DNA of 64,000 nt from Woodsholea maritima DSM 17123 (GTDB taxonomy: Bacteria > Pseudomonadota > Alphaproteobacteria > Caulobacterales > Maricaulaceae): positions 1,059,148-1,123,147 of the forward strand of contig NZ_KB908056.1 of assembly GCF_000382325.1 (NCBI RefSeq), read 5' to 3'. The notes beneath the pieces were generated by a model that made no database searches, had not been told where the DNA came from, and was given only the letters and a program-made list of their open reading frames with translations. The position numbers were made by a program, and so were the translations under genes. Position 1 is the first letter of the stretch. Each line of letters opens with the position of its first letter. Of this stretch, positions 1 to 64,000 are shown piece by piece.

Positions 1-161
1 CATCAGCGACCGCATCATATTCGATCGACATTCACCAGCCTCAAAGATCACCACTTTCGCGCGTATCCTGATTCATATGCGATTAGCCCGTTGCTATTTT
101 CGTACTGAATAGTTACATTAATGCCATCCTATTCGCATATCCAGTACGCGAGGGCGATCAC

Positions 162-833
162 GTGTCCGAGAAGCCTAGCGACGCTGCGGCGTCTTCAATC
201 AAACGTGGGCGCGGCCGGCCGCCATCTATTGATCAGCAGAGTGCGCTTGCTGGCGCGATGGATGTGTTCTGGAAACATGGATATGACGGCGCATCACTGG
301 ACAGCCTCGTCGCAGCCGCTGGGGCGTCAAGGCCTGGTCTTTATCGGACGTTCAAGGACAAGAAAACGCTCTTTCTCAGAACGCTCCAAACATACGAAGA
401 CACGATAACCGCCGAGGCTTTGCAAGCCTTCGAGGACGAGGCGGATCTGACTCGTGCCGTCCGCGCCTTTCTTTTGGTGTCGGCGATGAACAACACTTCT
501 GCCGCACACCCTTCGGGGTGCCTTCTGGTCTGTTGCGCAACAACCGCCGCTGAAGAAATGGCGGATGTTCAGCAGATCATCGCGCAGTCCTTCACAATGC
601 TGGAAGCGAAGATCGCCGCGCGCTTTGCAACCGCCATCATCAAGGGCGAGCTTGCAAGTGCACCATCGCCGAAGGTGCGTGCGCGGCTCCTTCTGGATTT
701 CATGGCAGGTCAGGCCGTCAGGGCGCGTGCAGGTGCGTGTTTCGATGCGTTGGTTGAAGACGTGGAGGCGCGCGTGGCGACAGTGTTGATGCAGCCGTAC
801 GGATGTTCCGACGATCAAGGGAGCAACGGTTGA
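162..833 (+). CDS. TetR/AcrR family transcriptional regulator
   Basis: Predicted one-component repressor of 223 aa, a usual TetR length. A basic N-terminal tail (GRGRPP) leads into a TetR helix-turn-helix at about residues 25-70 (ASLDSLVAAAGASRPGLYRTF). The C-terminal ligand domain contains the GCLLV segment common in this subgroup. It starts at GTG; an AGGGCG ribosome-binding site lies a few bases upstream. Its TGA overlaps the ATG of the DoxX-like gene (TGATG), so the two are translationally coupled and the regulator probably controls that operon. The ligand is unknown. Confidence 0.88.
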   Translation: MSEKPSDAAASSIKRGRGRPPSIDQQSALAGAMDVFWKHGYDGASLDSLVAAAGASRPGLYRTFKDKKTLFLRTLQTYEDTITAEALQAFEDEADLTRAVRAFLLVSAMNNTSAAHPSGCLLVCCATTAAEEMADVQQIIAQSFTMLEAKIAARFATAIIKGELASAPSPKVRARLLLDFMAGQAVRARAGACFDALVEDVEARVATVLMQPYGCSDDQGSNG

Positions 834-1309
834 TGCTAGCGGAGACCCTGATCGTGTTTGGCCTTCGGTTCATACTGGTCGCTGTGTTTCTGTTCAGCGC
901 CTTTTACGTAGTTGTCGATTTCAAGGGCATGAAAGCGTATGTGAAATCCATCCGCGTGCAGGATGGGACCGCATCGGCAATGGCGGGCGGCGCCTTGCTG
1001 CTGAAGGTCCTTGCATCCTTGGCAGTTGTTACCGGAATGGCGGACCGATTGGGCGCGATCGCCCTGACCGGTTTCTGCGTGATCACCGCACTGTTTTACA
1101 AACGATTTTGGGATTTAGGTGACTTTGCTTTCCGCGCCGACAGCAAGGCGATGCCGGTTTTCTGGGATTTCCTAAAGAACGTTTCGCTTGCCGCAGCCTT
1201 CATCCTGATCGCCTTTGGGGGCGATGTGGAAAGTCTGAGGGAGGGACTGAGCGCATTTGTCGAGAATCCGCTTTCCTCAACGCATCCTTACGAATGGCGT
1301 AAAGAATGA
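833..1309 (+). CDS. DoxX-like family membrane protein
   Basis: Small integral membrane protein of 158 aa with about four hydrophobic segments, matching the DoxX/DoxD-like fold (segments near residues 5-25, 45-65, 70-90 and 115-135). The start at 833 is preferred over an in-frame ATG at 803 because AAGGGAG sits 9 bases upstream and the ATG overlaps the TetR stop. DoxX-like proteins are often paired with TetR regulators and linked to redox or electrophile stress. No catalytic residues can be named. Confidence 0.75.
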   Translation: MLAETLIVFGLRFILVAVFLFSAFYVVVDFKGMKAYVKSIRVQDGTASAMAGGALLLKVLASLAVVTGMADRLGAIALTGFCVITALFYKRFWDLGDFAFRADSKAMPVFWDFLKNVSLAAAFILIAFGGDVESLREGLSAFVENPLSSTHPYEWRKE

Positions 1310-1444
1310 AGAAGCGCCCTTCACCCACCGGCTTTCGGGCGGATAGATATCAATTGATGGAAGCCGTCGATGGTTTCGCATGGCGACTTCCCCGTTGCCA
1401 CGCTCAGCCTGTCACGCGGAAGTGGCGGCGGAAAACCTGTCGCT

Positions 1445-2431
1445 ATGAAAGAGATTAGTTTAGTTCATATTGTCCGGCAGGTAGATGTTCGGGACCTGGA
1501 GGTGCTTCTGACTGTCGCAGAGGAATGCAGCTTCAGAAAGGCCGGGAAACACTTGGAAATTGGCCAATCGGCGGTATCGAGACGAGTTCAGAAGCTTGAA
1601 AATCTGCTTGGTGTTTCGCTCTTCGAGCGGCAGCCAACAGGCGCACGTTTGACAGCTGCAGGAAGCGAGTTCGTCGACTGTGCGAGCACGATCTATGACA
1701 ATCTGAAAGCCGGCGTGACACGCGCTCAGTCTAATGCCATCGCGGGTGATGGAGAACTTCGCATCGGCACGATGTTCTCGCTCTCCAACGGATCGCAACG
1801 CGCGTTGATAGAGGCCTTCGCCAAATCCCACCCCGCCGTGCATCTGAGTTTTGTCGAATGTGGGCGGCGCCAAATGATGACGATGTTGGGACACCGTGAA
1901 ATCGACGCCGTCATAGCAATCGGAGCCTCTCCTTGTCAGACCAGTGACCATTTGGTTCTGGCTTATACGCCGGTCTATTTGGCTGTCGCAGGCAACAGCT
2001 CATTAGCTTCAGTTGGCCGACTAAGGTGGGCGGATGTAGTGAATGAGAAGTTCGTCGTTAGCGCCCGAGATTCCGGGTCAGAACTCCACGACTACATCGT
2101 CCGTCAGGTGACTGAATTCGGGCGCGGGGTCTCAATTACACGACATCATATATGTCGCGAGGGTATCATGAACCTGGTTGGCTTGGGATTTGGCGTGACG
2201 CTCGTTTGTGACCACGCACTTGGAGCCAGATATCCAAACGTCTCACTGGCGCCAATTGGTCATGAAGAAGAGTGCGTACCCTTATCACTGAGCTGGCGCC
2301 CGGAAAACGACAACCCCGCGCTTCGCAGATTTATTGGTCTGGCGCGGCGACAAGCAAGGCAGAATTGCGCGTCTTGTTGCGGCACCAAATCTCCAGATCA
2401 TATTGAAAATACAGCTTCCATTTTGACTTAA
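1445..2431 (+). CDS. LysR family transcriptional regulator
   Basis: LysR-type regulator of 328 aa. The N-terminal winged helix (VRDLEVLLTVAEECSFRKAG, then QSAVSRRVQKLENLLGVSLF) is canonical, followed by a periplasmic-binding-protein-like effector domain from about residue 95. An in-frame ATG exists at 1370, but the family's usual start just before the HTH favours 1445. The C-terminal tail after about residue 300 is short and not conserved. It stands alone between two TetR units on the same strand, so its target is not evident. Confidence 0.85.
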   Translation: MKEISLVHIVRQVDVRDLEVLLTVAEECSFRKAGKHLEIGQSAVSRRVQKLENLLGVSLFERQPTGARLTAAGSEFVDCASTIYDNLKAGVTRAQSNAIAGDGELRIGTMFSLSNGSQRALIEAFAKSHPAVHLSFVECGRRQMMTMLGHREIDAVIAIGASPCQTSDHLVLAYTPVYLAVAGNSSLASVGRLRWADVVNEKFVVSARDSGSELHDYIVRQVTEFGRGVSITRHHICREGIMNLVGLGFGVTLVCDHALGARYPNVSLAPIGHEEECVPLSLSWRPENDNPALRRFIGLARRQARQNCASCCGTKSPDHIENTASILT

Positions 2432-2533
2432 TAGACAAGTGTTTTCAGGCAATTTTGTGGACAGTTTGCCTCGGCCGAGAACGACTGCCTTAAGAGCCTT
2501 GACGATGGTGTTATCGACCCAAGAAGTGCGGCT

Positions 2534-2569
2534 TGACTCATTTATGAATGATGGTGCATAAATGAGTCA
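2534..2569. promoter_or_regulatory. Palindromic operator at the TetR start codon
   Basis: Perfect 13-bp inverted repeat TGACTCATTTATG / CATAAATGAGTCA with a 10-bp spacer. Its right arm ends on the A of the TetR ATG at 2569. The core ATTTATG-N10-CATAAAT recurs at 3195-3218 upstream of the next gene. The geometry fits a TetR dimer site and predicts autoregulation plus control of the downstream AhpD-like gene. Confidence 0.75.
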
Positions 2570-3153
2570 TGGTAAATTCAGGACGCCCTCGAAGCTTTGA
2601 CAAGGACGTCGCGCTTGACGCGGCGATGCAGGCATTCTGGCAGGGCGGGTTTGACGGCACCACCTATACCGATCTGGAGAAGGCGACCGGGCTGCATCGG
2701 CAAAGCTTGTCCTATGTGTTCGGGGAGAAGATCAGCCTCTTTCGCCTGGCCATGGCGCATTACATCGACAAGCGCGTTGAAAAGGCTGCGGCACTGCTCG
2801 CCCGTGATCTGCCCGTGATGCAGAACGTGCGGGCTGTATTTGACGCATGGGAAGCGGATGTGTCCTCGGGCGGCGGACGCGGATGCCTTTTGGTGCGCAC
2901 CACGGCTGAACTTGGCGACAATCCGGAAATGCAAGACGTGCTACGGCGCGGCGATGCTTGCCTAATGAACGCCTTCACCCAGGCTTTCCGGCGCGCTCAG
3001 GACAATAACGAGTTAACGACCGCACTACCGTCCGAGGCGCTTGCCCGGTTGGCGGTTTCCGCCGGTCAGGGCGCCATGCTGCAAGCGGTGGCGCGACGCG
3101 ACCCCGGCATTTCGCGCACCGCGCATGACGCGTTTCTCTCTCTTCTGACATAA
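2569..3153 (+). CDS. TetR/AcrR family transcriptional regulator
   Basis: Repressor of 194 aa. The N-terminal GRPRSFD basic patch is followed by a TetR HTH (TYTDLEKATGLHRQSLSYVF, about residues 30-50) and a C-terminal ligand domain with GCLLVRTTAELG. No strong Shine-Dalgarno sequence precedes the ATG, whose upstream bases belong to a long palindrome (2534-2569), so the repressor may block its own initiation region. The next gene carries the shorter form of the same palindrome, so the AhpD-like protein is its likely target. Confidence 0.87.
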   Translation: MVNSGRPRSFDKDVALDAAMQAFWQGGFDGTTYTDLEKATGLHRQSLSYVFGEKISLFRLAMAHYIDKRVEKAAALLARDLPVMQNVRAVFDAWEADVSSGGGRGCLLVRTTAELGDNPEMQDVLRRGDACLMNAFTQAFRRAQDNNELTTALPSEALARLAVSAGQGAMLQAVARRDPGISRTAHDAFLSLLT

Positions 3154-3194
3154 CAAGAAAAGGCTCCAAGCGAGACACGAAAGTCTCACGTCCA

Positions 3195-3218
3195 ATTTAT
3201 GAATAGGCAGACATAAAT
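3195..3218. promoter_or_regulatory. Second TetR operator, upstream of the AhpD-like gene
   Basis: ATTTATG-N10-CATAAAT inverted repeat with the same 7-bp arms and 10-bp spacer as the centre of the 2534-2569 palindrome. It lies about 73 bp before the start of the carboxymuconolactone decarboxylase-like gene, where an operator would be expected. Confidence 0.7.
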
Positions 3219-3290
3219 AGCTCTGTTCCAAGGCTCAGCTTTCGCGCTCGGCCTGTCGAACCCAGAACCACCATCAAAAGGACCTCTCAC

Positions 3291-3860
3291 ATGAGTGTAT
3301 TCACGCTTCACACTGTCGACACCGCGCCTGCGGCGGCAAAAGGCATGCTGGAACAATCCATCAAGGATTATGGCATGTTGCCGGGCCTCTATCAGGTCAT
3401 GGCGTCCTCGCCTGAACTGCTGGCCTCCTACTACAAACTACATGAAATGTTTGAACAAACGGCGCTCTCGGTGGACGAGCGCAATGTCGTGTGGATGACG
3501 ATCAATGTGGAAAATCGCTGCCACTATTGCGTGCCGGCGCATACGGCGATCGCCAAGTCACAAGGGGTTGACGACGCCATCGTCAATGCGCTTCGAGAGG
3601 AGCGTCCACTTGACGATCCGCGCCTGGAGGTGTTGCGCCAGTTCACGCTGATCCTAGTGCGCAAAAACGGCAATCCGTCGCCTGCGGAGGTTCAAACCTT
3701 CCTGGATGCCGGTTTCGAGCCGCGCGCGATCTTGGACGTCCTTGTTGGCCTGGCGCAGAAAGTACTGTCCAACTACACTAACCATTTGGCCGACACACCG
3801 CTTGACGAACCGTTCAAACCATTTGCTTGGACGCCTAGCAAAGCCCGCGCCGCGGAATAA
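3291..3860 (+). CDS. Carboxymuconolactone decarboxylase / AhpD-like protein
   Basis: All-alpha protein of 189 aa with the AhpD-type active site at about residues 77-85 (ENRCHYCVPAH: CxxC followed by His). This motif is typical of AhpD-like disulfide reductases and peroxidase-related members of the family. AAAGGA precedes the ATG at normal spacing. The upstream palindrome matches the one on the neighbouring TetR gene, suggesting induction by the TetR ligand, perhaps an electrophile or oxidant. A long perfect hairpin follows the stop codon. The substrate is not known. Confidence 0.83.
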   Translation: MSVFTLHTVDTAPAAAKGMLEQSIKDYGMLPGLYQVMASSPELLASYYKLHEMFEQTALSVDERNVVWMTINVENRCHYCVPAHTAIAKSQGVDDAIVNALREERPLDDPRLEVLRQFTLILVRKNGNPSPAEVQTFLDAGFEPRAILDVLVGLAQKVLSNYTNHLADTPLDEPFKPFAWTPSKARAAE

Positions 3861-3866
3861 GGAAAA

Positions 3867-3896
3867 TGGTACAGCGCCACCTTCGGCGCTGTACCA
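3867..3896 (+). terminator. Perfect 12-bp hairpin after the AhpD-like gene
   Basis: TGGTACAGCGCC, loop ACCTTC, GGCGCTGTACCA. It begins 6 bp after the stop. The 3' side is only mildly T-rich (CTCCTTC), so it may terminate imperfectly or protect the mRNA 3' end. Confidence 0.6.
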
Positions 3897-4042
3897 CTCC
3901 TTCAAAAAGGGTCTTTGTTCACCGGGTCGAAATAGTGGATTGACATGAGCACGCCTCATTGATCGTACCGACGGCTGTTTGAGATACCGAAACAGGGACG
4001 ACGCACCGAATTGAAGCCCTCTACCCCGAGACCTCCCAGAGT

Positions 4043-4354
4043 TCAGGAACAACAGGCGCGGAGCTTCGGGCTTTTGTTGCAGCAATCGTCTAGCAAGAAT
4101 GTCACCAAGCCCCCGAGCCGTACAAAATCCACCGTGTAGATAAGGCTGCGCGATTGCCGTTCACGCTGAATAAGTCCGGCTTCCGTCAGTCCTGCAAGGT
4201 GAAACGAAGTTCGTGATGGGCTGGCACCCACTTTCTCAGCGATTTCAGTAGCGCTAAGCCCTTCGGGTCCGGACGCGACCAAAATCCGGATAATCCTCAA
4301 CCGATCCGCATTCGAAAGCGCCTGAAAGACCGTCGCAGCCTCCTCCTCCTTCAT
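4043..4354 (-). CDS. ArsR family metalloregulator
   Basis: ArsR/SmtB winged-helix repressor of 103 aa. The recognition region reads TEIAEKVGASPSRTSFHLAG (about residues 36-55), preceded by the typical ALSNADRLRIIRILV helix. It lacks an obvious ELCVCDL-type thiol site in the DNA-reading helix. Instead it ends with vicinal cysteines (DDCCNK and RACCS), a likely As(III)/Sb(III)-type sensor site at the C-terminus. It is divergent from the DUF6428 gene; a 9-bp inverted repeat lies between them. No arsenate reductase or arsenite pump is nearby. Confidence 0.85.
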   Translation of the reverse strand: MKEEEAATVFQALSNADRLRIIRILVASGPEGLSATEIAEKVGASPSRTSFHLAGLTEAGLIQRERQSRSLIYTVDFVRLGGLVTFLLDDCCNKSPKLRACCS

Positions 4355-4366
4355 ATTTCAACACCT

Positions 4367-4404
4367 CTTGAATTATTCTTTGACCCATGCGAAGTTAATT
4401 CAAG
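4367..4404. promoter_or_regulatory. Inverted repeat in the divergent arsR/DUF6428 promoter
   Basis: CTTGAATTA at 4367-4375 and TAATTCAAG at 4396-4404 are exact reverse complements, 20 bp apart, within the 76-bp intergenic region. Position and symmetry suggest an ArsR operator controlling both directions. Confidence 0.5.
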
Positions 4405-4430
4405 ATTCATTGAAATGAAAGAGTGTAACA

Positions 4431-4949
4431 ATGACCCTTGCAGATCTTCTATCCGAATTGAAAGCACTCCACGCCGATTCCGCCCTGGTGTTCGAGGCTA
4501 ACGGGGAACCAATCGGCGCCAGCTACCATGTGACGGAATTACGGCATTCTGAATCGACCGGGATCGATTGTGGCGGAACTGTCGAGAGGTGGTCGGAGGC
4601 GCGGCTCCAGCTACTAGACGGCGCCGGCGATGCCCATATGCGGGTCGGAAAATTTGTCGGAATTTTGGAACAAAGCCTCACCAGGCTTTCTGCGCTTGCG
4701 GATGGCTCTGTCATGGTCGAATTCGCCCCGAAAAACGTCGGGCTACAGCTTATGGAATTAGGCCAACCAATCGCCAGAGACAAAAGCGTTTTTATCACAC
4801 TTCGTGCCACCGCAGCGGTCTGCAAACCGGCACACAGGGCCCAATCGTCGGGCGCCGCCACGAGCGGCTGCTGTGAGGGAACAACGGCAATGGGTGCGTG
4901 TTGCGCACCTGCAGCGGATGGAATGCAGAGAGATGCTTGCTGCGCATGA
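4431..4949 (+). CDS. DUF6428 family protein with cysteine-rich tail
   Basis: Protein of 172 aa. Residues 1-125 match the DUF6428 family as I remember it (MTLADLLSELKALHAD start, then YHVTELRH). This family is often found next to arsR. The tail carries three vicinal cysteine pairs (SGCCEG, GACCAP, DACCA), suggesting binding of thiophilic metals or metalloids. It is divergent from ArsR and separated by a candidate operator, so it is probably metalloid-inducible. The biochemical function is unknown. Confidence 0.72.
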   Translation: MTLADLLSELKALHADSALVFEANGEPIGASYHVTELRHSESTGIDCGGTVERWSEARLQLLDGAGDAHMRVGKFVGILEQSLTRLSALADGSVMVEFAPKNVGLQLMELGQPIARDKSVFITLRATAAVCKPAHRAQSSGAATSGCCEGTTAMGACCAPAADGMQRDACCA

Positions 4950-5086
4950 TCATTGTGGTCGAACGATCTCTGTTGAGCCTGCTTTTTATTCTCGGCCGGG
5001 CCGTGACATTTCGAGAAGAGGATCCAGCGCCTGGGCAAAAACATCCACCGCAAGAACCGGAGTGTTCGGCGCGTCGGTTCCTGCGA

Positions 5087-5114
5087 TATCTCCTGCATCG
5101 CAATGCAGGAGATA
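5087..5114 (+). promoter_or_regulatory. 12-bp perfect stem-loop enclosing the SDR ribosome-binding site
   Basis: TATCTCCTGCAT, loop CGCA, ATGCAGGAGATA. The right arm contains the GGAG Shine-Dalgarno sequence for the ATG at 5119. In RNA it would hide the RBS; as DNA it is a 12-bp dyad that could bind a repressor. Confidence 0.6.
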
Positions 5115-5118
5115 CACG

Positions 5119-5874
5119 ATGGAATTGAAAGACAAGACGATCATCATTACCGGCGCGAGCAGCGGCATCGGCGCTGCGGCGGCCTTGCTCTTCGCTGAAG
5201 AGGGAGCGAATGTCGTTCTGGGCGCGCGGCGCAAGGCCGAGCTGGAGGCGCTCGCCGATCAAATCAGGCAGAACGGTGGCAATGCCGCTGTCCTCGCCGG
5301 TGACGTTACGGATGAGGACTATTCTCAGGCCCTGGTCGATATGGCGGAGAGCGAGTTCGGCGGTCTTGACGGCGCCTTCAACAATGCAGGCATCGTCGGC
5401 GAGATGGTATCTGTTCCCAAGATGGACAATGCCAACTGGCACAATGTCATCGCCACCAATCTGACAAGCGCATATTTCAACGCCAAGTATCAGATCCCGG
5501 CGATGGAAAAGCGGGGCGGCGGGTCGATCGTCTTCACATCGTCCTTCGTGGGCTTCTCGAATTCCGGGATGCCGGGCATGGCCGCCTATGCGGCGTCGAA
5601 AGCAGGTGTGATCGGCATGACGTTATCTCTCGCCGGCGAGCACGGACCGAACGGGATCCGTGTCAATGCGCTTCTGCCCGGCAGCATCAAGACCGCCATG
5701 TCGGGTGACGATCCTGAGATACATAAATTCTTGGATAGTCTGCACCCGCTGAAACGGATGGGGGAAGCAAAAGAGATCGCCCAGTCGGCTCTGTTCCTGC
5801 TGTCCGATCGCGCCAGCTTCGTAACCGGCAGCCATGTCAATGCCGATGGCGGCATTTCCAGTCGTCTGGTGTAA
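5119..5874 (+). CDS. SDR family NAD(P)-dependent oxidoreductase
   Basis: Classical short-chain dehydrogenase of 251 aa. The cofactor motif TGASSGIG is at about residues 12-19, NNAG near residue 90, the catalytic Ser in FTSSFVGF near residue 142, and Tyr/Lys in YAASKAG near residues 155-159. It ends with the usual NADGG segment. The start at 5119 is set by the GGAG within the upstream stem-loop; an in-frame reading from 4804 lacks homology. A strong terminator follows. The substrate cannot be inferred. Confidence 0.88.
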   Translation: MELKDKTIIITGASSGIGAAAALLFAEEGANVVLGARRKAELEALADQIRQNGGNAAVLAGDVTDEDYSQALVDMAESEFGGLDGAFNNAGIVGEMVSVPKMDNANWHNVIATNLTSAYFNAKYQIPAMEKRGGGSIVFTSSFVGFSNSGMPGMAAYAASKAGVIGMTLSLAGEHGPNGIRVNALLPGSIKTAMSGDDPEIHKFLDSLHPLKRMGEAKEIAQSALFLLSDRASFVTGSHVNADGGISSRLV

Positions 5875-5896
5875 GCGCCTGGCTGGCACAGAAAGA

Positions 5897-5925
5897 GCCG
5901 GGGGTTCTTCGCCCCCCCGGCTCAT
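5897..5925 (+). terminator. Terminator hairpin after the SDR gene
   Basis: GAGCCGGGGG at 5897-5906 pairs with CCCCCGGCTC at 5916-5925, 22 bp after the stop codon. The tail is ATTACTTAAA. The stem is strong and GC-rich. Confidence 0.7.
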
Positions 5926-6007
5926 TACTTAAATGCGCAAGAAACGGGCTGCTTGGATGTTGGCGCGGGAGTTAAGATCCGAGGGTCGTCTGCGGGAAAC
6001 CAAATCC

Positions 6008-6652
6008 ATGCAAGAGAGCTTCTTTGATTTCCTTCCCAAGCCGACGGTGATCCTGGCTGAAGGGGCCGTCCTGCTTCCGGGTTTTGCACTGGGTTTAGGC
6101 GCCGATATCCTATCATTTCTGAATTCCATTCAAGCGGCCTCACCCTTTCGCCACATGATCACGCCGGGCGGGCACAGGATGTCCGTCGCGATGACCAATT
6201 GCGGCAAGTTTGGCTGGGTTTCGGATAAGACTGGCTATCGGTACGACCCGGTTGATCCGCTGTCCAACCGGTCCTGGCCCGAGATGCCAGCCTCGTTTCT
6301 CAAGATTGCGACAGAGGCGGCGGTGGCTGCGGGATATTCGGGGTTCCAGCCGGATGCGTGTCTCATAAACCGCTATCTGCCCGGTTCGAAACTGTCATTG
6401 CATCAGGACCGCAACGAAGCCGATTTCACTCAGCCGATTGTCTCTGTCTCGCTTGGTCTGCCCGCCAGTTTCCTATTCGGGGGCTTAAAGCGGAAAGATG
6501 CAGTGAAAAAATACACCTTGGAACATGGCGATGTTGTCGTTTGGGGCGGGCCGTCGAGGCTTTGCTACCATGGCGTCAACACCCTGAAAACAGGTGAGCA
6601 TCCAGCGTTCGGTAAACAACGGATCAATCTGACCTTCCGCAAAGTGGTTTGA
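6008..6652 (+). CDS. alkB: AlkB, DNA oxidative demethylase
   Basis: Fe(II)/2-oxoglutarate dioxygenase that reverses 1-methyladenine and 3-methylcytosine damage. The 214-aa protein closely follows E. coli AlkB: SPFRHMITPGG, MSVAMTNCG, FQPDACLINRY. Metal ligands are H132 and D134 in LHQDRNE and H188 in YHGVN; the RINLTF arginine binds 2-oxoglutarate. The 6008 start is chosen by homology; an upstream in-frame ATG at 5933 would add 25 unconserved residues. It begins a repair cassette with ada and a second oxygenase. Confidence 0.93.
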   Translation: MQESFFDFLPKPTVILAEGAVLLPGFALGLGADILSFLNSIQAASPFRHMITPGGHRMSVAMTNCGKFGWVSDKTGYRYDPVDPLSNRSWPEMPASFLKIATEAAVAAGYSGFQPDACLINRYLPGSKLSLHQDRNEADFTQPIVSVSLGLPASFLFGGLKRKDAVKKYTLEHGDVVVWGGPSRLCYHGVNTLKTGEHPAFGKQRINLTFRKVV

Positions 6653-6727
6653 TCACAAGAACCGGAGTTTTTGGAACAGGCTCGGGCGCTAGATTGGGCC
6701 ATGACACAAATCTTGGAAGACCATGGC

Positions 6728-7792
6728 ATGAAACACGAACCTGATAAGTCACAGAACGCTGCCAGATGGCAGGCGGTTCTGGCGCGCGATGCAAGCTCAT
6801 TGCCCCCATTCATCTACGCGGTGAAGACCACCGGCGTTTACTGTCGGCCGGACTGCCCCTCGCGGCGCCCGAATGAAAAAAATGTTGAGTTTTTCGACAG
6901 TTCCGTCGAGGCGCAGGAGGCAGGCTATCGCGCTTGCAAACGCTGCAAGCCAGACGAAACGGCACCCGATGTGGTTATGGCCGCAAAAATTGCAGCCACC
7001 TGCCGGGCCATCGAAGAAGCCGAAGAAGAGCCAGGTCTGGAGGCGCTCGCAAAGTCATGCGGCCTCAGCGTGTTTCATTTTCATCGACTGTTCAAAGCCC
7101 AGACGGGCGTGACGCCGAAAGCCTATGCGCGGGCGCATCGTATGCAAAAGGTTAGAAAGAGCTTGAACGGCGACGCACCCTCCGTCACCTCCGCGATGTA
7201 TGACGCTGGTTTCAGCTCCAGCAGCCGCTTTTATGAGATTGCAACACAAGCCCTTGGGATGAGCCCTTCAACTTACAAGAATGGCGGGCAGAACATGCGT
7301 ATCCTGTTCGCTGTGGGTGAGTGTTCGTTGGGATCGGTACTGGTGGCCTGCAGCCAAAAAGGCGTTTGCGCCATCCTACTCGGTGACACCGCCGAGAAAT
7401 TGCTGGACGATCTTCAATCCATGTTTCCGCAAGCCGAGCTTATTGGCGGTGATGAAGCCTTTGAGGCGCTTGTCGCGCGGGTCGTGGGTTTTGTTGATGC
7501 TCCCCGGCTCGGTCTCGATCTGCCGCTCGATATTCAGGGTACGGCGTTTCAGGAGCGGGTCTGGCAGGCCCTTCGCGATATTCCCGCGGGGCAAACCGCA
7601 AGCTATCGCGAAATTGCCGAGACGATCGGCGCACCAACGTCTTTCCGAGCCGTTGCGCAAGCCTGCGGCGCCAATGCCCTCGCGGTGGCCATTCCATGTC
7701 ACCGGGTGGTTCGTTCAGATGGCGGGCTATCCGGTTATCGTTGGGGTATCGAGCGCAAGCGGGCGCTGCTTGAACTGGAGCAAACGGCATGA
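6728..7792 (+). CDS. ada: Ada, methylphosphotriester/O6-alkylguanine methyltransferase and regulator
   Basis: Full-length Ada of 354 aa, the same length as E. coli Ada. N-terminal zinc domain: C39 (VYCRPDC) is the methyl acceptor, with C43 and the CKRC pair as other zinc ligands. An AraC-type HTH is at about residues 100-180. The C-terminal methyltransferase domain has IPCHRVV with acceptor C324. The start was chosen by alignment to the family and by GGAAGA upstream. The last codon overlaps the next ATG. By analogy, methylated Ada should activate the alkB-ada-oxygenase cluster. Confidence 0.94.
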   Translation: MKHEPDKSQNAARWQAVLARDASSLPPFIYAVKTTGVYCRPDCPSRRPNEKNVEFFDSSVEAQEAGYRACKRCKPDETAPDVVMAAKIAATCRAIEEAEEEPGLEALAKSCGLSVFHFHRLFKAQTGVTPKAYARAHRMQKVRKSLNGDAPSVTSAMYDAGFSSSSRFYEIATQALGMSPSTYKNGGQNMRILFAVGECSLGSVLVACSQKGVCAILLGDTAEKLLDDLQSMFPQAELIGGDEAFEALVARVVGFVDAPRLGLDLPLDIQGTAFQERVWQALRDIPAGQTASYREIAETIGAPTSFRAVAQACGANALAVAIPCHRVVRSDGGLSGYRWGIERKRALLELEQTA

Positions 7793-8505
7793 CAATCGCA
7801 CAGATTGAATCCCGTATCGACGAGATCGACGCGGATGCTCTGAAAAATGATCTGGGATCGTTCGGATGTGCTTTGGTCCCGTCGCTCCTAAGCAAAGAGG
7901 CGTGTGCCGAGATTGCAGCGCTCTATCCAGAAGATGAGAAATTTCGGAGCCGGATTCACATGGCTCGGCATGGGTTCGGAAAGGGCGAATACAAGTATTT
8001 CGACTACCCTCTCCCGGCTGTCGTCGCGACGGTGCGCGAAAAAATCTATCCGCTCCTGGTCCCGATCGCCAATGATTGGAACGAGCGGATGGGGATCGAC
8101 ACCCGTTTCCCGGAAGTGCACCGCGCCTATCTGGAGCAATGCCACAATGCGGGGCAGCTCAGGCCCACACCATTGTTGCTGCAATATGTCGAGGGGGATT
8201 TCAACTGTCTGCACCAGGACGTCTATGGTGATTTGTTGTTCCCGCTGCAAATGGCAGTGCTGCTTTCCCAACCCGGCAAGGATTTCGCTGGTGGAGAGTT
8301 CGTTCTGACCGAACAGCGGCCCAGGATGCAGAGCCGCGCCGAGGTAATGCCCTTACGGCAGGGAGACGCCGTCATTTTCGCCGTGCGCAACCGGCCCGTC
8401 AAAGGAACGAAGGGCACTTATCGCGTCAACATGCGTCACGGCGTCAGCCGCCTGCGCAGCGGCATGCGGCACACATTGGGTATTATTTTTCACGATGCAA
8501 ACTGA
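7789..8505 (+). CDS. 2OG-Fe(II) oxygenase in the ada cassette
   Basis: Protein of 238 aa with a jelly-roll dioxygenase core. The Fe ligands are H142 and D144 (CLHQDVYGDL) and a distal His in the MRHGVSR region; the nearby TYRVNMRH arginines are likely 2-oxoglutarate contacts. It overlaps ada by 4 bp (ATGA), so the two are coupled. Homologues of this protein commonly follow ada in alphaproteobacteria, which suggests a role in alkylation damage, though the substrate is not established. Confidence 0.83.
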   Translation: MTIAQIESRIDEIDADALKNDLGSFGCALVPSLLSKEACAEIAALYPEDEKFRSRIHMARHGFGKGEYKYFDYPLPAVVATVREKIYPLLVPIANDWNERMGIDTRFPEVHRAYLEQCHNAGQLRPTPLLLQYVEGDFNCLHQDVYGDLLFPLQMAVLLSQPGKDFAGGEFVLTEQRPRMQSRAEVMPLRQGDAVIFAVRNRPVKGTKGTYRVNMRHGVSRLRSGMRHTLGIIFHDAN

Positions 8506-8672
8506 ATGCTGATCCCGGCAGCAGGGGTGACGATGCCAGCGGCTCCATAAGGTCCGGCGGAGCCGCCAACCCATACCGCCAATCCTGAAATTCCATTGCC
8601 GGTTCCACACCGAAATGCGTCCGCTCGCCTACGTCAACTCATTGCTGGCCAACTTGCAAGAAAGATCAACAC

Positions 8673-9824
8673 ATGCCCTTCAGCGTATTCGTTCTCGCAT
8701 TCGGAGCATTCTCCCTTATCACGACCGAGTTCGGCATCATCGGGATATTGCCTCAGTTGGCCGAAGCGTTCGATGTATCGATTAGCGCGGCCGGGTGGCT
8801 TCTCGGCGGGTTTGCATTGACCATTGCGATCACCGGCCCCTGGATGACGTTGGCGTTTTCAAGATTTGACCGCAAGCTGAGCCTTTCCCTAGTGCTCGCC
8901 ATTTTTGCCGGTTCCAACCTTCTGTCATTGTTCTGTGAAAGCTTTGGCTGGCTGCTGTTTTTTCGTATCCTTCCCGCTTTCTTCCATCCGGTCTTTTGGT
9001 CGTTCGCCATGGCGGCCGCAAGCTCAACCGTCGCGGAAGAAGATAGTGGTAAGGCGGTTTCCGTCATCTTTGCGGGATTGAGCGCCGGGACGGTCCTTGG
9101 CGTGCCCATGGTGTCGTTTGTATCCGTATCACACGGATGGCAGGCCGGCTTCATCCTGTTTGCGGGCCTGAACAGCGTCGCCCTGATCGCCCTTCTTCTG
9201 TTTGTGCCGTCATTTGCCGCCACTCGTCGGCTGACGTTTCGCACTCAAATCTGGGTGCTCAAAAAGCTCAAGCTCTGGTGGAGCCTGGCGGTGCTGTTTT
9301 TGATCATGGCGTCGACATTCTGCATCTATAGCTACTTCGCGGAATATCTCGCCGTCGCTGGCGGAATGGAAGGATCGATGATCGGGTTGATGCTTTTTAT
9401 TTTCGGCGCCGCCGGGTTTCTGGGCACACTTGCCGCCGGCCGCTTTGTCGACAAACATCTGAACCGGCTGGTAACCGGGTTCGTGTTGATCCTCTGCCTG
9501 ACCTTTGCACTGATCTATGGGCTAGCCCATGTCACCCCTGCGGTTGTCGTTTTGATCATAATTTGGGGCACGGTGCACTCGACCGGTTTTTTGCTGGGAC
9601 AACAACTGGTCAATGGCTCTGCGTCCGAGGCGCCGGAATTCGCCAATAGCCTCTTCATCTCTTTGGGCAATGCCGGTCTGACCGTCGGGACGTTCATCGG
9701 AGGTGTGACAATTGCCGAAACCGGCGCTCGGACGCTGCCATTGGCCAGCATCGTTCTTCTAGCCTTAACCGCTACGGTATACTTAGCAAAGCCTCGAGAT
9801 ACACAAGGTGGAACCGACAGATAA
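8673..9824 (+). CDS. MFS transporter, DHA1 family
   Basis: Membrane protein of 383 aa with about 12 hydrophobic segments. The N-terminus (TEFGIIGILPQLAEAFDVS) and the loop-8/9 region resemble AraJ/YdhP-type sugar or drug exporters of the DHA1 family. It starts soon after a poorly conserved 167-bp gap and is followed within 14 bp by a LysR gene on the same strand, which may regulate it. Substrate unknown; drug or metabolite efflux is most likely. Confidence 0.84.
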   Translation: MPFSVFVLAFGAFSLITTEFGIIGILPQLAEAFDVSISAAGWLLGGFALTIAITGPWMTLAFSRFDRKLSLSLVLAIFAGSNLLSLFCESFGWLLFFRILPAFFHPVFWSFAMAAASSTVAEEDSGKAVSVIFAGLSAGTVLGVPMVSFVSVSHGWQAGFILFAGLNSVALIALLLFVPSFAATRRLTFRTQIWVLKKLKLWWSLAVLFLIMASTFCIYSYFAEYLAVAGGMEGSMIGLMLFIFGAAGFLGTLAAGRFVDKHLNRLVTGFVLILCLTFALIYGLAHVTPAVVVLIIIWGTVHSTGFLLGQQLVNGSASEAPEFANSLFISLGNAGLTVGTFIGGVTIAETGARTLPLASIVLLALTATVYLAKPRDTQGGTDR

Positions 9825-9837
9825 GTATGGACTGGCG

Positions 9838-10731
9838 ATGCAGACATCCGATTTGGAAACCTTCGTGACAGTGGCCGAAGAGATGAGCTTCGCTGGCGCG
9901 TCCGAACGGCTAAAGATATCGGCATCGGCGGTCAGTAAGCGGATCAACAGGCTCGAGGCTCACCTTGGTGTAAAGCTCTTACAAAGAACAACCAGATCGC
10001 TCATGTTGACGGAGGCAGGAGCGCGATATCTAGCCGAGGCGCGATTGTCCGTCATTCATGCAAACCGGGCCCTGGATGCGGCAACCAGCTTGCAGTCGCA
10101 ACCGCAGGGTACGTTGCGCGTTCATGCGCCGATGAGTTTTGGAAAACTGCACCTGTCCAATCTCATGCCGGAGTTTCTTAAGCGCTATCCATCGATCACT
10201 CTGGACCTTTCGCTCAGCGACGATACGCCCGACCTTCTGTCTCGGGGGCTCGATGTCGCCTTCACGGCACGCCCGGTGCAGGCCGAGTCTTATATCGCCC
10301 GCAAGCTTCTCGAACTCGGTAGCATAGTTTGTGCATCGCCGGCCTATTGCGAAGAGAAGGGAGTGCCGGACGATCCGGCAGGTCTGGCCGCGCACAACTG
10401 CCTGATCTATACGCACCGCCACAACAAGGACGTTTGGTCCTTTGCTAAAGATGACAGCAATATCGAGGTTCCCGTCAGCGGCAATTTCAGATCCGATAGT
10501 GGCGAGGTCGTAAGGGACGCCGCTCTACAGGGTCTCGGGATCGCCCGCTTGCCAAATTTCATAGCGGACAACGACATTGCGGCAGGCCGTCTTGTCGAAG
10601 TGCTGGCTGATTATACCATGCCCTCCCGCCCGCTTTACGCCCTCTATCCCGACCGAAAGCTGATGCCGAAGAAGCTCAAGGTCTTTCTAGACTTCATCGC
10701 GAAATATCTGACTGTTGATCTACCGGTCTAA
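9838..10731 (+). CDS. LysR family transcriptional regulator
   Basis: LysR regulator of 297 aa of the CrgA/DsdC-like group. The HTH is at residues 2-60 (LETFVTVAEEMSFAGASERL, SASAVSKRINRLE); the effector domain follows (TLRVHAPMSFGKLHL). A GTG at 9808 could add ten residues but overlaps the transporter; the ATG at 9838 fits the family start. It follows an MFS transporter and precedes another, so it may control one or both. Confidence 0.86.
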   Translation: MQTSDLETFVTVAEEMSFAGASERLKISASAVSKRINRLEAHLGVKLLQRTTRSLMLTEAGARYLAEARLSVIHANRALDAATSLQSQPQGTLRVHAPMSFGKLHLSNLMPEFLKRYPSITLDLSLSDDTPDLLSRGLDVAFTARPVQAESYIARKLLELGSIVCASPAYCEEKGVPDDPAGLAAHNCLIYTHRHNKDVWSFAKDDSNIEVPVSGNFRSDSGEVVRDAALQGLGIARLPNFIADNDIAAGRLVEVLADYTMPSRPLYALYPDRKLMPKKLKVFLDFIAKYLTVDLPV

Positions 10732-10835
10732 ATTCCGGACATGCAGGACATAAAGTTCTTCCGTTATTCCGACTAGTTCAGAACCTGAACATCCCCAAAA
10801 TACCTCAATCCGTCCAATCGGCTTGAAGGTGAAAA

Positions 10836-12029
10836 ATGTCACGTGCGAAAGATATATCGGGACTGGAGTTTATCGCTCTGAACGCAATGCTTATGGCTCT
10901 GGTGGCGCTGGCCATCAATATGATCCTCCCAGCGTTCTCGCACATGACCGGACACTTTAACCTGCCCGATCCGAACAGGATTGGTCTGGCAGTTGCCTTG
11001 CTTTACATCGGGCTCGCATTCGGACAGATCCTGTTCGGCGCTTGGTCGGACAGTATCGGACGAAAGTTGTCGTTAAACATCGGCTTGCTCATTTTTTTGG
11101 GCGGAGCCCTACTGTCGTATTTTAGCAGCTCGTTCTGGGGGTTCATTGCGGGGCAAGTTATTCAGGGCGTCGGCTTGGGCGCGCCACGCGTGGTTACGGT
11201 TGCCATTGTCCGTGACCGTTATGAAGGTGCGATGATGGCGCGAACCATGTCCTTTATCATGGTCATTTTTGCGCTTGTTCCAACAGTGTCGCCCTATCTT
11301 GGCCAGGGCGTCATACGATTGGCTGGATGGCGTGCCCTCTTTGTCTTGTTCGGGGTGGGAGCGCTGACAATGCTCATATGGCTCAACACGAGATTAGTGG
11401 AAACGCACCCCACAGATGCGCGCACGCCGCTGTCGTTCCAGCGTCTCGTGTTCAATTTCGGCACCGTACTCAGAAACGGTCCTGCGATGCTGTACGCCGG
11501 TGCGCTCGGTGTCGTGTCTGGTGCATTTATTGCCTATCTCAACATGTCGCAGCAATTGTTCGAGGTGCAACATGGCCTCGGGTCCCGCTACCCGCTGTTC
11601 TTCGCGCTGATGTCACTCAGCCTGGCCTTGGCGTCATTTCTCAACGGGCGTCTGGTGGTGAGACTTGGTGTCGAACGCTTAGCCACGATCGGCGTTGTCG
11701 TTATGTGTTCTTCCTCAGTTGTCATGGCCGCCGCGACACTTGCGATGGGGCGCAAGGAATCCTTGACCGAGCTCAGCCTTTATCTTGCGATTATGTTATT
11801 CTGCTTTGGCCTTCTCGTCAGTAATCTGAACGCGCTTGCGATGCGCTCGCTAGGCGCAGTCGCTGGAACCGGGGCGTCTGTGGTGGGGGCTGTCACCACC
11901 TTTGTATCCGTACCTCTGGCGATATTGATCGGCAGCTTTTATAGCGGTTCCAGTGTTCCGCTTGTCCTCGCTTTCGCGGGCTTCTCCGCGATCAGTTTTT
12001 GTCTGGTCAAATTGGCGGACCGATTGTGA
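10836..12029 (+). CDS. MFS transporter, Bcr/CflA-like multidrug exporter
   Basis: Protein of 397 aa with about 12 membrane segments. The motif-A region GAWSDSIGRKLSL lies between segments 2 and 3, and the N-terminal segment pattern (ALAINMILPAF) fits the Bcr/CflA drug exporters. GAAGGTGA precedes the start. The stop overlaps the GTG of the TauE/SafE permease, so the two are cotranscribed. Confidence 0.83.
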   Translation: MSRAKDISGLEFIALNAMLMALVALAINMILPAFSHMTGHFNLPDPNRIGLAVALLYIGLAFGQILFGAWSDSIGRKLSLNIGLLIFLGGALLSYFSSSFWGFIAGQVIQGVGLGAPRVVTVAIVRDRYEGAMMARTMSFIMVIFALVPTVSPYLGQGVIRLAGWRALFVLFGVGALTMLIWLNTRLVETHPTDARTPLSFQRLVFNFGTVLRNGPAMLYAGALGVVSGAFIAYLNMSQQLFEVQHGLGSRYPLFFALMSLSLALASFLNGRLVVRLGVERLATIGVVVMCSSSVVMAAATLAMGRKESLTELSLYLAIMLFCFGLLVSNLNALAMRSLGAVAGTGASVVGAVTTFVSVPLAILIGSFYSGSSVPLVLAFAGFSAISFCLVKLADRL

Positions 12030-12778
12030 GCGCATGGCAAACCAGTAGTTCTGTCTCGGTTCTCTTGCTAATTGCCTTGGCATTTGCAGTAGCAGGAATT
12101 GTCAAGGGCGGCGTTGGTCTCGGGCTTCCACCGATCGCCATGGCGATCCTTGTTCTTGCAATGCCGCCGGTCGAAGCGGCGTCCCTTTTGGTCGTTCCGT
12201 CGCTACTGACAAATCTCTGGCAGGCGGTCAGCGGGACAGCCCTTCTGAGCCTCCTGCGACGGTTTTGGCCTCTTTTGGTGGTAGCGGCTCTTGTGACCGT
12301 CCTCGGCACGGGTTGGCTTGCGCATGGAAACGGTGATGCCGCGATCACTTTACTTGGCGTGGTGCTGATCTTGTACGCGGCCAGCGCCTTGCGGAAAATG
12401 GCAGTCAAAATCCGCTCAGATACCCAACGATGGCTCGGGCCCGTGATTGGCGGGCTGACGGGTGCTGCCACGGCCGCCACAGGCGTGTCATCCGTGCCGG
12501 TCGTTCCTTACCTCCAGTCACTGGATCTCAATCAGAACGAGCTCATTCAGGTCATGGGGATGTCGTTTACGGTTTCGACAATTTCTTTGGCGATCAACTT
12601 ATCCATTTCGCATCACGCTCCAGCAGTGTTCAGCCTCGCATCGCTCGTCGCTGTGATATGTGCGTTCGGAGGGATGTGGGTCGGCGCGATTATTCGGCGG
12701 CGAACCAACCCGACTTTATTCCGAACCACCTTTCTCTGGGTGCTATTTTGCCTCGGGATTTATCTTGTGCTGCGGTAG
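12026..12778 (+). CDS. TauE/SafE family sulfite/anion exporter
   Basis: Permease of 250 aa with about eight hydrophobic segments. It shows the family's paired repeats (GIVKGGVGLGLPPIAMAIL near the N-terminus and GGLTGAATAATGVSSVPVV in the second half). It starts with GTG overlapping the MFS stop (GTGA); an in-frame TTG at 11999 is less likely. These proteins export or import sulfonates, sulfite or other organic anions; the substrate here is unknown. Confidence 0.83.
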   Translation: MSAWQTSSSVSVLLLIALAFAVAGIVKGGVGLGLPPIAMAILVLAMPPVEAASLLVVPSLLTNLWQAVSGTALLSLLRRFWPLLVVAALVTVLGTGWLAHGNGDAAITLLGVVLILYAASALRKMAVKIRSDTQRWLGPVIGGLTGAATAATGVSSVPVVPYLQSLDLNQNELIQVMGMSFTVSTISLAINLSISHHAPAVFSLASLVAVICAFGGMWVGAIIRRRTNPTLFRTTFLWVLFCLGIYLVLR

Positions 12779-12971
12779 GCGCAGCCGTTGCAGCCCAACC
12801 TTGCGCCTGTGATGAAAAGGCGTCGCGTATACACCGCTTGCGTTCTGGGCGCGCAAAAAATAGCAGGTGTGGGATTATAAAGCATCTCATCTTCCCACCG
12901 CTATTTCCAAATGGGTTCAAACACGGCGGACAATAACACTATTTGTACGCGCAAATGCTAGAAGAGAGTAA

Positions 12972-13520
12972 ATGCAGAACAATTCCGAGAGGTATCACGT
13001 TATATTGTCCGGCTGTTCCGGTGGTGGAAAATCAACGCTGCTCGCCGAGTTACAAAGGCGGGGTTATGAGACAGTAGAGGAACCCGGAAGAAGGATCGTT
13101 GCAGAAGAAATACTCCGTGGGGGACGGGCACTTCCCTGGGTTGATCTGGAGGCATTCGCGCGGCGCGCTATCGAGATGGCCGCTTCAGATCATGAGCGCG
13201 TTAAAAATGCGAGGGGATTAGTTTTCTATGATCGCGGGCTTGTCGATGCGGCGGTTGCATTGGAACATGCGACTGGGATTCCCGTCTCCAGAACGCTCAA
13301 CAAGCAGCCGCGCTTCCATCAGCAAGTCTTTCTGGTGCCACCCTGGCCAGAAATTTACCGAACTGACGGCGAAAGACATCAAGATTTCGAGGAAGGTGTT
13401 CGCGAATACCAACGTTTGCTCAACGCCTTCCGTAAACTTCAATACACAACAACCATTTTGCCGAAAGTCGATGTCAAGGAACGAGCTCAACTCGTTCTGA
13501 CTTCACTTTTATCGCGTTGA
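12972..13520 (+). CDS. AAA family ATPase (small P-loop kinase-like)
   Basis: Protein of 182 aa with a Walker A motif GCSGGGKS at about residues 15-22. A conserved YETVEEPGRRIVAEE segment and VFYDRGLVDA (likely Walker B region) follow. The pattern fits the small AAA_28/NadR-like ATPase group, which often act as NTPases or kinases of unknown substrate. AGAAGAGAG precedes the start. No enzyme partner is adjacent. Confidence 0.78.
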   Translation: MQNNSERYHVILSGCSGGGKSTLLAELQRRGYETVEEPGRRIVAEEILRGGRALPWVDLEAFARRAIEMAASDHERVKNARGLVFYDRGLVDAAVALEHATGIPVSRTLNKQPRFHQQVFLVPPWPEIYRTDGERHQDFEEGVREYQRLLNAFRKLQYTTTILPKVDVKERAQLVLTSLLSR

Positions 13521-13907
13521 GCATGAAGAATGTAGACGAAAGGCATTGGTTGCAGCCTCAGTTTCTGCGGCCGCTCATTTTCTGAAACTGCAGGGTTCGT
13601 GTTTTCGATCAGAATTCGGCGAGTAGGTGCAATTTGCCGGACAAGGCAAGTGGTCATAGATGGTATGCAAATCGGTTTTCCAATTTGGCGGCCAATTTTC
13701 GACTGCGTACCACCAGGGATAGTATGCCTCGATTTTAATTCGTCGGGGCGCATTGAGGGTGATCAAGGACGGAAAGTATAAAGAACAAGGTCGTTCACAA
13801 ACGACCTAGTCCAAACAACAAATGTTCTGCTTTCGAACTTCAGACACGATTTAATCTCAATAGCAGTGATCAACAATCCCCTTCCGGCGGTAAACTAAGA
13901 AAACCGG
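13521..13907. other. Gap without a convincing gene
   Basis: No ORF here shows homology I recognise. It contains one 8-bp hairpin, AGGTCGTT-CACA-AACGACCT at 13788-13807, whose minus-strand 3' side is T-rich, so it could act as a second terminator for the nitrilase gene. Confidence 0.5.
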
Positions 13908-13941
13908 CCTGCTCCATACCAGTTCGAAAGTATGGAGCAGG
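13908..13941 (-). terminator. Rho-independent terminator of the nitrilase gene
   Basis: On the minus strand, CCTGCTCCATAC, a 10-nt loop and GTATGGAGCAGG are followed by CCGGTTTTCTTAG. The 12-bp perfect stem and T-rich tail lie 27 bp past the nitrilase stop. Confidence 0.78.
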
Positions 13942-13967
13942 ATTCCCAACGCTTCCATTTCGTTCAC

Positions 13968-15134
13968 TTATTCCAGTTCAATCTGTGCCAAAATTAGCTC
14001 CGGATCTACATCATTGATTTCGGCAGCGACATGAAGCGCGTCAAGGTTTCTTGTGTCGAGTTGTTGCCGCTCCGGCCCCGCAATTCGCCAGCCGCCCATA
14101 CCGGGCTTGCGCACGAGAACCTGGACAAGATCGGGACGAGCGTAATGGCCGAATGTATCGAGGATGGCAGCTCGTGTCTTCCGCATCCAGGCGGGGCAAT
14201 CTGCATAGATGATACCTGGTGCATTGATGAGCGGCTCGGTCATTGCCATCCCCATCGGGTTGAAAACTGTACTGCCGCCATTGGAATGGTTGAAGTTCCT
14301 GAAATCCGGATCGCCTTTGGCCAGAGGTTGATCGTCTGGGATATCTGCGGGGTCAAGATAGGTACAGGCCATGGCTACAAACGCGCCAGACTCAATTGCA
14401 TAGGATCGAGAGAGAGGAACACCTATAAAATTGCTCTGGTCTTGATCGTCTTCGACAAGTGTTGGTCCCTTGTTGAGGTGAAAGGATCCATGCCAGACAG
14501 AAACATGAAAATCTTCACGTTGGGCGATGAGGGCGGCGCGCAGAGGCGTCATCGAGTGTTCGCCACAGATCAAGATCCCAATATTACCGATATCCGTAGG
14601 GAAAACTTTCAGATCGTTTGCATCTCCCATGCCCCAAAACATTTTTTCCTGAAAAGTGGGCATGATTTTTCTATGGGTGCCAGTATGCTTTCCGCTGGGC
14701 TCAAACAACATTACGGAGCTAAAAATCTGGTCTGACTCCACCCGTGGGTCCATCTCATTGCAACCTATCGCTACATAAACCCCCGCTTTTAGAGCAGCCG
14801 CGCCGAGGCGTTCCGTGTCTTCTGTGCCAGCCATGATGGCGGCGTCATGCCAGTCGGCATAGGCTTGGCGAAACCTAGCTCCATCGGTATTCCAGCCGGG
14901 AGACCAGTAGGGATATCCGGCAAGCCAATTCTCCGGGAAAACCACAAGCTGGGCACCGTTTTGGCCTGCTTCCAAGATTGCCTCGCAAGCTATTTCAAGC
15001 GTTCCGTCCCGATCCAGGTAAGGATGCGATTTCTGAACGATCGCAATTTTGACGGTATCGTTCCCACCCAAAATACGTTTTCGATTGGATTGCCGTGAGA
15101 CGATCCTTGGCGGGCTGTTCAGAACCGGTGACAT
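13968..15134 (-). CDS. Nitrilase / carbon-nitrogen hydrolase
   Basis: Nitrilase-superfamily hydrolase of 388 aa. The catalytic triad is visible as E68 (FPENW), K156 (HRKIMPT) and C190 (ICGEH). The region around the nucleophile (ILICGEHSMTPL) and the length fit true nitrilases, which convert nitriles to carboxylates and ammonia, better than amidases. The first ~27 residues are unconserved, so the real start may be internal, but no better ATG/GTG was found. It is divergent from a TetR gene with two operator-like palindromes between them. Confidence 0.87.
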   Translation of the reverse strand: MSPVLNSPPRIVSRQSNRKRILGGNDTVKIAIVQKSHPYLDRDGTLEIACEAILEAGQNGAQLVVFPENWLAGYPYWSPGWNTDGARFRQAYADWHDAAIMAGTEDTERLGAAALKAGVYVAIGCNEMDPRVESDQIFSSVMLFEPSGKHTGTHRKIMPTFQEKMFWGMGDANDLKVFPTDIGNIGILICGEHSMTPLRAALIAQREDFHVSVWHGSFHLNKGPTLVEDDQDQSNFIGVPLSRSYAIESGAFVAMACTYLDPADIPDDQPLAKGDPDFRNFNHSNGGSTVFNPMGMAMTEPLINAPGIIYADCPAWMRKTRAAILDTFGHYARPDLVQVLVRKPGMGGWRIAGPERQQLDTRNLDALHVAAEINDVDPELILAQIELE

Positions 15135-15276
15135 CGTTGATTCTCCATCTTAATTGAGTGAAATGCAGCAACACTTGGCGGCGCTACACAGGTCGAAACG
15201 AATGCATTGAAGCCGCGAACAAACCTCGCTGGACTTTGACTTGTTGAGCAATTGTGGCCGTGAAGCCTTCGTGCTT

Positions 15277-15320
15277 GGTACGATATCGTACCGTTGACAG
15301 ATACGATATGGTACCGTACC
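15277..15320. promoter_or_regulatory. Two palindromic operators in the nitrilase/TetR intergenic region
   Basis: GGTACGATATCGTACC (15277-15292) is a perfect 16-bp palindrome. A near copy of its core, TACGATATGGTA, is at 15302-15313 (versus TACGATATCGTA), partly overlapping a further symmetric GGTACCGTACC at 15310-15320. A TTGACA hexamer at 15294-15299 lies between them. This is where a TetR repressor would block both divergent promoters. Confidence 0.75.
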
Positions 15321-15361
15321 AGTCAAGCGCCCACTCAGGGGAGGTATCAGGGAGGCAAAAA

Positions 15362-15997
15362 ATGGCGCGATCGTTCGATGCTCCACGCGCGGTTGGCAAA
15401 GCGGACAAGAGAGGCGAAATCCTTGCCGTTGCGACCGATATCTTTCTAAACGAGGGATATGGTCGCGCCAGCATGGATCAGGTTCACGCCAGGATCGGAG
15501 GTTCAAAGCGGACGCTGTACAACCATTTTCGCAACAAGGAATCGCTGTTCGAAGCAATCATCTTCGACGTGTCAAACCGCGTGCTTACCGCCCTGAGTCC
15601 CACCCTGGACAACAAGGATTTGTCGGACGCGCTTCTCAAGATGGGTATCGATTATCTGAATGTCCTGCTGTCTCCTGAAGGTCTTGCGCTTTACCGCGCC
15701 ATGATCTCCGAGGCGCAGCATTTTCCCGGACTCGCACGGGCGTTCTTTGAAAACGGCCCAGGTCGCGCCAGTCGGCATCTTGCCGCCTTCTTCCGCGAAC
15801 AGAAATATCAAGGTGCGATCGAGATCGACGATCCGCAGGTCGTTGCCGAGCAATTCCTGGGTGCAGTGCGCGGCGATGTCCATCTCACCGCTACTTTAGG
15901 GGTCAGAAAGCCGTCCAAGGAACATGTCGAAGCCGCAGTTTCGCAGGTGGTCGATACCTTCGTGCGCGGAATCGTGCTGACTTCCGGGAAGACCTGA
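15362..15997 (+). CDS. TetR/AcrR family regulator, probable nitrilase repressor
   Basis: Repressor of 211 aa with an AcrR-like HTH (GRASMDQVHARIGGSKRTLYNHF, about residues 33-55) and a C-terminal domain resembling the AefR-like group (EAQHFPGLARAFFENGP). The start at 15362 is set by GGGAGG upstream; the reading frame is open further upstream through the palindromes, which argues against an earlier start. The divergent nitrilase and shared operators suggest a nitrile or product as ligand. Confidence 0.86.
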   Translation: MARSFDAPRAVGKADKRGEILAVATDIFLNEGYGRASMDQVHARIGGSKRTLYNHFRNKESLFEAIIFDVSNRVLTALSPTLDNKDLSDALLKMGIDYLNVLLSPEGLALYRAMISEAQHFPGLARAFFENGPGRASRHLAAFFREQKYQGAIEIDDPQVVAEQFLGAVRGDVHLTATLGVRKPSKEHVEAAVSQVVDTFVRGIVLTSGKT

Positions 15998-16007
15998 ATA
16001 TCGCTAT

Positions 16008-16031
16008 TTCTTCACCTCCTCGAGTGAAGAA
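16008..16031. terminator. Weak hairpin after the TetR gene
   Basis: TTCTTCAC, an 8-nt loop, GTGAAGAA, starting 11 bp past the stop. There is no T-run on the plus strand, so termination is only possible. The following 118 bp up to the ICE backbone hold nothing recognisable. Confidence 0.35.
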
Positions 16032-16149
16032 GGTTTCGCCAGTCTGGATTTGACCGTAGGTGTCTAACAACTAAAATATTGAAACTCATCCACCCGTGGG
16101 AAGTGTCTATAGCCTTGGTGCGTGATAAAATATTGCGCGAGAGAGTGTA

Positions 16150-16371
16150 CTATGAAGCGGTTCGACGTGCCTTGGCAAACCCGCGATCGGTCGCCATGAA
16201 CCGCTCGATCATCGGTACGATAAGTTTCACCGGTTCCTTCACTTGCTGTCCGGTCTCACGCCCCAGGACTTCGGCGTAAGCGATGAGATCACGATGGACG
16301 GATGCAGGCAGTTCGACGGTCACCTTTAGCGGTTTGTCATCGGCGAGCGGGCCGAGTTTCAGCTTGGTCAT
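16150..16371 (-). CDS. DUF2274 family protein
   Basis: Protein of 73 aa (MTKLKLGPLADDKPLKVTV, HRDLIAYAEVLGRETG). DUF2274 proteins are small and RHH-like in appearance, and regularly close trb conjugation operons just after trbI. The start overlaps the trbI stop by 4 bp. It is the last backbone gene of the element on this side. Its function in transfer is unknown. Confidence 0.82.
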   Translation of the reverse strand: MTKLKLGPLADDKPLKVTVELPASVHRDLIAYAEVLGRETGQQVKEPVKLIVPMIERFMATDRGFAKARRTAS

Positions 16372-17582
16372 TGATAGCCTCTTTGCGGTTCGAGGATGAG
16401 ATCGCGGGTTACGACGACGCGGACGGGGAAGCCGGGCCGGATGGTCAGCGTCGGCGGCACGGCGAGTTGACGGCGGACGATCTCGTCACCGGCGCGGCCG
16501 ACAGTATCCTGTGTGCCTTCGCGGATGGCGCGGGCGATACCGCTGTCATTATCAGCACCCAATTCCGCACCGATATTGAGGATCGTTGCGAGGCCGGCGG
16601 CAAGGAACAATCTGCCCCAGTGGTGATCGACACGATCCTCGAGCCCAGCATAACCGGCTGTATCGGCACCCGGCTGGCGCTCGAGAACGATGGAGCGGCC
16701 GTTTGGAAGGATCAATCGCGTCCAGACCAGCAGCGCCCGCCGCTGTCCGAAGGCGACACGGCTGTCATATTCGCCGAGGAGACGCGAGCCCTGCGGGATC
16801 AAGAGATAGCGTCCGCTTGGACTGTCATAGACGTGGGAGGTGACCTGGGCGGTGACCTGCCCGGGCAGGTCTGAACGCAAGCCCGTGATGAGTGCCGCCG
16901 GGATCACGGTGCCGGCCTGGATGACATAGGGGCTCGGCGGACTTGTCAGACGGTCAGTGCTAGTCGTACGCTGATCGATGTCGCGCCCCAAGAACGCTTC
17001 GTGCCTATCGGTCGCGTCGTTCGGCGCCGTTTCGGCCGAGACGGGAAAAAGGTTTCCGTTGCTCGTTGGCGCTGTTGCACTCGGCGGACGGGTGTCACCG
17101 CGCACGACTGTGTTCGCCTCGGCGAAGAGTTGGCTGAGGCGGGCCGCCTCCTGCTCCTGAAGCCGCCGCTGCTCTTCGGGATCAACCGCTGGGCCACTGG
17201 CGGTCACCGCAGGTACGGGCTGACCACGTTCGCGGGCGCTCAGAATCGGGCGGCCGAGTTCGCCGGGCAGCGGCGGTCCGAGTTGCGGGATACTGCCATA
17301 GTCGCGCGGAAGACGGGTCAGCCCTTCGGCCTCCTGGACACGCTCAGTCGAGAACAGTTCGTCCGGTCCGTCGATTGCTCCGCGGTCCTGCAGCGCGAAG
17401 ATGAGGATCGCGGCGAGCCCCAGCCCGCCACCGGTGGTGAGAACGGTGATGGCCTTGCGGGACAGGCGCATGACGCGGGGCGGATCGGCGCGTAGCCGGA
17501 GCTCTTCGGCGATGTCGCTTTCAGAACGCGGCTTCTCCGTCTGACCATGCCTGACCCGGCCTTGTTGGGGTTCATCTGTCAT
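16368..17582 (-). CDS. trbI: TrbI, conjugal transfer VirB10-like protein
   Basis: VirB10/TrbI-type core-complex protein of 404 aa that spans the cell envelope of the mating-pair apparatus. One N-terminal membrane segment (AITVLTTGGGLGLAAILIFAL, about residues 44-64), a proline-rich periplasmic linker, and the conserved C-terminal beta-barrel region (VIQAGTVIPAALITGLRSDL and LLIPQGSRLLGEYDS) are all present. It overlaps trbG and the DUF2274 gene by 4 bp each, so it is part of one long operon. Confidence 0.93.
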   Translation of the reverse strand: MTDEPQQGRVRHGQTEKPRSESDIAEELRLRADPPRVMRLSRKAITVLTTGGGLGLAAILIFALQDRGAIDGPDELFSTERVQEAEGLTRLPRDYGSIPQLGPPLPGELGRPILSARERGQPVPAVTASGPAVDPEEQRRLQEQEAARLSQLFAEANTVVRGDTRPPSATAPTSNGNLFPVSAETAPNDATDRHEAFLGRDIDQRTTSTDRLTSPPSPYVIQAGTVIPAALITGLRSDLPGQVTAQVTSHVYDSPSGRYLLIPQGSRLLGEYDSRVAFGQRRALLVWTRLILPNGRSIVLERQPGADTAGYAGLEDRVDHHWGRLFLAAGLATILNIGAELGADNDSGIARAIREGTQDTVGRAGDEIVRRQLAVPPTLTIRPGFPVRVVVTRDLILEPQRGYQ

Positions 17583-18562
17583 TTGGACTCTCCGTTTTGG
17601 CGCCGAGGCGCAATCGGCCCGCGCCGCACACCATCGGCGCGGACGATGCGCACCGTCTGCTGGTTCCTGCCGCCGAGGCGCAGTTCGGCCGCTGCGAACA
17701 GCCGGTCGACGATGAGCACGTTGCGGTGGACGCGGGTGTTGGCGATCTCAGTCCCGCCATCGGCGCCTATGACGAAGAGCGGCGGCATGTCGCCCTGCAC
17801 GATCCCGCGTGGGAAGGCGATGTAGACCCGGCGTCCATCATCGAACACGGATCTTGGCCGCCAGGGTGGCCGGTCGCCCTCGATGGCGTATCGATAACGC
17901 CGCTGGGCGTTCGAGGGGATTTCGGGCCGGGTCACCGCCGGTGGCCAGGTCACACCTGCGACGCGCGGATAGGCCCAGGCAACGGATGGCATGTAGGTTT
18001 CCTCGTCCGAACGCAGCTCGACGAGATAGGTGCGCCGGTCGGTGTTGATGACGAGATTGGTGGTGATCTCGGGCCGGGTCGGCTTGACCAGGATATGGAC
18101 GCGCTCGGTGCGCCCGCTGCCGCTGCGGGTGTCGCCGATGATCCAGCGGGCGGTATCGCCGGCGGCGATCGGTCCCTCGCCGATCAGCCGTTCGCCGGGC
18201 TCCAGAGCGATGTCGGTGATCTGTCCCGGGGCGGCGTAGACCTGATAGAGCGCGCCCTCGCTCCACGGGAAGATTTGGATGGCGTTGAAGTAGCCCTCGC
18301 GGCGCGGTTCGACGCGGGCTGCGGCGTTAGCGTTGACGACACGCGCTTCGGGCGTCCGTGCATTCTCGCCGCCGCGTGAGGGCGTCCAGGCCGGCGGCGT
18401 ATGGACCGGTCGCGGCGGTTGTTCCACGACCGGAGGTGGCGGTGCAGGCAGCGATGGTACGTCCTCGTCGTAGGTGATCTCGGGAGGCCGGAAGGTGGCG
18501 CAGCCCGCGAGAGATAGGCCCATGAGAACGGCAAGCGGTAGGTTCAGGGTTCTGGGGTTCAT
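17579..18562 (-). CDS. trbG: TrbG, conjugal transfer VirB9-like protein
   Basis: VirB9/TrbG outer-membrane core component of 327 aa. It begins with a lipoprotein-type signal peptide (lipobox LAGC at about residues 18-21), followed by a proline-rich stretch and the VirB9 domain (EGALYQVYAAPGQITDIALE; RTYLVELRSDEETYMPSVAW). It overlaps trbF by 4 bp upstream and trbI by 4 bp downstream. Full length, with no sign of decay. Confidence 0.93.
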   Translation of the reverse strand: MNPRTLNLPLAVLMGLSLAGCATFRPPEITYDEDVPSLPAPPPPVVEQPPRPVHTPPAWTPSRGGENARTPEARVVNANAAARVEPRREGYFNAIQIFPWSEGALYQVYAAPGQITDIALEPGERLIGEGPIAAGDTARWIIGDTRSGSGRTERVHILVKPTRPEITTNLVINTDRRTYLVELRSDEETYMPSVAWAYPRVAGVTWPPAVTRPEIPSNAQRRYRYAIEGDRPPWRPRSVFDDGRRVYIAFPRGIVQGDMPPLFVIGADGGTEIANTRVHRNVLIVDRLFAAAELRLGGRNQQTVRIVRADGVRRGPIAPRRQNGESK

Positions 18563-19248
18563 TCCGGCATCTCCCGCGACCAGTTGATGGCATGAACGAA
18601 GACGCCGAGGGGGTTCTTCCTGAGCCGTTCCGCTGTGCGGGGCGGCTGGAGGGCCACGGTCAGGATCGCAGTCCAGCGTTCAGTTGCCGCGAGTTGACCG
18701 TTGGCATAGCGCCGTTCGATCCAGGCAACGCGGAAACTGTTTTCCGATGCTCGAATTACGCTGGAGATTTCGACGGCGACCTGGGTTTCACCGACTCTGG
18801 CGAACGGATCATTGACGCGGGCATAGTCATTAAGCGCGAGCGCACCGCGATCGGTGGTGAAGTCGTAAGCCCTGAGCCAGTTCTCGCGCAGCACGATCGG
18901 GTCCGCAGGCACCTGCCGGACATTCTCTACGAACCGCGCGAGGTGGAAGGCGATCTGTGGATCGGTCGGCCGGTAATCCGCGGTGGCGGGCGCGACGGCC
19001 TGCGCGGCGCCGAGACGGTCGACTTCCACGACATAGGGGACGACCGTGCCCTGCGTAGATTGCCAGACGAGCGCTGCGCCAAGCCCGCCGGTCATTAGCA
19101 GGCAACCGAAGGCCATCAGGCGCCAGTTCCTCGCCTGAACGCGGGCAGAGCCGACGCGCTCGTCCCAAACCTGGGCCGCCTTCTGGTAGGGGGTGACCGG
19201 TTCGGGCGTTTTGCCGTAGTGCACGCTGGGGCGTTTGAAGAGTCTCAT
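18559..19248 (-). CDS. trbF: TrbF, conjugal transfer VirB8-like protein
   Basis: VirB8-like inner-membrane protein of 229 aa. One membrane segment is at about residues 43-63 (LMAFGCLLMTGGLGAALVW) and an NTF2-like periplasmic domain follows (VPYVVEVDRLG, then ERRYANGQLAATERWTAILT). It helps assemble the transfer channel. It overlaps trbL by 4 bp. Confidence 0.92.
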   Translation of the reverse strand: MRLFKRPSVHYGKTPEPVTPYQKAAQVWDERVGSARVQARNWRLMAFGCLLMTGGLGAALVWQSTQGTVVPYVVEVDRLGAAQAVAPATADYRPTDPQIAFHLARFVENVRQVPADPIVLRENWLRAYDFTTDRGALALNDYARVNDPFARVGETQVAVEISSVIRASENSFRVAWIERRYANGQLAATERWTAILTVALQPPRTAERLRKNPLGVFVHAINWSREMPE

Positions 19249-20540
19249 GGTTTCTCCGAGAGGCTGACCGACGTCCCGCCGCCGCCATGGTCTCCGGATC
19301 GGATCACATGGGCGGTCGTGGCGACGCCGTGGTGGAGGGATTGCTGTCGCTTGAGCTTTTGCGCCCAGGCTGGCGGGCCATCATTGACAGGCGAAGAGGA
19401 CGCGGTTCCGCCGGTGACCGAGCCGCCGGTCACCCCGAAGGCCGCGCGCGATCCGGTGCGATAGCTGTCCTTCATGGACTGGCTCATGCGCCGGAGCGGA
19501 CTTGCGGCGGCGCTCATACCGGCCTTACCGACACTCGCCATTCCACCGGCGACGCCTGCCGCACCGCCACCTGCAGCCGTATGTCCAACCTTGTAGGCTG
19601 TAGACGCGCCGCCTGCGATCGAAGCGCCGCCGCGTGCGCCTGCACCGACTGCGGACGCGGCCATCTTGCCGCCCGCCAAACCACCGACAACCATGCCGCC
19701 GGCGGCGAGGCCGGTGCCAACTGCTGCGCCCGCACCGAGCTGCGGCCCGCCGGAGACGATGCCGTTAGCGATACCCGGACCGAAGATGCCGAGCGCGAGC
19801 AGCGAGAGTGCCGCGAGCACGATGGCCATGGCGTCCTCGATCGTCGGCTCGCCGGTAAAATCCGCCGTGAAGGTGCCGAAGATTGTCGAACCGATGCCGA
19901 CGATGACGGCGAGCACCAACACCTTGACGCCGGCCGAGATGACCAGACCGAGCACGCGCTCGGCCATGAAGGCGGTCTTATTGAAGAGCCCGAAGGGGAC
20001 GAGGATGAAGCCCGCAAGCGTCGCCAGCTTGAACTCGATCAGCGTGACGAAGAGCTGGATGGCGAGGATGAAGAAGGAGAGCAGCACGATCACCCAGGCG
20101 AAGAGCAAGATCGCGATCTGGATGAAATTGTCGAAGAAGGAAACGAAGCCCATGAGGTCGCCCACTGACTCAAGCAGCGGCCGTCCGGCCTCGAGCCCGA
20201 CCTCGGCGATACGGCCGGGCTGCAAAAGCTCACCGGGGCTCAACGAACCGCCGGAGGCGATCAGCCCGAGCCCGGCGAAACTCTCGAAGACGATCCGGGC
20301 GAGTTGGTTCCAGTTGCCGATGATGTAGGCGAAGATCCCGACGAAGAGCGTCTTCTTGACGAGCCGCGCGATGATGTCGTCATCCGCGCCCCAGGCCCAG
20401 AAGAGCGCGGCCAGCGTCACGTCGATGGCGATGAGCGTGGTCGCGAGGAAGGCGACGTCGCCGCCGAGCAGCCCGAACCCGCTGTCGATATAGCGGGTGA
20501 AGACGTCCAGGAACCGGTCGATGACACCGACGCCTCCCAT
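19245..20540 (-). CDS. trbL: TrbL, conjugal transfer VirB6-like protein
   Basis: Polytopic inner-membrane protein of 431 aa. The N-terminal half carries about six hydrophobic segments, including DVTLAALFWAWGADDDIIAR, typical of TrbL/VirB6. The C-terminal ~170 residues are a Gly/Ala-rich low-complexity tail (GGAAGVAGGMASVGKAG), as is usual for P-type TrbL. It is thought to form part of the DNA channel at the inner membrane. The gene ends at the trbF start. Confidence 0.92.
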   Translation of the reverse strand: MGGVGVIDRFLDVFTRYIDSGFGLLGGDVAFLATTLIAIDVTLAALFWAWGADDDIIARLVKKTLFVGIFAYIIGNWNQLARIVFESFAGLGLIASGGSLSPGELLQPGRIAEVGLEAGRPLLESVGDLMGFVSFFDNFIQIAILLFAWVIVLLSFFILAIQLFVTLIEFKLATLAGFILVPFGLFNKTAFMAERVLGLVISAGVKVLVLAVIVGIGSTIFGTFTADFTGEPTIEDAMAIVLAALSLLALGIFGPGIANGIVSGGPQLGAGAAVGTGLAAGGMVVGGLAGGKMAASAVGAGARGGASIAGGASTAYKVGHTAAGGGAAGVAGGMASVGKAGMSAAASPLRRMSQSMKDSYRTGSRAAFGVTGGSVTGGTASSSPVNDGPPAWAQKLKRQQSLHHGVATTAHVIRSGDHGGGGTSVSLSEKP

Positions 20541-20543
20541 GGC

Positions 20544-20828
20544 CTATTCCTCTTCTCGGCCAGACCTGGAACCGCCGGGCGCGAAGAAACGCCGGCGGTT
20601 CTCGGCCCAGGCCTCGCGACAGACGGTCTCGGTCGCGACCTCCTTGACGGCCAGCGCACGGCAACGCCGGAGCGTGGCGCGCAGCGGATCGTCGGCGGAT
20701 TCTGACACCGACGCGGGCGTCTGCTCCGGGGCGACTGCGTCACGGAACTCGAAGGCGGCGGCAAGCACGGCGAGGCCGCCGAGGCCGAAGGCGATGTGTC
20801 GCAGGATATGATCGGGACCGGTTGCCAT
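20544..20828 (-). CDS. trbK: TrbK-like putative entry exclusion protein
   Basis: Small protein of 94 aa between trbJ and trbL. An N-terminal hydrophobic segment (IAFGLGGLAVLAAAFEF) is followed by a short charged periplasmic region with two cysteines (LRRCRALAVKE and TVCREAW). Position and pattern match the TrbK-alt family of entry-exclusion proteins, which reduce redundant mating between donors. Confidence 0.8.
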   Translation of the reverse strand: MATGPDHILRHIAFGLGGLAVLAAAFEFRDAVAPEQTPASVSESADDPLRATLRRCRALAVKEVATETVCREAWAENRRRFFAPGGSRSGREEE

Positions 20829-20830
20829 GG

Positions 20831-21601
20831 TCAGTTGCTGAACATACGCACGGTGGTCGGACGGTAGCCGCTACCGTAGTCGAGGAAGCGGTCGAGGTTC
20901 TCGCGCGCCTGTGCTTCGGCTGAGGCCACGCGTGCGGCCTCCAGAGCCTGGGCGCGGTTCGATGCGGCGATGGCGGCGGTGAGATCCGCGATCTGGCTCG
21001 ACTGCAGCGCCAGCAACTGGTTGCCCGCCTGGGCCGCCTGAAGGGCGCCAGTCGCACCCTGGCTGCGGGCGACGAGCGCCTGCATCTGCGAGCGGGCACT
21101 CTCGATGTTGCCGACGACACCAGCCTGGATGCGGAGCGCGTCCTCGAAGCCGGCGACAGAATTCTCCCAACGCTCGCGCGCATTGCCGACCATCGTGTCG
21201 AAATCGCCGGACGCGGCGGCCGTCCCGTACTGGTCAGTAAAGGCGCGTTCGATGTCGGCGACATCGTGGGCGATGCGCTGCGCCTCATTCAGGAGTTGCT
21301 GTGTGCGTTGCACCGAAGCCTGCAACTCGGCAAGCGATGAGAATGGCAGGCTGGCTAGATTGCGCGCCTGATTCATCAGCATCTGCGCTTGATTCTGGAG
21401 CTGGGTGATCTGGTTGTTGATCTGCTCCAGCGCGCGGGCGGCCTGCAGGATGTTCTGGGCGTGGTTGGTCGGATCGTAAACAATCCGGCCGAACAGGGCG
21501 TGCGCGGGTTGGGCCATCATCGGTCCGAGTGCGATCGGCGCTGCCAGCAGCGTCGCCGCCAGGAGCTGTGCGGGAAGAGAGCGCTTACGAAGCGGTTTCA
21601 T
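20831..21601 (-). CDS. trbJ: TrbJ, conjugal transfer VirB5-like protein
   Basis: Periplasmic or pilus-tip VirB5-like protein of 256 aa. It starts with a signal peptide (KRSLPAQLLAATLLAAPIA) cleaved near AQPAHA. The body is long alpha-helical and glutamine-rich (INNQITQLQNQAQMLMNQAR). The ATG at 21601 is fixed by AAAGGAG upstream and overlaps the trbE stop; a longer open reading to 22072 is the shadow of trbE. Confidence 0.92.
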   Translation of the reverse strand: MKPLRKRSLPAQLLAATLLAAPIALGPMMAQPAHALFGRIVYDPTNHAQNILQAARALEQINNQITQLQNQAQMLMNQARNLASLPFSSLAELQASVQRTQQLLNEAQRIAHDVADIERAFTDQYGTAAASGDFDTMVGNARERWENSVAGFEDALRIQAGVVGNIESARSQMQALVARSQGATGALQAAQAGNQLLALQSSQIADLTAAIAASNRAQALEAARVASAEAQARENLDRFLDYGSGYRPTTVRMFSN

Positions 21602-24054
21602 TAGGTGTTCTCCTTTGTTTCGGTGGGGATTGTCGGGGTGATGGTGTCGCCGAGCAGTTCGACCGCCCAATCGAGACCGCGGCGTCTCAGCCAGGCAGTG
21701 GCGAAGCCTGCGCGGCCGTGTTCGGCCAGCGTCTCGGCTATGGCGGCCTGGTCGGATTTCGATGAGGTGGCGGTGAAGGCGAGCGCGACCTCGCCGAGCC
21801 CCAGATCGAAGAGCCGGTTGCCGCGCCGGGACTGGCAGTAATAGTCGCGCTTGGGCGTCGCCCTGGCGACGATCTCGATCTGGCGGTCGTTGAGCCCGAA
21901 ACGGCGATAGATGGCGGCGATCTGCGGTTCGAAGGCGCGTTCGTTGGGCAGAAAGATGCGCGTCGGGCAGCTCTCGACGATCGCGGGTGCGATGTTCGAT
22001 CCGTCGATGTCGGCGAGCGACTGGGTGGCGAAGATCACGCTCGCATTCTTCTTGCGGAGCGTTTTCAACCATTCGCGGAGCTGGCCGCCGAAGGTCTGGT
22101 CATCGAGCACCAGCCAACCCTCGTCGACGATGATGAGGCTGGGCCGTCCGTCGAGTCTGCCTTCGATACGGTGAAACAAATAGGCGAGCACGGCTGGCGT
22201 TGCGGCGGACCCGATCAGCCCCTCGGTTTCGAAAGCCTGGACATCGGCCGTGCCGAGTTCTTCTCGTTCGGAGTCGAGGAGACGGCCGAACGGACCACCG
22301 AGGCAGAACGGCGCGATCGCGCGTTTGAGTTCATTCGATTGCAGCAGCACAGACAGTCCGGTCAGGGTCCGCTCTTCGACCGGTGCGGAAGCAAGAGAGG
22401 TCAGCGCCGACCAGAGATGGTCGCGGGCGGCCGGGTCGATGGAAATGCCTTCGCGGGCGAGCAGCCCGGATAGCCAATCCTGCGCCCAGGTGCGTTCGGC
22501 CGCGTCATCTATGCGCGCGAGAGGCTGGAGCTGGACGGTGGCTTCATCCTCGGAGAGGGCGAGACCGAGATCCTCCCAGTCTCCGCCCATCGCGATCGTG
22601 GCGCAGCGGATCGAGCCGCCGAAGTCGAAGGCGAAGATCTGTGCTCCTTCGTATCGGCGGAACTGGAGGGCCATCAGGGCCAGCAGGACCGACTTGCCTG
22701 ATCCGGTCGGTCCGACGATCAGTGTGTGGCCGACGTCGCCAACATGGGTGGAGAAGCGGAACGGGGTCGCGCCCTCCGTCTCGGCATAGAAAAGCGGGGG
22801 ACCATCAAGATGATCGTTGCGCACTGGCCCGGCCCAGACAGCGGAGATCGGAACCATATGGGCGAGGTTGAGTGTCGAGACCGGCGGCTGGCGGACATTG
22901 GCGTAGAGGTGACCGGGCAATGAGCCGAGCCAGGCCTCGATCGCGTTGAGGGTCTCAGGGATAGCCGTGAAGTCGCGACCCTGGACGATCTTCTCCGCGG
23001 CCTTGAGTTTCGCGTCAGCGGTGCGCTCGTCCTCGTCCCAGACCGTGATCGTTGCGGTGACATAGGCGGCGCCCACCATGTCCGTCCCGAGTTCCTGCAG
23101 TGCTTCGTCGGCATCGGCCGCCTTGTTGGCGGCGTCGGAATCCAGAAGTGTCGAGGCCTCGTTGGTCATCACCTCCTTGAGGATCGCCGCGACGGACTTC
23201 CTCTTGGCGAACCATTGGCGGCGGATCCGCGTGAAGAGCTTCGTGGCGTCGGTCTTGTCGAGGCAGATCGCGCGTGTCGCCCACCGATACTCGAAGGCCT
23301 GTCCGTTCAATTCGTCGAGCAGACCGGGCCAGGTAGCGGTCGGGAAACCGACGATGGAGAGTGTCTTGATGTAGGCGTCCCCAAGCCGAGGTGCGAGGCC
23401 GCCGATGAGGGCGGTGTCCGCGAGCAGCGCATCAAGATGCATCGGCGTCTCTGGTACGCGTACGCGCTGGCGACGCGACGAGATCGTCGAATGGAGATAT
23501 GTGAGCGTCTCGGCATCGGAGAGCCAGGCCGCTTCGGGCATGAAGCCGTCGAAAAGGTCGAGCAGGCGGTCGGTGCGCGAGACGAAACTTGCAAGATGCT
23601 CGCGCGGATCGATGCCGGTCTCGGCCGCGCCCTCATAGAGCCATCGCCCGGCGCGGCTCGCCTCGTCGGCGGGCGGCATCCAGACGAGCGTCAGGAAATA
23701 CTGGCTCTCAAAATGGCATCCGGCCTCCTCGAACTGTGCCCTGCGCTCCGCATCCACCAGTGCCGAAACGGGATCGAGGAACTGGGACATGGGATAGGCG
23801 CGTGCCGGGACGCGCTGCGCCTCGACGAACACCGCCCAACCGGAACCGAGGCGTCTCAGCGCATTGTTGAGCCGGCCAGCGGTCGCAACCAGCTCCGCGG
23901 GTGTTGAGGAATCGAGGTCGGGACCACGGAACCGCGCCGTGCGCTGCAGGCAGCCGTCCTTGTTGAGCACGACGCCCTCGTCGATCAGTGCCGCCCAGGG
24001 CAGATAGTCTGCCAGCAAGGCCGTCTTGGAGCGATATTCGGCGAGCCGCATCAT
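21601..24054 (-). CDS. trbE: TrbE, conjugal transfer VirB4-like ATPase
   Basis: The major secretion ATPase of the transfer apparatus (817 aa). Walker A is VGPTGSGKSVLL in the C-terminal half; Walker B is PSLIIVDEGWLVLDD; the ATQSLADI motif follows. The N-terminal half is the CagE/TrbE domain (LAEYRSKTALLADYLPWAAL). Start at the first of two tandem ATG codons just after trbD; the open frame to 24120 has no homology. Intact. Confidence 0.94.
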   Translation of the reverse strand: MMRLAEYRSKTALLADYLPWAALIDEGVVLNKDGCLQRTARFRGPDLDSSTPAELVATAGRLNNALRRLGSGWAVFVEAQRVPARAYPMSQFLDPVSALVDAERRAQFEEAGCHFESQYFLTLVWMPPADEASRAGRWLYEGAAETGIDPREHLASFVSRTDRLLDLFDGFMPEAAWLSDAETLTYLHSTISSRRQRVRVPETPMHLDALLADTALIGGLAPRLGDAYIKTLSIVGFPTATWPGLLDELNGQAFEYRWATRAICLDKTDATKLFTRIRRQWFAKRKSVAAILKEVMTNEASTLLDSDAANKAADADEALQELGTDMVGAAYVTATITVWDEDERTADAKLKAAEKIVQGRDFTAIPETLNAIEAWLGSLPGHLYANVRQPPVSTLNLAHMVPISAVWAGPVRNDHLDGPPLFYAETEGATPFRFSTHVGDVGHTLIVGPTGSGKSVLLALMALQFRRYEGAQIFAFDFGGSIRCATIAMGGDWEDLGLALSEDEATVQLQPLARIDDAAERTWAQDWLSGLLAREGISIDPAARDHLWSALTSLASAPVEERTLTGLSVLLQSNELKRAIAPFCLGGPFGRLLDSEREELGTADVQAFETEGLIGSAATPAVLAYLFHRIEGRLDGRPSLIIVDEGWLVLDDQTFGGQLREWLKTLRKKNASVIFATQSLADIDGSNIAPAIVESCPTRIFLPNERAFEPQIAAIYRRFGLNDRQIEIVARATPKRDYYCQSRRGNRLFDLGLGEVALAFTATSSKSDQAAIAETLAEHGRAGFATAWLRRRGLDWAVELLGDTITPTIPTETKENT

Positions 24055-24058
24055 CGTC

Positions 24059-24331
24059 TCACACCCCCAGCCAGATCGGGTAGCGCAGGTGACGCCGCGC
24101 GACATCGACGATCTGCGCATCGCGCTTCGCGGCCCAGACGGCGAGGAGATGGCCGATCAGCCAGAAGAGGATGCCCACGAGCCACAAGCGCAGACCCAAC
24201 CCGATGGCGGCGGCGAGCGTGCCGTTGGCGATGGCGACCGCGCGTGGTGCGCCGCCGAGCAGGATCGGTTCGCTCAGCGCCCGATGGACGGGCGCATAGA
24301 AGCCGGGAATGTCGTCGCCGTCGCGCATCAC
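24059..24331 (-). CDS. trbD: TrbD, conjugal transfer VirB3-like protein
   Basis: Inner-membrane protein of 90 aa with the VirB3 signature (IPGFYAPVHRALSEPILLGG) followed by two adjacent hydrophobic segments (VAIANGTLAAAIGLGL and LWLVGILFWLIGHLLAV). It overlaps trbC by 4 bp and precedes trbE by 4 bp. It is thought to anchor the TrbE ATPase at the membrane. Confidence 0.92.
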   Translation of the reverse strand: MMRDGDDIPGFYAPVHRALSEPILLGGAPRAVAIANGTLAAAIGLGLRLWLVGILFWLIGHLLAVWAAKRDAQIVDVARRHLRYPIWLGV

Positions 24332-24660
24332 ACCAGCGCCCCGCCACCGAAGGAGAAGAAGGAAAGGAAGAAGCTCGACGCGGCGAACGCGATGGAGAGC
24401 CCGAAGACGATCTGCACGAGGCGCCGGAATCCTCCCGACGTGTCGCCAAAGGCGAGCGTCAGGCCAGTGATGATAATGATGATGACGGCGACGATCTTGG
24501 CGACCGGTCCCTCGATCGATTCGAGGATCGATTGCAGCGGCGCTTCCCAGGGCATGCCGGACCCTGCCGCATGGGCGGGATCAGCCGCGATAACGAGGCC
24601 GAGGAAGAGAGCGCCGGCGATCTGCGGCCAGCGCGGGTGGATGGGCAATAGACGGATCAC
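24328..24660 (-). CDS. trbC: TrbC, conjugal transfer pilin
   Basis: VirB2/TrbC-type pilin precursor of 110 aa. A signal sequence ends near AADPAHA, then two hydrophobic helices (KIVAVIIIIITGLTLAFG and LVQIVFGLSIAFAASSFFLSF) form the mature subunit. It overlaps both trbB and trbD by 4 bp. Confidence 0.92.
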   Translation of the reverse strand: MIRLLPIHPRWPQIAGALFLGLVIAADPAHAAGSGMPWEAPLQSILESIEGPVAKIVAVIIIIITGLTLAFGDTSGGFRRLVQIVFGLSIAFAASSFFLSFFSFGGGALV

Positions 24661-25640
24661 GATGTGTCTCCTTCGGAGTTGCTGAGAATAGGTTCGAGGG
24701 CGTAGTCACCTGTGGCATCGAGGCCGGTGACGCGCGCGAGTTCCGCGAGCCGGCGGTCGGGTCCTCGCCCTGAGAGCACGGCGATGATGTCGATCGTGTC
24801 GGCGACGAGCGCACGCGGGACCGTGACGACGGCCTCCTGAATCAGTTGTTCGAGGCGGCGCAGCGCACCGATCGCCGTGCCGGCGTGGATGGTGCCAATC
24901 CCGCCGGGATGGCCGGTGCCCCAGGCCTTAAGAAGATCGAGCGCTTCGGGGCCGCGCACCTCACCGATGGGGATGCGGTCGGGGCGCAATCGCAACGATG
25001 AGCGGACGAGGTCGGAGAGCGTCGCAATTCCATCCTTGGTGCGCAGCGCCACGAGGTTCGGCGTCAGGCATTGGAGTTCGCGGGTGTCCTCGATCAGCAC
25101 CACGCGGTCTGAGCTCTTGGCGACTTCGGCAAGAAGCGCATTGGTCAGCGTGGTCTTGCCGGTCGATGTGCCGCCCGCGACGAGGATATTGGCGCGCATG
25201 GCGATTGCTTCGCGCAATGCTTCGGCGGCGTCCGCATCTATGGTGTTCGCGCGGACATAGTCGTCGAGGGTGAAGACGGCGACAGCGGGTTTGCGGATCG
25301 CGAAGGTGGGTGCAGCAACAACAGGTGGCAGCAGCCCCTCAAACCGCTCTCCTGTCCCGGGAAGTTCGGCCGAGACGCGAGGGGCTCCCGAATGGACCTC
25401 GGCGCCGACATGATGCGCGACCAGCCGGACGATCCGCTCGCCATCGACGGCGGAAAGCTGTTCTCCGGTATCCGCCAGTCCTTCGCTGAGCCGATCCACC
25501 CAGAGTCGTCCGTCCGGGTTGAGCATGACTTCAACGACAGTGGTATCCTCGAGCCAGGCAGTGACGTGTTGGCCGAGTGCCGTACGAAGCATGCGGGAGC
25601 CGCGCTGGATCGCTTCTGTCTGGAAAGGTTGGACGGTCAT
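24657..25640 (-). CDS. trbB: TrbB, conjugal transfer VirB11-like ATPase
   Basis: Hexameric traffic ATPase of 327 aa. Walker A is [17 protein letters not shown] (about residues 154-170); the Asp-box (LIEDTRELQ), the His-box region ([14 protein letters not shown]) and [12 protein letters not shown] are all present. It energises pilus assembly and substrate transfer. It opens the trb run; a 158-bp gap separates it from the RHH gene upstream. Confidence 0.94.
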
Positions 25641-25798
25641 TCACGGCCCCGCATTTGGTTACGAGGCACATCAAGAAGACCTTAATTCGATCAGCGGCAA
25701 CAGTGTTGAGGGCGTAGTAGGGCTGTGGCGGGCAAAGGCAGGTGAATGAGAAGACCGGTCAATTCTACAGAGCAGTCGATAGTGGCATGCCTAGTGGA

Positions 25799-26224
25799 TC
25801 ATCGCGGAGATCGGTCGATTCTCCCGATATCCTCCGAAACCTCTTTCGACAACGTGTTCCCCTTCGACAGCCGCCGGCCGAGTGTCTCGACAAAACCTTC
25901 GTAGCGTTCGCGCCCCTTGGCATGGGCGGCATCACGCATGGTGTCCGGCAGCGGTGGGGTGGTGGTTAGCCAGAACTTGACGAAGAGGGCCAGTGCCTCA
26001 TTGCCGATGGACACATCCCGCTCGAGCCGCTCAATGGCACGAGTCAGTCGGTCGAGGCGGCGCACGATCGCTGCTTCATGCTGCTCAGCGGCGTCGGGCG
26101 AGAGGTAGGAGGCAAGCGCCGCCTCGACGATAGCCGATTTGGAGACCCGGCGACGCGCAGCGAGCGCGTCCAGTTCCGGCGAGAGCGCTGGATCAAAGTA
26201 GACGTTCAACCTATCCTTCCTCAT
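25799..26224 (-). CDS. Ribbon-helix-helix (CopG-type) regulator
   Basis: Protein of 141 aa. The N-terminal ribbon-helix-helix reads RLNVYFDPALSPELDALAAR then RRVSKSAIVEAALASYL; a coiled-coil-like region follows (AIVRRLDRLTRAIERLERDV). In trb-type ICEs a CopG-like gene regularly sits between traG and trbB and probably regulates transfer genes. It starts 11 bp after the traG stop. Confidence 0.82.
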   Translation of the reverse strand: MRKDRLNVYFDPALSPELDALAARRRVSKSAIVEAALASYLSPDAAEQHEAAIVRRLDRLTRAIERLERDVSIGNEALALFVKFWLTTTPPLPDTMRDAAHAKGRERYEGFVETLGRRLSKGNTLSKEVSEDIGRIDRSPR

Positions 26225-26235
26225 TCTGGCCCCTC

Positions 26236-28242
26236 CTAGAGCTCGATCCCATCGTCGGGATCGAGCGCCGCCTGACGGGCGACACCGCGGAACCGTCCCT
26301 GCAGTTCCTTGGCCCGCAGCGCCTCGTCGTCAGTTTCCTCGTCGAGTGCAGCAAATTCGTGGCGCACTGGCGTCGTTTCCGGTGCGATTTCTTCGTGCTC
26401 GGGCAAATCAGGCTCGCGGCGCACACCCCCGTCACTGTCCTCGTCGCTCTGTGATTTTTTGGCCGCGGGTGCGGGGGCCTCAATTGGCGGGCGATTGGTC
26501 CAATCGTCTGTGTCATTGTCCTCGCCTGCCTCTCTCTTCGAAGATTTCGCCTCCGGTGGCGCGATGATCCGCACCTTGAACTGCGAGTCAGAGTAATAGC
26601 GCGCCTTCTTCGCCCGGATCGGCGGCACTCCGGAGACGAGCACGACCTCATCGTCCGCCGGAAGCTGCATGATCTCGCCGGGGGTGAGCAGCGGTCGGGC
26701 TGTTTCTTGCCGCGAAACCATGAGATGACCCAGCCAGGGCGACAGCCGGTGGCCGGCATAGTTCTTCATGGCCCGCATTTCGGTGGCAGTGCCGAGCGCG
26801 TCGGACACGCGCTTTGCCGTGCGCTCGTCATTGGTGGCGAACGCGACCCGGACGTGGCAATTGTCGAGGATGGCGTTGTTCTGGCCGTAGGCTTTCTCGA
26901 TCTGGTTCAGCGACTGAGCGATCAGGAACGCCTTGAGGCCGTAGCCAGCCATGAAGGCGAGTTGGCTCTCGAAGAAGTCCAGTCGGCCGAGCGCCGGGAA
27001 CTCGTCAAGCATGAACAAGAGCCTGTGCCTGCGGTTCGGCGCATTCAGTTCCTCTGTCAGCCTGCGGCCGACCTGATTGAGCACCAGCCTGACGAGAGGC
27101 TTGGTTCGTGAGATATCCGAGGGTGGCACGACGATGTAGAGCGTCGTCGGCCTCGCGCCCTCGACGAGATCTTGTATGAGCCAGTCACACTGACTGGTGA
27201 CTTTCGCGACCACGGGGTCGCGATACAGCCCGAGGAAACTCATCGCCGTTGATAGAACTCCGGAGCGTTCGTTCTCGGATTTATTCAAGAGTTCCCGCGC
27301 GGCCTGCGCGACGACGGGATGGGGCCGGTCGCCCAGATGCGGCGTGCGCATCATGGCGGTCAGCGTCGCGGCGATCGGTCGGCGTGGATCGGACAGAAAA
27401 GCGGCGACGCCGGCGAGCGTCTTGTCGGCTTCCGCATAGAGCACGTGCAGGATCGCGCCGACGAGCAGCGAATGGCTGGTCTTCTCCCAGTGGTTCCGCC
27501 GTTCCAGCAGTCCTTCGGGGTCGACCAGGATGTCGGCGACGTTCTGGACGTCGCGCACCTCGCCATCGCCGCGCCGGACTTCCAGCAGCGGATTGTAGCG
27601 AGCCGAGTTCGGGTCGGTCGGATCGAACAGCAACACGCGCGAGTAACGCGACCGCCATCCGGCAGTGAGCTGCCAGTTCTCACCCTTGATGTCGTGCACG
27701 ATGGCGGAACCTGGCCAGGTCAGGAGCGAGGGCACCACCAAACCGACGCCTTTGCCGGATCGCGTCGGCGCGAAGCAGAGCACGTGCTCTGGACCGTCGT
27801 GACGGAGATACTGGTTTTCGAATCGACCTAGCACGACACCGTCGGGTGACAGCAACCCGCTGGCGGTGACGTCCTTGCGGCCTGCCCAGCGAGCCGAGCC
27901 GTAGGTGGTAACGTCGCGCGCTTCGCGGGCGCGCAGGACCGAGAGGAAGATCGCGACACCCATCGCGGCGATCCCGCCGGAACCGGCGATGATCGCGCCC
28001 TCGACAAAGACGCGGGGCGCGTAGGCGTCGTAGAAATACCACCAGACGAAGAAATCCCAGGGCGGGTAGATCGGCCAGCCGAAGAGTTCGGTCATGGGTG
28101 CGCCAAGTTGCGGCTGGAATCCGAGCCGCCAGGCGGTCCACTGCGTGGCCGCCCAGACGAAGAGAAGCGCGACGGCGGACACGATGATGATCTGGCCCCA
28201 GAGGATCGCGGTGGCGGGTGACTGGCGAGGGTCTTGCGTCAT
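26236..28242 (-). CDS. traG: TraG, VirD4-like type IV coupling protein
   Basis: Coupling ATPase of 668 aa linking the relaxosome to the channel. Two N-terminal membrane segments (AILWGQIIIVSAVALLFVWA and a second near residue 75) precede the nucleotide-binding domain: Walker A FAPTRSGKGVGLV and Walker B LLFMLDEFPALG. The acidic, low-complexity C-terminus (after about residue 560) is typical of this branch. It is 23 bp downstream of the relaxase gene. Confidence 0.94.
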   Translation of the reverse strand: MTQDPRQSPATAILWGQIIIVSAVALLFVWAATQWTAWRLGFQPQLGAPMTELFGWPIYPPWDFFVWWYFYDAYAPRVFVEGAIIAGSGGIAAMGVAIFLSVLRAREARDVTTYGSARWAGRKDVTASGLLSPDGVVLGRFENQYLRHDGPEHVLCFAPTRSGKGVGLVVPSLLTWPGSAIVHDIKGENWQLTAGWRSRYSRVLLFDPTDPNSARYNPLLEVRRGDGEVRDVQNVADILVDPEGLLERRNHWEKTSHSLLVGAILHVLYAEADKTLAGVAAFLSDPRRPIAATLTAMMRTPHLGDRPHPVVAQAARELLNKSENERSGVLSTAMSFLGLYRDPVVAKVTSQCDWLIQDLVEGARPTTLYIVVPPSDISRTKPLVRLVLNQVGRRLTEELNAPNRRHRLLFMLDEFPALGRLDFFESQLAFMAGYGLKAFLIAQSLNQIEKAYGQNNAILDNCHVRVAFATNDERTAKRVSDALGTATEMRAMKNYAGHRLSPWLGHLMVSRQETARPLLTPGEIMQLPADDEVVLVSGVPPIRAKKARYYSDSQFKVRIIAPPEAKSSKREAGEDNDTDDWTNRPPIEAPAPAAKKSQSDEDSDGGVRREPDLPEHEEIAPETTPVRHEFAALDEETDDEALRAKELQGRFRGVARQAALDPDDGIEL

Positions 28243-28265
28243 CGTTTCGCGTTCATCCTTTTGAT

Positions 28266-30020
28266 TCAGATCCCGAGGCCGCGACTGCGGCCGAGCGTCC
28301 AGTCCACACCGCCGCCCGGTGTCATGGTTCCGGTGACGGTCTGGCCGAGGTGCCTTTCGAGTTGGGGTTTCCAGGGTACGAGTTCGAAGCCCATGCCGTC
28401 GTCGATCATGGCGAAGCGGCCCGAGGCGAGATCGAGGCGCTGACGGTAGGTGCCAGCGACGGTCTCGCCCTCCGTCGAGACTCTGCGTGGTAGGCCGGTC
28501 TCTGCGGCAAGCTTCGTTGCGGCGGCATCGAGTTCGCGCCTGCGAAGTGTCGCCAACAGGTCGCGGGCAAACGTGATGCGCGGACCTTGCCGCGTCGCCA
28601 GGCCCTCGGCGACGAGATGATCGGCCCGCCGTCCGAGTGCATCGTGGACCTCCGCGCCGAACCCGTTCCCGCTCAAGGGCGCGCTGTCCTTCGCCAGTTG
28701 CAGACGATCGAGCCAGGTTGCGCCATCGGCATCGACCTGTGCGGCGAGCGAGAGATCGGACCGGCCAACCAGAGACAGTCGTACCGTACTGCCATCACGT
28801 GGTGTCCAACTCCGCGTCTCGACGATCCCGCCGGTGGGTGTATCGCCGGTTTGGTCCAGGTCGGGGAAGCGCAGGTGATGGACCCGCCCGTCGACGCCGT
28901 CGATGACGGCATAGGCTTCACCCGTCAGTTCATCATGGAGCCCGCGATCGGCAAGCCGTCCGAGGATCGGTTCGGCCGGAGTGCTCTCTACCGCGAAGTC
29001 CGAAAGCGATCGCGCGGAGCCGTCCGCCAGGGCGCGGTGCATGGTTTTGATGATGTCGCCCCGGTCGCCGAGTTCGCGCAGTGTGCGTTCCATGCCGGGT
29101 TTCAGTTCCCAGACGGCAGGCGTCAACCTGTCCGCAAGGCCTAGTCGTTCCAGCGTCTGTGCACGTCCCATCAATCGCTGGCGAATTTCTGGATTGGACG
29201 GTTCCGGTGCGCCGGGTCTTAGATCAACGGCGCCGCCGCTTTCATCGGCAAGCGCGCGCAGGGCGCGATCAAGCCCGGTCCAGCGCTCGGCGTCGATCTC
29301 CGCATCAAGACCTGCCGCTATCTCATGTTGGGTGCGGGGCCCCAGTTCGAGCCCGACCAGTTCCTCTGCGCGGGCGCGGAAGCCGCGGCCGATATGGTCG
29401 CGCGAGATGACGAGGTCTTTGCCGTCGTCGGTTTTGCCGCGCAAGAGGACGTGGACATGAGGGTTGTCGGTGTTCCAATGATCGACGGCGACCCAATCGA
29501 GATCGGTTCCGAGATCGCGTGTGGCCTTGTCCATGAGGTCCCGGGTAAAAGCACGGAGGTCTTCCATTGACCCTGCGTCTTCCGGCGAGACGATGAAGCG
29601 GAAGTGGTGTCGGTCGTCCTCGCAGCGTTCCGCGAAGGCGCGTTCGTCAGCGTCACCGTCGCGATCGAACATGGCGGCATCGCACCCTTCCCGGGCGACG
29701 CCGTCGCGTTTCAGATAGGAGATGTGCTTGGCGAGTGGCGCCGAACGGTAGCGTGCCCCGCGGTGGCGAACGACACGGGCCTTGACGATGACACGACGTT
29801 TGGTTCGTGAAAGGCTGCGCGCCGTTGCCGCGAACCGCCCGCGACCGAAGGTCGAGGTCGAGCCGGTGCGCCTCGCGCCATTGAACCGGTAGCCGGTGTG
29901 GCCGGCCTTTTTCGCGGCGCGCATGACCTCGCCGACGAAGCTCTGCGCCTTGCGCCCGCGCGGTCCACGGTCGCGGATACGCCCAGGTGTGATACGCAGA
30001 TCGTCATCGTGGGCGCTCAT
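28266..30020 (-). CDS. Relaxase with DUF3363 domain (VirD2/RlxS-like)
   Basis: Relaxase of 584 aa that should nick oriT and lead the transferred strand. The metal-binding histidine motif is HWNTDNPHVHVLL near residues 200-215 and a HISYLKRDG segment lies near residue 98. The C-terminal DUF3363 region spans about residues 330-584. RlxS-type relaxases of Tn4371-like ICEs have this layout. Intact; the upstream 250 bp probably contain the cognate oriT. Confidence 0.88.
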   Translation of the reverse strand: MSAHDDDLRITPGRIRDRGPRGRKAQSFVGEVMRAAKKAGHTGYRFNGARRTGSTSTFGRGRFAATARSLSRTKRRVIVKARVVRHRGARYRSAPLAKHISYLKRDGVAREGCDAAMFDRDGDADERAFAERCEDDRHHFRFIVSPEDAGSMEDLRAFTRDLMDKATRDLGTDLDWVAVDHWNTDNPHVHVLLRGKTDDGKDLVISRDHIGRGFRARAEELVGLELGPRTQHEIAAGLDAEIDAERWTGLDRALRALADESGGAVDLRPGAPEPSNPEIRQRLMGRAQTLERLGLADRLTPAVWELKPGMERTLRELGDRGDIIKTMHRALADGSARSLSDFAVESTPAEPILGRLADRGLHDELTGEAYAVIDGVDGRVHHLRFPDLDQTGDTPTGGIVETRSWTPRDGSTVRLSLVGRSDLSLAAQVDADGATWLDRLQLAKDSAPLSGNGFGAEVHDALGRRADHLVAEGLATRQGPRITFARDLLATLRRRELDAAATKLAAETGLPRRVSTEGETVAGTYRQRLDLASGRFAMIDDGMGFELVPWKPQLERHLGQTVTGTMTPGGGVDWTLGRSRGLGI

Positions 30021-30270
30021 ACCTTTTGCCCGCTGAAAAGAAGAGTGGCACGGTAAAAGGCCTTGGATATCAAAGTGTAAGCGCCATACATGGCACTGCG
30101 CGACCCCGTGCGGCGTATAAAAAACCCAAAAACAACAACCACATAGCGCGCATCGGTGCCGCGCCTTTTATCTCGCCATCCTTTCGTTGTTGACACCTTC
30201 ACCGTCTGCTCTCCCGTCAAACCCGCGAAAGAGCACGCCAGCACGCGCCATGCTGCGAAACACGCTATCA
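30021..30270. other. Probable oriT region
   Basis: AT-richer intergenic stretch between the relaxase and transglycosylase genes, without a convincing gene. It contains short imperfect dyads such as GCCATACATGGC (30085-30096) and an A-rich run (about 30118-30140). oriT usually lies near the relaxase gene in this family. The nic site is not identified. Confidence 0.4.
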
Positions 30271-30906
30271 TCAGTCGTCTGCCCTGTTTTGGAGCCCGAC
30301 GAACAGCGGCGCTTCACGCCAGTCGGATGTATTCGGCCGTCCGTCACCTTGCGATGGCGATACGAAGGACGCGTCGATCAGCGGCGCCAGCGATGCGAGA
30401 TAGGCGCGGGTTTCGCGCGGCAGAGGGCGTTCGGTAGCGAGGTGCTGAGCGTAACGTTCCGGACCGGCATTATACGCCGCGAGGAAGCCGGGCGCGCCGA
30501 ACCGATCATACATGGCGCGGATATAGGCCGCGCCCGCCAGGATGTTGTCGCGCGGGTCGAACGGATCGTTACCGAGTCCGTGCTGTGTACGCAGTTCGGC
30601 CCAGGTCGCGGGCATGATCTGCATCAGGCCTATCGCGCCGGCGCGGCTAACCGCACGGTGATTGCCCGCGCTCTCGGCCTGCATGACGACGCGAATCCAG
30701 CGTTCCGGGATGCGGAAGCGCGCCGCCGCTTGTGCCACGAACATGTCGATCGAAGACAGTCGGACTGCTGCGGGTCGGTCATCCATCATACGTTGCGACG
30801 GTTCCGCAAATGCCGGAACCGGTGCGCCGTCGATGGCGATCATGAGCAGCACCATCGTCATGCGAGCGACAGAAGACTGACGGCCGGAAAGGGGAAGGAT
30901 GGACAT
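30271..30906 (-). CDS. Lytic transglycosylase (VirB1-like)
   Basis: SLT-type peptidoglycan hydrolase of 211 aa that would open the wall for the conjugative channel. A hydrophobic N-terminal signal leads to the catalytic domain: Glu in RVVMQAESAGNHRAVS, GAIGLMQIMPATW, and LAAYNAGPERY. It is immediately downstream of the TraF-like peptidase gene (3-bp gap). Confidence 0.9.
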   Translation of the reverse strand: MSILPLSGRQSSVARMTMVLLMIAIDGAPVPAFAEPSQRMMDDRPAAVRLSSIDMFVAQAAARFRIPERWIRVVMQAESAGNHRAVSRAGAIGLMQIMPATWAELRTQHGLGNDPFDPRDNILAGAAYIRAMYDRFGAPGFLAAYNAGPERYAQHLATERPLPRETRAYLASLAPLIDASFVSPSQGDGRPNTSDWREAPLFVGLQNRADD

Positions 30907-30909
30907 TGC

Positions 30910-31422
30910 TCAGTCCTCCCTGGTCCAGACCGGAACTGCCCGGCCAATGATTGTGTCGGCGTCGAGTGGTCCGAAATACCGCCCGTCGAGGCTGGCCGGT
31001 TCGCGCCTATTGAGGAAAAAGACTTCGCCTTCGCGCAGCACCCGACAGCCGCTCCAGACCGGCAATGGACGACCGTTCCGATCAGTCGTCCGTGCCGTCG
31101 CCACACGCGCGCCATCGATGGTGATCGTGATGCCGAAACGGCAAAATTCGGCGCCCGGTAGGCCGGCGATCTGCTTCAGCAGGGGTGCGTCACGACCGAG
31201 ATATCCACGCGCGACGAGCCAGTTCGACAGTTCTTCGGGTGGGCGCACGACGGCGAGGTCACCGACCCGCGGATCGCGCAACGGCGTCACGAAATAGACG
31301 CCGACAGGAACGCTTGCCGATGCGTTCCAGATGAGGATCGGATCACTGCGTACGGCCGCCGAAGCGCCGATCAGACAAAGCGCCACACCAGCGAGGAAGA
31401 GTGTTCGGCGTGCACGGGTCAT
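30910..31422 (-). CDS. traF: TraF-like S26 family signal peptidase
   Basis: S26-family serine protease of 170 aa related to plasmid TraF, which processes the TrbC pilin into a cyclic form. The N-terminal membrane segment is at about residues 8-24. The catalytic Ser is probably in the WNASASVPVGVYF segment and the Lys in APLLKQIAGLPG. The ATG at 31422 overlaps the DUF2840 stop (ATGA); a longer open frame to 31521 overlaps that gene and is not used. Confidence 0.87.
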   Translation of the reverse strand: MTRARRTLFLAGVALCLIGASAAVRSDPILIWNASASVPVGVYFVTPLRDPRVGDLAVVRPPEELSNWLVARGYLGRDAPLLKQIAGLPGAEFCRFGITITIDGARVATARTTDRNGRPLPVWSGCRVLREGEVFFLNRREPASLDGRYFGPLDADTIIGRAVPVWTRED

Positions 31423-31886
31423 GTCTCGATCTCCCGACGTTTGAGCCAGGCGGCATGTCGTGCTTTCGTGTAAGGGCGCGGTGTCAGACCGGCGGTCAGC
31501 CGATGATGGACATGTCGCCAATGATCCGGGCAGACCTCCTCAGGCGCGATGTCCAGCGCTTCGATGCGGTCGATGATGGTGAGCACCGCCTCGACCTTCG
31601 GCCAACCGGAGATATGCAAAAGGCTCTCGCCACCGGGCGCAACGCAAGGGACGGTCGCGTAGGCCTCGCCGCGACCGACGGCGCGCAGGATATCGATCCG
31701 GCTCTCGACCGTGCCATAGTCACTGGCCGTCCAGCGGACGAAGGCAAAGATTGCGCCGGGATCGAATCCGACTGTACGGCGGCTGCGGCTCTGGATCGTT
31801 TCCTGGACGATGTGACCGAAGCGAATCCAGCGCTCGACCCGTCCTTCGATCCACAAGAATTCGACGGTGGTGCGCATCCCGCTCAC
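31419..31886 (-). CDS. DUF2840 family protein
   Basis: Protein of 155 aa matching DUF2840 (VEFLWIEGRVERWIRFG; FAFVRWTASDYGTVESRIDI; HHRLTAGLTPRPYTKARHAAW). It is a standard backbone gene just upstream of traF in alphaproteobacterial trb-type ICEs; function unknown. It starts at GTG overlapping the HTH gene stop; an ATG at 31877 with GGTGAGCGGG upstream is an alternative. In related elements ParA normally precedes it, but here the HTH gene does. Confidence 0.86.
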   Translation of the reverse strand: MSGMRTTVEFLWIEGRVERWIRFGHIVQETIQSRSRRTVGFDPGAIFAFVRWTASDYGTVESRIDILRAVGRGEAYATVPCVAPGGESLLHISGWPKVEAVLTIIDRIEALDIAPEEVCPDHWRHVHHRLTAGLTPRPYTKARHAAWLKRREIET

Positions 31887-32164
31887 CGGCGCTTGTCGCT
31901 ATAGGCGGGCGAGACCGCCGCATGGCGCTTGGCGGGCAATACCGTGTCGCCGGTATCGTCCGAGGTCGAGTTCTTCTCGCCCCGGCTGACCCAGGTCTGC
32001 AGGTCCTCGACCGAATAGACGACGCGCCCGCCGATCTTGGAATATTTGGGGCCGGTGCCGTAAGTGCGATGTTTCTCCAGGGTGCGGCCGGAAAGACCGA
32101 GAAAACGGGCGGCTTCGGGGGTTCTCAAGTAGCGCGGCGGTAGGCCTGCGTTGGGATCGGGCAT
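31883..32164 (-). CDS. Helix-turn-helix DNA-binding protein (MerR/AlpA-like)
   Basis: Protein of 93 aa. The HTH_17-type domain (YLRTPEAARFLGLSGRTLEK, then YSKIGGRVVYSVEDLQTWV) resembles excisionase/AlpA regulators. In related ICEs this gene is followed by repA and parA; here it overlaps DUF2840 directly, implying loss of both. It probably regulates replication or transfer genes. Confidence 0.82.
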   Translation of the reverse strand: MPDPNAGLPPRYLRTPEAARFLGLSGRTLEKHRTYGTGPKYSKIGGRVVYSVEDLQTWVSRGEKNSTSDDTGDTVLPAKRHAAVSPAYSDKRR

Positions 32165-32321
32165 AGGGTAGCGCCTCCGGTTGCTCTGCCAGGCCGCGAC
32201 CTGCGGCGGGCTGTCGGAGGCGAGGAAAGCGAAGAAATGCCGTCAGGGGGGATGGCGAAGATGGGACAAGGAAAACGCTACCCCTCAAAGGGCGTATAGG
32301 AAGCTGAGGATAGCTTGCTGA

Positions 32322-33185
32322 TCAGAACGGGAAATCGTCGGCTGGATCAGCCGCCGGAGCCTGGCGTTCCGCCTCCAGCCGCTCGATGAAAGCGAGTGAG
32401 GCGAGCACACAGTCGATAATGAATTGCGCCTCGGAGACGGTGAGAAGCTCGTTATCGTGCGCGAAGGACCGCTTGTTGCGCGCCTCGTTCAGCCCCTCGA
32501 AGAGCTTATGCTGGACACGGAGAGTTGGCAGCGCGAACGCGCTCACAGCGCCTTCATCACGCAGAGCCTTGCCATAAGCGCCGAAAATGGCGTGCAGCGG
32601 CGTCTTCGCATCGACGGGCTGCTTGCGCGATGAAAGCAAGTCGCGGAACCGTTTGACACAGTAGGTATGCACGCGGTCGAGCGCGACGTCGGGCTTTTCG
32701 GCGACGAGGTCGGCAGCAATCGAAGCGCGGAGCTTGGGAAGTGTCGTGTCGCCGGAAAAGTCCTTGAACGCGTCGTCGAGCTTCAGCGTCGATACGTTCT
32801 CCAGCTCGGCGGCAAACTGTTCAAGCCAGGATTTGAGGCGGGCTTCTTCGGCCTCCTTGGTTTCGACATATCCGGAGAGCCCGCACCTATAGGCCCAGAG
32901 CGCGCGAAGAACCTGCGCGACGAGCCGCGGCTCTGCGACCTCGACGAAACCCCGCAGCGTCTTGCCCTTGCTCGCGCCCTCAACTTGAAATCACGCCTGA
33001 AAGATGTCGAAGCCGAAGCGCTCTTCGAACCATTCGGCCATCGTCCTGTCGGAAAAGTCGAGAACATAGCCGCCACCGCTATGGAATATCTGATCGAAGA
33101 CTGCGCGCTGGTGGGTAAGTAGACGACGCGTCCGACCGAGTATCTTTACGGCGCTTGAATCGAGGTTTTGAGGAGGCTGTGTCAT
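32322..33185 (-). pseudogene. Abortive-infection (Abi_C-like) gene interrupted by an in-frame TGA
   Basis: One reading frame runs through 288 codons, broken only by TGA at 32991-32993. Before the stop it reads MAEWFEERFGFDIFQA; after it, in the same frame, FQVEGASKGKTLRGFVEVAE, then LVAQVLRALWAYR. The C-terminal part (LPTLRVQHKLFEGLNEARNK, RSFAHDNELLTVSEAQ) resembles the Abi_C/HEPN-like domain with an R-x4-H motif. A single C-to-T change (CGA to TGA) would explain the break. A shorter product from an internal GTG at 32672 is possible. It lies in the ICE backbone, between the DUF2285 and HTH genes. Confidence 0.72.
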
Positions 33186-33225
33186 GGCGAGAACATAACG
33201 AAAACTTCGCGATGTTCACAGTTCT

Positions 33226-33852
33226 CTATCGATGTTTGCCCTGCAAAAGCCGTCGATATCCTTTGTCGATCATCCGGCGCCCGTAGCCGGCGAGGCGCGC
33301 GATTTGTGATTTGAGTGCGTGCGTTTTCCACGGTTCTTCCGACACACGCCGCTCGCCGAAAAAGGCGATGGCGATCATGCGGTAGGTCGCACCCTGACGC
33401 AGTCCGTCGACGGTTCTGAGTGCATGTTTCAATCGCTGGCGGCGTTGGCGGGTCAGCGGATGTTCAACCGACAGTCCATGGAGATGACGATAGAGTCTGT
33501 CGGCGGCTGCGAGATGGACTGTCCAGGCGTCGTCAAAAGGCACGACGACGCCGATGTCGGCGTCAGCCGCGGAGCTTTTGGCGACAAGTTGAGAGCCGTT
33601 ATCGAGCTTGAGCCAGATGAACTCGGAATCAGTAGCGTGGGCGACGACCGGGAGTTTCCCGATATGCGAGGCCTGATTTCCGAAATGGCGTGCGGGAGCG
33701 ATCAGATTGACGATCGCCGGCGCATCTGCGGGGTTCCAGAAGACGGGCGCGGTGGGCGGATCACGCGCCGGATCAACCGCGAAATCGAAGGCCCCAAGCG
33801 GCGCATGCGCTATCGTCCTGCCTTGCGGCATAATCGGATCGGTAGCTTTCAT
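33226..33852 (-). CDS. DUF2285 domain protein, possibly frameshifted from DUF6499
   Basis: Protein of 208 aa (or 201 from the ATG at 33831). Residues about 130-205 are a DUF2285 domain (ALRTVDGLRQGATYRMIAIA; QIARLAGYGRRMIDKGYRRL), a likely DNA-binding module of ICE regulators. The early sequence DFAVDPARDPPTAPVFW is what normally follows the WGLRF end of DUF6499 in fused homologues, and the DUF6499 frame here stops just after WGLRF. The two may be one gene split by one base. Confidence 0.75.
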   Translation of the reverse strand: MKATDPIMPQGRTIAHAPLGAFDFAVDPARDPPTAPVFWNPADAPAIVNLIAPARHFGNQASHIGKLPVVAHATDSEFIWLKLDNGSQLVAKSSAADADIGVVVPFDDAWTVHLAAADRLYRHLHGLSVEHPLTRQRRQRLKHALRTVDGLRQGATYRMIAIAFFGERRVSEEPWKTHALKSQIARLAGYGRRMIDKGYRRLLQGKHR

Positions 33853-33940
33853 TCCGTCTCAAACATTCCCAGGCCAGGCCCGAAAGGTCGAGATCGTCAA
33901 AATGATCGTAGATACGATTGTCGAGCCAATCCTTGGACAT
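33773..33940 (-). CDS. DUF6499 (transcriptional regulator-like) domain
   Basis: Short protein of 55 aa: MSKDWLDNRIYDHFDDLDLS, then LAWECLRRNESYRSDYAA and AAWGLRF. This is the N-terminal module seen separately or fused to DUF2285 in ICE regulators. Its frame ends at 33773, inside the start of the DUF2285 gene. Removing one T of the TTT at 33782-33784 (minus strand) would join the frames as WGLRFAVDPARDPP. Confidence 0.65.
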   Translation of the reverse strand: MSKDWLDNRIYDHFDDLDLSGLAWECLRRNESYRSDYAARQDDSACAAWGLRFRG

Positions 33941-34075
33941 GGCCGTCCTCCTCAAAGACTAGCCCCCGCAGACAGATGACGTTTTTCGCGTTGGATGATT
34001 CCGCCGGAAGTTGAGTTTGGCTAGTGATTGGACGCGCATAGGGTGATCCGGTATGCGCATCGCAAGTCCGATAAG

Positions 34076-34345
34076 CTACGGTAGGCCGTGCTTGAGAATC
34101 TCGCGATAGCCCTGTTCGGTCATCCAGCGGGCACGGCTGAGATGACTGTCGTGCACACGCTGGGCACGTTCGGGTTCGGCCGTGGCGTCTATTCCGAACA
34201 GCACGGACGACACTTCTTCCAGCGTCGCGCCGGCGCTCTCGGCGTCCAGCAGGCGCATATAGAGTTTCAAGTGATCGCGGTCGTATACCGTCAAAACCGC
34301 CTCGTCCGGTGGAGCGTCGGCGATTTGCGTCTGCGTGGTCGTCAT
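34076..34345 (-). CDS. Small DUF2285-like protein
   Basis: Protein of 89 aa matching short DUF2285-related ICE proteins (LTVYDRDHLKLYMRLLDAES; VHDSHLSRARWMTEQGYREI). AGGA lies at good spacing before the ATG. It sits upstream of DUF6499/DUF2285 and opposite the XRE gene; it is probably a regulator, with no experimentally known role that I can name. Confidence 0.75.
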   Translation of the reverse strand: MTTTQTQIADAPPDEAVLTVYDRDHLKLYMRLLDAESAGATLEEVSSVLFGIDATAEPERAQRVHDSHLSRARWMTEQGYREILKHGLP

Positions 34346-34513
34346 GGTTGGTCCTGTCGCACAAGCGTTGATGTTAATGAACTAGAAAGCATATCGCCCG
34401 CAACTACCGGTGGGTTGAAATCGCTGATCTCCGACAGGCTGGTGACGTTGGCGCTAGCGTCCGCGTATTATAGTGCGTCGCATCAAAATACGCGATCCGC
34501 ATTTATCGTGCGG

Positions 34514-34735
34514 ATGGATATCAAGGAAATTTTTGGAAGAAATCTCAGAATTTATCGCACGAAACGCGATCTCAGCCAGGGTGCACTGGCTGCGAAGATG
34601 GGCGTCGACCGTGCGCATGTGTCGGCGATGGAGCGGGGCCAGCAAAACGTGACCATCGTCACGCTCTGGCACGTCGCACTGGCGCTCGATGTGAAACCGG
34701 CTGCACTGCTGGAAGACGAAGACGAGAAGCAGTAA
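34514..34735 (+). CDS. XRE family HTH regulator
   Basis: Protein of 73 aa consisting of one HTH_3 domain (FGRNLRIYRTKRDLSQGALA; VDRAHVSAMERGQQNVTIVT). It is the only plus-strand gene in the ICE backbone and is divergent from the small DUF2285 gene, typical of the master repressor of an element. The longer open frame from 34088 is not used. A bidirectional terminator follows. Confidence 0.86.
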   Translation: MDIKEIFGRNLRIYRTKRDLSQGALAAKMGVDRAHVSAMERGQQNVTIVTLWHVALALDVKPAALLEDEDEKQ

Positions 34736-34744
34736 CCCGGAGAA

Positions 34745-34774
34745 AAGCCCTGCCCGGGTGAACGGGCGGGGCTT
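34745..34774. terminator. Bidirectional terminator between XRE and DUF736 genes
   Basis: AAGCCCTGCCCG, loop GGTGAA, CGGGCGGGGCTT: 12 bp with one wobble. On the minus strand it is followed by TTTTCTCC, making it a good DUF736 terminator; on the plus strand it lies 10 bp after the XRE stop. Confidence 0.75.
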
Positions 34775-34786
34775 GCTGTTGATCGC

Positions 34787-35110
34787 TCAGTCGCCGTTGC
34801 GGCGGTTGGGGCGGGACCAGATGAGGCTGTAGCCTTCGCCGTCTTCGTCGTCGAAGAGGTTGGCATAGATCGGAGCGGTGAAGCTCGGATCGTCCAGCTT
34901 GAGGCCGAGATACACGCGGCCCTCGTTCGACTGTTTGGACCAGGCTGCTCCGATTTCGGCGCGACCGACCAGGACGCGGTGGCTGGGAGCGTTCTCGCTG
35001 GTCTGGCTCGTCTCCGGGACGATGCGGACGTTCTTGGCCTGGACGTTAAGGGTGACGATTTCGCCGGCGTATTCGTTGCCGGACTTTTTAAAGGTGCCGA
35101 TGGTAGCCAT
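34787..35110 (-). CDS. DUF736 family protein
   Basis: Protein of 107 aa with the DUF736 pattern (MATIGTFKKSGNEYAGEIVT; AEIGAAWSKQSNEGRVYLGL). It is a very common small protein of alphaproteobacterial plasmids and ICEs, with unknown function. The ATG at 35110 is fixed by AAAGGAG; the open frame upstream to 35170 is not used. Confidence 0.88.
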   Translation of the reverse strand: MATIGTFKKSGNEYAGEIVTLNVQAKNVRIVPETSQTSENAPSHRVLVGRAEIGAAWSKQSNEGRVYLGLKLDDPSFTAPIYANLFDDEDGEGYSLIWSRPNRRNGD

Positions 35111-35123
35111 TTTCAGTTCTCCT

Positions 35124-35432
35124 TTAGGTTTTCGAGCCCGCGCCCGTCGCGGCCTCGATGGTGATCGCAAGGCCGGGGCGATCCGCCGACGCAGCCGTCA
35201 GGCCCGCAACGCCAGTGGAGGACGGCGCGGACGGAAGTTTCTTGTGCCCGCGAGGAATGGGCGCGAGCCCAGGGGAAGAAAGTTCCGGACGCACCGTTGC
35301 GGACAAGGCGGTCGAGGCGTCAGCCGATCCCGGCCAGATCAAGCCATGAGAGGCCGTAACGGACGCGGATGACGAGGCGTCGGAGAAGAACTGAAGGCTG
35401 CCTGTCGCGACCGGCAAGACCCCGGCACCCAT
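35124..35432 (-). CDS. Doubtful small ORF upstream of DUF736
   Basis: An open frame of 102 aa ending 13 bp before the DUF736 start. It is low in complexity (Ser/Ala/Pro-rich) and I recognise no family or clear ribosome-binding site. It may be non-coding leader DNA. The stretch from 35111 to 35624 otherwise holds no recognisable gene. Confidence 0.2.
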   Translation of the reverse strand: MGAGVLPVATGSLQFFSDASSSASVTASHGLIWPGSADASTALSATVRPELSSPGLAPIPRGHKKLPSAPSSTGVAGLTAASADRPGLAITIEAATGAGSKT

Positions 35433-35624
35433 GATCGCGCGAAGACAGGCGCTGTCGAACGATCAGGATCGTTTGCGCCGAGTCGGCGATAGCAGTTGCA
35501 TGTCGTGAGAACGGACGCGGGACAGAACTAAAACTGGTGACGTACGGTCCGAATGACTGAGCTCGGTCAGTTATCCCGTGAAGCGTCGATGGCTTAGAGC
35601 ATAGTTTCCCGACCATGCGGCATG

Positions 35625-36113
35625 TCATCGGTCTCGCACAAGATCTTGTTGGTCGTTGGCCGTGCGGTTTTCACCGCGTTCCGTCGTTGTCGTAGGCGGC
35701 GATTCTTCCGGTCCTGACAGCGCCGCAACGCGCACCCATGCGGTGATACCGATGACCAAAGCGCCAATGCTGCCAAAGGCCAGCGACCAGTTCTCGCTCG
35801 CGCTACCGATCTCGGATAATCCCCTGATCGCGTGGAAACCGGCGACGCCAGCTGGAATCGCGTAGAACGCATCGATCGCCAGCCTGATCGGAATAGATCG
35901 AACCGTGGCGAAGGCGATCTGTCCCAGGATCAGCGTCGCAGCGCCCGACAGGAACGCGGCGATGATGGCCGCGAGGACGCCTGCCTCTCTCTCATAAACA
36001 TAGAAACCGACCGTCATCGCGACGAAGAAGGGCAGCGCATAGACGGCCAGCGTGAAAAGCACGTAGACGATGGCACCAAGGCCGAGAATGCTCAAGATGG
36101 TGGAAAGTAACAT
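35625..36113 (-). CDS. Polytopic membrane protein of the ICE backbone
   Basis: Protein of 162 aa with about four hydrophobic segments (TILSILGLGAIVYVLFTLAV; FVAMTVGFYVYEREAGVLAA; a third near residues 65-90; a fourth near 115-130) and a polar C-terminal tail. AAAGGAG precedes the ATG at 36113. I know similar hypothetical proteins in this position in related elements but no function. Candidate roles are surface exclusion or envelope modification. Confidence 0.68.
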   Translation of the reverse strand: MLLSTILSILGLGAIVYVLFTLAVYALPFFVAMTVGFYVYEREAGVLAAIIAAFLSGAATLILGQIAFATVRSIPIRLAIDAFYAIPAGVAGFHAIRGLSEIGSASENWSLAFGSIGALVIGITAWVRVAALSGPEESPPTTTTERGENRTANDQQDLVRDR

Positions 36114-36243
36114 GGGCGGTCTCCTTTGAGGATACGCACCTCCACCACCGCCACGGCGCTGTCGCAGCATAGCGAAGTAAGACCCGCGCCGGAATGCGCC
36201 GGCGCAGGATCAGGTGATGCGATTGGCGGATCAGGTTGCGAGC

Positions 36244-37185
36244 TCAAGCCCGCATCTGCTTGCGGAAATCAAAGGCCGTGATGCCGAGCTTCTTCGCCTT
36301 GTCGGCAAAATTGTCCTGGATACCGGTGCCAGGAAAGAGGATGACCCCGATAGGCAGGACATTGAGGATCGCATCGTTACGTTTGAACGGGGCGGCCTTG
36401 CCGTGACGCGTCCAGTCTGGCTTGAAGGCGACCTGCGGCACCTTGCGGGTTTCGGCCCATTTGGCGGCGATCAGTTCGGCGCCCTTTGGTGAGCCGCCAT
36501 GCAGCAGCACCATGTCGGTATGTTTGGCGTGGACTTTGTCGAGCGTGTCCCAGATCAGACGGTGATCGTTGAAGTCCAGCCCGCCGGTGAAGGCGATCTT
36601 AGGGCCTTGCGGTAGGCAGACTTTGGCATCGGCCCAATTCTTAGCGACCAGAAAATCCCGGCTGTCGATCATCGCCGAGGTGAGGTTGCGATGGTTTACC
36701 CGCGATCCCGAACGCGCCGACCAGGGCGAGCCCGTCAGTCGGAGATAGTGCTCGGCGGCGGTGTCGCGATAGACCTCCATGCAATCACGCCGTTCGATCA
36801 GCGATTGGCCGATGGTGATCAGGCGTTCAAGTTCCACGGCTTTGACCTCGCTGCCGTCCTGCTCGCGTTGGCCGCACTTTTGCGCCTGCTCGTTATCGTC
36901 GAGCTTGCGCTCGATCCGGTCGGTGGCGCGGTGGAATATGTTGACCGTCGACCAGAGAAGTTCGTCGAGGTCGTGATCGAGCATCGTGTCGGCCATGGTG
37001 GCGACGAGAGCATCGAAGATGTCGGCGACGGCACCCTCGATCTGGCGGTCTTCTGGCACCTCGCGCGGGTCGGGTTCACCCTCGGGCGGACGATGGCCGA
37101 AGAGCTGGAGTTCGTTGCAGATCGTGTCGGTCGGCGATGTGCCGTGATGCGGTTTGCCATCAATGTCGTCGGGATCGGTGAACAT
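36244..37185 (-). CDS. DUF2493 (YAcAr/SLOG-like) domain protein
   Basis: Protein of 313 aa. The C-terminal half has the DUF2493 Rossmann-like fold (KIAFTGGLDFNDHRLIWDTL; MVLLHGGSPKGAELIAAKWA), related to the SLOG/LOG nucleotide-binding superfamily. The N-terminal half is a charged helical region. Start at 37185 with AAGGAG upstream; the frame is open to 37560 over the Toprim end but without homology. These proteins are standard ICE cargo and may sense or process nucleotides. Confidence 0.8.
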   Translation of the reverse strand: MFTDPDDIDGKPHHGTSPTDTICNELQLFGHRPPEGEPDPREVPEDRQIEGAVADIFDALVATMADTMLDHDLDELLWSTVNIFHRATDRIERKLDDNEQAQKCGQREQDGSEVKAVELERLITIGQSLIERRDCMEVYRDTAAEHYLRLTGSPWSARSGSRVNHRNLTSAMIDSRDFLVAKNWADAKVCLPQGPKIAFTGGLDFNDHRLIWDTLDKVHAKHTDMVLLHGGSPKGAELIAAKWAETRKVPQVAFKPDWTRHGKAAPFKRNDAILNVLPIGVILFPGTGIQDNFADKAKKLGITAFDFRKQMRA

Positions 37186-37480
37186 GGTGTGCTCCTTGGT
37201 CGGGGGACCGCGACCGCCGCGGCCTTCGTGGCGACGAAAGACGGCGGACGGGACGGACCTGCACCCGGAGCGTGAGCGCAGGGCCGAAGCGTCAGCGGAG
37301 GATGGCGGAGCCCGGTTCTTTTGCTTCGCGATGGAACGGCCCGCAGGGCTGACGGAAAAGAACCGAGCGCAGCCATTGCCGGACCGGCCCGCTTGCCGTT
37401 CTGTCGTCCTCTCGAAGAAGGCCGAGGTCGAGGCTCTCTCCGGCGGGACGGCATGCCCAATCCGATCTCGTCGACGATGC

Positions 37481-38563
37481 TCAGCCTCGCAGCGCCTCTC
37501 TCCCGGCTGATCCCGCCGCAAACAGGAAGCGGTCGACATCCTCCGGCGCGATCTGCACACGCACGTTCTGCCGCAGCACGTCGATGCCGCGCCGTCGCAG
37601 ATCCTCGTTGAAGTCGCCGAGGAGGGGTGACAGCGGGATTGCCTCGATGCCGACTGCGCTCGCCCGATCGACTAGGCTCTCCATCGCGCCCGTGCCGGCC
37701 GGATCGTCGTCGCAAGCGATATAAAGTCGGCGCAGGGTGTCGGGGAACAGGATCGCGGCGAGATGAGCGGCTGAGAGCGCGGCCGCCATCGGCATATTCG
37801 GCAAGACGAGCTTCAGCGACTGCACGGTCTCGATACCTTCGCCCGCCGCCATGATGTCGCGCGCAACCCCGAAGCGGACCGCATGGCCGAGCAGATGGCC
37901 TATCGCGCGGCGCGGCGTGTCGATCGGCGCTTTACCGAGCGTCGCCTCGGAGAATCCGTTCGGATCGAGCCAGGTTCGATGCGCGCCGGTGATCGTCCCG
38001 TCGAGATCGGTCACCGCAGCGATCAATGCGGGCCAGGCCTCGGTGGGACTATGCTCGTTGGGCCGATAGTAGCAGCTTGGATGGAATCTCAGGCTGCTGG
38101 TCTCGTGTAGTGCCGTAATTCCGCGTTCCCGCAGATACGCTTCGGCGAGAGTGCCCGAAATGGGCTTTGCCATGGCGAACAGCCGCCGGGCCGCCTCGGG
38201 CGAGCCGGTCGACGCCGGCGCGGATTGGCGTTTCGCGGTATAGTCAGGTTCGGGCTGCGGCAGGCTGAGGAAGCGTCGTGCCTCGGTCGCCACGTCGGCA
38301 AAGTCGATCAGCCCACAGCTTTCCTGGATGATGTCAAGCAGGTCGCCATGCTCGCCGGTGGCGGCGTCGGTCCACTTACCCGCCGCACCTTTGCCCGAGT
38401 CCGGACCCTTGAGCCGAACATACATCGACCGGCCGGGCGTGTTCCGCACATCGCCGATCATCCAGTAGCGCCCTTCACGGCGACCGTTGTCGAGATAGTA
38501 CCGGCAGACCGCCTCGGCATTGCGTGCGAGACGATGCGCCAGGTCTGATACTTTGTTTGCCAT
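37481..38563 (-). CDS. Toprim domain protein (plasmid/ICE primase-like)
   Basis: Protein of 360 aa. It has an N-terminal zinc-less DUF7146-like region and a C-terminal Toprim domain: the Glu of AAGEGIETVQSLKL and the DxD of LYIACDDDPAGTGAM. Similar proteins may prime DNA synthesis of the transferred strand. A 10-bp inverted repeat (CGGTTCTTTT at 37313-37322 and AAAAGAACCG at 37356-37365) lies past its stop in the gap before DUF2493. Confidence 0.82.
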   Translation of the reverse strand: MANKVSDLAHRLARNAEAVCRYYLDNGRREGRYWMIGDVRNTPGRSMYVRLKGPDSGKGAAGKWTDAATGEHGDLLDIIQESCGLIDFADVATEARRFLSLPQPEPDYTAKRQSAPASTGSPEAARRLFAMAKPISGTLAEAYLRERGITALHETSSLRFHPSCYYRPNEHSPTEAWPALIAAVTDLDGTITGAHRTWLDPNGFSEATLGKAPIDTPRRAIGHLLGHAVRFGVARDIMAAGEGIETVQSLKLVLPNMPMAAALSAAHLAAILFPDTLRRLYIACDDDPAGTGAMESLVDRASAVGIEAIPLSPLLGDFNEDLRRRGIDVLRQNVRVQIAPEDVDRFLFAAGSAGREALRG

Positions 38564-38592
38564 GCAAGCCTCTTCATCTCATCGCCACGAAA

Positions 38593-38620
38593 AAGGGCCC
38601 GCCGTTTCCGACGAGCCCTT
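38593..38620 (-). terminator. Terminator after the ParB-like gene
   Basis: On the minus strand, AAGGGCTCGTCG, GAAA, CGGCGGGCCCTT then TTTCGTGG. The stem has two mismatches. It lies 140 bp past the ParB stop and 30 bp before the Toprim start, so Toprim probably has its own promoter. Confidence 0.6.
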
Positions 38621-38759
38621 CGGTTGCGAGGAAACCAGGGGGATGTGCTCTCTCGCGACACGGCCGCAGTGGGGAAGGCTTCCGCGGCCCGTCCATATTG
38701 AGCTGACAACGGCGTTTCGGCCATCGACCGGCAGCCGCCGTGCGCCAGTCTTTGTACGA

Positions 38760-40811
38760 TCACTCGGCAGCTTCGAGGGCCGTCTGATGTTCGCTCGGTT
38801 CGCTTTCATCGCCGTGCGCCGACAAGTTCTCGTCGACGATCTCGAACTCCGGTTCATCGGGCTGCTCGATCAGCGGCGGCGTGCGCAACGGCTCAGGCAG
38901 CCAGCCCGTACCCGCCAGCAGTTCCTCGGCGGCTTCGACCATGTCGGGCTTCTTGAACCCGGCCATCCGGTCGGCGTCCTTGTCGCCCTTCGCTTCGCGC
39001 ACCGCGGCGGCGATCTGCGCCTTGGTCACGCGCCCGAGATAGCTCTGAGCGGTCGGCAACCAGCCTGCCTTCGCCATGTCGAGGCCCAGCGTCGCGGCCA
39101 GCACGTCCGCATGGGCGATCTGGCGCGGCTTGCGATAGTGCGGTTCTTGCACCGCATTGACCGTCATCGCCACGCAGTGCGCGAAGAGTGCGTCCCGGCT
39201 GTCGCTGTCCCATTCGGTGAGCGCATCCCAAAGCTCTCCGGGTTCCTTCGGCAGGTTGCTCGTCCAAGTCTCGATACCGAGATCGATCGACTGCACGTAG
39301 GGCATCTCTGCGAGACCTTCAGCTTGCGCTCCGAACTGCATACTCTTCGGTGTGATCTCGATGCAGCTGTCCTGGCCGTAATGGTAGAAGAGCTGCAGCA
39401 CCATCGCGTGCAGGCAGGCGAGCATCGCCAGTTGCGGATCATTGGCCAACGCGTTGCGCAGCGCCATCGTGCGGTGGACGGTCAGATCGCAGACAAGACG
39501 ATCCGACAGCGGCTTGGTGCTGTCATCGTCCTCTTCCGCATCCAGATCGGTGGCTTGGCCAATGCCATTTACGGCTTCATCATCCGTGTTCGGATGGACT
39601 TGATCGCCTTCGGAACCGTCGTCGCACTCAATAGCGGGTTCGTCCTGGGGCCGGACATAGCCGCGCTCGACGCGCAGACGACCAGAGCCGTCGATACTGA
39701 CGAAGGCGCCCGCGATGGCGTAGTCCTCCGGCTCGAACCGGATCGGACGATTCTGGAGAGCTTCCATGGCCGTCTCGATCTCGCCGAGCCGTTCGTCGAC
39801 CTCTTCGGGAAGCTCGTCTGCTTCGGCATACTCTTCTTCGAGTTTGTCATATTCGGCCTTGAGTGCGGCGTAGGTCGCGTCTTCCTCATCGCTCATGCGC
39901 TCGGCTTCGCCGCGAATGCGCCGCAGATCGTAGATGTGGCCGTAGGGAAAGTCGGTCGCGACCTCGATCCAGTGCCAGCCTTCGGTGCGAATGGCTTCGG
40001 CTTCTTCGTTCAGCTTCTCGGCGACCATGGTCTCGAGCAGGGCGGCATCCTGCAGCCAGCCGCCATCATCGGTCTGGAAGAGGTCGCGTAGCACCTCACC
40101 ACCCGCTTCGACGTAATTGTCGACCCCGACAAATTGCGCCCGCCGGTCCGAAGCGCGGACGGCGCCTTCGGTCAGCATGCGTCGGATTTCATAAGGCTGC
40201 TTCGAATAGTGCTGCTTGAGCGCCTCCCAGACCTGTTCCTGGCGCTCGTGGTCGGGATTGACCGTGAAGGCCATGAGCTGGTCGAGGGTCATCTCCTCTT
40301 GCGTATAGGCCTCCAGCAGTGTCGTCGAGACGGCGGCCAGCTTGAGGCGCTGTTTGACGACATTGACCGACACGAAGAAGGCCGCGGCGATCTCTTCCTC
40401 GGACTTGCCCTTCTCGCGCATGGCTTGGAAGGCGCGAAACTGGTCGAGCGGATGCAGCGGCGCGCGCTGGATATTCTCGGCGAGGCTGTCCTCTTCCGCC
40501 AGACCATCGATGCGCACGATGCAGGGCACCGGCGCCGTCTTGTTGAGGCGACGCTGCTTCACGAGAAGTTCGAGCGCGCGGTAGCGTCGCCCGCCGGCCG
40601 GGATTTCGAACATGCCGGTTTCCACGCCGTCGTCGTCGAGGACCGGCCGGACCGTGATCGAGGACAGGAGCGTGCGCCGGGCGATGTCCTCGGCGAGCTC
40701 TTCGATCGAGACGCCGGCCTTGACCTTCCGGACGTTGGACTGGCTGAGCACGAGCTTGTTGAAGGGGATGTCGCGCGAGGCGCTGAGGGTGATCTTCTTG
40801 GACTTTGTCAT
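38760..40811 (-). CDS. ParB/RepB/Spo0J-like partition protein
   Basis: Large ParB-family protein of 683 aa. The N-terminal ParB/sulfiredoxin-like domain has IPAGGRRYRALELLVKQRRL and SLAENIQRAPLHPLDQFRAF, followed by a KorB-like HTH (EEEIAAAFFVSVNVVKQRLK). The acidic middle (YDKLEEEYAEADELPEEVDE) and long C-terminus are typical of the plasmid/ICE version. It is probably involved in element maintenance. GGAGA precedes the ATG at 40811; a structured leader shared with the DUF932 gene lies just upstream. Confidence 0.88.
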   Translation of the reverse strand: MTKSKKITLSASRDIPFNKLVLSQSNVRKVKAGVSIEELAEDIARRTLLSSITVRPVLDDDGVETGMFEIPAGGRRYRALELLVKQRRLNKTAPVPCIVRIDGLAEEDSLAENIQRAPLHPLDQFRAFQAMREKGKSEEEIAAAFFVSVNVVKQRLKLAAVSTTLLEAYTQEEMTLDQLMAFTVNPDHERQEQVWEALKQHYSKQPYEIRRMLTEGAVRASDRRAQFVGVDNYVEAGGEVLRDLFQTDDGGWLQDAALLETMVAEKLNEEAEAIRTEGWHWIEVATDFPYGHIYDLRRIRGEAERMSDEEDATYAALKAEYDKLEEEYAEADELPEEVDERLGEIETAMEALQNRPIRFEPEDYAIAGAFVSIDGSGRLRVERGYVRPQDEPAIECDDGSEGDQVHPNTDDEAVNGIGQATDLDAEEDDDSTKPLSDRLVCDLTVHRTMALRNALANDPQLAMLACLHAMVLQLFYHYGQDSCIEITPKSMQFGAQAEGLAEMPYVQSIDLGIETWTSNLPKEPGELWDALTEWDSDSRDALFAHCVAMTVNAVQEPHYRKPRQIAHADVLAATLGLDMAKAGWLPTAQSYLGRVTKAQIAAAVREAKGDKDADRMAGFKKPDMVEAAEELLAGTGWLPEPLRTPPLIEQPDEPEFEIVDENLSAHGDESEPSEHQTALEAAE

Positions 40812-40815
40812 GGGA

Positions 40816-40867
40816 TTTCTCCGCGACGGGCGGTCACGAGGCTCTCTCTGACCTCCAGACCCGTCAC
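40816..40867 (-). promoter_or_regulatory. Hairpin leader of the ParB-like gene
   Basis: GACGGG (40825-40830) and CCCGTC (40860-40865) bound a region with AGAGAG/CTC-rich filling, directly before the GGAGA ribosome-binding site. The same block is found upstream of DUF932 at 42144-42197. Confidence 0.55.
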
Positions 40868-40945
40868 GAAAACCACGGCCCACCTCTTCCTCTTGAAGGA
40901 GATGGACCGTGGACGGAGGGTTGGGAAAAAGCGGAACGGCAACGC

Positions 40946-42139
40946 CTAGGCGGCGGCCTCCAGCAGCTTCTTGGCACGGGTCTCCATGGTGAGCCGCGCA
41001 TCCTGCTGGTGCTTCGAGCGGGCGACAGCGGTAATGCCCTGGACGAAGTCGAAGATGCTCTCGGGCGGGCGGCCTTCCTCGGCGAGGACCGTCTCGACGA
41101 TCTTGTCGGTTTCCGCCTTCGAGAAGCCGCGCTTTCTCAGGAAGTCGGTGCGGTCCTCATCGCTGTGCGCGACGATCCGTTCGCGTGCGGAGCGAATGCC
41201 CTGAATAAAGGGTTGCGGCGAGGAATCGGCAAAGTTCGCCAGCGCCGGTGCCGCCTCGTGCGCGAACCGGTTGGCGGCGTATTTCGAATGCCGGATGGTA
41301 ATCCCCTGGAAGTCTTCGACGCCCCAGAGATTTCGGTTCTGACAGACGGCGCGGAGATAGAAGCTCGCGATGCCCAGCGTTTTCGCACCCACTTCCGAGT
41401 TCCAACAATAGAACCCTCGGAAGAAGAGATCGGGTGAGCCGTCGGGTAGCGTACCGGCCTCGATCGGATTCAGGTCGTCGACCAGGAAGAGGAAGACGTC
41501 GCGGTCTGAGGCGTAGAGTGTGGTCGTGTCCTTGGTGACGTCGACCATCGGGTTGTAGACGCCGCTAGACCAGTCGAGCACACCCGGCACCTTCCAGCGC
41601 GTGTCGCCAATGCCGTCGCCTGCGATACGCTGCACGGCGGAGACCAGTTCATGGTCGTAGATGCGGCCATAGTTCGGGCCGGTCACGGCGCGCAGTTCCA
41701 TGCGTCCGTTCGCGACTTCCATCGTCTTGACCTGCTCAGCGCGGTGATTGGTGAGACCGTATTGCAGGTTGATACCGGCGAGCGGTGCCGGGAGTTGACG
41801 CATATAGGCCGCCGGTGAGCCCACGAGGCTCGCAAGTTGGCCGAAGCTCCAATGGGTCGGCGCGACCAGCGCCTCGGCGTCGGGCAGGACGAGCGCGAGC
41901 TTCTCCGGATCGTCGCGATGGGCTTCGACACGGATCGCCGCGCTCTCGACCGTCCGCGCCTTGCTCCGAGCGGCACGGCCCTTCACCGAGGCGTAAAGGT
42001 CCGAGAGGGAGAGATACTTCTCGTCGTCGGGCCGGGAAAACCATTCGGACGACACGCGCCCATTATGCCCGCCGCGGGACACATCCACCTTGTAGCCGCC
42101 GCTCTCGGGGCGGCCGTTCATGATCTCAATCGCTGTCAT
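40946..42139 (-). CDS. DUF932 domain protein
   Basis: Protein of 397 aa with the DUF932 pattern (APTHWSFGQLASLVGSPAAY; RAVTGPNYGRIYDHELVSAV; RHSKYAANRFAHEAAPALAN). It is a common plasmid, ICE and phage protein of unknown function. GGAGAA precedes the ATG, after a hairpin leader like that of the ParB gene. It is the last backbone gene before the defence island. Confidence 0.86.
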   Translation of the reverse strand: MTAIEIMNGRPESGGYKVDVSRGGHNGRVSSEWFSRPDDEKYLSLSDLYASVKGRAARSKARTVESAAIRVEAHRDDPEKLALVLPDAEALVAPTHWSFGQLASLVGSPAAYMRQLPAPLAGINLQYGLTNHRAEQVKTMEVANGRMELRAVTGPNYGRIYDHELVSAVQRIAGDGIGDTRWKVPGVLDWSSGVYNPMVDVTKDTTTLYASDRDVFLFLVDDLNPIEAGTLPDGSPDLFFRGFYCWNSEVGAKTLGIASFYLRAVCQNRNLWGVEDFQGITIRHSKYAANRFAHEAAPALANFADSSPQPFIQGIRSARERIVAHSDEDRTDFLRKRGFSKAETDKIVETVLAEEGRPPESIFDFVQGITAVARSKHQQDARLTMETRAKKLLEAAA

Positions 42140-42143
42140 GGCT

Positions 42144-42197
42144 GTTCTCCAGGACGGGCGGTCCGAGAGCCTCTCTCTCGACCTCCAAACCCGTCAC
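42144..42197 (-). promoter_or_regulatory. Hairpin leader of the DUF932 gene
   Basis: GACGGG (42153-42158) and CCCGTC (42190-42195) close a stem; the block from TTCTCC to CCGTCACG is clearly similar to 40816-40867. The rest of the gap to 42400 contains GC-rich dyads but no gene. Confidence 0.55.
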
Positions 42198-42399
42198 GGC
42201 GACAGCCACACCTCTCTTACTCTACAGGGGGCGTTGCGGGGTCTCCCCGCAGAAGGGGTCGGGCGAGACTACAGGCTCGACCGCAGGGGAAGGCTTTCCC
42301 CTCATGGTTAAATCCAGCTTGCGTCAAGACCCTCCAAAGGCAGGCCGACAGATAGGTCAAAGCGACGGAAGCCTGGGTCATCGCTGGCTTTTTTGTCCC

Positions 42400-43965
42400 T
42401 CAAACACGCTGCGAGTCGTCCAAAAGATACTTGATTGGTTTTTGAGGAGCGCCAAGTGCGATTGGGGTTGCCAACTCCAATATGTCCAGGAAACTGGTCT
42501 TGCGCTCTGCGCATATACTTATCTGCCCGCGAGCAAGGTCGAACTCTAATCGACCTTTCTCCGGAAAATAGTACGTTGCCTGTTGCTTCCGCTCCGATTC
42601 ATCTAGCGTTCCGCCATATTCCAGTTCAACGTCCTCAAGACGTCGAACAACGGAATCAAAATCTGGACCGCGTCCGCGAATACGGCAGACAACACGATCA
42701 AATTTGATGCCAAAAATTTCGTCGATGTTCTCGAGGTTTTTCTCAGAGCCGTTGCGCACTGACAAACAGCGTATGATTTGAATCTCCGCGGGGTCGTCAG
42801 GTGTTTGCCTAACTTCAATCCAATATCGGAAATGTTCGGTGTCCAATGTGTCGTCACCGGTTCCTATGTCATCCCGCCGCAACCGGAAGACGCGTTTCGC
42901 CTCTTTGTAATAATCCTCGATTTCCTCGGCGATCTCTTCGTCAAGCAGGCCGCGTGCAAATTCTGCGCTGCTCGCATTCACGTTGTCGGGCACGAAGTGT
43001 CCCTTTGCGCGAGAGAAACCCGGCAGTCTGTTATAAGCGCGCGTTTCTATATGGCTGAAAAATATGGCGTCCGGCTTGAACGATAAGCCCGTAAAGTCAT
43101 TTTCGGGCGGAACCGGTTCCTCTTCCTCTCTTACCTGGCATATCGCGAAGCGGTTTGTTGCTGACGTGCGTGCGAGTGGGATCTGCTGTGCCGCTATAGA
43201 CATGTTTTTCGTTATGTACCGGCGGACCGATGTGCCGAGATAATCTCTGAGCGAAGCGTCGGTAATGACTGAATACGCATCAATCGCGTCTGGCGCCTTG
43301 CCGCTTAGCGCATGCACGAGGTGGTACGACCAAACGCCGTGACCAAGCCCGGCATGGCTGTAGGACTTTTGTCCTGGCGTGCAGGACAGGAATACACCCA
43401 CATATTGGTCAACTTTCACGAAATCCTTGAACTCGGTCTCGCTCATAATCGAAACCACGCTGCGGCTGCTAAACTGTTCTTCAAGATCCTCAGCGCAGGC
43501 ATCAATGAATGCAAGGAGCCGGTGGCATTCGCTCTTCTCAACGGGATCAAAAAGTAGGTCGCGCAGATTCAGGCACGTTGCGGACAAATTGTGACCGTTG
43601 CTATCCCAGACGGTGATCAGGTTTGAGATTCCATTGTGGAAGCCGTGTCCAACATAATAGAAAATCAATAGGTCGTCTGGTCCTGTCGCGTGGATCGCCT
43701 CCTTTACACCATCTCGCACGCTCATGTTCGTTGCCATGCTATCGATCAACTCGATGCGGTGTATGTCGTTGTCGGGAAACATTTGATCGAGGGCCGCAGA
43801 GAAAGCGTCGGCGTCGGCCTTGGCATAATCGACACCAGGGATCTGGCCGGTTTTTCGCGGCTGATACTCTTCAATGGCAATAATGACGGCTGTCACGTGT
43901 CCATCGTTCGAGAGAAGGCTTGACGGCTCTTCTGAAACATCTGTTTTTTTGGGTATCTTGGTCAT
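42400..43965 (-). CDS. Caspase-like (C14) protease in a defence operon
   Basis: Protein of 521 aa. Residues about 20-260 are a caspase/metacaspase fold: VTAVIIAIEEYQ opens the first strand, DLLIFYYVGHGFHNG carries catalytic H107, and LLAFIDACAEDLEE carries catalytic C157. The C-terminal half (about 270-521) has no domain I recognise. It overlaps the preceding gene by 4 bp and is last in a four-gene operon, an arrangement suggesting an activated protease effector. Both catalytic residues are present, so it is likely active. Confidence 0.82.
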   Translation of the reverse strand: MTKIPKKTDVSEEPSSLLSNDGHVTAVIIAIEEYQPRKTGQIPGVDYAKADADAFSAALDQMFPDNDIHRIELIDSMATNMSVRDGVKEAIHATGPDDLLIFYYVGHGFHNGISNLITVWDSNGHNLSATCLNLRDLLFDPVEKSECHRLLAFIDACAEDLEEQFSSRSVVSIMSETEFKDFVKVDQYVGVFLSCTPGQKSYSHAGLGHGVWSYHLVHALSGKAPDAIDAYSVITDASLRDYLGTSVRRYITKNMSIAAQQIPLARTSATNRFAICQVREEEEPVPPENDFTGLSFKPDAIFFSHIETRAYNRLPGFSRAKGHFVPDNVNASSAEFARGLLDEEIAEEIEDYYKEAKRVFRLRRDDIGTGDDTLDTEHFRYWIEVRQTPDDPAEIQIIRCLSVRNGSEKNLENIDEIFGIKFDRVVCRIRGRGPDFDSVVRRLEDVELEYGGTLDESERKQQATYYFPEKGRLEFDLARGQISICAERKTSFLDILELATPIALGAPQKPIKYLLDDSQRV

Positions 43966-44846
43966 TCGAAGAAGCTGCTATTGTCTACTTGGAGAGTGAC
44001 ATCATTGGGCTGTATCTCCATCGGTTTCGCCGGATTAGATAAGATCACCGCGTGGTATGGATAGGAGTCGTCCTGGCGAAATCCGATGTCGTTTCGCACA
44101 TCAGAGTTGGAGCCATATTGCAATTCGACCTCAACCTGCCCGGTGATGGCGTATTCGATTTTGGTTGCCGTCAGGGACTTCACTTCGACGGTGTCAATGT
44201 AGTGCCCGTCAACTGTTGTGTGTGTCGATAGCTCATCGAGTTCCTGGATAGTCTCTGAGATTAGGTTCTCGAAGAGGGCGTTGTGCATAACACCGGCGGT
44301 CGCGCGAACAATCTCCTCCCGCCCGGCTGCAGCGGCATGAAGAAGGTCGAGCAGGCTCTCAAATACCTCATGGATCATTTGGCGGACAACAGATCCCTTG
44401 CGTACGATTGTTTCGGAGCGAACATGAGTGGATTTGTTCAGCGCTTCGAAGGCGTCCAAAAGTGGTTTCGTGAAGTCTGTCATCTCAAGCTTGAGCACAT
44501 CTTTGACGAAATCCTCCGGAAGCCCTGCATGGACGATGTAATGTGCCTTTTGACGTCGAGTGACGGTCTTGGTGTCTTTGGCTTGGACAAACCAAACACA
44601 CTCTCGCACGGCGTCGTCCGGCGCGAGACTATGCAGAATGTGGCCGGTGACTTCGCGTAGCCCGCTCGCGACTAGGTTTCCTCTGATCGGATTTTTCTTG
44701 TCTCGGGCGACCCGCATGACTCCTTTGATGAGCTTCATTAAAAACCCATCGTCCGGGAAAAATCCCACTAGGTCGGCTTGCAATTCCGCGATGTCGTTCC
44801 AATCAGTTTTTTGCTTAGCCAATTTAGTTGCGTCTCTTTCGATCAA
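43962..44846 (-). CDS. Protein resembling predicted pPIWI-associated nucleases
   Basis: Protein of 294 aa. The C-terminal part (DELSTHTTVDGHYIDTVEVK; QVEVELQYGSNSDVRND) matches, from memory, a domain annotated as a predicted pPIWI-associating nuclease. The N-terminal ~130 residues resemble a helical module (REVTGHILHSLAPDDAVREC) and are undefined. No obvious catalytic motif can be assigned. It overlaps the caspase gene by 4 bp and is 36 bp after the HEPN-like gene. It may be a sensor or adaptor rather than a nuclease. Confidence 0.62.
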   Translation of the reverse strand: MIERDATKLAKQKTDWNDIAELQADLVGFFPDDGFLMKLIKGVMRVARDKKNPIRGNLVASGLREVTGHILHSLAPDDAVRECVWFVQAKDTKTVTRRQKAHYIVHAGLPEDFVKDVLKLEMTDFTKPLLDAFEALNKSTHVRSETIVRKGSVVRQMIHEVFESLLDLLHAAAAGREEIVRATAGVMHNALFENLISETIQELDELSTHTTVDGHYIDTVEVKSLTATKIEYAITGQVEVELQYGSNSDVRNDIGFRQDDSYPYHAVILSNPAKPMEIQPNDVTLQVDNSSFFE

Positions 44847-44882
44847 GTTTATGGGTGCCGCTTCTGAACTCTTGATGATTTA

Positions 44883-45494
44883 TCAGTATTTCTCGAAACT
44901 GGGATTGTAAAACTGGTCAGCAAACTCGCCCAGTATTGAGCGAGCTTCTCTTACAGCACTTTGAGCGAGCGGGCTGGCGATGTCGTCTAGTGATCGATCA
45001 GTCGTCGCAATTGCCCCGATGACCCGTAGCAATGTGGCGAAGGACTCTCGAATTAAATCAAGGATGTATGGCTCACACCACAAGTCACCATATTCCCGTT
45101 TTCGCAGTTCGCCGTGCCATCTTGGATTTCGGCTGAACACCAGAGACTTTTCCATTTTGAATGAGACGCCGTGTGCGATGTTGTGACGAATGATGAACCC
45201 GGAACGTGTCGCCTTCGACCAAGTTTGCAGAAAGGTGCGAACATCGTCTTCAGGCACAGTTTCAGCGTACTTTTCCAACATCGAAATCAAGTTGGTTATC
45301 GGTTTTGAGTCTGTTTTTGGACGAATCCCCTTTGGTTCAATTTTCTCTAAGATCCAGATCGCACGCTCAAGGTGGTGTTCAATGTTTCCAGCATGAACGA
45401 TGATAGAGGCGACCTTTGGCGCGGTGACCTCGTCCAGACCAAGCGTTTTGTCCATCAGGGACGCTCGGCCATACTGCTTGGTAGGTTGCTTCAT
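44883..45494 (-). CDS. HEPN-like protein in the defence operon
   Basis: All-helical protein of 203 aa. An R-x4-H motif is present at R103-H108 (IRHNIAHG), the signature of HEPN ribonucleases, and HAGNIEHHLERAIWILEKIE is a typical first HEPN helix. It could be an RNase or an adaptor. It overlaps the nuclease gene upstream by 4 bp (ATGA) and belongs to the same operon. Confidence 0.6.
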   Translation of the reverse strand: MKQPTKQYGRASLMDKTLGLDEVTAPKVASIIVHAGNIEHHLERAIWILEKIEPKGIRPKTDSKPITNLISMLEKYAETVPEDDVRTFLQTWSKATRSGFIIRHNIAHGVSFKMEKSLVFSRNPRWHGELRKREYGDLWCEPYILDLIRESFATLLRVIGAIATTDRSLDDIASPLAQSAVREARSILGEFADQFYNPSFEKY

Positions 45495-46504
45495 GACTTT
45501 GTTGCGCTTCGAGGTGTTGGGTTACCGCCGGGCTTCGGGACGAAGTCGGGCCAGGTATGCGGTTGTTGATGGAGGATGATGTGTACGACCTTCTGTTCTA
45601 AGGCGCGTTCTAGAGCGCGCCGGAAATTGGTCATGTTGCTGACGACCGCGTCGCGTCTAATGGCATGGCGCCAGTTGATTGCTTCGCCTTGCGGTAAGGT
45701 CCAATGCAGGAGGTGTGTCAGCGCCATGTGGCCGAACATCATGCCGTCATCAGTACCGGCGACGAAGCGAAGGTCGATGTGTGTGTCGCTGTGGGATTGC
45801 TGTTCGGATAGATCCCACGTTGTGAAAAGCGTCGTGACGTCCGGGTCTAGATTATCCGCTGTCTCTCCGCCGGAGATCATAAAGCCCACCTCGTCGATCC
45901 TCATTTTCCATTGCTCAGTTACAGTACCTTCGGATTCCTCTCGGTCGACGAGTGCTTCTTTTTTGCAGCGGAAACGCAGACCCGCACCGGAGGCGATCTT
46001 GTAAGCGACGTCGCCTGCAAGGACACCGAGTAGGTTCTCTTTCATGGCGTCGCCGAACGTGATGTTGAAGTTTGTCTGAGCCTTGGTGAGGTGCTGGATT
46101 TCGAAGAGCACCCAGATGCCGTGGTGTTTCCAGGCGATGAGTAGGGGCATCTTGACGAGCTGCGCGTATGCGCGGAGCCGATCAAGATATCGCGGGGTAA
46201 AGGAAAGCGTTTGCTTCGTCTTTGACTTCACTTCGATGAGGACGGGGCCAGAATGTTCAAACTCGGCCAACAAGTCGGGAACTTGATAGAGGTCGCGCGA
46301 GCTTGATGGCGCTTGATGCTGGTCGAGCTTATGAAGGAGACGCGCCTTGCCGAGCCAGCTGCAGATGGCCGTAAACTCGTCTTCGGCGGGCAGGCCTTGG
46401 TCTAGCCGCTTGACCTTGTCAGCGACTTTCTTCGGGTCGTCATCCCAGCCAAGCTCTGAGAGAACCTCTTGAATCAACCGATCGCTATCGTCTGTCTCCG
46501 TCAT
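45491..46504 (-). CDS. PD-(D/E)xK restriction-nuclease-like protein
   Basis: Protein of 337 aa. The nuclease core is visible as P-D77 (YQVPDLLAEFEHSG) then E91-V-K93 (VLIEVKSKTKQTL), the classic D-x13-ExK spacing. The middle and C-terminal parts are not recognised (AHIRRDAVVSN-type region, residues about 250-300). AGGTG precedes the ATG at 46504; upstream ATGs at 46528 and 46522 lie inside the 18-bp inverted repeat. It is first in the operon, transcribed away from abiEi. Confidence 0.72.
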   Translation of the reverse strand: MTETDDSDRLIQEVLSELGWDDDPKKVADKVKRLDQGLPAEDEFTAICSWLGKARLLHKLDQHQAPSSSRDLYQVPDLLAEFEHSGPVLIEVKSKTKQTLSFTPRYLDRLRAYAQLVKMPLLIAWKHHGIWVLFEIQHLTKAQTNFNITFGDAMKENLLGVLAGDVAYKIASGAGLRFRCKKEALVDREESEGTVTEQWKMRIDEVGFMISGGETADNLDPDVTTLFTTWDLSEQQSHSDTHIDLRFVAGTDDGMMFGHMALTHLLHWTLPQGEAINWRHAIRRDAVVSNMTNFRRALERALEQKVVHIILHQQPHTWPDFVPKPGGNPTPRSATKS

Positions 46505-46519
46505 ACACGCACCTAGAAT

Positions 46520-46623
46520 CATATTCATAAATCCGCTTTGAATGCGGAATTAGCCATATTGAGCTTGCCCAAACGGTAATATCATAATAGAAAATCGGTG
46601 TGTAGAGCGGATTTTGGAATATG
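46520..46623. promoter_or_regulatory. Divergent promoter with an 18-bp inverted repeat at both gene starts
   Basis: Plus strand 46606-46623 reads AGCGGATTTTGGAATATG, ending in the abiEi start codon. The minus strand from 46537 to 46520 reads AGCGGATTTATGAATATG, in the start region of the nuclease gene; 16 of 18 bases match. The symmetry suggests one regulator, probably AbiEi itself, acting on both operons. An AT-rich core of about 70 bp separates the copies. Confidence 0.65.
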
Positions 46624-47445
46624 ATACCTCAGCGCACCTCTAGTTTGGCGACCTATGTTGAAGAGCTCGCATCCAGCGGTCGAACCTGTTTCACCCGCGA
46701 GAACGCAGTAGAGGCGTTAGGGGTTAGCCATGGAGCGTTTCTCGATGCGGCCGCGCGCCTCAAAAAGCGGGGTCACATCTTCGCGCCGCGCCGAGGTTTC
46801 TACGTCATTACGCCCACACGGTATTTGAAGTGGGGTGCACCGCCACCAACCTGGTACATCGATGCTATGATGAAGGATGCGGGGCGACCTTACTATGTGG
46901 CGCTCCTGAAAGCCGCGGAGCTCCATGGGGCAGCTCATCAAGCGGTCATGGAGTTCCAGGTCGTCACCGACCGGCAGTGGAAACCCATCCGGGCCGGACG
47001 TTCAAAACTCGCCTTCTATTTCCGCAAGGACATTGAACGGGTCGGACAAGGCGTCGAGCAACGAAAGACCGACACGGGTTCGATGCGGGTGTCGTCGCCA
47101 GCGCTCACCGCGTTGGATTTGATACGCTATCCGCATGCGAGCGGTGGTGTTGATCATGCGGCAAGCGTTCTCAATGAGCTTGCCGCCCATATTGACCCGC
47201 TGCAGTTTGATGCACTGGCGCCGAGCTTTGAGCGGTCTGTCGTCCAACGCCTCGGTTATATTCTCGAGTATCTGGGACATGACGAGATTGCATCCTGCTT
47301 GGAGAAGCATATCCGGAACGGCAATGTGCCATGGGTCGAGCTTGATCCTGGAGAAGCAAATGCAATCACCGCCTACGATGAGCAAGAGCGAAACGCACGC
47401 TGGCACATCATTGTCCGCCGCCCAATTGAGGTTGATGAACAATGA
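46621..47445 (+). CDS. abiEi: AbiEi-type antitoxin (type IV toxin-antitoxin)
   Basis: Protein of 274 aa. An N-terminal winged helix (SGRTCFTRENAVEALGVSHG; LKKRGHIFAPRRGFYVI) is followed by the AbiEi C-terminal antitoxin domain (RPYYVALLKAAELHGAAHQA). AbiEi proteins repress their own promoter and neutralise AbiEii. It overlaps abiEii by 4 bp. A near-copy of its start-site sequence on the divergent operon suggests wider regulation. Confidence 0.85.
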   Translation: MIPQRTSSLATYVEELASSGRTCFTRENAVEALGVSHGAFLDAAARLKKRGHIFAPRRGFYVITPTRYLKWGAPPPTWYIDAMMKDAGRPYYVALLKAAELHGAAHQAVMEFQVVTDRQWKPIRAGRSKLAFYFRKDIERVGQGVEQRKTDTGSMRVSSPALTALDLIRYPHASGGVDHAASVLNELAAHIDPLQFDALAPSFERSVVQRLGYILEYLGHDEIASCLEKHIRNGNVPWVELDPGEANAITAYDEQERNARWHIIVRRPIEVDEQ

Positions 47446-48320
47446 TCCCCGAAACCAACATCACAGCTTGGAGCTTGATCGCGCCATGGGCCGAACCGAG
47501 GCAAGTCGAGCAGGATCTGATTATCTCTCGCGCGCTCGTCGAGATCTTCAATCATGATCTTCTGGGAACTGAACTGAGGTTCCGAGGGGGCACAGCCCTC
47601 AACAAGATCATCTTCCCGGAGCCGTTGCGCTATTCGGAGGATATTGATCTCGTCCGCACAACGGCAGGACCAATCGGCCCCATCCTTGATGCCATGCGAG
47701 ACGTGTTGGAGCCTTGGTTGGGACAAGCGAATTTTGCGTCGAGCCAGGTCGCGCCGAAGCTGCGTTTTCGCGTTCCGGCTGAGGATGATCCCGAAGCGCA
47801 GATCCGGTTAAAGGTAGAGATCAACATCGCTGAGATCGACGCTTTCGACCCGCCGGTTTCGATCCCATACGCTGTCGAGAACCCGTGGTTCACAGGAAAC
47901 ACGACCATCGCATCCTTCTCCCCGGAAGAACTGCTGTCGACAAAACTGCGTGCCTTGTTGCAACGCGACAAAGGGCGCGATCTTTTTGATCTCGACCATG
48001 CGTTAGATGCGCTTCCCGAACTCAATCTCGATCGGGTTGTTGAGTTGTTTGTCCGATATCTTGACCAACAGGGTCAGGCTATCTCGCGGGCAGAGGCTGA
48101 GCAGCGGATGCTGGCGAAGTTCGCACGCCCGGATTTGCTCGGGGATATTCGCGCATTGCTGACCCCTGATCGTGCAGAATCGCTGGATGCCGCTGCCGGT
48201 CGAGCAGCGTTTCTCAGGGTATTCACAAATGTGATTGCTTTAATCCCCGGGGATAGGTGGGCACGTACTGATGAACTGGCTGAGACCTTGGGTTTGCTTG
48301 AAATCAGTGGGGTGAACTGA
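47442..48320 (+). CDS. abiEii: AbiEii-type nucleotidyltransferase toxin
   Basis: Toxin of 292 aa of the DUF1814 nucleotidyltransferase family. The catalytic motif is FRGGTALNKIIF followed by YSEDIDLVRT (the D-x-D), with KLRALLQRDKGRDLFDLDHA downstream. It is expected to modify tRNA or another nucleotide target and halt growth after phage attack. The ATG overlaps the antitoxin stop. The next gene is 49 bp downstream on the same strand. Confidence 0.87.
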   Translation: MIPETNITAWSLIAPWAEPRQVEQDLIISRALVEIFNHDLLGTELRFRGGTALNKIIFPEPLRYSEDIDLVRTTAGPIGPILDAMRDVLEPWLGQANFASSQVAPKLRFRVPAEDDPEAQIRLKVEINIAEIDAFDPPVSIPYAVENPWFTGNTTIASFSPEELLSTKLRALLQRDKGRDLFDLDHALDALPELNLDRVVELFVRYLDQQGQAISRAEAEQRMLAKFARPDLLGDIRALLTPDRAESLDAAAGRAAFLRVFTNVIALIPGDRWARTDELAETLGLLEISGVN

Positions 48321-48369
48321 TGTCCGTGCGTGTCTATGTTTGCTTCGATATTGTATTAGGCAGGATATT

Positions 48370-50136
48370 ATGAACCAAGCTGAGTTTGCGCGAATATTTT
48401 GCGAGCGCCCCGAAAGCTTCGCATGGTTTCTTGGGGCGGGCGCGTCGCGTAATGCGAATCTTCCGACTGCGGAAGATATCATCACAGACTTGAAGCGACG
48501 GTATTATTGCAGTGAAGAAAACCAAAACTTCTCAACAAAAGATCTACAGAACGACGCGGTAAGGGCGCAAATTGAAGGCTATTTGCGTTCACGCGGATTT
48601 CCAGAGCGCTGGTCTTCCGAAGAATACACGACATATTTTGAGACGATTTTCGGCGAAGATCGCGAGCGTCAGCGGAACTATATCTCTAGTATTCTGTCAG
48701 AAGACCGTGTCAGGTTAGCAGTAGGAAACCGCGTTTTTGGCGCTTTGTTGGCGGGCGGATTGTGCCGCATGGCGTTCACGACCAATTTTGACCCGGTTGT
48801 CGAAAAGGCCGTTGCGGAAATATCCGGGAAGCCTTTGTCAGCCTATCACCTTGAGGGCGCTCACAACGTTGTATCGGCGCTCAACAACGAGCAGTTCCCT
48901 ATCTACTGCAAACTGCATGGAGATTTTCAGTACGACAGCATCAAAAATCTGTCGTCAGATTTGGCAACACAGAACGCTCAGCTGTCCCAATGCATGACAA
49001 TGGCGGGGGCGCGGTTCGGCTTTGTGGTCGCCGGATACTCTGGCCGAGACGAGAGCGTGATGGCTCTGTTCGACGCCATATTGAAAGCACCCAACCCGTT
49101 TCCACACGGACTCTACTGGATGAAGATGCGGGGCTCGACGCCGATTGACAGCGTCGCATCGCTTATGGAGAGCGCGAAGGCTGCCGGGGTTCGCGCAGAG
49201 TTCGTGGACATTGAGACTTACGACACAGTTATGCTTCGGTTGTGGCGCAATCTTCCCAATCAGCCAGATGGCATGGATGCGAAGGTACGAAAAGGGCGAG
49301 CGGGGATTGTTCAAATCTCGGTGCCGGAACCGAAGGGTGGTAAGCCACTTCTGCGGTTCAATGGTCTGCCAATGACCAAAGTCCCAACGACATGCGCCGA
49401 GGTAAAGTCAAAGACCGCCTCAAACTGGGAAGCGATTGCAGACTTAAAGCGAAAGCCGGAAACAAGTGCGGTTCTCACATTTGATGGCAAGGCCCTGGCC
49501 TGGGGTGGGCAGCAGGACATAGAAGACACATTTGGTGCAGACTTTCTTGAGAAGAGTGAAGTAACGTTCGATCCCGACTGGCGAGCGGGCTCACGGCTTC
49601 ACATTAAGAACTTTCTCGAAGAGGGACTGGCGCGGGCGATCTGCCGGGTGCGGCCGCTCCTTCAGCGGCGGCAGGGGTCGGGGGTCTCTTTGATCGTTGA
49701 TCATAAAGCGCTGGATGTTGGCATCCTGGAGGATTTGCACCGCGAGACCGGCAAGGTGACCGGATCCGTGCCGGGTCTGTCCCTACCGGCTACTGAGGAG
49801 CATGAGGCAGTTCACCAAGTTCACTTCGCTGAGGCGGTGCATATGTCGCTTGGCTATGCGGACAATCGGCTTTGGCTGCTTCTGAAACCTGATGTCTGGA
49901 TATGGCCAAGATTTGCGCGGCAGCATGCAACGAACTTTTTGGACAAGCGTAAGGCTGACCGACGCAATGACAAACATGATCGGTTGCTTTCGGCTTGGAT
50001 CGGAATCCTATCGGACCATGCGGGCAGAGATGTCGAAGTGACCTTCTCGCCGTTTGATGGCGATACGGGATTTGCAAACCCAGTATTCGGATTCTCGACG
50101 CAGACAGGTTTTGCGATGAAGAGGGGCAGGACATGA
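48370..50136 (+). CDS. SIR2-APAZ protein of a SPARSA short-Argonaute system
   Basis: Protein of 588 aa. The N-terminal SIR2 NADase has GAGAS (residues 22-26), TTNFD (137-141), KLHGDF with catalytic-type H183, and [11 protein letters not shown]. The C-terminal half (about residues 310-588) fits an APAZ domain by position and by its partner, which substitutes for the missing N/PAZ parts of the short Argonaute. It starts at the second ATG with AGGA upstream. The stop overlaps the pAgo start by 4 bp. In known SPARSA systems guide-bound target DNA triggers NAD+ depletion and cell death. Confidence 0.87.
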
Positions 50137-51569
50137 CTGATGCGCTTCCGGCATATTCAATCGCTCCAGAACCAGAGCTAATTTTTCATGGTGGTCGGAC
50201 GGACCGGCACCCTCTGCGCGGTCTCATAAATCACGGCCCCTTCAGTCTCAGGTTCGGGGCACCTTCGGTGGTTCGGTTCGCTGTTGTTGCTCCACAAGCC
50301 GACTTAGCGCGGATCGATGGGTTGGTCCGGGAACTGGGCTCACCGGCGAAGCCGAAAGAGGCGCCGGCCTATTATCCTGAGTATCCAGGCTTCGAAGAGC
50401 TCATGCGCACGCCGATTGCTGATGTTGATGACGCGATGCGTTTTGCGCTGCCCGATGAGTTGGATCAGCTTGCGGCTGCGCGCGATAAGATGGGCTTGGC
50501 GCGGGCTTTGTTGAACGAGGTGATCAAGCTCCGTGCAGATCGTCAAAGGTTTGATGTCGCGCTAGTTTACTTGCCACGCGCTTGGAGCGATTGTTTTGAG
50601 GGTGAAAGCTTCAACCTTCATCACTTCATCAAAGCTTATTGCGCGCCGACCGGTATTCCGATCCAGATATTGAATCAGGAAAGCTTCGATCGATCGTGCA
50701 GGGCCAATGTGATGTGGGGTTTGTCTGTTGCGCTATTTGCCAAAGCCCGTGGCGAGCCTTGGAAACTGACGGGGCTTGATCCCCAGGAAGCCTTTATTGG
50801 CATCAGCTACGCGACACGCCGAAAAAATGACGGCAGCGGCCAAGAATACACGACCTGTTGCAGCCAGGTGTTTGATCCTGATGGAACGGGATTTCAGTTT
50901 GTGGCCTACGATGCCAAGGAGTTCACTGAGGATCGCCGTCACAATCCGTATCTTTCGTATTTCGAGATGCAGTCGGTTCTGGCGAAGAGCCTGCATGTCT
51001 ATCAATCGGGCCATGTCGGTCGGACGCCCAAGAAAATTACGATCCACAAAAACACCGAATTCAAAGAGGAGGAGATTGAAGCGGCGCTCGATAGCTTCAA
51101 TGAGGGTACGGAGGTCGAACTGGTGCAGATCGTCCAATCTACCGATTGGACGGGTTTACGATATACTCCTGGAAAGCCGGCACAGTACGGCAATCCTGCT
51201 GAGAAGCCCAAGCCCTACAATTACCCAGTCGAACGGGGCACTTACGTGCCAGTCTCGTCGTCTGAGGCCCTCGCTTGGTCGCAAGGTAGTGTTCTAGGCG
51301 TTCAACTGCAAAATTCACGCTACAACGTCTACAAGGAGGGTGCTCTCAAACCAACGCCGTCGCCACTCTTGCTGCGCCGCTTCTCTGGAGATGGCGGCTG
51401 GCATGAAACTGTCAGCGGTATCCTCGCGCTGACCAAAATGGATTGGAACAACAATACACTCTATAAGAAACTGCCGGTGACGATGGTGTATTCGGGCCGT
51501 TTCGCAGAGATCATTCAGCAAAACCCTGAGCTTGTCGACCAAGTGTTCGATTTCCGGTGCTTCATGTGA
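50133..51569 (+). CDS. Short prokaryotic Argonaute (MID-PIWI) of SPARSA
   Basis: Protein of 478 aa, about the size of the Geobacter SPARSA Argonaute. It lacks N and PAZ domains; the MID ([33 protein letters not shown]) and PIWI ([35 protein letters not shown]) regions are present. The DEDX catalytic residues are not all evident, as in other short pAgos, which are inactive guides. It is coupled to the SIR2-APAZ gene by a 4-bp overlap and ends 80 bp before the integrase. Confidence 0.87.
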
Positions 51570-51648
51570 AGCCGTCAGATTTGGCGGTTAGTGCAATATT
51601 AGCTGTCAAATATGATGGCTAGCGCCCATAAGCAGCGCCTGCGAGCTC

Positions 51649-52974
51649 TCACTGCGTTAATGGTTTCGCTTCGATCAGCATGTCGTTGATTGCGCTCCGT
51701 CGTGTCTGTCGATCAAGCGTGTATGTGTTTCGCCTGAATTCCACCCCTTCGAGAAGCGCCTTCACGTAGCCCGACACAGTGTCGGCGGCCATGATCAAGG
51801 TCGAGTCCAGCGTGTGGACGTACTTGCTCGTGACCGAGCCTTTGGCGTGCCCTATGAGCGCGGCAATGGTGATTTCGGTGAAGCCAAGATCGTTAGCGAT
51901 GCTTGCGAAGCTGTGCCGCAGAACGTGGGGCGTCACATCCCAAAGCGGCGTGTCGGTGAAGAGCTTCTTCCAGCTCTGGGGGAAGTTTCCGACGGCGTTG
52001 TCCTCGCCCTGGCCGGGAAAGACGAACGTCCCATCCCGTTGAAGGCGGGCGGCTTCAAGATAATCGATGACCGGAAGACCGACGGGGCGAACAGATGCGC
52101 CTTCCTTGCTGTCCTTCATTCGAAGGCAGCTGCCCTCGATATCAACTTCACTCCACCGCAGACCGATGATTTCGCCACGCCTGCAGCCGGTCAAAGCGAT
52201 GAGGCGGAGGATCTCTGCGTGGATTCCATAATGGCTGTCATTCTGGACTTCCTTTAGGATGCCGCCCAGCGTCCGGTACTCGGCTTCGCTCAGGCGCCTG
52301 TCACGCACCTTGTATCGCGGCTTCTTCAGGCCGTGCGTCGGGTTCTGATCGATGATCCCCGCCTCGATCCCGTAGGTGAAGATGCCGCCGAGAAGGCCCA
52401 TGGTGCGGATGGCCGTGCCGCGGCCGCCGCGCACGATCGCCTTGCCGCGCAGTTTCTCGGTTTTCATCACGACACGCGTCTTCCCGGCAATGATATCCTT
52501 CATGAGGTTGTTCATGTCGGGCTTTGTGATGTCCTTTATCCTCCGCGTACCGAGCAAAGGGATGATGTGCCGGCGGATACGGCCGACATCGGTCGCGACC
52601 GTGGTGGCCTTCTTGGGGCGGCCACCTTTCCCGAGAACGAGACCTGCTTCCATATCGGCGATGTACTGCTCGCACAGTTCCCGAACGGTCACCGCGCGAC
52701 GCTCTTCCTCCCGCTCGGCTGCGGGATCATCGCCCTGGGCGACGTCACCCAATCGGACTTTCGCCTCGCGGCGGGCAGTTTCCGGGGTCCACACTCCGTG
52801 CAACCCGATCGCATAGCGGCGTGACCGTCCTCGAGCGCGATACTGAATGACGTAGCTTCGCTTGCCTGACGGAAAGACCCGAAGTCCAAAGCCGGGCAGT
52901 TCATCGTCCCAGATGATGTAGTCCTTGGTCTGCGGCTCGGCGCCGTCTACGGTTCGTTTCGTGATCTTCGCCAT
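51649..52974 (-). CDS. int: Tyrosine recombinase, ICE integrase
   Basis: P4/ICE-type integrase of 441 aa. The arm-binding domain DUF4102 (IWDDELPGFGLRVFPSGKRS) precedes the catalytic domain: Arg in LTGCRRGEIIGLRW, HVLRHSFASIAND, LIGHAKGSVTSKYVH with nucleophile Tyr. Start at 52974; the open frame to 53097 is not used. It reads away from the att repeat at 53155-53202, i.e. the gene lies just inside the element's right end. Confidence 0.93.
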   Translation of the reverse strand: MAKITKRTVDGAEPQTKDYIIWDDELPGFGLRVFPSGKRSYVIQYRARGRSRRYAIGLHGVWTPETARREAKVRLGDVAQGDDPAAEREEERRAVTVRELCEQYIADMEAGLVLGKGGRPKKATTVATDVGRIRRHIIPLLGTRRIKDITKPDMNNLMKDIIAGKTRVVMKTEKLRGKAIVRGGRGTAIRTMGLLGGIFTYGIEAGIIDQNPTHGLKKPRYKVRDRRLSEAEYRTLGGILKEVQNDSHYGIHAEILRLIALTGCRRGEIIGLRWSEVDIEGSCLRMKDSKEGASVRPVGLPVIDYLEAARLQRDGTFVFPGQGEDNAVGNFPQSWKKLFTDTPLWDVTPHVLRHSFASIANDLGFTEITIAALIGHAKGSVTSKYVHTLDSTLIMAADTVSGYVKALLEGVEFRRNTYTLDRQTRRSAINDMLIEAKPLTQ

Positions 52975-53154
52975 CGTCTCGGTCCCTGTCGGACCCGGAT
53001 TTCGCGTAAGCACCACGTAAGCACTTGGGAGCAAATTCCGGGGTTGTCGCGGGATAGAGTCTTCGGAGCGTCGATTTAGAAAGTCTATGAAAAACAATGT
53101 TTTATCGTGCTCTGGCGTACCCTATCGTGCAATTCGGATAGGCTCTTAAACCAG

Positions 53155-53202
53155 CTCCGAAGGCAAAGGTCTCAGGTTCGAATCCTGATGGGTGCGCCAT
53201 TT
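53155..53202 (+). repeat. att site: 3' part of a tRNA-Arg(CCG)-like gene, copy 1
   Basis: 48-bp block CTCCGAAGGCAAAGG...CGCCATTT, identical to 59267-59314. It reads as the anticodon loop (CTCCGAA), 3' anticodon stem, variable loop AGGTC, T arm (TCAGG TTCGAAT CCTGA), acceptor strand TGGGTGC, G73 and CCA. The 5' half of the tRNA is absent. It is the ICE right end and the left end of the next island. TATCGTGC occurs twice upstream (53103-53130), perhaps ICE integrase arm sites. Confidence 0.85.
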
Positions 53203-53266
53203 AAACTCCCTTGAACATTGAAGAAATTCCTGTGGCCTCCGAAGTGCTTTTTGGCTCACTTCGAGA

Positions 53267-53287
53267 AATCCCAATCATATCCCAATC
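53267..53287 (+). repeat. Putative integrase arm site, left end of the small island
   Basis: AATCCCAATCATATCCCAAT plus C, identical over 21 bp to 59116-59136, next to the other end of the island. CCCAATC is repeated within it. It is likely a binding site for the integrase at 57802-59106. Confidence 0.65.
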
Positions 53288-53322
53288 CCGTCTGAGCGTC
53301 GCTCTATCCAGTTTTGCATGGC

Positions 53323-53598
53323 TTAGCCTCTCATGGCGCGGACTTCTGCGGGGTTGAAGTGGGCTGAATTCTGCATCCACTGATCAACTTCGCTCAGCTT
53401 GAACCTGAGAAAGCGTTCCTTTCCGTAGGTGGGGAAGGGCATCTTGCCGTGTTGTCTCCATTTTCTAAGGGTGGCCAGAGTAACCCCGATGAAGTCTGCG
53501 ACCTGGTTCATATCAACATAGCGTTCCAGACCCGCGCCCGCCTCTGAGTGAAAGACGGGCCTGGGGGTACGGGGTAAAGAGGCTTCCTTGTTTATCAT
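53323..53598 (-). CDS. AlpA/excisionase-like HTH protein
   Basis: Protein of 91 aa. The MerR-like HTH_17 pattern is DMNQVADFIGVTLATLRKWR, then FLRFKLSEVDQWMQ. Such proteins act as excisionase or as activators of integrase genes in satellites and islands. It lies 36 bp inside the left arm repeat and is probably directional for excision. Confidence 0.78.
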   Translation of the reverse strand: MINKEASLPRTPRPVFHSEAGAGLERYVDMNQVADFIGVTLATLRKWRQHGKMPFPTYGKERFLRFKLSEVDQWMQNSAHFNPAEVRAMRG

Positions 53599-53609
53599 TG
53601 ATCAGCCTC

Positions 53610-53981
53610 TCACAAATTTCCGTCAAAATTTTCTTCCGGTAAATCTGTGGGCGTCCGGCCTTTGGCCCAGCCGTCTTCTACTCTGAGGTTGGCCGCGCTG
53701 AGGTTGAGCCGGTTCTGATCGCGATAGCGCACACGCTCGCCTTGGCCAGCTCCGGTGACCAAGCGGGCTATGGAAACATTCTGGCCCAGGTGGGTTCGAT
53801 CCGCCGTGTTCACATAGGCATTGCCGCTCGCCCAAGACAGGTACCAGCTTCCGTTGAAGCCCTTCTCGATCAAGCTGTGGTAATCATCTCTGTCGATGGT
53901 GGCGTATTGGCTGCCTGAATTACTCAGCGGTACGCCATAGGTCTGTGCGTCAATAATAAAAGGTTGGGGTGTTTTCTTCAT
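53610..53981 (-). CDS. Degenerate HNH/AP2-like protein
   Basis: Protein of 123 aa. The segment VNTADRTHLGQNVSIARLVT then RVRYRDQNRLNLSAANLRVE aligns with HNH homing endonucleases of the HxxGxxxDNRxxNLR type, but the catalytic histidine is replaced (RYRDQN). It may be a DNA-binding remnant rather than an active nuclease. It is 11 bp upstream of the AlpA-like gene on the same strand. Confidence 0.5.
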   Translation of the reverse strand: MKKTPQPFIIDAQTYGVPLSNSGSQYATIDRDDYHSLIEKGFNGSWYLSWASGNAYVNTADRTHLGQNVSIARLVTGAGQGERVRYRDQNRLNLSAANLRVEDGWAKGRTPTDLPEENFDGNL

Positions 53982-54280
53982 GGTCTCTATTCATGGTGAA
54001 ACCGCTCGCAAACCTGGGGCCTGCGGGCGTGTGTATTGTTAAGGGATGTTTGAAATGAGGGGGTGGCCTTACCCTTGATGGTGGGGCTTGGCGGGAGGCT
54101 TTATGGCCTTAGACGTTTTGGGCGCATCCCCGGTTGTTTGGGGGCGGCGGTCTGGATTGGCCTTGTATTAAAGGCGATCTCAGCCGTTTCGTCGTTACGA
54201 AGGCCATTTTCGGACACTTCAGTCTCTTTGGTCGTCCGTTTGGACGCCTAAGCCTCCAAAGTCATGCTTTAATTGAACAA
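53982..54280. other. Gap without a convincing gene
   Basis: A GC-rich stretch of 299 bp between the HNH-like and ParB-like genes. No homology, terminator or operator stands out. Confidence 0.4.
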
Positions 54281-55024
54281 TTAGAACCCGTACTCGTCCT
54301 TGACCCAAGGCACACCAAGGCGTTCCAAAGTCCCCTTCAGCGTCAATCCAAGGCTCTCGCGTTGGTCTTTATCCAGCTCAGGTGCAATGGCTTGGATTTG
54401 GTTGGCATGGTGTTGGGCTTTATTCGCCAAAGTTTTCTGATGGTGATCTTGCAATCCACCGGCTCCATTCTCAGGTTCACTATTCTTCTTACGCATGGCC
54501 GCAGCAACACTGGGGAAGTCCTGTCTCATCCAATCATTGAGCGTGGACTTCTTCAGGCCCGGGAGCTCCTTGGCAATCTCACGGTAAGACTTCAGTCCAC
54601 TCTTGCCTTTGCGGTGTCGCTTCGCTTTCACATAGGCTCTGAAGACCTCCCGTCTCTCCTTAGCGGACAAGGCTAGCCGCGTTTCCCAATTGGCTTCTCC
54701 CGAGGCCAGCTTAGCTTCTTGAGGTGTTTTGACATGGCTGAGGACTTCAACAAGGGTTCGGGTAATCCCGGCCTTGGACAGCGCCAAGTATCTATGGTGT
54801 CCATCGATCAAGACGAAAGCCTTGGACAGCTTAGCCACTTTCAGCGGGGCAAAGGGACTACCGCGGCCTTTGTTAAAGGCGTGGGTATTTGCAACCTCGG
54901 TCAGCCTATCGACTTGTCCGGGGTGGATTTGTTGGCGACAGGCTAGCTCAAAGTCCACTGCAATTTCATTGAGCCCGAGTTCATCCGGGCCTTCATTGAA
55001 CCGGGTTTCATTACAGGGTGTCAT
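54281..55024 (-). CDS. ParB-like nuclease domain protein
   Basis: Protein of 247 aa. The N-terminal half shows the ParB/sulfiredoxin fold (FVLIDGHHRYLALSKAGI). The middle has an HTH-like region (SYREIAKELPGLKKSTLNDW) and the C-terminus is charged and helical (APELDKDQRESLGLTLKG). The start at 55024 is chosen for AAAGGAG upstream; an ATG at 55045 is in frame. Such proteins act in satellite or phage regulation, but no specific role can be assigned. Confidence 0.72.
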   Translation of the reverse strand: MTPCNETRFNEGPDELGLNEIAVDFELACRQQIHPGQVDRLTEVANTHAFNKGRGSPFAPLKVAKLSKAFVLIDGHHRYLALSKAGITRTLVEVLSHVKTPQEAKLASGEANWETRLALSAKERREVFRAYVKAKRHRKGKSGLKSYREIAKELPGLKKSTLNDWMRQDFPSVAAAMRKKNSEPENGAGGLQDHHQKTLANKAQHHANQIQAIAPELDKDQRESLGLTLKGTLERLGVPWVKDEYGF

Positions 55025-56348
55025 CTCACAATACTCTCCTTTCATTGTGGGTTTCGTCTTTGCTCATGGCTTGCTTTGATCGGCGCATGAGCGGGGTGCA
55101 TCATACACACCAACGCTCGCCCATGGTCATCCATGGGTTGTCATCGGCGTTATGGGTGTGTATGAATGGTGTTGTTAAAGGGCCTATCAATCGGCCCCTC
55201 AGAGATCACGTTACATCGCATAGCCCCTGAGGGCTCTGTGGTGTTTTCCTGTGCGAATTAAGTGCTTAGGCTAGGTCTGCCTGTGTCGACCCCACAGCGC
55301 TTATCAGCGAGCGCTCACGGGGCGTCTTCGGATATCCCATCGACAGCTTTCCATCCTGTGGGTATCCCTTGGCGACCATCGAGGCCAAAGATAACCGGGG
55401 ACGGCTCTCTTCCCATATACGGGCCTTTTTGGCTATGCGTGCCTGCATAATTCCCTAGAATCTCCGGTCAGGCTTAAGGATTCCACAGGCCCAAAGACCC
55501 CTACCGGCCTCTGTGGCTTTCCATCGCCTCTGAAGCCTCCTTCACTCTTGCTCACTGTGTGTGTCAAACGGGCCTGTGATCGACGGTCACAATTGCCGTC
55601 CAACGGTCACACTTTGGCTGTCTCTTGTCTCTGCAGATTGGTTCGTGAAGTCCTGGCAAAGAGCGGGTCAGGAGCGGGCTTTCGATGGGGGTGTGTTTCT
55701 TCCCATATACGGCGGGTCTTGATTTTGTCTTTAATTATGGATAGTTAGCAAATGCCAACGAACTGCCCTTCCCAAGGCCCCCAAAGTTGGCTTAAGTCCA
55801 ACCATTCAAACGATAATTATCGCTCAATAACCGCTATCACTGATCATCGTAAATGGGGCCGCTATCGCAGATCAAAGGCCCGCACAAGGCCTCTTTGGGG
55901 AGCCCGATAGAGCCCACAGCTTGTCGCTGAGAGATGGTGCTATCGATCATCGCTAACGGCCTAGGGTCAACCCTCGGCCTGAGGGGGCCATACAGCGCCC
56001 AAAGCCTGCCTCCGCCTTCCAAGACCTGTCCGCAAGAGCGTGGGCACAAGGGGCGGCGATAGTGCCACCCCAAGCGCTCAAAAGAGGAAGAAGATTATGA
56101 TGGATGTCTATCTTCTTCTTCGTCTTGTCGAAGTGTTGTGTCTCATGGTGATCGCGTATGATCACCTAAGTCGCCACCTGGACAAGTAACGAAGCGGGTG
56201 GGTCTTGTTAGCCGCAAGGTCCACCTGCCTTAAGACTTAGCATAGAAACCTATCAGCATCTATAGTGTCCATAGAATCTATAGTATCTTATGTGTGACCG
56301 GGGGTCTCCCCTCTCCATATAGTGCGGGTTTTGGATTCCCCAGACAAT
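55025..56348. other. Long non-coding stretch with repeated motifs
   Basis: About 1.3 kb without a convincing long gene. It contains ACGGTCACA twice, 20 bp apart (55583-55591, 55603-55611); CCATATACGG at 55413-55422 and 55703-55712, with a weaker copy near 56315; the perfect palindrome CGATAATTATCG at 55811-55822; and a hairpin GGTGGGTCTTG / CAAGGTCCACC near 56202-56230. It may hold a replication origin or regulatory RNAs. Confidence 0.45.
56097..56189 (+). CDS. Possible 30-aa hydrophobic peptide
   Basis: ATGATG start with GAGGA upstream; the peptide reads MMDVYLLLRLVEVLCLMVIA then YDHLSRHLDK. A hydrophobic core with a polar tail followed by a hairpin past the stop resembles small phage or toxin-like membrane peptides. 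It is too short for confident assignment, and there is no homology I can name. Confidence 0.35.
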   Translation: MMDVYLLLRLVEVLCLMVIAYDHLSRHLDK

Positions 56349-56732
56349 TCAGCCCCTTAGCAATCCGCCGAATCTGGGCATTTTCGGGGGCTTACCCTTG
56401 AAGCCGAACGCATTCAATTGGTTCTTAATGTGTTGTTTTAATTCAGCTTCCATCGCCTTAGCTTTGGCTTTCTTCACGGCCTTGTCCTGATCGAGCGCCA
56501 TCTGCTCAACCCAGTAGCCCACAGCCCCAGCTACTGCGTCCAGGCGGTCATCGTGGACCAAGGCTGCTGAGGAAGACAGCGCTTGTCGGGAGGGCTGTGC
56601 GTTATTCCCGTCAACAAACGAGTGATTGCGACAGATCCCTTCAGCGTAAAGGCTCGCCAGGGCGCAAAGACCACCTTCGCCATACTGAAGGCCTTCTCTG
56701 GGCGCATCAAGGCTGATCAAAGTCGTTCGCAA
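56349..56732 (-). pseudogene. Chimeric relic: Doc/Fic fragment joined to a terminase C-terminus
   Basis: The first ~45 residues read GGLCALASLYAEGICRNHSF and VDGNN, a Doc/Fic motif (HxFxDGN) whose K/R is lost. Just upstream another frame gives SALMRPEKA, so the Doc part is also frameshifted. The rest (VHDDRLDAVAGAVGYWVEQM; KQHIKNQLNAFGF) resembles the end of a T7-like terminase large subunit. The two unrelated pieces form one open frame, so it is probably a deletion scar. Confidence 0.6.
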
Positions 56733-56780
56733 ATATCTTCGACGTTAGAGCGATCTAGCCCATCGAGATTTAAAATCTCG

Positions 56781-56963
56781 CTCGGTGAGAGGTTTCAACA
56801 TGGGGGCTTAGGCCGACACCAAAAAAACGTCGTCTCACTTGTTCGTCAATATATTGAAGACTTTGAGGAATTTGGCTTGGTCGCTTTTAAAGCGCTGCCA
56901 AGACCGAAGGGAAAGCACGGCGGAGATAGGACGCAGATTGCCTGCCTCACAGAGCCCCGCTAG
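56781..56963 (+). pseudogene. Rha-like phage regulatory protein fragment
   Basis: Plus-strand reading RHQKNVVSLVRQYIEDFEEF, then GLVAFKALPRPKGKHGG and CLTEPR ends at a stop where Rha/antirepressor proteins would continue with an LNE-type motif. It is truncated at the C-terminus, and a start could not be fixed. A palindrome CGAGATTT-A-AAATCTCG lies at 56764-56780 just upstream. It overlaps the end of the MarR-like gene on the other strand by 17 bp. Confidence 0.45.
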
Positions 56964-57366
56964 TCCCTTTGCTTTTCATGGCGACCAATAAACGATGGAC
57001 CAGTGCCCACCCTTCTTTGGTGAGCTTACAGCGCTTCTTGCGCGTATCGTCTTTATCACGGACCAACACAATGAGCCTCAGAGGCGGAAAAGCTCCTCTG
57101 GGTCTTTTCGTCCCGTTGCTTCTATTGGCTTTGCGTCGATACCCCAAATTGCTCATGATGGTAGACATGTGCGCAGTGGTGGTCCCTGTGTTCTTTGCGA
57201 CTTCGCTAAGATAAGGGTGCCGTCTATGGATCAGCTCCGCCTCAGCCAGGGTGAGCAAGACCATGAGATAAGAGGCGGGAAAGGCCTTCTCTACGGCCAT
57301 AATCTCTCTGATCGCTGAGCGCAAAGACCCAAGGTGTCCTAAGCTTGATATTTCGGGTGTTGTCAT
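56947..57366 (-). CDS. MarR-like winged-helix protein
   Basis: Protein of 139 aa. The wHTH reads YLSEVAKNTGTTTAHMSTIM and the wing region ends LIVLVRDKDDTRKKRCKLT, with EGWALVHRLL as the dimer helix. The start at 57366 is preferred; twelve further residues upstream are unconserved. It is probably a regulator of the island; its target is unknown. Confidence 0.65.
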   Translation of the reverse strand: MTTPEISSLGHLGSLRSAIREIMAVEKAFPASYLMVLLTLAEAELIHRRHPYLSEVAKNTGTTTAHMSTIMSNLGYRRKANRSNGTKRPRGAFPPLRLIVLVRDKDDTRKKRCKLTKEGWALVHRLLVAMKSKGTSGAL

Positions 57367-57465
57367 TACGATGGTCTGTGCTTGTGATAGCCACACACAC
57401 AAGAAAGGCCAGGGCTTTGTTTCTCAGGCGCGGCCCCGGCCCTCTTTAAGGTCTATCCGATTGCG

Positions 57466-57678
57466 TTACTTGGTGATGATGGCTAGGAATGGGCCAACGC
57501 GCACGTCCCTAGATTTTTCTTCATCCAGTGTCTCGATAAGCTTGTGGGGCTTCGGTTCGTCATACCGGGGCTCCCATAAGACCACGAATTTATCGGGGAC
57601 GGTGGGCTGTGAATAAGCAAAGACGCAGCCTCTACCGTTAAGCTCAAATTTGCCGAAAGGCGTTCCAAAGATTAGCAT
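57466..57678 (-). CDS. Small hypothetical protein
   Basis: Protein of 70 aa (MLIFGTPFGKFELNGRGCVF; KFVVLWEPRYDEPKPHKLIE). AAAGGAC at good spacing supports translation. I recognise no family. It sits between the integrase and the MarR-like gene on the same strand. Confidence 0.5.
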   Translation of the reverse strand: MLIFGTPFGKFELNGRGCVFAYSQPTVPDKFVVLWEPRYDEPKPHKLIETLDEEKSRDVRVGPFLAIITK

Positions 57679-57801
57679 GTTCTTGTCCTTTGATTGATCG
57701 ATAGTGTTTAAGTTGGTGGTCAGTCTTTGTATCTGTCAGGTTGTCTCCTTTATTCTGTTGATTGCCTCAGTGGGACCGGCGGCTCTTTGGTCCCTTGCGG
57801 C

Positions 57802-59106
57802 TTAACTTTGGCCTCTGAGGGGAACGACATTGCTCTCTTTGGTGTTTTCATTGTGGACGATATTTAAGAGCCACTGTCCCCAAGCTTCTAAGGCTTGTCT
57901 TTTCTGGGGCAGGTAGTCGTTCTTGTCATATGTGCGCGTTAGCTTGTTCCCCACTGCGTGGTTCAATACGGCTTCGCCAATATCGAAGGGCATGGCGATC
58001 TTCTCTGGGTGGGTTATGGTTGTCCGGCCTGTGCGCCTTAGATCGTGTACAGTTAGGCCGATGATCCCGAGGGCTTCGCAGTCCCGCGCAAAGGCCCGGG
58101 TGAGGGCGTCGCGTCTGATCGTGCCTCCAAAGCGTCCTTGGAAAGGTCCGATGCTGAGCTTCCCGGTTTTGTCTCTGGCCTCTGTGAGGATCTTCACAGC
58201 GGCTTTTGAGAGAGGGACGACTGCACTGCGTCTTTCTTTCTTGCGTTCGCGGGCGATGTTCCAGGTCGTCTCGGTTAGGTCGATCTCATCCCAACACATT
58301 CCAGCCACCTCATCTCCGCGTTGAAGGGTTAGGGCTGCAATCTGTAAGGCTGAGGCGCTGGGCCATCCTTGCTGCCTGCCTTTGTTCTTTCGGTGTTCCC
58401 AGTGGAGCCAGAGCTTACGAAGTTCTTCATCGGTTGCTATGCGCTCGCGGCTCTCTTCTTTATATTTCTTGATGTCTCTAGCTTTGTTGGTCTCGATCCA
58501 TTCTCTTTCCACCCCGTGGTTCAGGACTTGGCGTATGTATTTCAGGCAATCATTGGCTGCTGCATTCCCGTTCTTACCCTGGGTGCTTGCGCTGCGTCTG
58601 ATGGCTTCGAGGGCTTCGGTGACCGTCGAGCGTTTAATGTCTTCGACAGCTATCTTTCCAAGATTTGGGAGGATGTTCTTCGAGAGGTGTTGCTTCTCCT
58701 TGGCTAAGGTGCTCAGGGCTTTCTCACGGCGCTGCTCAGAATAAGTTAAATAGGCTTCTGCAAGCGCCTCAAAGCTTCTCGCTCTCTTTATCTCGCCTTG
58801 GGTCTTTTGATTCCGGCGTTCTTGAACGGGGTCCATGCCTTCGCTTTGAACCTCTGAGCGCTTACGTGCCGCGAGTTGTCGCGCTTCGAGCGGGATTAAG
58901 CCGGGGTATTCGCCAAGGACGGCTTCTGAGTTCTTACCGTCGCGGGTTACATATCGCACGCCGAAGGTCTTCTTACCGCTTGGTCGCACCATGAGATAGA
59001 AGCCTGATTGGTCGGCATCGTTAATCCGGTACTGCTTGTCTTCTGGCTTGGCCTCCTCGACAGCGCGGTTTGTCAGTCTAATTTTTCGCGTGGCCGTCCG
59101 GGGCAT
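57802..59106 (-). CDS. int: Tyrosine recombinase, integrase of the small island
   Basis: P4-type integrase of 434 aa. DUF4102 arm domain (YRINDADQSGFYLMVRPSGK), central SAM-like domain, catalytic domain with LQRGDEVAGMCW (Arg), TVHDLRRTGRTTI, and LNHAVGNKLTRTYDKNDY (Tyr). It is different from the ICE integrase but uses the same att site. Its 5' end faces the right att copy across a stretch with arm-type repeats. Confidence 0.92.
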   Translation of the reverse strand: MPRTATRKIRLTNRAVEEAKPEDKQYRINDADQSGFYLMVRPSGKKTFGVRYVTRDGKNSEAVLGEYPGLIPLEARQLAARKRSEVQSEGMDPVQERRNQKTQGEIKRARSFEALAEAYLTYSEQRREKALSTLAKEKQHLSKNILPNLGKIAVEDIKRSTVTEALEAIRRSASTQGKNGNAAANDCLKYIRQVLNHGVEREWIETNKARDIKKYKEESRERIATDEELRKLWLHWEHRKNKGRQQGWPSASALQIAALTLQRGDEVAGMCWDEIDLTETTWNIARERKKERRSAVVPLSKAAVKILTEARDKTGKLSIGPFQGRFGGTIRRDALTRAFARDCEALGIIGLTVHDLRRTGRTTITHPEKIAMPFDIGEAVLNHAVGNKLTRTYDKNDYLPQKRQALEAWGQWLLNIVHNENTKESNVVPLRGQS

Positions 59107-59115
59107 TTGTCACAG

Positions 59116-59172
59116 AATCCCAATCATATCCCAATCAATATGTCCCAAACAGTATCATTAAATCCCAATTGG
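59116..59172 (+). repeat. Putative integrase arm sites, right end of the small island
   Basis: AATCCCAATCATATCCCAAT plus C at 59116-59136 repeats the left-end copy exactly; a further AATCCCAATTGG is at 59161-59172. All are in the same orientation and between the integrase start and the att copy. Confidence 0.65.
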
Positions 59173-59237
59173 TATCAAGAGTGGTGTTCTGCAATTTGTT
59201 TTAAAGTATTGAAATAAAGCAAAAAAACAACGGATCG

Positions 59238-60104
59238 CTAGAAAATGAATAATCTAAGCAATTGCCCTCCGAAGGCAAAGGTCTCAGGTTCGAATCCTGA
59301 TGGGTGCGCCATTTCACATTTATGCATTTCAGAACCCATTAAAGCCTTGAAGGGCAATGATAAATCGGGGTTCGAAAATCCATTTTCCCGGCAGTATCGG
59401 GGGTGAGAGGAGAATGCTATTTTCATGAGCATTCGGCGTTGCACTAAATCACCGGAATCCCATAATTTCCAAGGGTTTGAGAGAAATGCCATTGGGGTTC
59501 GAAAAGCGTTTTCAAAGCTTTTCTTGGGTGTGCGGATGAAATTGGCTTGCTCAAGCAAGCTGGCTTTCTTCTCTTCCAGGGCGCGAATGCGAGACTCGTA
59601 AGCTTTGATTACGCTATCGCTAGTCGCATCCACAATCCGGTCAACGAGCGCGCCGATCTGCTTTTCCAGTTTGGCCGCTTCGCTCTGGACACTGCGAGCC
59701 ATAGCTTCGGCGCTGGCGATGCGATAATCCCAGATTTTGGCAAACATCGCGCGCGCAACGTTAAAGAGGGCTTCCGTTGGCCGTAAGGCCTTCACCAGGG
59801 CCTCAAAATCCTTTTCAAGAACATCACGTCGAATTGATTTGCGCCGAGAAGAACAGCCCTTTTTGAAGCACTCATAGTAGGGGTGCTTCTTGCCTGTTTT
59901 GCTGGTCGACCAGCTTGCAGTAAGCGGGTGACCACAAGAGGCGCAAGCCACAAGAACACGCAAGATAAAATCTTCCTGTATATCAGCCCGTGCAGGCGCG
60001 CGAGCCTTGTCGTTGAGCCGCTCTTGAATGCGCTCGAAGGTGGTGTAGTCAATCAGGCCTTCATGCTGACCTTTGCGCAGATGCCTGGCAGGTTTTTTTA
60101 TCAT
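59238..60104 (-). pseudogene. Truncated serine recombinase (C-terminal part)
   Basis: The open frame gives the recombinase/zinc-ribbon region (HEGLIDYTTFERIQERLN; VLVACASCGHPLTASWS with Cys pairs; ECFKKGCSSRR) and a coiled coil (AKLEKQIGALVDRIVDATSD). The N-terminal resolvase domain with catalytic Ser is missing upstream of 60104, where unrelated sequence begins. Its 3' end reads across the att copy (HPSGFEPETFAFGG is antisense tRNA), showing an old insertion at the tRNA. Confidence 0.75.
59267..59314 (+). repeat. att site: 3' part of a tRNA-Arg(CCG)-like gene, copy 2
   Basis: Identical 48-bp copy of 53155-53202. Here the preceding bases TTGCC also pair with GGCAA, giving a perfect anticodon stem, so slightly more of the tRNA is preserved. 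The sequence further upstream does not form a D arm or 5' acceptor strand, so the tRNA is not intact. It is the right end of the small island. Confidence 0.85.
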
Positions 60105-60339
60105 TCCGTGGCACAGCCGCTGGACGTCGAAGACGGGGAGTACTGCGCATGACTCCCGATGCCACCCGTTACCGCTTCACCGTCGAGCACTGAAGCAGGC
60201 GGACGACTGGCGATAAGGCTTCTGCCTTGCCTGCCGCGCTCCGCGCGGATGCTGCGAAGCCCATGCGACTAATGCGGCGAACATGCCATCTAGGCCCGCA
60301 CAGAATCGCCATTGCCTGACTCTTTTTGGAGGGGGCGCA

Positions 60340-61488
60340 ATGATGTTTGCGGAAGGCTTTTCTGACTTTGTCTGCGAAGGCGACAGCATCAGCTACATTG
60401 CTGGTTTCGAGATCACCGCACGCATTGTGCGTGACGATTGTCCTGACGCTCCCGACGAGCGGCAGGACGGATTCTGGCACTTGCCTTACAAGGACGCGCT
60501 GGGATTCATTGGCCCCGGTCCAAACCGCTGTTCCTCTCAAGCATCATTGTCTATAGTGAGCACGTTAGCTAAGGTTTCTGGTGGGGATATGCTTCAACAA
60601 AAACGAGATGTTTCACAATGCCGCATTGAGGCTAAATCGCCTGAGTTGCGGCCAAGGACTTCAAACCCGTCGAGCTATCAATGCGAAGATGAGAGCGATA
60701 AGCCGATTGGGTGTTTCGTTGCTGTTGTCGTGGCCATTGGCGGCTTCATCTTTATGGCGAATTCGGATCTTCCTGATGATATGAGCGGGTGGTTTTGGCT
60801 TGTGCCAATTGGCGGCGGCATTTGGGCTGGGTTGGCCCTTATATCCTTCATTCGTGATAAACGCGGCAAACTTGCTGTTCTTTCGGAAAATCGAAATGTC
60901 GAAATCTCGAATGCGCGAGCCCGTGAAAATGCCGTGAAAGAAGCCATCTCTAAAGCGGACCGCGTTCGACAACAATACCAAGCGGCGTTCAGAGATTTAG
61001 AATCCATTAAGGCGGCGTTGCGATCTGTAGACGCATGTATTGTACGCGCCGAACAAGAATACCGGCAGAATGCGTTTTCTCCCTTCTGGGACGAAATTGA
61101 AAATGCGGTTCAAACTCTTTCGAAATATGGAGATGAAGTTAAAGCGCTTGGGCAGTCTGCGAGCTATTATGCCCTAACCCTTCAGGGAGAGACCCATGAT
61201 TTTCCACCATATCCGATCTCAGAGTCTATGATCCCAGATGCAATGGTTACCGCGGAAGATCTGAGGCGCGTAATTCGTCTCGGCCATACGAATTACGAAT
61301 TCGCCTCGATCTGGGAGCAGCGCAAAAATCGTGAGGTCATGATTGCCGGCTTTAACTGCGTGGCGGACGCTGTAAACGGCATTGAGGGGCTTGTGCTGGA
61401 GGCAGTTCGATCCTGCGAAGGCAACATTTTGGCCGCGCTTCGAAAAATGCAAAGTAGTCTACAACATAGAAATATCAGTGGCGTTTAA
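60340..61488 (+). CDS. Chimeric membrane and coiled-coil protein
   Basis: 382 aa from the ATG with GGAGGGGGC upstream. Residues 1-60 (FVCEGDSISYIAGFEITARI; VRDDCPDAPDERQDGFW) match the start of a plasmid/phage hypothetical family I know only by pattern. Two membrane segments follow (CFVAVVVAIGGFIFMA; FWLVPIGGGIWAGLALISFI), then a coiled coil (ARENAVKEAISKADRVRQQY) and a C-terminal region of unknown function. The joint near residue 70 suggests fusion of two genes; a start at about 60591 is an alternative for the second. Confidence 0.5.
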   Translation: MMFAEGFSDFVCEGDSISYIAGFEITARIVRDDCPDAPDERQDGFWHLPYKDALGFIGPGPNRCSSQASLSIVSTLAKVSGGDMLQQKRDVSQCRIEAKSPELRPRTSNPSSYQCEDESDKPIGCFVAVVVAIGGFIFMANSDLPDDMSGWFWLVPIGGGIWAGLALISFIRDKRGKLAVLSENRNVEISNARARENAVKEAISKADRVRQQYQAAFRDLESIKAALRSVDACIVRAEQEYRQNAFSPFWDEIENAVQTLSKYGDEVKALGQSASYYALTLQGETHDFPPYPISESMIPDAMVTAEDLRRVIRLGHTNYEFASIWEQRKNREVMIAGFNCVADAVNGIEGLVLEAVRSCEGNILAALRKMQSSLQHRNISGV

Positions 61489-61492
61489 AAAA

Positions 61493-62335
61493 TCAGCCGC
61501 TGCCTTCGATTAGAACTAGCCGATCTCCCGGTTCTACTCTATCGCCGTCATTTTTTTTCACGCTTCCAATCACGCCGCCCGAGTATGCCTGAACATACCA
61601 GTTTTCGATGAAATAGTCTTTCGAATTTTCTGAGTTGCGAAGATGGTCTGGAATTACGAATCCGATTTTCCCGGTTCTACACGCGGTGCCTTTTTCAAAT
61701 CGCTTAGCACCATGTTCGTTCGGTAGGACATGAAGAACACCCGGCGAGCCATGCCACACTATCCAATCTATTTGACGCCCATCGACGACATTGCCATCGA
61801 CGGGTCGACCATAAGACTTCAAGTCTTCGGCCAAATAACTAAGGCGCATCAGGCGCTGCCGCGTTCTTTCAATATCGCCTGACTGGTCGCGCTCTTTCCG
61901 GTTTGCGATTGACATGAGCGTGCGCGAGAATGCGCCTGGTCGCCGTTCATTCAGGTCAAAGCAGCGTAGGGTCATTTTGGTCGCTGCAGGGCCGTAATCT
62001 TTTAAACTAAGAGAAAAGAACGCATCATTCTGTCTAAACACAACGCCTCCTTCCAGTGAGCATTGAATGACGGTTGCTCGGTGATCTGGCGTGATCTGAC
62101 CTCGACCAAATCGGCTCGGCAGCTGTTCGGTCGTCGATCTCGATCCATGGCCGAAAAACCAATTGTGAAAATACTCTATTTGTTGAACTGCGATCCAAAC
62201 ATCGCGAATTGAGACTTGCGATAGCAATTCCGCCTGATATGCGAAAGACTCGCCATTTTCCTTTCTCTCGACATAGGCTTGGACCCAGTGCTTTCCTTCG
62301 GGGCTTGTCGGTAAGTTTGGATCAAAGGTTCTCAT
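61493..62335 (-). CDS. Hypothetical protein
   Basis: Protein of 280 aa (HWVQAYVERKENGESFAYQA; WIVWHGSPGVLHVLPNEHGA; C-terminal VKKNDGDRVEPGDRLVLIEG). The C-terminal end resembles a biotinyl/lipoyl-like beta strand pattern (GDRVEPGDRLVLIEG), which is only suggestive. No membrane segment. It is convergent with the coiled-coil ORF, 4 bp apart. Lower GC than the ICE backbone suggests separate acquisition. Confidence 0.5.
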   Translation of the reverse strand: MRTFDPNLPTSPEGKHWVQAYVERKENGESFAYQAELLSQVSIRDVWIAVQQIEYFHNWFFGHGSRSTTEQLPSRFGRGQITPDHRATVIQCSLEGGVVFRQNDAFFSLSLKDYGPAATKMTLRCFDLNERRPGAFSRTLMSIANRKERDQSGDIERTRQRLMRLSYLAEDLKSYGRPVDGNVVDGRQIDWIVWHGSPGVLHVLPNEHGAKRFEKGTACRTGKIGFVIPDHLRNSENSKDYFIENWYVQAYSGGVIGSVKKNDGDRVEPGDRLVLIEGSG

Positions 62336-62394
62336 CTTATCTCCGCAATCGGTGCACAGTGAAAGTGTTGAAAGTTCCTTTAGGCCATGATTAG

Positions 62395-62862
62395 CATACC
62401 GCTAATCGTTTCTGCAATCATAGTAACGATCAGACCTGCTCGAAGAAACAAGGCGGTAAGGTCTATGTCGAGCTTCGCCATAATGGCACCATGACCTTCC
62501 ATAAAGGCTATTTTGTTCAGGCCGAGGCGCGACGGCTGGAGAAGGCGAAGACCGGCCACAGCGAGAGCCTCGTCGCGCCCGTTAAACCGGTAATGTCCGA
62601 CCGCTGGCGGAATACATTTCCCTGCATCGCCACGGCGCGGTGCAATGCCAACGCCTATCACCTTTGCGAAATCTTTGCCTTCTTGCTTGCCATGTCGGAC
62701 GAGGAAGTCATGGAGGTTCTGGCCTTCACCATGTCCGAGCCGCTGGAGTGGTCCGGTGATGAGGCTTCCCCCCGGCTGGCGCGCTCAAATGCTGCACGCG
62801 CTTTGCCTGCTTCTAAATCCATTCGAGCTGGGCCGCCCGGCAGATTTGATGCATTCTCATGA
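62395..62862 (+). pseudogene. Degraded ParB-like partition gene
   Basis: The open frame, without an early start codon, reads KVYVELRHNGTMTFHKGYFV then AEARRLEKAKTGHSE, as in the acidic middle of plasmid ParB proteins, followed by FLLAMSDEEVMEVLAFTMSE from further downstream in the same family. The N-terminal ParB domain and intervening parts are missing. It looks like a deletion remnant of a partition gene. Confidence 0.5.
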
Positions 62863-62875
62863 GAATAGCTGCGGG

Positions 62876-64000
62876 TCATGCGTAACCCTCCACGTAAGTC
62901 CAATATCCATCCGCATATTGCGGCAGGTGGGCATAGCGCTCCGGAACCCGTTCACGGATGATTCGGCGCGAGGCCGACCCGAACATCTGTTTAACCCGTA
63001 CCGATCCGGCTGGCGGGTGAAATGGGTTAGGATGATAGCGCCCGGCCATAAAGCGCTGTTCGTAATAAGGTGCGCGTTCCGCGTAGAGCGGATGGGGAAG
63101 GCCATCGGCGAAAATGTAAGCCTGGTCCCCTGGCGTGTTCAAAACCTCATCAGGGGTTCGCAGGGCGCGTTGCTGTTTGGAACGGATCGTCTCTACCTGC
63201 CCATAATGTGCAGCCTCAATAACCGAAGAGATCAGATCACCGCCCGAGAGAATGTTTTGAATGGCTTGCTGTTTTGCGATACTCGCGCGCGCTTGCGAAA
63301 ATTCATCATCATATTGGATTGTTTGCGTTCCTAGCATGCGGCTCAGCACAGTGGCCGAGGTCAGATCGCGCACAGCGAAGTACACACGGCAGGCCGCGCT
63401 GGCCGTGATCTCCACATCCGCATTAGGGCCGATGGCCTTCATCTGGTCAGTAGACTGGAACACCGCCACCGGGCGAATGCCAATACCTGCGCCAATACTG
63501 AAGAGCTGTCTGATCAGCGGATAGCCTGAGAGCTGGGCCGCTTCATCGATGAACCAGGTCTGGCGCGGTGCACTCGGTGCCGACTTCTTCTCAAAATACA
63601 GACGCGAGGTGATGGTCTTGATGATGGGTGCCCATTGGCGCAGCAGATGGGCTGGCGGCATCAAATACAAATGATGCGGCGTGCGTGAGCGCGTCAGTTC
63701 CGCCAAATCAAAATCAAAGGGCGGAGAAACGGACTCCATCAGCACCGGGTCAGCCAGCGCGGCGAAGGACTTAAACAGTTCGCCGAATACGCCAGCCATG
63801 CCGCCTCCGCTATCGCGCTCTCGCCAGGCCGCTATCTCTTCCTCAATTCGGCGCGCGATAGCGTATTTGGATTCCGACATCTCAAAGGCAAAATCGAGAT
63901 AGGCATTGCCGCCTGCCGGGATCGTGTTGATGAACTCATACAGGCGCGGAAAGGTCAGGACGCCATCATGTTCGGTAATGGCGAGGCCACCGCCGACAAG
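62876..64000 (-). CDS. TraG/VirD4-like coupling protein, C-terminal part (continues past the window)
   Basis: The frame stays open from 62876 to the window edge, so the start lies beyond 64000. The visible part contains RQTWFIDEAAQLSGYPLIRQ (Walker B and sensor region), VFQSTDQMKAIGPNADVEIT and a C-terminal tail, typical of VirD4/TraG ATPases. It is not close to the ICE traG, so it belongs to a second conjugative element. Near-identical overlap with the ParB relic is not seen. Confidence 0.78.
   Translation of the reverse strand, partial: LVGGGLAITEHDGVLTFPRLYEFINTIPAGGNAYLDFAFEMSESKYAIARRIEEEIAAWRERDSGGGMAGVFGELFKSFAALADPVLMESVSPPFDFDLAELTRSRTPHHLYLMPPAHLLRQWAPIIKTITSRLYFEKKSAPSAPRQTWFIDEAAQLSGYPLIRQLFSIGAGIGIRPVAVFQSTDQMKAIGPNADVEITASAACRVYFAVRDLTSATVLSRMLGTQTIQYDDEFSQARASIAKQQAIQNILSGGDLISSVIEAAHYGQVETIRSKQQRALRTPDEVLNTPGDQAYIFADGLPHPLYAERAPYYEQRFMAGRYHPNPFHPPAGSVRVKQMFGSASRRIIRERVPERYAHLPQYADGYWTYVEGYA

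Follow-up and report, generated by a model that had tools for sequence, protein, structure and literature searches.

Two predicted AbiEi operators between the abiE operon and a divergent nuclease–caspase operon of Woodsholea maritima, with likely reach over the neighbouring genes

We analysed a 64-kb stretch of Woodsholea maritima DNA (the window) in which the antitoxin–toxin operon abiE lies divergent from an operon that encodes a predicted nuclease, a predicted pPIWI-associated nuclease (pnuc) and a caspase-like protease (Table 1). Two near-identical 18-bp sequences in the region between these operons are, judged from sequence, the strong outer halves of two separate predicted AbiEi operators, a distal one (O1) and a proximal one (O2). 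We propose, with a probability of roughly 0.8, that O1 and O2 form an operator pair for the autoregulation of abiE and that O1 does not belong to the neighbouring operon, yet AbiEi most likely represses that operon too. The first-pass annotation of this DNA had read the two sequences as a single inverted repeat serving both operons; its observation is upheld and its interpretation proves half right.

Table 1 Genes, predicted operators and predicted promoter in the analysed part of the window
Feature	Position	Strand	Remarks
Caspase-like protease	42400-43965	-	PF00656 E=6.3e-10
pP_pnuc, predicted pPIWI-associated nuclease	43962-44846	-	PF18165/PF18166; Aga_Nuclease E=9e-104
203-aa gene, no family found	44883-45494	-	
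Hjc-like predicted nuclease, first gene of divergent operon	45491-46504	-	PF01870 E=9.9e-5, just above cut-off
O1, distal AbiEi operator (predicted)	46520-46560		41-bp palindrome 18+5+18; centre 46540, -81 from abiEi ATG
IR1, strong outer half of O1 (the minus copy)	46520-46537	-	half-site score 21.6
IR2, weak inner half of O1	46543-46560	+	half-site score 10.8
Predicted abiE promoter, TTGAGC-18-CATAAT	46559-46588	+	9/12 consensus positions; 0.4 expected by chance
O2, proximal AbiEi operator (predicted)	46583-46623		41-bp palindrome; centre 46603, -18 from abiEi ATG
IR3, weak inner half of O2	46583-46600	-	half-site score 10.9
IR4, strong outer half of O2, ends in abiEi ATG (the plus copy)	46606-46623	+	half-site score 22.0
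abiEi, antitoxin and predicted repressor	46621-47445	+	AbiEi_1 E=4.9e-26, AbiEi_4 E=8.3e-6
abiEii, nucleotidyltransferase toxin	47442-48320	+	AbiEii E=1.2e-34
SIR2 protein and short pAgo	48370-51569	+	PADLOC Aga_SIR2, pAgo_I; ATG 48370, 49 bp after abiEii

The two copies had been placed exactly, and the mismatch count given for them is correct: the plus copy at 46606-46623 (AGCGGATTTTGGAATATG) and the minus copy at 46537-46520 (AGCGGATTTATGAATATG) differ at 2 of 18 bases. The inverted pair extends beyond 18 bp, with 18 of 20 positions identical between 46518-46537 and 46606-46625 and 68 nt separating the arms. These repeats are real and not a product of chance. An inverted 18-mer pair with at most two mismatches appeared in none of 150 dinucleotide shuffles of 46400-46760, and a weaker control that permitted three mismatches gave at least two matches to the masked pattern in 13 of 100 whole-window shuffles. 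Across the 3.1-Mb W. maritima genome, exact matches to the masked pattern occur at these two places only, the next best place having two mismatches. The copies had also been said to end at the starts of their genes, which holds for one of them: the plus copy ends in the abiEi ATG (46621), whereas the minus copy stops 15 bp short of the nuclease start at 46504. That conserved start matches the RefSeq annotation of the A. tumefaciens plasmid pAtK224b (90.3% identical here) and is also supported by homologue ORFs beginning MTGTD at two further loci (L033 and L034); the in-frame ATGs within the repeat are not the start. A single shared inverted repeat is rejected, since each arm pairs with a weaker half-site of its own and the copies thus belong to separate palindromes.

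Sites were scored with an 18-bp half-site model trained on 72 abiEi upstream regions, the window's clade excluded (consensus nGCGGATATTtCAACATG), in which two half-sites 5 bp apart make up a 41-bp palindrome. O1 scores 32.5 and O2 32.9, against 9.6 for the best of 1,700 shuffled upstream regions and only 2.8 for the third-best place in the entire window; that shuffle maximum (mononucleotide shuffles, 20 per region for 85 regions) was taken as the threshold. A separately built profile, R1, derived from 42 proximal operators (six from the window's clade, the window itself excluded), returned O1 at E=5.8e-7 and O2 at E=8.6e-7 in the window. A profile search of the W. maritima genome, with 150 of 1,423 first-look candidates scored, gave the O1 and O2 places E values of 2.9e-5 and 4.3e-5 and the next place 0.35; the latter is a weak AbiEi-like site elsewhere in the genome (G000:C7:64176-64204, 13.2 bits).

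Both operators are interleaved with the predicted abiE promoter. The final two bases of IR2 fall in the -35 box called by the promoter scan, and the first six bases of IR3 coincide with the predicted -10 box, CATAAT. In 13 of 13 rows of the window's clade the -10 box reads CATAAT or CATATT, and in 7 of 13 the -35 box reads TTGAGC or TTGAAC. The winged helix of AbiEi would read CATGTTGAAAAATCCGC-type half-sites. Because O2 spans the predicted -10 box together with the start codon of abiEi and O1 reaches the -35 box, we infer that AbiEi represses its own operon; the site prediction is well supported, and repression of the antitoxin–toxin operon through O1 and O2 is very probable. The centres of O1 and O2 are 63 bp apart, close to six helical turns, which would set the two sites on the same face of the DNA.

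The proposed repressor has the hallmarks of an AbiEi protein: AbiEi Pfam domains, a two-domain fold and an AbiEii partner gene, with which abiEi overlaps by 4 bp in what the gene positions indicate to be a bicistronic arrangement. A sequence search of solved structures returned no AbiEi homologue up to E=1, so a fold comparison was needed. The AlphaFold2 model (pLDDT 89.6) comprises a winged-helix N-terminal domain, with its elements in the published order H1-S1-H2-H3-S2-S3, and an AbiEi-type C-terminal domain. It matches Rv2827c best (1ZEL; Z 15.8 over 255 residues) and, after that, S. agalactiae AbiEi (6Y8Q; Z 11.8 over 188 residues). The predicted recognition helix covers residues 37-49 and carries Asp42.

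We then placed the two sites among the upstream regions of AbiEi relatives, drawn from genome contigs (80 of 174 loci), plasmid records (11 of 68) and order-level genomes. Two loci were excluded from the model and the scans, L045 with its N-terminus missing and L113 with 54 bp upstream; 88 of the 90 regions are distinct over 120 bp (L010 duplicates L037, and L076 and L077 are alike). The order-level loci L011 and L012 were scored separately, and L013-L022 stood outside the scoring, among them L016-L021 (37-38% identical) and L013, L014 and L015, which correspond to L044, L068 and L108. Counts are from a free scan of -300 to +60; an earlier scan had used fixed ranges of -24 to -14 and -90 to -70. 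A proximal palindrome is present in 89 of the 90 regions, centred at -18 in 87 and at -21 in two; the exception is L083, whose start is mis-set and whose only site lies at -89. A second palindrome occurs in 53 regions, and none reaches the threshold in 36. The centres of the two palindromes are 61-63 bp apart in 48 of these 53 regions (62 bp in 31, 63 in 11 and 61 in six), the others being 56 bp (two), 67, 66 and 45 bp (one each). When stretches were drawn at random from these loci, 3 of 2,639 draws reached the threshold, all at one place in L067. A strong AbiEi-type palindrome (35.7) sits there, at ~2.1-2.6 kb and apart from the abiEi gene analysed; it perhaps belongs to a second abiE copy.

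Palindromes of this kind precede AbiEi genes in contigs whose labels name four phyla, some of these contigs being metagenome bins. More distant relatives depart from the pattern: L016-L018 and L020 carry, by eye, a different repeat (GTATC/GATAC), and no palindrome of this type was found for a Legionella homologue (35% identical). Mean half scores over the 53 distal-site regions, taken from the fixed-range scan, were 15.8 for the distal outer half, 8.2 for the distal inner, 18.1 for the proximal inner and 17.8 for the proximal outer; strong outer halves at both operators are a trait of the window's clade. Repeats left by recombination or transposon ends, or plain coincidence, could be imagined in a region that is a mosaic island with exchangeable flanks, but the distance to the abiEi ATG is fixed in very different contexts and no shuffle recreated the pair, and we give such an origin next to no probability. 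For a large group of AbiEi proteins, the survey thus defines the operator concretely by its sequence, its fixed positions and a spacing of 61-63 bp. As a separate observation, in the 76 regions outside the window's clade the proximal palindrome holds sigma-70 boxes (at least 9/12) in 45, a raw count without chance control; the commonest match is TTGAAA-17-GATAAT, with the ATG near the expected +1, suggesting a leaderless antitoxin mRNA.

In one AbiEi clade, of 11 rows, the operator core differs from the usual TCCGC and is mostly TGGAC-like. Among the rows that keep the usual core, 78 of 78 have Asp at residue 42 (76 of 76 before L039, a one-base variant, and L083, both D42, were moved by hand from the TGGAC class); of the 11 switched rows, ten have Lys and one has Ala at this residue. 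The distal core is also altered in 8 of the 11 switched loci, identically in two, by eye. Residue 42 lies within the model helix 37-49, the recognition helix by the published AbiEi order. The switched rows form a single group and represent one evolutionary event, not 11, and the Fisher p-value is therefore not independent evidence; further residues, some in the C-terminal domain, likewise separate the two core classes, as expected for a clade. The co-change of core and residue 42 links AbiEi to both predicted operators and makes Asp/Lys 42 a candidate specificity residue.

AbiEi had been named as the likely binder, and this proposal gains from the palindromes upstream of AbiEi genes, from their co-variation with the recognition helix and from the Rv2827c-like layout of the predicted sites. 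Some other regulator, such as a host factor or a protein encoded by the divergent operon, could bind the palindromes instead, given that AbiEi binding here is a prediction. We regard this as highly improbable: the sites track abiEi across differing neighbours, co-vary with the AbiEi helix and are absent at all five nuclease genes with no abiE seen nearby.

The pair had further been understood as a divergent-promoter device, an idea that the genes on the left of abiE contradict. Of 44 regions whose left gene is divergent, 28 have a distal site, as do 20 of 36 whose left gene is codirectional (P = 0.50; ten regions had no called left gene), where left-gene calls come from an ORF heuristic on mostly unannotated contigs and the orientation of some rows is unsure. 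After thinning at 90% AbiEi identity (70 AbiEi), the counts were 20 of 33 and 16 of 30 (P = 0.62), this test re-using scores and orientations from the fixed-range scan. The distal site is retained at annotated plasmid loci (L025, L027 and L028) whose left gene, Fic or virB11 for instance, is codirectional, and 7 of 10 RefSeq-annotated plasmid loci without the nuclease have it (L024-L028 and L116-L120). Retention of the distal operator because of a divergent gene is thus rejected by the orientation counts. As the distal site is just as frequent beside codirectional genes, O1 belongs to the control of abiE itself, and nothing in its distribution shows selection for control of a divergent operon. 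The possibility that the copies are one inverted pair that evolved to mark and co-regulate both operons draws on the near-identity of the outer halves, which flank the intergenic region, and on nuclease relatives divergent from abiE in L023, L035, L036 (partial) and L037; given a palindromic partner for each copy, the same distal site beside codirectional genes and a minus copy that lies away from the nuclease start codon, it is improbable.

That AbiEi may repress the nuclease-pnuc-caspase operon is suggested by where the operators lie. The start codons of the two operons are separated by 116 bp, of which O1 and O2 occupy 79, leaving free gaps of 15 and 22 bp. These gaps are shorter than the ~29 bp of a -35/-10 core, so a promoter of the nuclease operon within this interval could not avoid overlapping an AbiEi site, and a promoter placed further back would have to fire through both operators. 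This geometry makes repression likely, and we infer from position that AbiEi probably represses this operon too. Such repression would be a by-product of operator position, maybe retained because it is useful. The competing view, that O1 and O2 control abiE only and that the divergent operon is transcribed independently, from an unblocked promoter or from starts outside the intergenic region, has in its favour the equal frequency of distal sites beside codirectional genes, including the three annotated plasmid loci, and the promoter scans, which cover one promoter type and gave no match on the minus strand. It is at odds with the scant room that the operators leave for a promoter core and with the recurrence of a divergent pnuc-caspase pair at a second abiE lineage. 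Distal scores within the window's clade also speak against it, being higher with the nuclease (32.5, 25.8, 31.3, 30.6 and 12.0) than without it (21.1, 19.9, 13.1, 22.8, -0.4, 5.2, 22.6 and 9.0; P = 0.03), in a test that re-used the fixed-range scores and orientations and whose rows are not independent, four of the five nuclease-bearing members being close relatives. On this evidence we consider control of abiE alone somewhat unlikely.

The divergent genes recur beside abiE in whole or in part. L023 is the only abiE-bearing relative in which the full set of four left genes was found, within flanks of at most 6 kb (9 kb for L023); three of them (nuclease, 203-aa gene and pnuc) occur in L035, two (nuclease and 203-aa gene) in L037, and part of the nuclease in L036. 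In the second lineage (L103, Pacificimonas), whose AbiEi is 52% identical, pnuc (89% identical) and caspase (87%) are directly divergent from abiE, and the distal half-site contains the first ATG of the pnuc ORF. Beyond the caspase, the island resembles the window's, so L103 and the window are not fully independent. At 13 pnuc loci from 58 plasmid records, an AbiEi-like gene is divergent in four: in L023 the divergence runs through the nuclease operon, and in L123, L124 and L135 the gene encodes an AbiEi_4-bearing DUF6088 protein. With 259 records, DUF6088 occurs very often on such plasmids, so its adjacency to pnuc may be chance and carries little weight. The other nine loci (pnuc at most 45% identical) have no divergent AbiEi-like gene; in one of them, L129, an AbiEi gene lies ~1.7 kb downstream of pnuc on the same strand. 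Among genomes, the search for pnuc neighbours returned the window's own genome only of 385 in its class and 0/1, 0/96 and 0/5 in other orders, and no relative was confirmed in the viral contigs searched.

The three DUF6088 loci also offer observations in their own right. In L135 (2243-4700), a DUF6088 regulator without an annotated AbiEii beside it is divergent from pnuc and a Lit-like protease, and a palindrome (TGTCAGAAAA / TTTTTCTGACA) lies between the DUF6088 and pnuc genes, as it does in L123 and L124. In the latter two (L123:3977-5700 and L124:3980-5526), pnuc is closely trailed by a Lit-type peptidase (Peptidase_U49) that replaces the caspase of the window. Our reading of pnuc with a Lit-type peptidase alongside pnuc with a caspase is that of a putative nuclease with an exchangeable protease.

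On the other side of abiE, the SIR2 protein and short pAgo form a pair that we take to be SPARSA-like. The interval between abiEii and the SIR2 gene contains no terminator or promoter match, and the pair may ride on the AbiEi-controlled transcript. The order of abiE followed by SIR2/short-pAgo is repeated in L038, L039 and L040 at 92-97% protein identity. To the right of the defence genes lie integrase genes at 51649-53097 (Pfam) and 57802-59106 (by look only). The left flank varies as well: GajA of Gabija replaces the nuclease operon as divergent neighbour of abiE in L038 (3757-5760) and L043 (3784-5787), and the left ORF of L040 is probably GajA, judged by equal ORF length and gap alone.

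A wider conjecture, which we hold to be unlikely as things stand, is that AbiEi serves defence islands as a portable control hub, with both operators travelling in the abiE cassette. A defence module landing to the left of abiE would then fall under O1. Such modules would include nuclease-pnuc-caspase in the window and L023, the nuclease with pnuc in L035, pnuc-caspase in L103 and probably GajA in L038, L040 and L043, where it lies further from O1; downstream modules, such as SIR2/short-pAgo in the window and L038-L040, would ride on the abiE transcript. If this were true, an antitoxin lost or drawn away during infection would release the toxin and both flanking defences together. The narrower proposal has consequences of its own: should the divergent operon be repressed through O1 as well, the antitoxin of a type IV system would couple its toxin to nuclease/caspase and Argonaute-type defences that are unrelated to it, and a defence island could be co-ordinated by simple means. 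We found no report in the open-access literature of AbiEi or another antitoxin beside, or divergent from, defence genes, which is not proof of absence.

The closest known counterpart is the Rv2827c-Rv2826c promoter of M. tuberculosis, where the antitoxin binds four 23-bp repeats in two pairs, at most 131 bp from the start, with 13 bp between the members of a pair and 4 bp between pairs (PMC7319586). By arithmetic from these figures the pair centres are 63 bp apart, and the outer repeats bind tightest (0.0205 and 0.121 uM versus 0.862 and 11.0; PMC7319586). In the window, likewise, four predicted half-sites form two palindromes no more than about 131 bp from the start, the centres are spaced by the same 63 bp and the outer repeats are the strongest; Rv2827c is also the best fold match of the window's AbiEi. 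The two differ in half-site length (23 bp there, 18 bp here) and in the gap between halves (13 versus 5 bp); binding is a measurement for Rv2827c and a prediction for the window, and the passages available from that report describe no divergent defence operon (PMC7319586). S. agalactiae AbiEi represses its own transcription through one inverted-repeat pair over the promoter, with the transcription start 26 bp before the ATG (PMC3985639). It resembles the window in having repeats over the promoter and a start close to the one predicted here, and differs in its single pair, against two in the window, and in its sequence (PMC3985639). Control beyond its own operon has a precedent in the AbiEi of the S. 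suis element ICESsuHN105, which binds and represses a second toxin–antitoxin operon, SezAT, and also binds oriT (PMC11062541). In that element, as described, the target is a type II toxin–antitoxin promoter elsewhere in the element (PMC11062541), whereas in the window it would be a divergent nuclease/caspase operon that shares the operator.
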